Virus record (IMG/VR): IMGVR_UViG_3300042934_000148
Coordinates: 1 to 23,643 of that record
Direction: 5' to 3' (one strand)
Source of the DNA: a virus
DNA: 23,643 bases
A program made the position numbers and the translations under genes. How positions within the stretch are numbered: position 1 is the stretch's first letter; each line of letters begins with the position of its first letter. A model generated the notes under the pieces. The model made no database searches. It was not told where the DNA came from and was given only the letters and a program-made list of their open reading frames with translations. This document shows positions 1 to 23,643 of the stretch, in pieces.

Positions 1-127
1 TTTAATTGTCTTAATTTTTTAATGTTACTTCCGATACTCATTTTTTATCACCTCGTTTCGAATATAATATATTATAACACATTATAATTGTTTGTAAATA
101 AAAATATCTATAAAAAATAGAAAAATT
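1..127. repeat. Terminal direct repeat, left copy (contig closure)
   Basis: These 127 bases are repeated exactly at 23517-23643, so the molecule closes on itself with a unit length of 23,516 bp. The copy holds the first 14 codons of the leftward repressor gene (ATG at 41-39 on the minus strand), its ribosome site (GAGGTG on the minus strand) and its promoter. A length of exactly 127 is a common k-mer size in short-read assembly, so the duplication is probably an assembly overlap of a circular or circularly permuted molecule rather than a biological terminal repeat. Confidence 0.93.
71..98 (-). promoter_or_regulatory. Leftward promoter for the repressor operon
   Basis: Read on the minus strand there is a -35 box TTTACA (98-93), a 16-bp spacer and a perfect -10 box TATAAT (76-71) preceded by TG one base upstream (extended -10). 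It fires toward the repressor start codon at 41-39. The same element is present in the right copy of the terminal repeat at 23587-23614, directly upstream of the full-length repressor gene. ATTATAA is repeated at 71-77 and 81-87. Confidence 0.75.
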
Positions 128-166
128 TATTGACAACCTACATATTGTGTACTATACTAATTATAG
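108..166. promoter_or_regulatory. Candidate repressor/Cro operators
   Basis: Three short hyphenated palindromes lie between and over the divergent promoters: CTAT-N5-ATAG (108-120), TACA-N5-TGTA (139-151, in the spacer of the rightward promoter) and CTATA-N5-TATAG (152-166, covering its -10 box). The 5-base spacing is shared, but the arm sequences are not identical, so these are candidates only. A repressor bound at 139-166 would block the early promoter. Confidence 0.4.
130..158 (+). promoter_or_regulatory. Rightward early promoter
   Basis: TTGACA (130-135), a 17-bp spacer and TATACT (153-158) form a near-consensus vegetative promoter. It drives the Cro-like gene and, by close gene packing, the early operon down to about 6844. 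It lies back to back with the leftward repressor promoter, which is the usual genetic-switch arrangement. Confidence 0.85.
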
Positions 167-203
167 AGTTACAAAAACACAAGATAAAGGAGATGAATAA
201 GCA

Positions 204-395
204 TTGGACAAACTGACAGTAAAGCAATGGAGATTGGTAAAAGGGTTTACGCAGGACGAAATGGCTAAAAAACTTGACGTGCATATCAACACATACATCA
301 ATTGGGAAAAGAAAACGGGCAACATAAGTATCAACAAAGCGAAAGAAATTGCATCAATACTAGAAGTTGATATTAATAACATTTTTTTTAACTAA
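204..395 (+). CDS. Cro-like XRE-family regulator
   Basis: This 63-residue protein consists almost entirely of one XRE/Cro-type helix-turn-helix domain. The signature FTQDEMAKKLDVHINTYINW spans about residues 15-34, with a conserved Trp in the second part of the domain. It starts at TTG 204 with AAAGGAG at 186-191, a somewhat long spacing of about 12 bases; an ATG at 193 opens only a 7-codon frame. It is the first gene after the early promoter and is divergent from the CI-like repressor, which is the position of Cro. Its likely role is to bind operators in the 42-203 control region and shut down repressor synthesis. Function is inferred from domain and position. Confidence 0.8.
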   Translation: MDKLTVKQWRLVKGFTQDEMAKKLDVHINTYINWEKKTGNISINKAKEIASILEVDINNIFFN

Positions 396-435
396 AAACT
401 CTACAAAAAGTAGAGAAACTAAAAGGAGAAAATAC

Positions 436-1083
436 TTGAAAATATTAGTAGCTTGTGAAGAAAGCCAGGCAGTAACGATAGAACTTAGAAAGTTAGGACA
501 TGAAGCGTATAGCTGCGATATTGAGCCATGCAGTGGCGGACGCCCAGAATGGCATTTACAACAAGATGTAATTCCTTTACTCAAGGAAAAGTGGGACATG
601 ATTATTGCTTTTCCGCCATGTACATACTTGACAAATGCAGGGACAAGACATTTTAGCAGAAGGATAAATTCAGAAGAAAAAGTTTTAGCAAGAGAAAAAT
701 TAAGAGAAGAAGCTTTTAAATTTTTCATGTTATTTGCAAATGCAGATTGTGAAAAAATTGCAATAGAAAATCCTGTTGGTTATGCAAACAAGATGTTTAG
801 AAAACCCGACCAAATAATTCACCCTTACTACTTTGGGGATAACGCAAAAAAACGAACTTGTCTATGGTTGAAAGGGTTGCCAAAACTTGAACCGACAAAT
901 ATGTTGCCTGAACCCGAACCTGAGTATATATGTCAAGGCGAATTAAGTAAAGGAAAAAAAATAGGATGGTGTGAGGGAATTAAAGGTACAACAGGCGGAC
1001 AAAAAGGACGCGCAAAGGCAAGAAGCAAAACATTCCCGGGCATAGCAAGAGCGATGGCTGAACAGTGGGGAAATATAAAATAA
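436..1083 (+). CDS. DNA cytosine methyltransferase-like protein
   Basis: The start is TTG 436, with AGGAG at 424-428 and a 7-base gap; the open frame extends further upstream (from 367), but those residues overlap the Cro-like gene and precede the conserved MKILVACEES start. The protein has 215 residues. LVACEESQ (4-11) looks like the SAM-binding start, PPC with Cys62 resembles motif IV of C5-cytosine methyltransferases, and ENP at 111-113 resembles their ENV motif. The SKTFPGIARAMAEQW tail (197-211) is, as I recall, typical of a small phage family annotated as cytosine methyltransferase. It is much shorter than a full C5 enzyme and a target-recognition domain is not obvious, so activity is uncertain. 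Expression immediately after Cro would suit protection of incoming DNA from host restriction. Confidence 0.7.
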   Translation: MKILVACEESQAVTIELRKLGHEAYSCDIEPCSGGRPEWHLQQDVIPLLKEKWDMIIAFPPCTYLTNAGTRHFSRRINSEEKVLAREKLREEAFKFFMLFANADCEKIAIENPVGYANKMFRKPDQIIHPYYFGDNAKKRTCLWLKGLPKLEPTNMLPEPEPEYICQGELSKGKKIGWCEGIKGTTGGQKGRAKARSKTFPGIARAMAEQWGNIK

Positions 1084-1095
1084 AGGAGAAGTAAC

Positions 1096-1290
1096 ATGGC
1101 AAAGAACAAGTACAGAGCAGAGGAATGGGTAACAATACCAAAGTTTATCGAGCATTACGATTTATCATCAGCAACAGCTTACAGATTAATTCACGCTAAA
1201 GGGTTTCCAAGTCAAAGAGTTAGTAAGAGGGCGTACAGGGTTGATTTGAGCAAGACGGATGAATATTTTAGGAAGTTAGGAGAGTGCTAA
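1096..1290 (+). CDS. Small helix-turn-helix DNA-binding protein (excisionase-like)
   Basis: This 64-residue protein starts at ATG 1096 behind AAAGGAG (1082-1088). It carries a MerR/excisionase-type winged-helix pattern: WVTIPKFIEHYDLSSATAYRLI (about 11-32) reads as helix-turn-helix, followed by a basic KGFPSQRVSKRAYRV wing. Proteins of this shape include phage Xis directionality factors and generic helix_turn_helix_17 proteins. The early-operon location far from int does not separate the two. No partner protein is visible. Confidence 0.55.
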   Translation: MAKNKYRAEEWVTIPKFIEHYDLSSATAYRLIHAKGFPSQRVSKRAYRVDLSKTDEYFRKLGEC

Positions 1291-1292
1291 GA

Positions 1293-1613
1293 ATGAACGA
1301 GATTGAAAAAGCGATAAAAATAATTTACAGATGGCGTAATGAAGCTTTCAACAAGGAAGAACATGACTTGGGTAATTTAGCAATATTAGCACTTAAAAAA
1401 CAACTAAATAACGGTTGGACGCTTACAACAGAGAAATTACCTGAATATTCAGGAAAATTTCTCGTACAAACAAAAAGAGGAACGATAAAAATTGCTACGT
1501 TTAGAATTTTAGTATCGTTAATTGAAAGTTATAAAACTAAACGCGAATGGGTAAATTGTGGAGAAGTAATAGCATGGCAACCATTACCTGAAGCATTTAA
1601 GGGGGTTGAATAA
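1293..1613 (+). CDS. DUF551 domain protein
   Basis: Start chosen at ATG 1293, with GGAG at 1279-1282 (10-base gap); an in-frame GTG at 1284 would add three residues. The product is 106 residues. The C-terminal half matches the DUF551 pattern found in many phages: an opening Trp, LPEYSGKFLV, a middle strand, then a Trp and VIAWQPLPE near the end. The N-terminal 45 residues are helical and charged. The family has no assigned function. The gene slightly overlaps the region of the preceding stop and sits in the early operon. Confidence 0.65.
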   Translation: MNEIEKAIKIIYRWRNEAFNKEEHDLGNLAILALKKQLNNGWTLTTEKLPEYSGKFLVQTKRGTIKIATFRILVSLIESYKTKREWVNCGEVIAWQPLPEAFKGVE

Positions 1614-1614
1614 A

Positions 1615-1689
1615 TTGGCAACATTATTTGTACAAGCTTTACTTGCTAATTGTATGTTATGGGCGGTGATTTGGGGGTGTAAGAACTAA
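1615..1689 (+). CDS. Tiny hydrophobic peptide (24 aa)
   Basis: TTG at 1615 follows GGGGG (1601-1605) with a 9-base gap and opens a 24-residue frame ending at TAA 1687-1689. The residues from ATLFVQALLANCMLWAVIWG onward are hydrophobic enough for one membrane span, followed by a short CKN tail. The stop overlaps the start of the next gene (TAATG), so translation would be coupled. It fits the gap between its neighbours precisely. No family is recognised; an alternative is that the frame is only a translated leader for the next gene. Confidence 0.4.
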   Translation: MATLFVQALLANCMLWAVIWGCKN

Positions 1690-2033
1690 TGTACACTGAA
1701 GAAGAAATTTGCACGATTTACAGGAGTGCTCACAAAGACCAAGACAGAATACAACTTTTACAAGATTTGACTTTGTATAGCAAGGACAAGCTAATCAAAA
1801 TTTTAAATAAGCATGGGTACGAGGTGGACAAGTATAGAAAAAACGCAATAAAAAAGAAGATACGAACAGAAAAATTAATACACTTTCATAGCTTGGGCAT
1901 GTCAGATGTTGAGATTGCTAGATACTTAGGCGTGGTAGCTTCTAGCGTTAAGTATTGGCGAGATAAATTAGGGCTTGGAACAAACTACCACAATTACAAA
2001 AATAAAAATAAGCCTGCGGGAACAGGCAAATAA
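1689..2033 (+). CDS. Helix-turn-helix protein of unknown role
   Basis: This 114-residue basic protein starts at ATG 1689, overlapping the previous stop, with GGGGGTGT at 1673-1680 as ribosome site. A helix-turn-helix is visible at about residues 73-95 (GMSDVEIARYLGVVASSVKY), the pattern of resolvase-like/sigma-like DNA-binding segments. The N-terminal part has Tyr- and Lys-rich helices and the C-terminus is a Lys/Asn-rich tail. It probably binds DNA; its target is unknown. Confidence 0.55.
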   Translation: MYTEEEICTIYRSAHKDQDRIQLLQDLTLYSKDKLIKILNKHGYEVDKYRKNAIKKKIRTEKLIHFHSLGMSDVEIARYLGVVASSVKYWRDKLGLGTNYHNYKNKNKPAGTGK

Positions 2034-2076
2034 AAAATAAAATACACAGCTACATTGTAGCAGAAAGGTTAAAAAA

Positions 2077-2409
2077 ATGCAAATAGAAAAATTAATAGAT
2101 GCGGCAGTTGATTTGAGAGATGCAGTTTTAAAAGCAGATAAAGAAATAAAAAACGCAAAACTAAAAGCGAGAGAGCAAGGCATTATTGGTATTACAGACG
2201 AGGGTAAAACAAACGAACAATTTCAAATTTACGATGAAAAAGATTTTAAAGAAATGATTAGAACTAGAGAATATAAGATAGAGGAATTTAATTATCCACC
2301 TCATAAATATCAATACATAGTAAAGGTTTGCGAACTTAACTTCATACACATAGCAATGGAACTGTTGAACGAGGGCGATGAAAATAAAATAGAAAGCGAG
2401 GATAAATAA
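2077..2409 (+). CDS. Hypothetical early protein (110 aa)
   Basis: ATG 2077 follows AAAGG at 2064-2068. The first 40 residues are a charged amphipathic helix that could form a coiled coil (LIDAAVDLRDAVLKADKEIK), then comes a more mixed region with several aromatic residues and an acidic C-terminus. I do not recognise a family. The gene sits in tight register with the following small acidic genes and the ERF annealase, so it may belong to the recombination/replication block. Confidence 0.5.
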   Translation: MQIEKLIDAAVDLRDAVLKADKEIKNAKLKAREQGIIGITDEGKTNEQFQIYDEKDFKEMIRTREYKIEEFNYPPHKYQYIVKVCELNFIHIAMELLNEGDENKIESEDK

Positions 2410-2613
2410 GTGATGAAAGTTGAAATTTTAGGAACAGGCAAAATAACAGATGCGAAAATATATAGTGAATTTACTGATGAAGAAATTGACAAATATACAG
2501 ATATACCAGAAATATGGGACGGCAACGAAATATTTGTAGCAGACGACGAGGGGTTTTACGTATATATGTATGACGAAGAAATCAAGGTGATTGCTGATGA
2601 AGTGGGAAGATAG
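2410..2613 (+). CDS. Small acidic hypothetical protein (67 aa)
   Basis: Translation could begin at GTG 2410 or ATG 2413; GAGG at 2398-2401 suits both. The product is strongly acidic, rich in Asp, Glu and Tyr, with no membrane segment or cysteine motif. Small acidic early proteins of phages sometimes mimic DNA or inhibit host enzymes, but nothing here proves that. It overlaps the start of the next gene by 17 bases. Confidence 0.5.
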   Translation: MMKVEILGTGKITDAKIYSEFTDEEIDKYTDIPEIWDGNEIFVADDEGFYVYMYDEEIKVIADEVGR

Positions 2614-2827
2614 ATTTTTAGACGATGATTTGCAGGACGAAATTGATGATTTAGACGAAGATGTTAAAAGTATTCAGGCGGCAATATATAGGTTACAAGA
2701 TGTTAGAAATGACAGCTTTGAGGGAACGGTAGCAGATAGCATAAAAGAGTTAGAAACGCATTTAAAGGCGTTAGAACAAAAGAAAAAAGAAGTCGAGGAG
2801 AGGAGAAATAAGTTAAATGAGTATTAG
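2597..2827 (+). CDS. Small coiled-coil protein (76 aa)
   Basis: ATG 2597 is preferred because AAGGTG (2584-2589) lies 7 bases upstream; an in-frame TTG at 2591 is too close to it. The sequence is dominated by heptad-like charged helix (residues 10-75) with clustered Asp early and Lys/Glu late, so it is probably a parallel coiled coil. It overlaps both neighbours, the acidic protein upstream and the ERF gene downstream (11 bases). This indicates coupled translation with the annealase. Its function is not known. Confidence 0.5.
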   Translation: MKWEDRFLDDDLQDEIDDLDEDVKSIQAAIYRLQDVRNDSFEGTVADSIKELETHLKALEQKKKEVEERRNKLNEY

Positions 2828-3410
2828 TGAAAAGTTACTAAAGATACAAAGCGAATTAAAAGCACCTAAGGGGCAATATAACAGCTTTGGAAAGTACAAA
2901 TATAGAAGTTGTGAGAATATATTAGAAGCGGTTAAACCGTTGCTGAAAAAGCAAAATATGACGTTGATATTAGTAGACGAGTTGCAGCAGATAGGCGAAA
3001 GATATTACATAAAAGCAACAGCTACAATTATAGATATTGAAACATCAGAAAAACTGAATATTTCAGCGTTTGCAAGAGAAGAAGAAACTAAAAAGGGCAT
3101 GGATGGCTCACAGATTACAGGGGCATCAAGTAGTTACGCAAGAAAATACGCTTTAAACGGTTTGTTTTTAATAGACGACAACGCAGACAGCGACATCACA
3201 AACAAAGTTGGAGAAATAACCGAAGAAGAAATTTTGAAATTGTTTGAAACAGCAACAAAGGCGGGTTATAGCAAGGCAACAATATTTAAGCAAATCGAAA
3301 GCAAGTATCATAAAGAAACGCCCGACCAATTAACAAAAGACGAATACAACCAGCTTTTCACAGGATACGCAAAATTATTGAAAGTAAAGGACGGGGAAAT
3401 AAATGAATAA
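2817..3410 (+). CDS. erf: ERF-family single-strand annealing recombinase
   Basis: This 197-residue protein anneals complementary single strands in phage homologous recombination. The ERF family signature is clear: FGKYKYRS (24-31), then GSQITGASSSYARKYALNG (97-115) followed by the LFLIDDNAD segment. The C-terminal 70 residues, including FKQIESKYHKETPDQLT, form a separate helical tail. It overlaps the SSB gene by 8 bases, and such annealases commonly work with a phage SSB. No partner exonuclease gene is recognisable nearby, so ends would have to be resected by a host nuclease or an unrecognised phage protein. Confidence 0.88.
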   Translation: MSISEKLLKIQSELKAPKGQYNSFGKYKYRSCENILEAVKPLLKKQNMTLILVDELQQIGERYYIKATATIIDIETSEKLNISAFAREEETKKGMDGSQITGASSSYARKYALNGLFLIDDNADSDITNKVGEITEEEILKLFETATKAGYSKATIFKQIESKYHKETPDQLTKDEYNQLFTGYAKLLKVKDGEINE

Positions 3411-3792
3411 ATGTATTTTTATAGGAAATATAACAAGACAGCCCGAATTAAGATTAATACCATCAACAGGCATGGCGGTTTGTAAATTTGGACTAGCTTT
3501 AAACGAGGGCTACGGAGATAAGAAAAAGACTTACTTTATAAATTGCGTGGCGTTTGGCAAGACAGCAGAAGCAACAGCGAATTACACCGACAAGGGCTCA
3601 AAAGTTGCGATAGAAAGTCATGTGCAAACAGGAAGTTATAAAAATAAGCAAGATGTTACAGTTAACACAACGGACTTTGTTGTTGATAAGATAGAGTTTT
3701 TAAACAAGAAAGAAGAATTTAAACAAGACGATTTCGGGCATGATGACGATGAAGTATTCCAACCGGTTGACGATGAAGATATACCTTTTTAG
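3403..3792 (+). CDS. ssb: Single-stranded DNA-binding protein
   Basis: This 129-residue protein has an N-terminal OB fold of about 105 residues that opens with MNKCIFIGNITRQPELR and contains the conserved GKTAEATANY segment. An Asp-rich linker follows, and the C-terminal tip DDEDIPF is the hallmark that docks replication and repair partners. It coats single-stranded DNA during replication and recombination. The start at ATG 3403 has GGGGA at 3393-3397 and overlaps the ERF stop. It is shorter than typical bacterial SSB (about 160-180 residues), as is usual for phage versions. Confidence 0.93.
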   Translation: MNKCIFIGNITRQPELRLIPSTGMAVCKFGLALNEGYGDKKKTYFINCVAFGKTAEATANYTDKGSKVAIESHVQTGSYKNKQDVTVNTTDFVVDKIEFLNKKEEFKQDDFGHDDDEVFQPVDDEDIPF

Positions 3793-3803
3793 GCGGTGGA
3801 TAA

Positions 3804-4634
3804 ATGGCAATATATAGACAAGTACATACAACGTTTTGGAGCGATGCAAAAGTGCTTGACGATATGACACCCGAGGATAAATATTTTTACCTGTACTTAC
3901 TAACAAACCCATATACAAAACAATGCGGATGCTACGAGATAAGTAAAAGGCAAATGAGCAATGAAACAGGCTACAATATGCAAACTATCGAAAGGCTTAT
4001 AAAGAGATTTGAACAGCATCTAAAAGTTGTAAAGTATAACGAAAACACTAAAGAAATATTTATCCTTAATTGGCACAAATATAATTGGACAAAATCACCT
4101 AAAGTTATGAGTTGTATCATCAAGGAACTTGCAGATATTAAAAATTCAACGTTTAAGCAAAATATAAATACCCTATGTATAGACTATGGATACCCTATCG
4201 ATAGACTATACATAGACTTGGGGGAAGAAGAAGAACAAGAAGAAGAACAAGAAGAAGAACAAGAAGAAGAACAAGAAGCATCCACACCCCCAAAAATCAA
4301 AAAACTTAAATATGGCGAATTTGAAAAAGTATCAATTACAGAAGAAGAACATCAAAAGCTAATAGAAAAGCTAGGACAAGCAATGACCAATGATTTAATC
4401 AATAGATTAGACGGTTACAAAGCAAGTACAGGTAAGACTTATAAGAGCGATTACGCAACAATATTAAATTGGAGCAGAAAAGAGCCTATTAAACAGGACA
4501 AGCTGACAGCAAAGCCTAATAAATTTCACAACATAATTGAGCATGACAGAAAGACAGAAAGCGAAATGGAAGAACTTGCACAAAGGCGAATGCAACAGAA
4601 GTTGAAAGAGATACAGGAGAGAAAAAATATATAA
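3804..4634 (+). CDS. Phage replication initiation protein
   Basis: This 276-residue protein has an N-terminal winged-helix region (about 1-115: FWSDAKVLDDMTPEDKYFYL onward) of the replisome-organizer type. A low-complexity linker with four EEEQ repeats (142-157) follows. The C-terminal domain contains the LINRLDGYKASTGKTYKSDY-ATILNW pattern seen at the end of many Firmicutes phage replication proteins. The likely job is origin binding and recruitment of the host helicase. No separate helicase loader gene is visible. The linker-coding DNA carries repeats that look like the origin itself. ATG 3804 follows GGCGGTGGA at 3792-3800. Confidence 0.72.
   Translation: MAIYRQVHTTFWSDAKVLDDMTPEDKYFYLYLLTNPYTKQCGCYEISKRQMSNETGYNMQTIERLIKRFEQHLKVVKYNENTKEIFILNWHKYNWTKSPKVMSCIIKELADIKNSTFKQNINTLCIDYGYPIDRLYIDLGEEEEQEEEQEEEQEEEQEASTPPKIKKLKYGEFEKVSITEEEHQKLIEKLGQAMTNDLINRLDGYKASTGKTYKSDYATILNWSRKEPIKQDKLTAKPNKFHNIIEHDRKTESEMEELAQRRMQQKLKEIQERKNI
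4169..4274. other. Candidate replication origin inside the replication gene
   Basis: Two 19-base direct repeats (4169-4187 and 4191-4209, 17 of 19 identical, 22-base period) share TACCCTAT and ATAGACTAT blocks. They overlap an inverted repeat, arms 4173-4187 and 4201-4215 (14 of 15 complementary, perfect CTATGTATAG/CTATACATAG ends). A third ATAGAC lies at 4212-4217. Four perfect 12-base units GAAGAAGAACAA follow at 4227-4274. The cluster encodes the linker of the initiator protein, as lambda ori lies in the linker-coding part of gene O. Origin function is inferred. Confidence 0.6.
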
Positions 4635-4654
4635 GGAGAGGTCTTGCCCTCTCC
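4635..4654 (+). promoter_or_regulatory. Intercistronic hairpin
   Basis: A perfect 7-bp GC-rich stem, GGAGAGG (4635-4641) and CCTCTCC (4648-4654), with a 6-base loop forms right after the replication gene stop and just before the ribosome site of the next gene. There is no U-run, so it is not a terminator. It also buries a GGAG motif. It could mark an mRNA processing or stability point. Confidence 0.5.
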
Positions 4655-4667
4655 GAAAGGGGATAAA

Positions 4668-5033
4668 ATGAACAGAGAATTTAAATTTAGAGGATGGGAA
4701 AAAGATTATAGTTTCATGTTTGCGACTACAACATTGGAAGAAATGCTAAGCGACCCGATATGTTCGGAAAACATAGAATTAATGCAATATACAGGGCTTA
4801 AAGACAAGAACGGAAAAGAAATATATGAGGGGGATATAGTAAATATAAAGGAATATCCACTAAGCAGCCCTTTTACAATAATTTACGAAGATGGTTCTTA
4901 TTACTTCGCAGAGATTTTAGAAAACAATGAATATGATAGAGAGGATGTATTAGGTTATTACAAGCCCGAAGAAATCGAAGTTATTGGCAACATATACGAA
5001 AATTCAGAGTTACTGGGGACAACAAATGATTAA
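4668..5033 (+). CDS. YopX-family protein
   Basis: ATG 4668 is chosen because AAAGGGG (4656-4662) lies 5 bases before it and the family starts with REFKFRGW; a TTG at 4644 is in frame but inside the upstream hairpin. The 121-residue product shows the YopX pattern in order: FKFRGW near the start, TGLKDKNGKEIYEGDIV in the middle (about 38-54), and IEVIGNIYENSELL at the end. YopX proteins are small barrel proteins common in Firmicutes phages and their role is unknown. The end overlaps the RusA gene by 8 bases. Confidence 0.88.
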   Translation: MNREFKFRGWEKDYSFMFATTTLEEMLSDPICSENIELMQYTGLKDKNGKEIYEGDIVNIKEYPLSSPFTIIYEDGSYYFAEILENNEYDREDVLGYYKPEEIEVIGNIYENSELLGTTND

Positions 5034-5382
5034 ATTCACAATACCATTAAAAGTTAATTCAAATCTTGGCATGAACAAAATATACGCAGGCAAGCATTGG
5101 ACGAAAAGAAATGCCGACAGCAAAGAAATTCACGACTTAACACGAATACACATGAAGTTGCAGAAAGTACCGCAAATCTTATTTAAACGCCCCGTAGCCA
5201 TACATATAAGCTACAACTCAAAGCTTGACATTGATAATCATGGTTATTTGGCTAAAATGATTGTGGACAGCCTTAAAGGCTATTTAATCGAGGACGACAG
5301 CAGAAAATTTGTACAAGTATTAATTCAAGATTTTCACAGTGGAAAAGATATAAAAGTTGAAGTATGGGGGTTGAGTGAATGA
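5026..5382 (+). CDS. rusA: RusA-family Holliday junction resolvase
   Basis: The 118-residue protein cuts Holliday junctions late in phage recombination or replication. The RusA pattern is present: LDIDN (67-71) with Asp68 and Asp70, Lys77, Asp81, then EDD (89-91), which supply the acidic metal-binding residues. ATG 5026 is chosen over an upstream in-frame ATG at 4984, because it keeps the family length and leaves only an 8-base overlap with yopX; GGGG lies just upstream. With ERF and SSB it completes a small recombination set. Confidence 0.87.
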   Translation: MIKFTIPLKVNSNLGMNKIYAGKHWTKRNADSKEIHDLTRIHMKLQKVPQILFKRPVAIHISYNSKLDIDNHGYLAKMIVDSLKGYLIEDDSRKFVQVLIQDFHSGKDIKVEVWGLSE

Positions 5383-5720
5383 AATATATAGTACCTGATG
5401 AATGTTACAAAGAATACGGAAATGACTTGGGAGGCTGTTCAAGACAAGATAGTATGAGTTGTAAGGGTTGCATATGTTTGATAGAGGTAGAACAACCAAA
5501 ACAAGACAACAAATTCAATTATTGGCGTAACATTTGCGAAATTCAAGCAGAGCAGACAGCGAAAGGGTTATCGAAATATAGTTATCCGTTAGAGCAAAAC
5601 ACATGGCTAGATATTAACGAAAGGTTGAGATATTTACAAGAAGAATTAGTTGATGTTCTTATGTATATTGAGCATATTAAAACGTTATTAGGGGGAGAAA
5701 ATGAAACTAACAAAAGGTAG
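5379..5720 (+). CDS. Cys-cluster protein with MazG-like NTP pyrophosphatase pattern
   Basis: This 113-residue protein starts at ATG 5379, overlapping the RusA stop (ATGA). Residues 9-33 hold five cysteines (C9, C20, C28, C31, C33), suggesting a metal site. The second half has GLSKYSYPLEQ and then RLRYLQEELVDVLMYIEHI, which resembles the EExxD helices of all-alpha NTP pyrophosphatases (MazG-like) that hydrolyse non-canonical or excess nucleotides. Similar fusions occur in phages annotated as nucleotide pyrophosphohydrolases. The resemblance is by eye and the first EExxE helix is not clearly visible. Confidence 0.5.
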   Translation: MKYIVPDECYKEYGNDLGGCSRQDSMSCKGCICLIEVEQPKQDNKFNYWRNICEIQAEQTAKGLSKYSYPLEQNTWLDINERLRYLQEELVDVLMYIEHIKTLLGGENETNKR

Positions 5721-5769
5721 TTATTTATATAAGGTATTCTTTTATTGCGGAATGAGGTGCAAAGAATGA
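5701..5769 (+). CDS. Very small protein (22 aa)
   Basis: ATG 5701 follows GGGGGAG (5691-5697), only 3 bases away, and lies inside the end of the previous gene. The 22-residue product has a basic start, a GSYLYKVFFYCG core and a CKE end. Its stop overlaps the next start (ATGA at 5766-5769). No family is known to me. It may be a translated coupler rather than a functional peptide. Confidence 0.33.
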   Translation: MKLTKGSYLYKVFFYCGMRCKE

Positions 5770-5864
5770 AATTACTTGCAGTAGGATTAGTAGTAGGTAT
5801 GGTTGTAACTCTGTTAGCCATTTACATATACGTTGTATGGGTTTTTAAAGATTTAAGGAGGTAG
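5766..5864 (+). CDS. Single-span membrane peptide (32 aa)
   Basis: ATG 5766 follows GAGGTG (5753-5758). The product is one hydrophobic helix (LLAVGLVVGMVVTLLAIYIY, residues 3-22, continuing through VVWVF) with a basic end, FKDLRR. That is a typical single transmembrane segment with cytoplasmic C-terminus. The last codons AGG AGG TAG supply the AAGGAGG ribosome site of the next gene, so the overlap is functional. The function is unknown; small early membrane proteins can affect superinfection or membrane-bound host enzymes. Confidence 0.6.
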   Translation: MKLLAVGLVVGMVVTLLAIYIYVVWVFKDLRR

Positions 5865-5867
5865 GAT

Positions 5868-6038
5868 ATGAAAGTATATGATTTGCAATGCTTATTAAAT
5901 GCAGTACCACAAGACTACGAATTGTTATTAAATCAAGAATTTACAATAAACGAAATTACGGTTGATTACGATAATCAAGAGTTGTCGTTGATAGTACCCG
6001 AAGTTATAGAGGAAGAGGGGGAAGATTATGAAATATAA
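5868..6038 (+). CDS. Small acidic hypothetical protein (56 aa)
   Basis: ATG 5868 follows a perfect AAGGAGG (5855-5861) with a 6-base gap, the best ribosome site in this stretch. The 56-residue product opens MKVYDLQCLLNAVPQDYELL and ends in an acidic EEEGEDYEI tail. It overlaps the next gene by 11 bases. I do not recognise a family, but the ribosome site and close packing argue for a real gene. Confidence 0.6.
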   Translation: MKVYDLQCLLNAVPQDYELLLNQEFTINEITVDYDNQELSLIVPEVIEEEGEDYEI

Positions 6039-6231
6039 AGTGATTATATATTTGAAAAATGGAAAGAAAATAAAAAGAAAATTTAATATCGAGCTTGATG
6101 ATTTTTTAAAATTACTAGAAAACACATTCGAAAATTTCAGAGAAGAAAAAGCAGGATGCTTGCGACTTGAAACGTTTAATATAAAAACATCCGAAATTGC
6201 GGCAGTTGATTTCAAAAGGTGCTTGCTATGA
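6028..6231 (+). CDS. Small basic hypothetical protein (67 aa)
   Basis: ATG 6028 follows GAGGAAGAGGGGGA (6010-6023). The N-terminus KYKVIIYLKNGKKIKRKFNI reads as a beta hairpin of the kind seen in small phage proteins, followed by a helix (residues 23-40) and another strand. The stop overlaps the next start (ATGA). No function can be assigned. Confidence 0.5.
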   Translation: MKYKVIIYLKNGKKIKRKFNIELDDFLKLLENTFENFREEKAGCLRLETFNIKTSEIAAVDFKRCLL

Positions 6232-6677
6232 AAAAGGATCATGTCAGAGATTACGCAACCGAAGCATTCAGATATTACGCATACATGGGAAAACCTCATA
6301 AAGAAGATTTAGAACAAAAGTATTATGACGAAGCAAAACAAGAATATACAAGACAATATAGCGAAGTTAAAGGCACAGGCATTTCAAAGCCTGTTGAACA
6401 AATGATTATGTACGCAGAGGGGAGAGTAAGAGAAAAGCAAGCGGAACTTTGGGATATATTAGCGGTAGAAAAAACAATGCAACAGTTAACATTTTACGAA
6501 AGGGCGGCGGTTGATATAGTATATTTTCAAGAGCCACACAGAGCCGTTAAAAAGGGTGATATAAGAGATAGAGTTATACAAGCGAGTTTACATATTCCTG
6601 CAGACGAAAGAACAGTTTATAGGTATTTGAGAAAGGCAAGATTAATATTTGCTTATGAAAGGGGATTGAGGAAATGA
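6228..6677 (+). CDS. Putative late-gene regulator (ArpU/RinA position, HTH C-terminus)
   Basis: ATG 6228 is chosen (AAAAGGTG at 6214-6221); an in-frame GTG at 6219 lies on the ribosome site. The 149-residue protein has helical N-terminal and middle parts, and a C-terminal segment (about 96-149: LTFYERAAVDIVYFQEPHRA to VYRYLRKARLIFAY) that reads like the sigma-factor region 4-type fold of ArpU/RinA phage transcription regulators. The position just before the late leader and terminase genes is where those activators lie. It probably switches on late genes, but the family assignment is by pattern and context only. Confidence 0.5.
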   Translation: MKKDHVRDYATEAFRYYAYMGKPHKEDLEQKYYDEAKQEYTRQYSEVKGTGISKPVEQMIMYAEGRVREKQAELWDILAVEKTMQQLTFYERAAVDIVYFQEPHRAVKKGDIRDRVIQASLHIPADERTVYRYLRKARLIFAYERGLRK

Positions 6678-6844
6678 ATACGTATTATTATTATAGTGAT
6701 GACATTGAATATATGCAAGGCAATTTCATTGAAGCAGAAACAGCAGGAAAGGCACGTTATGAAATATGGCTAAAAGGTGCATCGGAATATTACGAAACTT
6801 TTAAAGATTTTATAAAGCATTTGAAAATTAGAAAAGTTAGTTAA
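6674..6844 (+). CDS. Small hypothetical protein (56 aa)
   Basis: ATG 6674 overlaps the preceding stop (ATGA), with GAGG at 6668-6671 as a close ribosome site. The 56-residue product begins with four consecutive tyrosines (MNTYYYYSDDIEYMQGNF) and has a Lys-rich end. It is the last gene of the early operon before the late leader. The family is not known to me, but the coupled start and full use of the gap support it. Confidence 0.5.
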   Translation: MNTYYYYSDDIEYMQGNFIEAETAGKARYEIWLKGASEYYETFKDFIKHLKIRKVS

Positions 6845-6930
6845 AACTTGTCAGTTGTAAACGCTAAAAACGTGATATTGTGGTAGCATCCACAGAGGTA
6901 TAAAAAGGCAATCCAAGAACACCCCATAAT
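6845..6930 (+). promoter_or_regulatory. Late-operon leader / candidate activator-dependent promoter
   Basis: This is the only sizeable non-coding stretch before the late genes. It holds TTGTCA (6848-6853) and TTGTAA (6855-6860) but no correctly spaced -10 box, a TGTGG-N6-CCACA hairpin (6879-6894), and TATAAA at 6899-6904. The absence of a good constitutive promoter fits a promoter that needs the adjacent regulator. The exact start site cannot be read. Confidence 0.4.
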
Positions 6931-6966
6931 AAAAAGCAACTACATCCTCCTAGTTGCTTTTTTATT
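6931..6966 (+). terminator. Strong terminator before the late operon
   Basis: Arms AAAAAGCAACTA (6931-6942) and TAGTTGCTTTTT (6951-6962) pair perfectly over 12 bp around an 8-base loop, followed by more T. It ends early transcription and also lies in front of the small terminase gene. Late transcripts starting upstream of it must read through. The loop CATCCTCC contains an anti-Shine-Dalgarno-like CCTCC. Confidence 0.9.
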
Positions 6967-6987
6967 TGCGAAAGGAAGTGAAACGTA

Positions 6988-7356
6988 GTGAACGCTAAAC
7001 AAAAGCTATTTGCAGATTATTATATACAAACAGGAAACGCAGTTGAAAGCGCAATTAAAGCGGGTTATAGCGTGAATTATGCTAACGCCCAATCTTACAA
7101 ATTGTTGGATATTGTTGGAGATTACATCAAAGAACAGAATAAGGCACTAGAAAGCCATAGAATAGCCGGCATGAAAGAGGTTAAAGAGTTTTGGACTAAT
7201 CTATTAAGAAATAACGAAGTTGAGCCAAAAGACCGTTTAAAGGCTTCTGAATTTATTGCTAAAACAAATGGCGCATTTATAGATAAAATTGAGCATAGCG
7301 GAAGTATTAACAACGAAGTTGAAATTATAATAGGGGCTGAAAATATTGAAGATTAA
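6988..7356 (+). CDS. terS: Terminase small subunit
   Basis: This 122-residue protein recognises phage DNA for packaging and hands it to the large subunit. The N-terminus NAKQKLFADYYIQTGNAVES and AIKAGYSVNYANAQSYKLL is the terminase_2 helix-turn-helix signature. The later part is a helical oligomerisation region. The start is GTG 6988, with AAAGGAAGTG at 6971-6980. The end overlaps the large subunit start by 11 bases, as expected for the packaging pair. Confidence 0.9.
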   Translation: MNAKQKLFADYYIQTGNAVESAIKAGYSVNYANAQSYKLLDIVGDYIKEQNKALESHRIAGMKEVKEFWTNLLRNNEVEPKDRLKASEFIAKTNGAFIDKIEHSGSINNEVEIIIGAENIED

Positions 7357-8593
7357 ACTAAATATTGCGCCCGAGGTTTTCAATCCTATTTATTTAGAGC
7401 ATCAACTTAGAAACAATAATCGGTATCAAATTTACTTTGGTGGTAGTTCTTCGGGTAAATCATATAGCTTGGCACAAAGATGCGTTTTAGATGTATTTAA
7501 AGGCGATAGGAACTATCTTATTGTTAGAAATGTGCAAAACACGATTAAGCGAAGCGTATTTAATGAGATTACTAAATCAATAAGCAATTTCAATCTTGCA
7601 CAGTATTTTGATATTAACAAAACTGATTTAGTTATTACTTGCAACATTAACGACATGCAAATCTTATTTTGCGGGCTTGACGATGTTGAAAAGATAAAAT
7701 CTATCACGCCAAAGAAAGGCGTAATTACTGATATATGGGTTGAAGAAGCAACCGAATGCGAATACAAAGACATTAAACAGCTTGATAAGCGTTTGAGAGG
7801 GCGTTCAAAGGTTGTAAAGCGGTTGACGCTATCTTTCAACCCTATTTTGCAAACACATTGGATATATACAACTTATTTCAGTATTTGGGATGATAGCAAA
7901 CAATATGTTGAAAAAGATAATTTAAGCATCTTAAAAACTACTTACAAAGATAATAAGTTTTTAACTGATGATGATATTGCAGCTTTAGAAAATGAAACAG
8001 ACGCTTATTACTACAATGTTTATACGTTGGGAAATTGGGGCGTTTTAGGTAGCGTAATCTTTAAGAATTGGCGAGTTGAAGAATTCGACACAGCGACTTT
8101 TGATAATTACAGGCATGGTGTTGACTGGGGCTTTGCTGACGATCCTTTTGCTTATATAAAATCACACTTAGACAAGATGCGCAAGCGATTATATGTTTGC
8201 GATGAAATAGAAGCGGTTGGACTTCTGAACAATGAGAGTGCACCGATGGTAAAAGAAAAGGCAGGCAATGACCTTGTGATATGCGATAGTGCCGAGCCGA
8301 AAAGTGTAAGCGAATTTAGAACATTTAGGGTTAATTCTAAGGGTGCGAAAAAGGGCGCAGGCAGTATTGAATACGGAATTAAATTCTTGCAAGGTTTAGA
8401 AATAATCATTCACCCTAAATGCCAAAACTTTAAGAATGAAATAAGCAAGTATAAATACAAAGAGGACAAGAACGGAAATGTCTTACCGATTCCTGTTGAT
8501 AAAGATAATCACTTAATAGATGCGCTAAGATACAGTTTAGAAAATGATATGACAAACAATCAAGTAACAGTAAGAAAAAATAAATTGATGTAG
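7346..8593 (+). CDS. terL: Terminase large subunit, PBSX family
   Basis: This 415-residue packaging motor couples ATP hydrolysis to DNA translocation and cuts the concatemer. The ATPase half has Walker A GGSSSGKS (32-39) and Walker B-like IWVEEA (130-135). The nuclease half has GVDWGF with Asp260, VICDSAEPKS with Asp314, and DNHLIDALRY with Asp392, the three acidic RNase H-fold residues. Length is normal for PBSX-type enzymes. The start is TTG 7346, with AGGGG about 10 bases upstream, overlapping terS. Confidence 0.95.
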   Translation: MKIKLNIAPEVFNPIYLEHQLRNNNRYQIYFGGSSSGKSYSLAQRCVLDVFKGDRNYLIVRNVQNTIKRSVFNEITKSISNFNLAQYFDINKTDLVITCNINDMQILFCGLDDVEKIKSITPKKGVITDIWVEEATECEYKDIKQLDKRLRGRSKVVKRLTLSFNPILQTHWIYTTYFSIWDDSKQYVEKDNLSILKTTYKDNKFLTDDDIAALENETDAYYYNVYTLGNWGVLGSVIFKNWRVEEFDTATFDNYRHGVDWGFADDPFAYIKSHLDKMRKRLYVCDEIEAVGLLNNESAPMVKEKAGNDLVICDSAEPKSVSEFRTFRVNSKGAKKGAGSIEYGIKFLQGLEIIIHPKCQNFKNEISKYKYKEDKNGNVLPIPVDKDNHLIDALRYSLENDMTNNQVTVRKNKLM

Positions 8594-8603
8594 GGGTGAT
8601 GTT

Positions 8604-8690
8604 GTGGGGTTTCTTGTACTGTATTTTATAAGTTCAATAACCATAGTTTTATTATTGAGTTCATTATATATAAATTATCTTAAAAGGTAG
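8604..8690 (+). CDS. Single-span membrane peptide between terL and portal (28 aa)
   Basis: GTG 8604 follows AGGGG (8592-8597). The 28-residue product is one hydrophobic helix, GFLVLYFISSITIVLLLSSL, then YINYLKR. Its terminal codons AAA AGG TAG provide the ribosome site for the portal gene, as in the early 32-residue peptide at 5766. A membrane peptide inside the packaging block is unusual. Either it is a real small membrane protein or a coupling device for portal translation. Confidence 0.5.
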   Translation: MGFLVLYFISSITIVLLLSSLYINYLKR

Positions 8691-8698
8691 GTGATTAA

Positions 8699-10018
8699 AT
8701 GTTTTACATAAACAAAGAAACAGAACTAACAGCAGCACACATTATCAAGTTCATAGACAGCTTTAAAATGCAGTATTTGCCACGATTGAAAAAGCTTGAT
8801 AGATATTACAGAAACGAAAATGACATTAAGCAAAGGGTATTTACAGACCTTACAAAGCCAAATAACAAGATTGCTCATAGTTGGGGAAATTACATAACTG
8901 ATACAATAGTTGCGATATTCTTAGGCGAGCCTGTAAGTTATACAGGACAAGACGAGGACATAGAAAAACTAAACTATATCTTTGAACAAGGCGATGAGCA
9001 AGATTTAAACACAGAACTAGCAAAAGACCAAAGCAGATATGGCGTAGCATATGAATTGGCGTACATAGACGAGCAAGCAGATGTTAAATTAACACAGCTA
9101 AGTCCTTTAAATACGATTTGCATTTATGATGATACTGTAAACAGTAATTTACTTTATGTTATTCGTTTTAATGAAGTTAAAAACATATTAGACGACACAA
9201 CAACAACTGTTGTAACTCTATATAGTAAATGCAATATTAAAGAGTATAAAAAAACAGAAAGTAATGTATTAGAATTTACTTCAGAGCAGGCACACAATTT
9301 TGAAATTGTACCCGTTAGCATTTATAAGAATAATGAGGAACTTTTAGGCGATTATGAACTTCTAATAGATTTAATTGATTTTTATGATGTAATGGAAAGT
9401 GACACAGCTAATGCATTCGATTATTACAATGATGCTTATATGAAATTTATGGGTTGTCAAATGCCCGACGACATAACAACAATGAAAGAACAACGAATTT
9501 TGGAAGTGCCCGAGGGCGGAGATATTCAATTCCTTACTAAAAATTCAAACGATTTAGAACAAGAGAACACCAAAAACAGAATAGTAAGCGATATTCATAA
9601 ATTTAGTTTTGTTCCTGATATGAGCGATGAAAATTTTGCTAATAATGTTTCAGGTATAGCGATGAAGTACAAGCTTTTAGGCTTGCTAAACAAAGCACGC
9701 ATTAAAAGGCGCAAATATAAAAAAGGGTTGCAGAATAGGCTTTGGCTAATAAGTAATATATTAAATCTTAAAAGCGGTAAAGATTTACAAGATATTAAAA
9801 CGACATTTAAAATCAACTTGCCTAACAACGATGTAGAAGTTGCCAATATGATTAACAGTTTAAGAGGTTTGTTGAGTAGTGAAACTTTAATATCTCAACT
9901 ATCGTTTATCGAAAACCCAAAAGAAGAACTTGAAAAACTTCAAGAGGAACAGGCGTTAAATAGTTACGGCGATTTATTCGAGGAAGAAAAGGAAGAAGTT
10001 GAAGAAGATGCCGAGTAG
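8699..10018 (+). CDS. Portal protein, SPP1 gp6-like
   Basis: This 439-residue protein forms the dodecameric DNA gate at one capsid vertex and docks the terminase. The sequence follows the SPP1 gp6-like portal pattern: a helical N-terminus with RYYRNEND (36-43), then KIAHSWGNYITDTIVAIFLG-EPVSY (57-81), the GVAYELAYIDE segment, and a later helical region with SGIAMKYKLLGL (about 319-330). The very acidic C-terminus (EEEKEEVEEDAE) is typical. It overlaps the minor head gene by 20 bases. Confidence 0.93.
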   Translation: MFYINKETELTAAHIIKFIDSFKMQYLPRLKKLDRYYRNENDIKQRVFTDLTKPNNKIAHSWGNYITDTIVAIFLGEPVSYTGQDEDIEKLNYIFEQGDEQDLNTELAKDQSRYGVAYELAYIDEQADVKLTQLSPLNTICIYDDTVNSNLLYVIRFNEVKNILDDTTTTVVTLYSKCNIKEYKKTESNVLEFTSEQAHNFEIVPVSIYKNNEELLGDYELLIDLIDFYDVMESDTANAFDYYNDAYMKFMGCQMPDDITTMKEQRILEVPEGGDIQFLTKNSNDLEQENTKNRIVSDIHKFSFVPDMSDENFANNVSGIAMKYKLLGLLNKARIKRRKYKKGLQNRLWLISNILNLKSGKDLQDIKTTFKINLPNNDVEVANMINSLRGLLSSETLISQLSFIENPKEELEKLQEEQALNSYGDLFEEEKEEVEEDAE

Positions 10019-10790
10019 CAAAAGTTATTGGCAAGTAAGACTTCAAGACAAGATATATAAAACGCAGACAAACCTATTAAAACGCCGTTTAACGAAAGTT
10101 TATAGAGAAGCCGAGCAGACAATCAATATACAATTAACTGATTTATATATGGACATTCTAAGTGCAGGCGAGCAAGTAACAGCCAATATGTTATATCAAC
10201 AAAACAGATATAAGAAATTGCAAGATTTGATTAACGAGCAAATAATTAAATTAGGCAAGGTAGAAGAAAAAGCAGTTGCTAACAGTTTGTTAACAGCTTA
10301 TAAACAAGTTTATCAACAGACAGCTAAGAAATTCACAGTTGATTTTACTTGGTCTTTATTAGACGAGAACACAGCAAAGCAAATTGTATACGCTAATTTT
10401 AAAGGTGCTAATTTTAGTCAAAGAATTTGGGAAAACAAAAGCAAGCTAAGACAACAGATTGAAAAAAGTGTAATTGACAGTGTGGTTGTTGGAAATTCAA
10501 AGGACAGGGCGGTTAAAGAAATTAGACAACGTTTTGGCGTAGGCTTTAATGATGCCGACAGGATAGTTAGAACAGAAGTGCAAAGGGTTTTAAATGATGG
10601 ACAAAGGCAGACTTACAAGGATAGGGGATATTCGCAAGTCAAATGGCTTGTAGCTGATGATGATAGGCTTTGTGATGAATGTGAGCCATTGGACAATAAG
10701 ATATATGAAATTGACGATGCGCCGAGCGTTGTTCATCCAAATTGTAGATGCACATTTATACCAGTATTAGACAAGGAATTGTTTAAATAA
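9999..10790 (+). CDS. Minor head protein, SPP1 gp7 family
   Basis: Up to 263 residues; SPP1 gp7-type proteins bind the portal and act in head morphogenesis and early DNA ejection. The start is TTG 9999 (GGAAG at 9991-9995) or ATG 10008, both inside the portal gene end; the second gives MPSSKSYWQVR and is equally plausible. The C-terminal domain is diagnostic: DRIVRTEVQRVLNDGQRQ, a CDEC motif (225-228) and HPNCRC (246-251), a probable metal-binding set. It sits between portal and scaffold, the standard place. Confidence 0.9.
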   Translation: MKKMPSSKSYWQVRLQDKIYKTQTNLLKRRLTKVYREAEQTINIQLTDLYMDILSAGEQVTANMLYQQNRYKKLQDLINEQIIKLGKVEEKAVANSLLTAYKQVYQQTAKKFTVDFTWSLLDENTAKQIVYANFKGANFSQRIWENKSKLRQQIEKSVIDSVVVGNSKDRAVKEIRQRFGVGFNDADRIVRTEVQRVLNDGQRQTYKDRGYSQVKWLVADDDRLCDECEPLDNKIYEIDDAPSVVHPNCRCTFIPVLDKELFK

Positions 10791-10906
10791 ATATATGTCT
10801 TTTCGGGGTGGTATAGACATTAAAGAAACACCTAACGCCCCAGGCGTTTATAAAATAAAATTATTCGGGTGCTTAGAAATAGGTACGTGAGAGGAGATAT
10901 AAAGAA
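10791..10906 (+). other. Non-coding gap with hairpin between minor head and scaffold genes
   Basis: A 6-bp stem AACGCC (10834-10839) and GGCGTT (10843-10848) with a 3-base loop lies here, followed by A/T-rich sequence without a proper T-run. A 31-codon frame (10795-10890) lacks a ribosome site; it reads MSFRGGIDIKETPNAPGVYK and may be a remnant. GAGGAG at 10891-10896 serves the scaffold gene. Confidence 0.4.
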
Positions 10907-11521
10907 ATGACAAAGGAAATTAATAGCAAATTCATATTACCATTAAAATTGCAACATTTTGCAGAACCTGCACCACAACCAACACCAACACCGGGTGAGC
11001 CAACACCGACACCCGAGCCAACACCACAGCCACAAGGGACACTTACGCAAGCGGACTTTGATAGAGCTGTTAGCAAAATGTATGAACAGTTTGAACAGAA
11101 GTTTAGCAAGAAGCAAGAAGAAGCTGCAAGACTTGCAAGCATGAACGCAGAAGAAAAAGCAAGATATGAGATTGAACAATCCAAAAAAGAAATTGAGGAT
11201 ATGCGAAAGAATTTCACACTTACACAAAACAAAACAGAGTGCATGAAAATACTTGCTGAAAGAAATATCGATGTTTCATTAGCTGATTTTGTGGTTGCAG
11301 AAGATGCTGAAACAATGAAAAAGAATATTGATTTAATTGACAGGGCATTTAAAAAATCAGTTGAAGCAGAAGTCAATAACAGGCTTAAAGGCTCAACGCC
11401 TAAAAAAGATTTGAATATGCCGACAGAGATTAACAAAGAAACATTTAACAAAATGACGTTAGACCAACAGCAAGAACTGTATAACACAAACAAAGATTTA
11501 TATATGCAGTTAATAAAATAA
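10907..11521 (+). CDS. Capsid scaffold protein (DUF4355 family)
   Basis: This 204-residue protein should guide procapsid assembly and then leave. The LKLQHFAE opening (14-21) is typical of this family. A Pro/Thr-rich repeat stretch (about 22-43) follows, then a long charged helix (about 50-110) and a C-terminal region ending QELYNTNKDLYMQLIK. High Lys/Glu content, predicted helix and the place directly before the major capsid gene all support a scaffold. ATG 10907 follows GAGGAG at 10891-10896. Confidence 0.85.
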   Translation: MTKEINSKFILPLKLQHFAEPAPQPTPTPGEPTPTPEPTPQPQGTLTQADFDRAVSKMYEQFEQKFSKKQEEAARLASMNAEEKARYEIEQSKKEIEDMRKNFTLTQNKTECMKILAERNIDVSLADFVVAEDAETMKKNIDLIDRAFKKSVEAEVNNRLKGSTPKKDLNMPTEINKETFNKMTLDQQQELYNTNKDLYMQLIK

Positions 11522-11545
11522 AACTAAAATAAGAGAGGTAACAAT

Positions 11546-12337
11546 ATGCCAAACGTATTATATGAAAATTTTGTACTAGAAAATAAAGTAGCGAACTTTA
11601 TGAACACTAAGCTTGCAGTATCACCATTTTACACACACGACCAAAGTTTATCACAAGCGGCAGGAATGACAAAAACAATTAACAAATACACAGCAACAGG
11701 CGCAGTAAGAGACGTAGCACAGGGCGAGGGTAATGTTGTAGGCGATGATGTGGCTGTATCATTCACACCTGTTGATTATACTGTTAAATATGTACAAGGT
11801 CGTTTTCCATATTATGACGAAGAAGCAATGAAAGACCCTATGTTAGTAAATGTAGGACTTGAAAAAATGTCCGCTAATATGGTTAATGACTTAACAACTA
11901 AGTTTTACTTAGAACTTGCAAAGACTACTGTAACAAGTGAATATCCTGCAACGGGTATGACATTTGACAGCATAGTTGATGCAACAGCTAAGTTTGGAGA
12001 AAATGAAGAGGGCTTATTCCTTTTAATCAATCCCGCACAGAAAGCACAACTAAGAAAGACATTGAAAGACGAGTTAAAATATGTTGAGGGTTTTGTTAGA
12101 ACAGGTTACATCGGCTCTGTTAATAACATTCCTGTTTACACAACTGTATCGGTTGCAGCAGACACAGCATATTTAGCAACAAAAGAAGCTGTAACAGTAT
12201 TCACAAAGAAAGAAGTCGAAACAGAACAGACTAGAGATGCAAATCTTAGATTGAACTCTATTTTCAACAGAAGATGTAACGTAGTAGCATTAACAGACGA
12301 AACAAAGGCAGTAAAATTAACTAAAGCAGCAGCATAA
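11546..12337 (+). CDS. Major capsid protein
   Basis: This 263-residue protein should form the icosahedral shell. It is at the small end for HK97-fold capsid proteins and has no long N-terminal delta domain, consistent with a separate scaffold. The pattern fits HK97-like capsid proteins of this phage type: AVRDVAQGEGNVVGDDVAVS early (E-loop region), FLLINPAQKAQLRKTLK in the peripheral domain, and GYIGSVNNIPVYTTVSV in the axial domain. AGAGAGG at 11531-11537 precedes ATG 11546. A conserved hairpin follows the stop. Confidence 0.85.
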   Translation: MPNVLYENFVLENKVANFMNTKLAVSPFYTHDQSLSQAAGMTKTINKYTATGAVRDVAQGEGNVVGDDVAVSFTPVDYTVKYVQGRFPYYDEEAMKDPMLVNVGLEKMSANMVNDLTTKFYLELAKTTVTSEYPATGMTFDSIVDATAKFGENEEGLFLLINPAQKAQLRKTLKDELKYVEGFVRTGYIGSVNNIPVYTTVSVAADTAYLATKEAVTVFTKKEVETEQTRDANLRLNSIFNRRCNVVALTDETKAVKLTKAAA

Positions 12338-12342
12338 TTATC

Positions 12343-12362
12343 GGGGCAGAAATGCCCCTTTT
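12343..12362 (+). terminator. GAAA-loop hairpin after the major capsid gene
   Basis: GGGGCA (12343-12348), a GAAA tetraloop and TGCCCC (12353-12358) are followed by TTTT. An identical hairpin stands behind the tail tube gene at 14337. The short T-run suggests a weak terminator or an mRNA 3-prime end protector that allows read-through to the connector genes. Confidence 0.75.
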
Positions 12363-12387
12363 AAATTTATAGAAAGGTTGTGAAGAA

Positions 12388-12681
12388 TTGACACCTTTAG
12401 AAAAAATCAAAGCATTAACACCATATACAGACGATGCGAAAATAAACATATATATTGAAATGGTGCAAGACGAATTAAAAGAGATTTGTAAGCTTGATAC
12501 TTACATAACTGAACTAGACAATGTTTTAGTTGATATGGTTATTGTAAAGCTAAATAAAGCAGGCAACGAGGGCATTGCAAATATCAGTATGAGTGGAATA
12601 TCAGAAACATATCTTGACGAATATCCTAAATGGATAACTAACAGACTTAAAAAATATACTCATAAGGTTGTGATGAAATGA
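12388..12681 (+). CDS. Head-tail connector (gp6/gp15-like)
   Basis: This 97-residue helical protein directly follows the capsid gene, where phages encode the first ring below the portal. The pattern LEKIKALTPYTDDAKINIYI and a later LVDMVIVKLNKAGNEGI fits the phage_connect_1 (HK97 gp6/SPP1 gp15) family, which binds the portal dodecamer. The start is TTG 12388, with AAAGG at 12373-12377. The end overlaps the next gene by ATGA. Confidence 0.75.
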   Translation: MTPLEKIKALTPYTDDAKINIYIEMVQDELKEICKLDTYITELDNVLVDMVIVKLNKAGNEGIANISMSGISETYLDEYPKWITNRLKKYTHKVVMK

Positions 12682-12989
12682 GTATTAACAGCAAACAAGA
12701 AACATATTTACTTAAATGTTGGGCAAAGACTTATGACGAGCTAGGCACACCAATAGAAACATGGGCAGATGTTGCAGAAGTTAGAGCAAGTGTTAATTAC
12801 AACAACACAACCGAAATCATTAACGGTATAGCATACAAAACAACAACACCGACAGCAATAACAGATTACAATGATTTTAATTTAAAAGAAAAATATCAAC
12901 TTGTAAACAATCGGCACAAGTTCAATATTGAGGGCATTAATCAAGAGGGAAGAAAAACACAGCTTGTTTTAAAAGAGGTTTTAATATAA
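12678..12989 (+). CDS. Head closure protein (head-tail adaptor)
   Basis: This 103-residue beta-rich protein is second after the capsid gene, the place of SPP1 gp16-type head closure (stopper) proteins. It contains CWAKTYDELGTPIETWADVA and EVRASVNYNN, a pattern recurrent in the head-tail adaptor family (KTYDELGTPIETW). It should seal the connector after DNA packaging and contact the tail. The start overlaps the upstream stop and the stop TAA overlaps the next ATG (TAATG). Confidence 0.7.
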   Translation: MSINSKQETYLLKCWAKTYDELGTPIETWADVAEVRASVNYNNTTEIINGIAYKTTTPTAITDYNDFNLKEKYQLVNNRHKFNIEGINQEGRKTQLVLKEVLI

Positions 12990-13408
12990 TGGCAGGCGAA
13001 GTTTATTTAAACATCCAAAATGTTGTTAATAAGTTATTGCCTGAAGCATTAAAACAAGGACTTGAAGCATTAGGACAATTAATTGAGAACACAGCAAAAG
13101 AGAATTGTCCCGTTGACGATGGACAGTTGAGGGCAAGTATTACGCATCAAATAACAGACGATTTATCAAGTGTGGAAATAGGCAGCAATTTAGAGCATGC
13201 CCCATATGTGCATCAAGGCACAGGTTTATTTGCTAAAGAGGGCGACGGTAGGCAAACGCCTTGGCGTTATCAAGACGCAAAAGGCGATTGGCATACAACG
13301 AAAGGGCAAAAGCCACAACCCTTTTTACAAAATGCGGTTGATGCAAAAAGAAGCGAATTAGAGAGACCATTCGAAAACCTATTAGAACGCCAAAAGAAAG
13401 GGGAATAA
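12989..13408 (+). CDS. HK97 gp10-like head-tail joining protein
   Basis: This 139-residue protein has the HK97-gp10 family signature: AKENCPVDDGQLRASITHQI (about 36-55), EIGSNLEHAPYVHQGTG (about 62-78) and KPQPFLQNAVDAKRSEL near the end. The family works in joining head and tail or in tail completion. The place between head closure and tail terminator fits. Confidence 0.88.
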   Translation: MAGEVYLNIQNVVNKLLPEALKQGLEALGQLIENTAKENCPVDDGQLRASITHQITDDLSSVEIGSNLEHAPYVHQGTGLFAKEGDGRQTPWRYQDAKGDWHTTKGQKPQPFLQNAVDAKRSELERPFENLLERQKKGE

Positions 13409-13409
13409 C

Positions 13410-13778
13410 ATGTACAGTGTATTAATTCAATTACTTGCTAAACTTAACGCAAATGCCAATTTAAAGGCTCTAGTAACACTTATAACCCCTTTTAGTACAA
13501 GCGATGTTAATAGTGCATTTTATAAAGCGGTTAAATTGCAAAGTAACGCAGTAACAGGACAATTTAGATTTGAATTTACTGCAATTTGTACAAGTTATCC
13601 CAATGCAGTAAAAGCGATTGAAGAAGTGGAAAAAAGCTTATTAACAAAGGGTGATAATACTTTTAACGATAGTGTTTTAACGATTGAACGAAATGGCGGT
13701 GCGAGTATGCAAAATGCTGAAACGCAGACATTTCACGAAACAGCGTATTTTAATATAAGCTACAAAGAAAGGATGTAA
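13410..13778 (+). CDS. Tail completion / tail terminator protein (inferred)
   Basis: This 122-residue protein starts one base after the previous stop, with AAAGGGG at 13397-13403. It lies just before the tail tube gene, where SPP1 gp17/lambda gpU-like tail terminators are found. Alternation of helix (VLIQLLAKLNANANLKALV) and strands (QFRFEFTAIC, TAYFNISYKERM) suits that fold. The sequence itself does not show a firm family motif. Confidence 0.6.
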   Translation: MYSVLIQLLAKLNANANLKALVTLITPFSTSDVNSAFYKAVKLQSNAVTGQFRFEFTAICTSYPNAVKAIEEVEKSLLTKGDNTFNDSVLTIERNGGASMQNAETQTFHETAYFNISYKERM

Positions 13779-13783
13779 AATAT

Positions 13784-14329
13784 ATGCCAACAGATAAAGA
13801 AAAAATTGTACTAGGTAGTGGAAAGTTATATATGGCAGAGTGGGATGGTTTGGCTATTCCTGCAGATGCGACAATAGAGGTAGACGCAAATTTATTAGGC
13901 TTGATTAAAAATGGTGCAAAATTGAATTATACACCAACGTTTTATGAAGCTAAAGACGATTTAGGACTAGCTAGCAAGAAAATATTAACTGAAGAAGTCG
14001 CATCTTTGACAGCAGGGTTGATTACTTGGAGTGGAAAATCAATAAATAAGTTAGTTTCAACAGGAACATTGGCGGAAGCTGCAGGAAAAAGAACTTTAAA
14101 AATCGGCGGTATCGGAAATTATACTGATAAAAAATATGTAATTAGATTTGTGCATAAAGATGCAGTTGATGGAGATATACGGGTAACCATAGTCGGAAGT
14201 AATAACACAGGTTTTGAAATTGCCTTTGCAAAAGAGGGTGAAACAATCCTCAATCCCGAATTTGTGGCAGTACCGAACGACAGCACAGGTACATTGATAA
14301 TTTACGAAGAACAAATTCCAGTAGTGTAA
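13784..14329 (+). CDS. Major tail tube protein
   Basis: This 181-residue beta-rich protein is expected to stack into the tail tube. The opening KIVLGSGKLYMAEWDG with NGAKLNYTPTFYEAKDDLG is the pattern of major tail proteins in Firmicutes siphophages; no Big-2 decoration domain is appended. The place before the tail chaperones and the conserved hairpin after its stop (shared with the capsid gene) both mark it as a high-copy structural protein. ATG 13784 has AAAGGATG at 13769-13776. Confidence 0.83.
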   Translation: MPTDKEKIVLGSGKLYMAEWDGLAIPADATIEVDANLLGLIKNGAKLNYTPTFYEAKDDLGLASKKILTEEVASLTAGLITWSGKSINKLVSTGTLAEAAGKRTLKIGGIGNYTDKKYVIRFVHKDAVDGDIRVTIVGSNNTGFEIAFAKEGETILNPEFVAVPNDSTGTLIIYEEQIPVV

Positions 14330-14336
14330 AATAGCG

Positions 14337-14355
14337 GGGGCAGAAATGCCCCTTT
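14337..14355 (+). terminator. GAAA-loop hairpin after the tail tube gene
   Basis: GGGGCA (14337-14342), a GAAA tetraloop and TGCCCC (14347-14352), then TTT. The 16-base hairpin is identical to the one at 12343-12358. With only three T residues it is at best a leaky terminator; it may instead protect the 3-prime end of the tail tube message. Confidence 0.72.
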
Positions 14356-14371
14356 AAAGAAAGGAAATAAT

Positions 14372-14692
14372 ATGATTGACTTATCTATCATTAACAATAA
14401 AACATTCGATATAAGGCTAAATAATGGCACAGAATTGAACATAAGAAAACCGAACAATGAAATGCTAAAAGATGCCTATAAAATGGCAAATTTGATGCAA
14501 GCAAATGGCGAAGAAGATAAAAATCTCGATTTAATATATTTCTTTTTAACTAAAATGTTTAATCGAAATATTAACGATTTAAAATTTTCAAGGCAGCAAG
14601 TAGAAAATGAAGTTGATATTGATGTTGCGATGTATTTAATAAAGGCTTATCAATCTTTTATAACAGAGGTAATACAGGATATAAATTTTTAA
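14372..14692 (+). CDS. Tail assembly chaperone, short form (gpG-like)
   Basis: This 106-residue protein is made when ribosomes stop at TAA 14690-14692. It has a beta start (FDIRLNNGTELNIRKP) and a helical remainder rich in acidic residues, as in tail chaperones. It lies between tail tube and tape measure, where G/GT proteins coat the tape measure during tail assembly. A slippery heptamer sits immediately before its stop codon. AAAGAAAGGA at 14356-14365 is the ribosome site. Confidence 0.85.
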   Translation: MIDLSIINNKTFDIRLNNGTELNIRKPNNEMLKDAYKMANLMQANGEEDKNLDLIYFFLTKMFNRNINDLKFSRQQVENEVDIDVAMYLIKAYQSFITEVIQDINF

Positions 14693-14964
14693 CAATTCCT
14701 TATTATCCAACAGAAGATAATGAGGAACAACATTATAAGATTAACACAGCAGAACAGAAAATAATTGCAGATTATACAGGGTTAAATTTTAAAGAAATAA
14801 GCGATCTCGATTTTGACGAATACAAATTGCTTTTTAGAGATGCTTACATCTACAGACTGCAACAAACAGAAAAGGGCAGGGAATATTTAGAAAATGCTTG
14901 GATATTTGAGCAGACCGAACCCGATAGAAAGAAATTAAGACAACACTTTTCAAAAGGAGAGTGA
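14372..14964 (+). CDS. Tail assembly chaperone, -1 frameshift fusion (gpGT-like)
   Basis: After a -1 slip at 14683-14689, translation continues from 14689 in the second frame for 91 further residues to TGA 14962-14964, giving 197 residues. The second part reads LTIPYYPTEDNEEQHYKINT, then helices including DFDEYKLLFRDAYIYRL and a GREYLENAWIFEQTEPDRKK end, a normal T-domain-like sequence. This frame has no start codon or ribosome site near its beginning, yet it is fully open and fills the gap before the tape measure. The fusion should bind the tape measure protein and recruit tail tube subunits. Confidence 0.88.
14683..14727 (+). promoter_or_regulatory. Programmed -1 ribosomal frameshift signal
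   Basis: The heptamer A-AAT-TTT (14683-14689) obeys the X-XXY-YYZ rule in the zero frame and directly abuts the TAA stop. Six bases later a 12-bp stem begins: 14696-14707 pairs with 14716-14727 with one G-U pair and an 8-base loop. Spacer and stem length match known frameshift stimulators. Confidence 0.9.
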
Positions 14965-16268
14965 TTTATATAATTGATTTAGGAAAATTAAAAATAACAA
15001 TAGATACAGGCGCACAGCAAGCTAAGCAAGAATTAAATGATGTAGGTGAAACAGCAGAAAAGCAACAAAGTAAATTTAGCAAATTCGGCGAGGGTTTAAA
15101 AAAAGGTGCTTTGATAGGCGTAGGCGCAGCAACAGCACTTGGGGCGGGTATGGTTAAAGTTGCAACAGATGCAGCAGATGCGGCGGGCAATCTTGACGAT
15201 ATGAGCCAACGTACAGGCATGACAGCCGAAGCATTTCAACAGTATGCTTATGCAGCTAAATTAAGCGGTATAGAAACTGAAACACTAGAAAAAGCAATGA
15301 TTAAAAGTCAAACAGCTTTTGCAGATGCTAAGAGTGGTAGCGAAACAATGGGCGCAGCTTATCAAGCGCTAGGACTTAATATTGAAGATATTGGCACATC
15401 GTCAGAAGCATTTGACTTAGTTATTCAAAGATTAGCAGACATGGAAGACGAAACACAGCGAAACAAAATCGCTAATGATATATTCGGGAAGAGTTACGCT
15501 GAATTATCCCCACTTTTAAACGAGGGCGCAGAGGGCATAAACGCACTAAAACAGGAAGCGGTCGACATGGGTGCAGTAATGAGTAATGAAGCGGTTGCTG
15601 CAGGTGCTGAATTTGGCGATAGTTTGGACAAGGTTAAAATGGCAACAACGGGCGTATTTAATGAGATAGGCGTTATGTTTTTACCTATATTGCAGAAATT
15701 GCTTGAATGGGTTACAGGACATATGCCCGAGATAAAAAAGGTCATTGAAACAGTATTCAAAGCAATCGAGGTTATTGTTGGTATAGTCGGCATGGCATTT
15801 GAAGCAATACTCCCTATACTAACAGCTTTGTATGAATGGATAGAGCCATATTTCCCCGTTATTCAATCAATAGTTGAGACAACCTTTGGGGCAATTGGTA
15901 AAGCGGTACAAATAGTTACTGATATATTTTGGGGCGTTGTTGATGCTATTAAGGCAGCTATTGAATGGTTGCAATCATGGAATAATACAGAAGCTGAGGA
16001 CAAAGAAGTTAAAGGAAGCGGTAACAATAGACCGTATAACGGTAGCCACGCTAATGGGCTTGATTACGTGCCATTTGACGGGTACATAGCAGAGTTACAC
16101 AAAGGGGAAAGAGTGTTGACAGCACAAGAAGCAAGAAATGTTAATAACAGTAGCAATATAAGTATAACGGGCAATAACTTTGTGATCAGAGAAGAAGCAG
16201 ACATACAAAAGATTTCAAGAGAATTACAAAGACAAATTTTAACTAAGCAGAGAGGGGCGTTGGCATAA
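14961..16268 (+). CDS. Tape measure protein
   Basis: Up to 435 residues, very short for a tape measure (usually 600-1500). It has an N-terminal coiled coil (about 15-45), a Gly/Ala-rich hydrophobic segment (48-65), a long hydrophobic helical stretch (about 235-330), and a C-terminal GLDYVPFDGYIAELHKGERVLTAQEAR motif, split here across residues typical of tape measure ends. It sets tail length and goes out with the DNA. GTG 14961 overlaps the chaperone TGA but sits only one base from GGAG; ATA 14970 or ATT 14973, giving an IDLGKLKITID start, fit better. Confidence 0.88.
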   Translation: MIYIIDLGKLKITIDTGAQQAKQELNDVGETAEKQQSKFSKFGEGLKKGALIGVGAATALGAGMVKVATDAADAAGNLDDMSQRTGMTAEAFQQYAYAAKLSGIETETLEKAMIKSQTAFADAKSGSETMGAAYQALGLNIEDIGTSSEAFDLVIQRLADMEDETQRNKIANDIFGKSYAELSPLLNEGAEGINALKQEAVDMGAVMSNEAVAAGAEFGDSLDKVKMATTGVFNEIGVMFLPILQKLLEWVTGHMPEIKKVIETVFKAIEVIVGIVGMAFEAILPILTALYEWIEPYFPVIQSIVETTFGAIGKAVQIVTDIFWGVVDAIKAAIEWLQSWNNTEAEDKEVKGSGNNRPYNGSHANGLDYVPFDGYIAELHKGERVLTAQEARNVNNSSNISITGNNFVIREEADIQKISRELQRQILTKQRGALA

Positions 16269-17104
16269 TGGCAAACATAAAATTTCACAGATGTGGCGGT
16301 TTCGCTTTTAATAATGTGCTAGTAAACAATACCAATGATATATATTTGCTAGATGTTGTCAGAAATGCAACGCCTACAAAGACAAGATATGATTTCATTG
16401 TTCCCAAAAGACATGGAAGTCGAACTATCAACAACAGATACGAGGACAATTATATTGATGTTATAATCGGCTTTTACGATGTTGACATAGAGCAAAGGCG
16501 AATAAAACAAAGGGCATTATTAGCTGATGTTATAAACATAAATAGTAGACTGATATTTTTAGACGAGCCAAACTTGTTTTATAATGCAGAGGTTGTCGAT
16601 GCAATAGAAATCAATGAAACAGAAGTATTTACAGAAGCGACAATTCATTTTAAAGCTAGTTTCTGCAAGTATGAATTAATAGGTGATGCAAGCGATTATA
16701 TAACTAGCAACGCTAATTTTGTTACTGATGAATTTAATGTGATCACAAATAGCTTGGCATGGGAAAATATAAACGCATTAACTCTGAAGCCAATAACGAA
16801 TAACGGAAACTTTGAAGCAAGCCCATTAATCGAGATATACGCAAACACAGCTTGCACAAGCGTTATAGTTGACAATGGCATTAACAGCTTTACGTTATCA
16901 AACCTAACAATAGGCGAAACAATCTTTGTTGATACCGAAAAAATGATAGTATATAAGATTGTTGACAATGCTAAAGTAAGTGCTATGCCACGATTTTCAG
17001 GACAGTTTATATCAATTCCTGTTGGCTCAGGTATTATTACTATTCAGGGTACAAGCTTTAATATTAATGTGAGCGTTAATTTTAGAAACACTTACATAGT
17101 TTAG
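16268..17104 (+). CDS. dit: Distal tail protein (Dit)
   Basis: This 278-residue protein should form the hexameric hub at the tail end. The N-terminal half (DVVRNATPTKTRYDFIVPKR, HGSRTINNRYEDNYIDVIIG, then FLDEPNLFYNAEV) is the Sipho_tail/Dit pattern, and the C-terminal half is a beta-sandwich-like sequence with the INSFTLSNLTIGETIFVDTE segment. It begins in the stop of the tape measure gene (TAATG). Normally Tal follows directly; here three other genes intervene. Confidence 0.87.
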   Translation: MANIKFHRCGGFAFNNVLVNNTNDIYLLDVVRNATPTKTRYDFIVPKRHGSRTINNRYEDNYIDVIIGFYDVDIEQRRIKQRALLADVININSRLIFLDEPNLFYNAEVVDAIEINETEVFTEATIHFKASFCKYELIGDASDYITSNANFVTDEFNVITNSLAWENINALTLKPITNNGNFEASPLIEIYANTACTSVIVDNGINSFTLSNLTIGETIFVDTEKMIVYKIVDNAKVSAMPRFSGQFISIPVGSGIITIQGTSFNINVSVNFRNTYIV

Positions 17105-17112
17105 GCGGTGAG

Positions 17113-17676
17113 ATGATGATATTAGAAAAAATTTTAGATTCATTACATGTTAGTCAAAATTTAGGCATAAGCAGAAGAAATTTTATAGCATTAGAAACAG
17201 AAGTCAACGAAAAATTGACAGCAGCGCACAATACTGATGCCACAGCACACAATGATATTAGGACACAAATTAACTCTTTAGATACCGAAGTTGATTCACA
17301 TAAATTACAAGGCACAGCACAGATAATAGAAATCAGCAGAAATTTAAATTTAACTGGCGTTCAAACTATTGCAACTCAAGCAGGAAGAAAAATAAAAAGC
17401 ATGAATATACTTGGAGTGGTATCAGCTACAAAAAAACAGTGTATTGGTTTTTTTGATGGAGTTAATGGATATGTTATTTATATGCAGCCTACTACGACAA
17501 ATTATGGGGTAACAGCACCACATTGTATAGCTTTTTCCGATGATGCCACGACTAACAGGACATTTGGAGCTGTAGGAAATATACAGAATGGTAGTTTTGA
17601 TATAACTTGGACACAAACTGGAACAGGAGCAACAGGAACAGCTCTCATACGTTGTTTAGTTCAATATCATGATTAG
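17113..17676 (+). CDS. Tail fibre / receptor-binding protein candidate
   Basis: This 187-residue protein starts at ATG 17113 or more likely ATG 17116 (AGGCGG at 17103-17108). Residues 30-75 are helical and probably a trimeric coiled coil with His-rich turns (AAHNTDATAHNDIRTQ). The rest is beta-rich and ends in SFDITWTQTGTGATGTALIR then CLVQYHD, resembling the C-terminal beta domains of small phage fibres. It is probably an external tail protein that touches the host surface. It lies between Dit and Tal, an unusual place. Confidence 0.6.
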   Translation: MMILEKILDSLHVSQNLGISRRNFIALETEVNEKLTAAHNTDATAHNDIRTQINSLDTEVDSHKLQGTAQIIEISRNLNLTGVQTIATQAGRKIKSMNILGVVSATKKQCIGFFDGVNGYVIYMQPTTTNYGVTAPHCIAFSDDATTNRTFGAVGNIQNGSFDITWTQTGTGATGTALIRCLVQYHD

Positions 17677-17685
17677 GAGACTGCT

Positions 17686-17937
17686 ATGAAATATTGTGTA
17701 ATTAAAAATACAACTAAAATTATTGATGGCTCTGAAAACTCGCAAGAAATAATGTTGCAAAATGCTATAAATGCTGGGCTTACAGCCGAAGAAATTGAAA
17801 TATTGACAGAAGAGGAATTTGAAACGAGAAAAGCGATAGAACCAACACTGCCACAAGAACCGACAGAAATTGAAATGATGCGTGACTATGTCCTGGATGT
17901 TGATTATAGACTTGTGATGATGGAATTAGGCTTATAA
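17686..17937 (+). CDS. Small tail-region accessory protein (83 aa)
   Basis: ATG 17686 follows GGAG about 7 bases upstream. The 83-residue acidic protein has a strand-like start, a helical middle (NAINAGLTAEEIEILTEEEF) and a C-terminal RDYVLDVDYRLVMMELGL helix. Such a closing helix recurs in small genes after fibre genes in Firmicutes phages. It may assist fibre folding or attach to the tail; no enzymatic motif is visible. Confidence 0.5.
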   Translation: MKYCVIKNTTKIIDGSENSQEIMLQNAINAGLTAEEIEILTEEEFETRKAIEPTLPQEPTEIEMMRDYVLDVDYRLVMMELGL

Positions 17938-17967
17938 AAATATAAAATTTTAAGGAGAAAAAGGAGA

Positions 17968-18135
17968 ATGGTAAAAATGATATTTGTTTATACTTTATGC
18001 AAATCAAAAATTGAAAAGAAACAATATGAATCAAAAGAGGTAATGCAAGAAATGCTTGATGTGTTTTATGCAGGAAACAGATTAGATACGACAGAATATC
18101 AAGAATTAACAGCTTTGCTAGCAAGTCAAGAGTAG
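17968..18135 (+). CDS. Small tail-region accessory protein (55 aa)
   Basis: ATG 17968 pairs with TAAGGAG at 17951-17957; a second AAGGAG (17961-17966) would serve ATG 17977, so two starts three codons apart are possible. The product of 52-55 residues has a basic first half and the helix MQEMLDVFYAGNRLDTTEYQ ending ELTALLASQE. Small proteins with a D-x-F-Y-x-G-R-L-x-x-x-E-Y-x-E-L pattern are common beside phage tail genes (XkdX-like in size and position). A strong terminator follows. Confidence 0.6.
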   Translation: MVKMIFVYTLCKSKIEKKQYESKEVMQEMLDVFYAGNRLDTTEYQELTALLASQE

Positions 18136-18163
18136 GCAACAAAAGAAAAATTTAACTGACTAA

Positions 18164-18188
18164 GGGCTATAAAATATAGCCTTTTTTT
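18164..18188 (+). terminator. Terminator inside the late operon, before Tal
   Basis: GGCTATA (18165-18171), a 3-base loop, TATAGCC (18175-18181), then seven T (18182-18188). This is a complete intrinsic terminator located between the accessory genes and the Tal gene, with no visible promoter in the 14 bases before Tal. Tal, holin and amidase expression must therefore rely on read-through, antitermination or a promoter further upstream. Confidence 0.88.
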
Positions 18189-18202
18189 ATTTTAGAAAGC
18201 AG

Positions 18203-20215
18203 GTGAAAGCCATTTTAAAAATTATCAACAGCGATAAAATAACATTGGCATATTTAAATAACCTTGAAAGTGGAACGGTTAAACAGGTTATAAATGGCGA
18301 ATATGTTATTAGTTTTGTGGCATTAATAGAAGAATTAAAGACGGAATTATTACATGATGAAAATAACTTAATTGAATATGATAATGACTATTTCAGAGTT
18401 ATCCATATAGAAGAAGAACACGACAGCGACAATATGTTAAAGGTTTATATTGAATGTGAGCATATAAGCTATGACTTGATACAACAGCCGAAAACATCAT
18501 ATACGCAGACAGATAGGTCAACAATTTATGTAATGAATGATTTACTCACTGATAGCGGTTTTAACTTTATCGGTACAAATGTTACAACAACAGCAAGTAT
18601 TGATATTCAACAGGAAACAAATATCAAGAATTTACTGTATCAAGTTGCTATTATTTGGCAAGGTGAATTGTCATATTTTCGAAATGATATTGAATTAAAA
18701 CAACAACTTGGCACAAATAGGGGTGCTGACTTTAGATTTGGAAAGAACATTCAAAACATTAAGCGATTAATCGACAGGGTTGAAAATACAGTAAGTTATG
18801 AGGTTGAAGTTGTACAAGGCACAGAATTAGAAGAATTAGGATATTTTCAGCTTGGCGATACTATAAGAGTTGTTGACGATATGCTGAATATCGAAATAGA
18901 CATACGAATAATTGAACTTGAAAAAGACCTAGTAACGGGTTTAAATTCAAGCGTTGTTTTAGGGCAACCAATAAAAGACTTATCAACAGGCTTTAATAAC
19001 ATATTCAATTCAGTTAAAAAGACAGAAAACAAAGTCAACAATGTTATCGATGAACATGGCAATTTGATTGCTGAAAAGCTGACAGGAACGCTCAACGATG
19101 CGATTGAAACGGTGCAAGGGCAAACAGGCTATGTAACGTTTGACAGTAGGGGCATTTTAATACACAACCAACCTACCGAAGCAGAAAGCACGTGGGTTAT
19201 ATTGTTATCAAGTGGCGGTATTTTAATAGCGAATGCTAAAGACGAGCAGGGGGCTTGGATATGGCGAACAGCAATAACGGGCGATGGAATGACAGCCGAT
19301 GAAATCACAACAGGCACATTGACGGCCATTAATATAAATGGCGTTACGATAACAGGCTCAACAATAACAAGTGATGATGCGAACAGCGAAATCAAATTAA
19401 ATAATGGTGTTTTGAGTGTAAGGAAAAAATCAAGTAACCAACAGTTTAATATTAATTATAAAGCAGGCTTACCCGATGGAATTACACAAACAGAATTAGA
19501 ATATTTTGACGAATATAAAGCAGACAATCCAAATAAACTACCTACAAACACGATAAGTCTAAATTCAGTTGATAGTTACATGGACTTAAATTTTGGTAAT
19601 GCCCCTATCAGCATAGGAAATGATTGGGTTAAAATATCTATGTATGGTGGGACTTTTGATTGGCTTGAAAAATATCCTGAATATGCAGACTGGGAAAGTG
19701 AAGGTTGGTTGCCACCGCCCGAAACCGCGCAAGGGGCAAAGCTTATTATTGATTTAATTAGTTCGATTTGGACATGGATGCCAGGCTATGGGCTAGCAAG
19801 TTCATCAATAGATATTAATCTTTCAAATGAATGTTGGATAAATATGGCGGCTAGTTTAAAAGTTGGCGGTGATTTTAGAGTATCGGGTACAAAAAACTGT
19901 GCAATAAAAACCGAAAAATTTGGAGAGCTTGACTTTAGCGCATACGAAACAGCAGAAATATATTTAGGTGACATCGGTGAAAGCGAAGTAATAAACGGTG
20001 AATGTATTATAAATCTTGATGAAAAACTCTTGGCGTGTACTAATACCGATATTCCATATCAAGTGTTTTTACAGGCATATGGTGAAGGTAGAGTGTATGT
20101 TGCAGAACGGAATAAGACAAGCTTTACAGTTAAAGGCGATAATATAAAATTCAGTTGGGAAGTAAAAGCGAAACGTAAGAATTACGAAAATATAAGGTTT
20201 GGACAACCTAAATAA
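18203..20215 (+). CDS. tal: Tail-associated protein (Tal), prophage endopeptidase-type tail spike
   Basis: Up to 670 residues. The N-terminal 280 residues follow the Prophage_tail/phage minor structural N-terminal family (LKIINSDKITLAYLNNLESG, HIEEEHDSDNMLKVYIECEH) that forms the tail tip. A middle part (about 305-390) has the recurrent TGYVTFDSRGILIHNQPTE and DGMTADEITTGTLTAININ segments. The C-terminal 110 residues (VSGTKNCAIKTEKFGELDFS to ERNKTSFTVKGDN and a KAKRKNYENIR end) match a C-terminal domain that I recall in many phage tail proteins. GTG 18203 lies flush against its own SD; ATT 18212, after AGGTGA, gives the family-like start. A lytic active site is not evident. Confidence 0.87.
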   Translation: MKAILKIINSDKITLAYLNNLESGTVKQVINGEYVISFVALIEELKTELLHDENNLIEYDNDYFRVIHIEEEHDSDNMLKVYIECEHISYDLIQQPKTSYTQTDRSTIYVMNDLLTDSGFNFIGTNVTTTASIDIQQETNIKNLLYQVAIIWQGELSYFRNDIELKQQLGTNRGADFRFGKNIQNIKRLIDRVENTVSYEVEVVQGTELEELGYFQLGDTIRVVDDMLNIEIDIRIIELEKDLVTGLNSSVVLGQPIKDLSTGFNNIFNSVKKTENKVNNVIDEHGNLIAEKLTGTLNDAIETVQGQTGYVTFDSRGILIHNQPTEAESTWVILLSSGGILIANAKDEQGAWIWRTAITGDGMTADEITTGTLTAININGVTITGSTITSDDANSEIKLNNGVLSVRKKSSNQQFNINYKAGLPDGITQTELEYFDEYKADNPNKLPTNTISLNSVDSYMDLNFGNAPISIGNDWVKISMYGGTFDWLEKYPEYADWESEGWLPPPETAQGAKLIIDLISSIWTWMPGYGLASSSIDINLSNECWINMAASLKVGGDFRVSGTKNCAIKTEKFGELDFSAYETAEIYLGDIGESEVINGECIINLDEKLLACTNTDIPYQVFLQAYGEGRVYVAERNKTSFTVKGDNIKFSWEVKAKRKNYENIRFGQPK

Positions 20216-20231
20216 AAGGAGATAAAAGGGA

Positions 20232-20699
20232 ATGGATTTTGTAAATAAATATAATAGTTTAGTAGGTAGTATCGTTTTAGTTTTAACAGCACTGTTTGGA
20301 AAGTTTTGGTTTTTATTTGCAACTTATTTTTTTCTTAATGTCATTGATTGGATTAGTGGTTGGAGAAAAGCTAGACAAAATAAAGTGGAAAGCAGCAAAG
20401 TAGGATTAAAAGGCATTGTTAAAAAAGTATGGTATTGGGTGCTGATAATGATATCATTCGTCACAGCAGACGTATTTATAATGTTGGGCAATGAATTGTT
20501 GCATATCGACTTAAATTATCTTGTTTTGATAGGTTGGTGGACATTAGCTTGCTTACTAATTAACGAGTTAAGAAGTATAACAGAAAACTTAGTAGAGTTG
20601 GGCGTAAATGTACCTGAAATATTTATAAAAGGATTGGCGATAACTGATAAGCTTATCAACTCTCAAAGTCCAATAAATGAAAGTAGTGAGATACAATGA
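20232..20699 (+). CDS. Holin, phage_holin_4 (TcdE/Cph1-like) family
   Basis: This 155-residue membrane protein should open the cytoplasmic membrane to end infection. Three or four hydrophobic segments are visible (about 11-37, 66-86, 94-112). The family signature is clear: NVIDWISGW (36-44), SSKVGLKGIVKKVWYW (54-69), then NELRSITENLVELGVNVP (111-128). AAAGGAGATAAAAGG at 20215-20229 precedes ATG 20232. The end overlaps the amidase start (ATGA), giving the usual holin-endolysin pair. Confidence 0.92.
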   Translation: MDFVNKYNSLVGSIVLVLTALFGKFWFLFATYFFLNVIDWISGWRKARQNKVESSKVGLKGIVKKVWYWVLIMISFVTADVFIMLGNELLHIDLNYLVLIGWWTLACLLINELRSITENLVELGVNVPEIFIKGLAITDKLINSQSPINESSEIQ

Positions 20700-21337
20700 A
20701 AATAAATAACGGAATCGTAACATCTATCAATTTGAATATCATACAAGCCTTAATTCCAACAGCACACAGCAAAGCAAGACCACAAATATTAATGCAACCA
20801 AAATATATAACGGTGCATAATACAGGCAATACAGGCGCAAGCGCAAAGGCTAACAGTGATTATATAACAAAATTAAACGAATATAAGTCCTGGCATTTCA
20901 CAGTTGGTAAGGATGAAGTATATCAACAATTACCAATTAATGAAATAGGCTATCATGCAGGCGACGGAGAAACAGGAATAGGCAATACTCAAAGCATTGG
21001 TATAGAGATTGCTGAAGTAGATGGAGCAGAAGAAACAGCGATCAAGTTTATAGCTGAATTAATGAAAGCCACAAACATACAATTAATAAATGTTGTACCG
21101 CATAAACGTTGGAGCAATAAGAGCTGTCCTAGATTAATTTTACCACATTGGACAACCTTTATATCAGATATTGAAAAAGAATTGCTTAAAGGGCAAAATA
21201 TGACCTTAGAACAAGCATTAAAGATTTTCACAGATAAGGGCATCATGGACACCCCTGTTTATTGGAAAAACGCCGTTGGCGTTGTTAAATATTTAGACGA
21301 ATTAATAATTGACACAGCGAAAATATTAAAAAGCTAA
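20696..21337 (+). CDS. N-acetylmuramoyl-L-alanine amidase (endolysin)
   Basis: This 213-residue enzyme cuts the bond between muramic acid and the stem peptide. The amidase_2 domain spans about 33-160: ITVHNTGN with His41 (zinc), SIGIEIAE with Glu104 (catalytic), and VVPHKRWSNKSCP with His136 and Cys144 (zinc). The C-terminal 45 residues (MTLEQALKIFTDKGIMDTPV then YWKNAVGVVKYLDELI) form a small helical tail seen in some Clostridia-type endolysins and not a classic wall-binding repeat. There is no signal peptide, so it needs the holin. Confidence 0.93.
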   Translation: MKINNGIVTSINLNIIQALIPTAHSKARPQILMQPKYITVHNTGNTGASAKANSDYITKLNEYKSWHFTVGKDEVYQQLPINEIGYHAGDGETGIGNTQSIGIEIAEVDGAEETAIKFIAELMKATNIQLINVVPHKRWSNKSCPRLILPHWTTFISDIEKELLKGQNMTLEQALKIFTDKGIMDTPVYWKNAVGVVKYLDELIIDTAKILKS

Positions 21338-21366
21338 TTGTTGTCAAAATGTTGTCATAAAAAATA

Positions 21367-21399
21367 AAAAGCCTATAATTGCATTGGTTATAGGCTTTT
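21367..21399. terminator. Terminator after the amidase gene
   Basis: AAAAGCCTATAA (21367-21378) and TTATAGGCTTTT (21388-21399) pair perfectly over 12 bp around a 9-base loop. Because A-runs and T-runs flank both sides it can work in both directions, ending the late operon from the left and integrase transcripts from the right. Confidence 0.88.
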
Positions 21400-21433
21400 A
21401 AAATAATCTATAAAGGTTTTATTTTATAAATAT

Positions 21434-21465
21434 AATAGGCGTTGAAATATGCGCCTATTTTTGTT
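21434..21465 (+). terminator. Second terminator between amidase and integrase
   Basis: AATAGGCG (21434-21441) and CGCCTATT (21452-21459) form an 8-bp stem with a 10-base loop, followed by TTTG and then a longer T-run (21465-21469). It backs up the preceding terminator for rightward transcription. Confidence 0.75.
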
Positions 21466-21551
21466 TTTTGTTCAAAAATCAATGAAAAATTATCTTTTCT
21501 ATATTCCCATAATCACAATACTTAATCAGTATTGTGTTGTCAAAAATGTTG

Positions 21552-22610
21552 TCAAACTGTTTTAAGATACTCGTTAATTTTGTCAGTGTTATTTGTTTTA
21601 TTTTCTTCGCTTAAATGAGTATAAATGTTCATTGTTGTGTTAAAATTAGCGTGCCCGAGCCATTCTTGAGCCTGTTTAATATCAACATTTGCATTATAAC
21701 AGATAGTTGCAAATGTGTGTCTGCATTGGTGAAAGGTATATTTAAAGCCTAAAATATCAAAACTTTTATATCTTAAAAAGCTTAGCTCACTTATTCTGCA
21801 TTTTGTTCCGTCGATTAGAAAAACATAGTCCTTTTCTTTATCTGTGCTTTTGATTCTGCTTTTATCGTATGCTTTTAAAATTTCATGCACAGGCGCAAAA
21901 ATAGGAATAATTCTATTGCTATTTTTAGTCTTAACGTCACCATGAATTTTAATTGTGAGTCTTTTTAAATCAATATCAGACCACACTAAATTAATTAATT
22001 CACTGATGCGCAAACCCGAATAAATAAGGAACACACAAATATCACACAATACGAAGTCAGTATCTTTTATTAAGTTTATTTGCTCGTCTGTTAAGGGTTT
22101 TTTCTTGTTAAATTCACTTTTAGGTGATTGCAATGTCTTAGCAACATTCTTGCTCACAAAATCATTCTCAACCGCAGCATCTAAGATATAGTTTATTGTA
22201 GTTAAAAATCTTCTTGGCGTGTCCTTATTATCTATATCGTTTAAAACATTTTGAACTTGATATTGTTTTAAATCTTTCAGTCTTATATCCTTAAAATTCG
22301 TCTTGATGTATTTGTTTATGATATTTCTGTGATTTTTAAATGTGCCATTTTTAAAATGAGTTGTGTATGTTTCAAGCCATTCATCAGCCCATACATCAAC
22401 TGTTTTGTTTTTATCGTCAATTATAATGCCCTTATCAGCCTGAAGTAATAAATTAGCAACCTTTAAATTTAATTCCGCTTGGGTATTCGCATAAATCATT
22501 TTTCTTTTAAGACTTCCATTTTCATTACGACCGATTGTAACATTCTTACAAAGCCGACCATCTGACCGTTCATGTTTACGCTTCTTCTTCTCTTTCTTTT
22601 CTTTATCCAT
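21552..22610 (-). CDS. int: Tyrosine recombinase integrase
   Basis: This 352-residue enzyme inserts and excises the phage at attP/attB. The order is a basic N-terminal arm-binding domain (1-65; very Lys-rich first 15 residues), a core-binding SAM-like domain (about 70-165), and the catalytic domain. Active-site residues are visible: Arg201 (SGLRISEL), Lys227 or Lys229 (VKTKNS), His294 and Arg297 (HQCRHT), His320 (LGHAN) and Tyr330 (NIYTHL). On the minus strand GAGGTG precedes ATG 22610. It is convergent with the late operon, and its stop sits in the attP arm site. A terminator lies just upstream of the gene. Confidence 0.95.
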   Translation of the reverse strand: MDKEKKEKKKRKHERSDGRLCKNVTIGRNENGSLKRKMIYANTQAELNLKVANLLLQADKGIIIDDKNKTVDVWADEWLETYTTHFKNGTFKNHRNIINKYIKTNFKDIRLKDLKQYQVQNVLNDIDNKDTPRRFLTTINYILDAAVENDFVSKNVAKTLQSPKSEFNKKKPLTDEQINLIKDTDFVLCDICVFLIYSGLRISELINLVWSDIDLKRLTIKIHGDVKTKNSNRIIPIFAPVHEILKAYDKSRIKSTDKEKDYVFLIDGTKCRISELSFLRYKSFDILGFKYTFHQCRHTFATICYNANVDIKQAQEWLGHANFNTTMNIYTHLSEENKTNNTDKINEYLKTV

Positions 22611-22627
22611 AGTTTCACCTCACTTTT

Positions 22628-22650
22628 AAAAAAGACACGATTAAGTGTCT
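22628..22650 (-). terminator. Minus-strand terminator between zinc-ribbon gene and int
   Basis: On the minus strand AGACAC (22650-22645), a 6-base loop and GTGTCT (22638-22633) form a stem followed by a run of six U (22633-22628, first shared with the stem). The stem contains the stop codon of the zinc-ribbon gene. It separates the repressor operon from int, and only about 17 bases remain before the int start. Confidence 0.8.
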
Positions 22651-22831
22651 AGTTTGTTACTGCTTTACTCTTAGATACCAATGATTTTGTTTTACAAATA
22701 GGACATCTGTTACTTGGCACAAATATCCTATATACAGGGTAAAAAATACCTAAGAACAAGAAAAATGCTATCCAAGACCAATCCCTTTTCACTGGTTTAA
22801 CTAATTGCTTACAATTTGTACAATACTTCAT
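22649..22831 (-). CDS. Zinc-ribbon membrane protein of the lysogeny operon (60 aa)
   Basis: This 60-residue protein has a CxxC near the N-terminus (Cys4, Cys7), one hydrophobic segment (WIAFFLFLGIFYPVYRIFV, about 20-38), and a second CxxC (Cys43, Cys46). The two Cys pairs would have to meet across a membrane hairpin or the helix is not fully membrane-spanning. The minus-strand site AAAAGGAGAG precedes ATG 22831. It is transcribed with the repressor, so it should be made in lysogens. A role in superinfection exclusion or host modification is possible but unproven. Confidence 0.65.
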   Translation of the reverse strand: MKYCTNCKQLVKPVKRDWSWIAFFLFLGIFYPVYRIFVPSNRCPICKTKSLVSKSKAVTN

Positions 22832-22846
22832 TTCAATACTCTCCTT

Positions 22847-23233
22847 TTATTTTTTATTTTGGTAATACAAAATTGCTTCTTTTAAAAAATCTTCCGTAAC
22901 ATTTAAATATTCAGCCATTTCATAAGTGCTAACGTATCCTTTTTCATAAGCTTCTATAATTTTATCAAATGGCGCTAATGTATTAAATGCCCATGCCCTT
23001 GCTCTTTGCTCCTGTTTCCGATTACTCTCAATCTTCATATCCAAAATGTTCCCAACCGTTGTAAAATGATGCCCCAATTCTTCTGCAAGAACGCATCTCC
23101 TTTCTATTGCTGTTTCAATGCTTATATTTAATGCTATTGTTCTATCGTAGTAAATACCTTTCAATCCGTAAGGTAGAATTATATCGAAAATTTCAATCCC
23201 TTCCATTTCAGCTATATCAAATAATTCAATCAT
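22847..23233 (-). CDS. immA: ImmA/IrrE-like metallopeptidase with altered HExxH
   Basis: This 128-residue protein lies directly behind the repressor gene, as ImmA follows ImmR in ICEBs1-type elements, where the protease cleaves the repressor to induce excision. The fold pattern is present (GLKGIYYDRTIALNISIETA, RRCVLAEELGHHF, then an ARAWAFNTLAPFDKIIEAYE region). The metal motif reads E51-E52-L-G-H55-H56 instead of H-E-x-x-H, so the first His is replaced by Glu. Such EELGHH forms are, as I recall, frequent in phage members, so it may still act. GGGG about 13 bases upstream of ATG 23233 is a modest ribosome site. Confidence 0.85.
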   Translation of the reverse strand: MIELFDIAEMEGIEIFDIILPYGLKGIYYDRTIALNISIETAIERRCVLAEELGHHFTTVGNILDMKIESNRKQEQRARAWAFNTLAPFDKIIEAYEKGYVSTYEMAEYLNVTEDFLKEAILYYQNKK

Positions 23234-23260
23234 GTAATGGTCGCCCCTTTTACATTACGC

Positions 23261-23557
23261 TTATTTTCTTCTGCTTTTTATAAACGCTTTATAATCTTCA
23301 ATGGCTTTTAATTCTTCCTCTGTCCATTCTTCCCCGTCGTGATGCGCTGCGATTGTTTCTTCTTCACCGCCTATAATGTCGGTAAGATTACAGTTAAATA
23401 TAAATGATAACTTTTGAGCATCCCCAATTGATGGCTCATTCCTGTCGTTCTCCCATGCCGAAATCGCTTTGTCGCTTTTATTGAATCTCTTCCCAAGTTC
23501 TTCTTGTGTCATATTATTTAATTGTCTTAATTTTTTAATGTTACTTCCGATACTCAT
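23261..23557 (-). CDS. CI/ImmR-like XRE repressor
   Basis: This 98-residue protein probably keeps the prophage silent. An XRE helix-turn-helix occupies about 16-37 (MTQEELGKRFNKSDKAISAW), followed by the usual PSIGDAQKLSFIFNCNLTDI helices and a short acidic/basic tail (HHDGEEWTEEELKAIEDYKA). There is no S24/LexA self-cleavage domain, so induction is unlikely to use RecA autocleavage and fits the adjacent ImmA-like protein. ATG 23557 has GAGGTG upstream on the minus strand, and its promoter is at 23614-23587. Confidence 0.88.
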   Translation of the reverse strand: MSIGSNIKKLRQLNNMTQEELGKRFNKSDKAISAWENDRNEPSIGDAQKLSFIFNCNLTDIIGGEEETIAAHHDGEEWTEEELKAIEDYKAFIKSRRK

Positions 23558-23643
23558 TTTTTATCACCTCGTTTCGAATATAATATATTATAACACATTA
23601 TAATTGTTTGTAAATAAAAATATCTATAAAAAATAGAAAAATT
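23517..23643. repeat. Terminal direct repeat, right copy
   Basis: Identical to 1-127. It contains the beginning of the complete repressor gene (ATG at 23557-23555 on the minus strand), its ribosome site and the leftward promoter (23614-23587). Joining it to the left copy restores the divergent control region with the early promoter at 130-158. Confidence 0.93.

Follow-up and report, generated by a model that had tools for sequence, protein, structure and literature searches.

The -1 frameshift that gives rise to the tail assembly proteins gpG and gpGT of phage lambda takes place at the heptamer G_GGA_AAG. In that system (Levin 1993; Xu, Hendrix and Duda 2004, 2013, as cited in PMC5009743) the short form acts on the tape measure and the fusion recruits the tail tube protein, as reviewed in PMC5009743. 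Internal Shine-Dalgarno (SD) elements act as stimulators in bacterial frameshift signals, for example in an IS911 construct, and the -1 signals of such insertion sequences combine a heptamer, a hairpin and an upstream SD (PMC4066793). In the plant umbraviruses ETBTV and GRV the heptamer AAAUUUU stands directly before a stop codon, UAG in their case (PMC13098196). The locus described here, part of a window of 23,643 nucleotides (the whole stretch of viral DNA that was analysed), resembles each of these systems in part. As in lambda, the gene pair is flanked by a probable major tail protein upstream and a tape measure protein downstream, the -1 slip falls near the end of the first gene, the second frame is startless, and a short form with a rarer fusion is predicted; unlike in lambda, the heptamer is A_AAT_TTT, it abuts the stop codon and is flanked by a strong hairpin and an SD-like element, and no lambda-type family is matched in the profile libraries used. 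The three-part layout is that of the insertion sequences, but these carry other genes and mostly use A_AAA_AAG or A_AAA_AAA. ETBTV and GRV share the heptamer and its place at the stop; they differ in being eukaryotic RNA viruses, in having a pseudoknot and long-range stimulators and in using the signal in a polymerase gene (PMC13098196). Among the titles listed from the open-licence literature, no phage frameshift case with AAATTTT or AAAUUUU was found.

The first gene, an open reading frame of 106 aa at 14372..14692 (plus strand, as are the other parts of the locus and its two neighbours), encodes a putative G-like tail assembly chaperone. Read directly from ATG 14372, its last codons are ATA (14681), AAT (14684), TTT (14687) and TAA (14690), and this phase makes the AAATTTT at 14683..14689 a zero-frame X_XXY_YYZ heptamer touching the TAA stop at 14690..14692. 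Heptamers of this form occupy 69 of the 6,580 in-phase positions in the genes of the window (1.0%), and two of them have a -1 frame that continues for more than 20 codons beyond the gene stop: that at 14683-14689, which alone abuts the stop, and one at 12968, where the -1 frame enters the frame of the overlapping next gene. The -1 frame extension at 14689..14964, a T-like domain, reads 91 aa from 14689 to a TGA at 14962-14964 and would give a fusion of 106 + 91 = 197 aa. Within it lies a putative stimulatory hairpin (14696..14727) in which TTCCTTATTATC at 14696-14707 pairs with GATAATGAGGAA at 14716-14727, forming 12 bp with one G-U around an 8-nt loop (14708-14715); the spacer between heptamer and hairpin (14690-14695) is 6 nt, inside the 5-9 nt range of a -1 signal. 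The initial annotation had proposed a programmed -1 frameshift here from a correctly phased A-AAT-TTT touching the TAA, a 12-bp stem with one G-U starting six bases later and a -1 frame open for 91 residues to 14964 with no start of its own, and the codon reading, the folding and the scan for starts bear out each of these elements. Frameshifting by -1 at A_AAT_TTT, which would produce both the chaperone and the 197-aa fusion, is the best explanation of this arrangement, and we hold it with high confidence.

Homologues were collected by searches with the products of the two neighbouring genes, the major tail protein and the tape measure protein, and with a profile of the C part, that is, the portion encoded by the -1 frame. 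The best 80 of the 226 relatives reached by the C-part profile were kept, and 25 more were taken from named genomes; single-sequence scans with either half returned one near-identical contig and nothing else. Removal of near-duplicates left 91 junctions, L002 being a near-duplicate of the window. The homologues occur in viral contigs and in Clostridia and other Bacillota (Anaerotignum, Caloramator, Caldicoprobacter, Peptostreptococcus and Lachnospiraceae, among others), a phage family associated with gut and environmental bacteria, and two matches in bins labelled Parabacteroides and Kiritimatiellae may be binning errors. Judged by these relatives, the host of the window phage is probably a Clostridia-type Bacillota. 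A search of 50,697 phage records with the C part of the window gave two matches, among them Dulem virus 30, and the family is thus thinly represented among annotated phages.

Conservation of the heptamer and covariation of the stem in homologous phages had been put forward in the initial annotation as checks on frameshifting, and both were run. An in-phase canonical X_XXY_YYZ heptamer is present at the same codon in 82 of the 91 non-redundant relatives, its letters varying between A_AAA_AAC (40), C_CCA_AAC (38), A_AAT_TTT (2, the window and L006), A_AAA_AAA (1) and C_CCA_AAT (1). The remaining nine comprise six with related G-run sites, namely G_GGG_GAA (4), G_GGG_GAG (1) and TTG_GGA_CAA (1, L086), one with A_AAA_AAG (L166) and two in-frame fusions (L160, L163); a single-frame fusion of N and C parts in these last two is counted in support of the frameshift fusion. 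In most relatives the zero-frame stop directly follows the heptamer. Compared with its near relative L002, the window differs at 3 of 103 nt within the junction (14630-14732) and at 51 of 487 nt elsewhere in the gene pair (p = 0.014). Relatives in which the heptamer and stem had been lost and the second frame had gained its own start were looked for, and none was found.

The -1 frame opens at 14623 and, scanned over 14623-14826, contains no ATG, GTG or TTG; the first candidate is TTG 14827, deep inside the domain. In the family alignment the conserved residues of the C part start at the junction itself, with L1, P4 and Y29 invariant, and a second frame that is startless yet conserved as protein is characteristic of G/GT-type pairs. 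Given that overlaps of stop and start are common in the window (the GTG of the tape measure gene lies over the TGA at 14961), and that GenBank starts the second half of Dulem virus 30 internally, it might be supposed that each frame is a gene in its own right and that translation of the second begins after the TAA, either by re-initiation or at a weak internal start. However, this is very unlikely on three counts: first, there is no start codon in the -1 frame from 14623 to 14826. Second, because the conserved residues begin at the junction, a start at 14827 would remove about half of the domain. Third, were the genes independent, nothing would explain why 82 of 91 relatives keep a heptamer at the same codon. 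In the case of Dulem virus 30 (L166; PP511706.1, 2076-2713), a distant relative in which A_AAA_AAG abuts TAG, the GenBank record starts the second half at an internal ATG and calls it a short hypothetical protein, and the frameshift is therefore unannotated.

The hairpin has a minimum free energy of -13.4 kcal/mol, compared with -3.0 +/- 1.7 kcal/mol for dinucleotide shuffles (z = -6.0; 0 of 200 shuffles as good). Synonymous recoding of the -1 frame gave an equally stable fold in 6 of 500 variants. Folding predictions recover the hairpin in 79 of the 82 canonical relatives, with a median arm of 12 bp and at a fixed distance from the heptamer, a count that, like the covariation figures below, does not represent independent events given that the family sequences are related; in the other three canonical relatives (L036, L060 and L126) there is no clear hairpin of this kind. 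The stem is maintained through compensatory changes: arm position 18 is U-A, C-G, G-C or A-U, and position 20 is A-U, C-G, G-C or U-A. Pairing of each 5' arm with the 3' region of its own phage averages -15.5 kcal/mol, compared with -10.7 kcal/mol with the 3' arms of other phages, and none of 10,000 arm-swap permutations matched the own pairing, the best reaching -11.8 kcal/mol. In a 21-row alignment the covariation score is 0.296 versus 0.205 when shuffled, above all 500 shuffles and all slid versions; in the same alignment, pairs changed on both sides (4 observed, 3.1 expected) are not above shuffles. In a control that preserves the peptide, z averaged -2.7 across 22 members, most of which fold better than their synonymous recodings. 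Upstream, an internal SD-like AGAGGT at 14665..14670, absent from the initial annotation, lies 12 nt 5' of the heptamer (anti-SD pairing -7.1 kcal/mol) and is a putative upstream stimulator, of a kind that is optional in bacterial -1 signals. Across the family its position is conserved, with a peak of anti-SD pairing centred roughly 9 nt 5' of the heptamer (mean -3.1 versus a background of -0.9 kcal/mol); the peak is partly due to the encoded residues and is still stronger than under synonymous recoding (Wilcoxon p = 0.002).

A further possibility is that the frames are joined during transcription, RNA polymerase adding or dropping a base at AAATTTTT such that some mRNAs carry the fused frame. 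The junction does hold an A3T5 run, but this scenario is as improbable as that of independent genes: runs of three A and five T are generally short for polymerase slippage, nearly half of the relatives have CCCAAAC, in which the longest run is three, and a hairpin that covaries as RNA implicates the ribosome. That one open reading frame was split by an error of sequencing or assembly, or by decay of the gene, has a still smaller probability and is excluded by the relatives, for although the window is one virus-contig record, the same break occurs in 82 independent relatives with the protein conserved on both sides, including named-strain genomes such as Caloramator quimbayensis (L145). By its strength and its place directly after a stop codon the hairpin resembles a terminator or attenuator with no part in frameshifting, but this reading is equally negligible given that its 3' arm is followed by no T-run, that the tape measure gene lies downstream and that its distance from the heptamer is fixed across the family. 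The separate-gene, transcriptional-slippage and terminator readings are rejected on this evidence, and programmed -1 frameshifting is supported by the 82 of 91 heptamers and 79 of 82 hairpins.

Chaperones of the G/GT type are absent from the virion, G binding the tape measure and T the tail tube. The placement of the gene pair is that of this type. Upstream, at 13784..14329, lies a gene matching PHROG 2175 ('protein with Ig domain'), whose position suggests that it is the major tail protein; downstream, at 14961..16268, lies the tape measure protein, whose GTG start overlaps the TGA of the -1 frame. A gene like the major tail protein is found upstream in 70 of 73 family members, and a long open reading frame right downstream in 59 of 64. 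The N part matched PHROG 29863, a family of unknown function, in 21 of 21 members tested; Pfam gave no tail-chaperone match for N parts, and with NCBIfam one N part of 56 reached NF047360 tail_chap_PVL (E 0.0076). Neither half has a Pfam or NCBIfam model of its own, the C part matching no Pfam family and giving scattered weak PHROGs matches only. Structures were predicted from alignments with no row from the phage collection. The AlphaFold2 model of the N part (pLDDT 87.7) is matched best in BFVD by a tail assembly chaperone, though weakly (E 0.011, TM 0.59), and its second-ranked PDB match in Foldseek, the best meaningful one, is the HK97 tail chaperone 2ob9, again weak (E 1.5, TM 0.46, 14-16% identity); in VIA-align 2ob9 (Z 3.9) is not above unrelated folds, an unrelated flagellar chaperone reaching 4.6. 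For the C part, predicted to be all-helical, the fold search was empty, and no known T protein was matched by sequence or fold. Sequence searches of the PDB with profiles gave nothing relevant, and Rfam gave one chance match and nothing real. Gene order and, weakly, the predicted fold of the first product support the identification of the gene pair as a G/GT-type tail chaperone, as the initial annotation had proposed in calling the product a tail chaperone fusion. At 435 aa the tape measure protein is short beside the downstream frames of the relatives, whose median length is about 820 aa, and a short tail is predicted as a consequence.

The initial annotation had also cautioned that AAATTTT is not the commonest bacterial heptamer and that its efficiency merited measurement. 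This caution is reasonable, but a weak site is not expected: in a survey of all 64 heptamers in E. coli, perfect re-pairing of the A-site tRNA is the main rule for efficient bacterial motifs, R_RRU_UUY stands out as an exception with good shifting, above what its composition would suggest, and A_AAA_AAC, common in the present family, is of low efficiency (PMC4066793). Given that the A-site tRNA re-pairs perfectly (UUU to UUU) and that the site belongs to the R_RRU_UUY exception, a competent site is to be expected under the best rule available. Efficiency rules from E. coli may not carry over to the host of this phage, and we know of no check of them in Clostridia. As for the mechanism, we infer that most ribosomes would make the 106-aa chaperone and terminate at TAA 14690, and that the hairpin would stall a fraction of them when AAT occupies the P site and TTT the A site. 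The two tRNAs would then slip back by one base, onto AAA and TTT, and translation would continue with TTA at 14689 as the next codon to give the fusion of 197 aa. If lambda gpG/gpGT is a guide, the short form may coat the tape measure protein and the rarer fusion may recruit the major tail protein via its C-terminal domain; the ratio of the two would depend on the heptamer and the hairpin, and probably also on the internal SD-like element.

Frameshifting in tail assembly is of a known kind; the family described here lacks a model in Pfam and NCBIfam, and the heptamer of the window is uncommon within it. A large chaperone family of Bacillota phages is thereby added to the known tail-assembly frameshift, with a startless second half that ordinary gene calling would lose or truncate. 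Given that the heptamer varies in one fixed context, the family forms a natural series for testing slip sites in Clostridia. It is tentatively suggested, with rather more doubt than conviction, that the slip site is interchangeable (A_AAA_AAC, C_CCA_AAC, A_AAT_TTT, A_AAA_AAG and the non-canonical G_GGG_GAR) while its position, the hairpin and the SD-like element are fixed, a target frameshift rate being kept through different tRNA pairs, and that G_GGG_GAR is a working site outside the X_XXY_YYZ rule. If so, G_GGG_GAR would be a natural site at which only the P-site tRNA re-pairs perfectly; the pattern may belong to the class that PRFect proposed as 'fivetwo' (PMC10885494), with which it is equated by name only.

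Some individual relatives depart from the common arrangement. The carriers of G_GGG_GAA or G_GGG_GAG (L022, L023, L027, L132 and L142) have it at the same place before the stop. In L034, L035, L036 and L037, A_AAA_AAC and C_CCA_AAC occur in tandem, nine bases apart and both in phase before the same stop. In L025, L064, L105, L149, L150 and L151 the zero-frame stop comes 21 to 78 nt past the heptamer, which places it inside or beyond the hairpin. The single-frame fusions (L160:3770-4264 and L163:3188-3685) have a shortened N part and a major-tail-like gene upstream, and are followed by an open reading frame that is not a tape measure and that we take, from our own reading of its sequence, to be prohead-protease-like.
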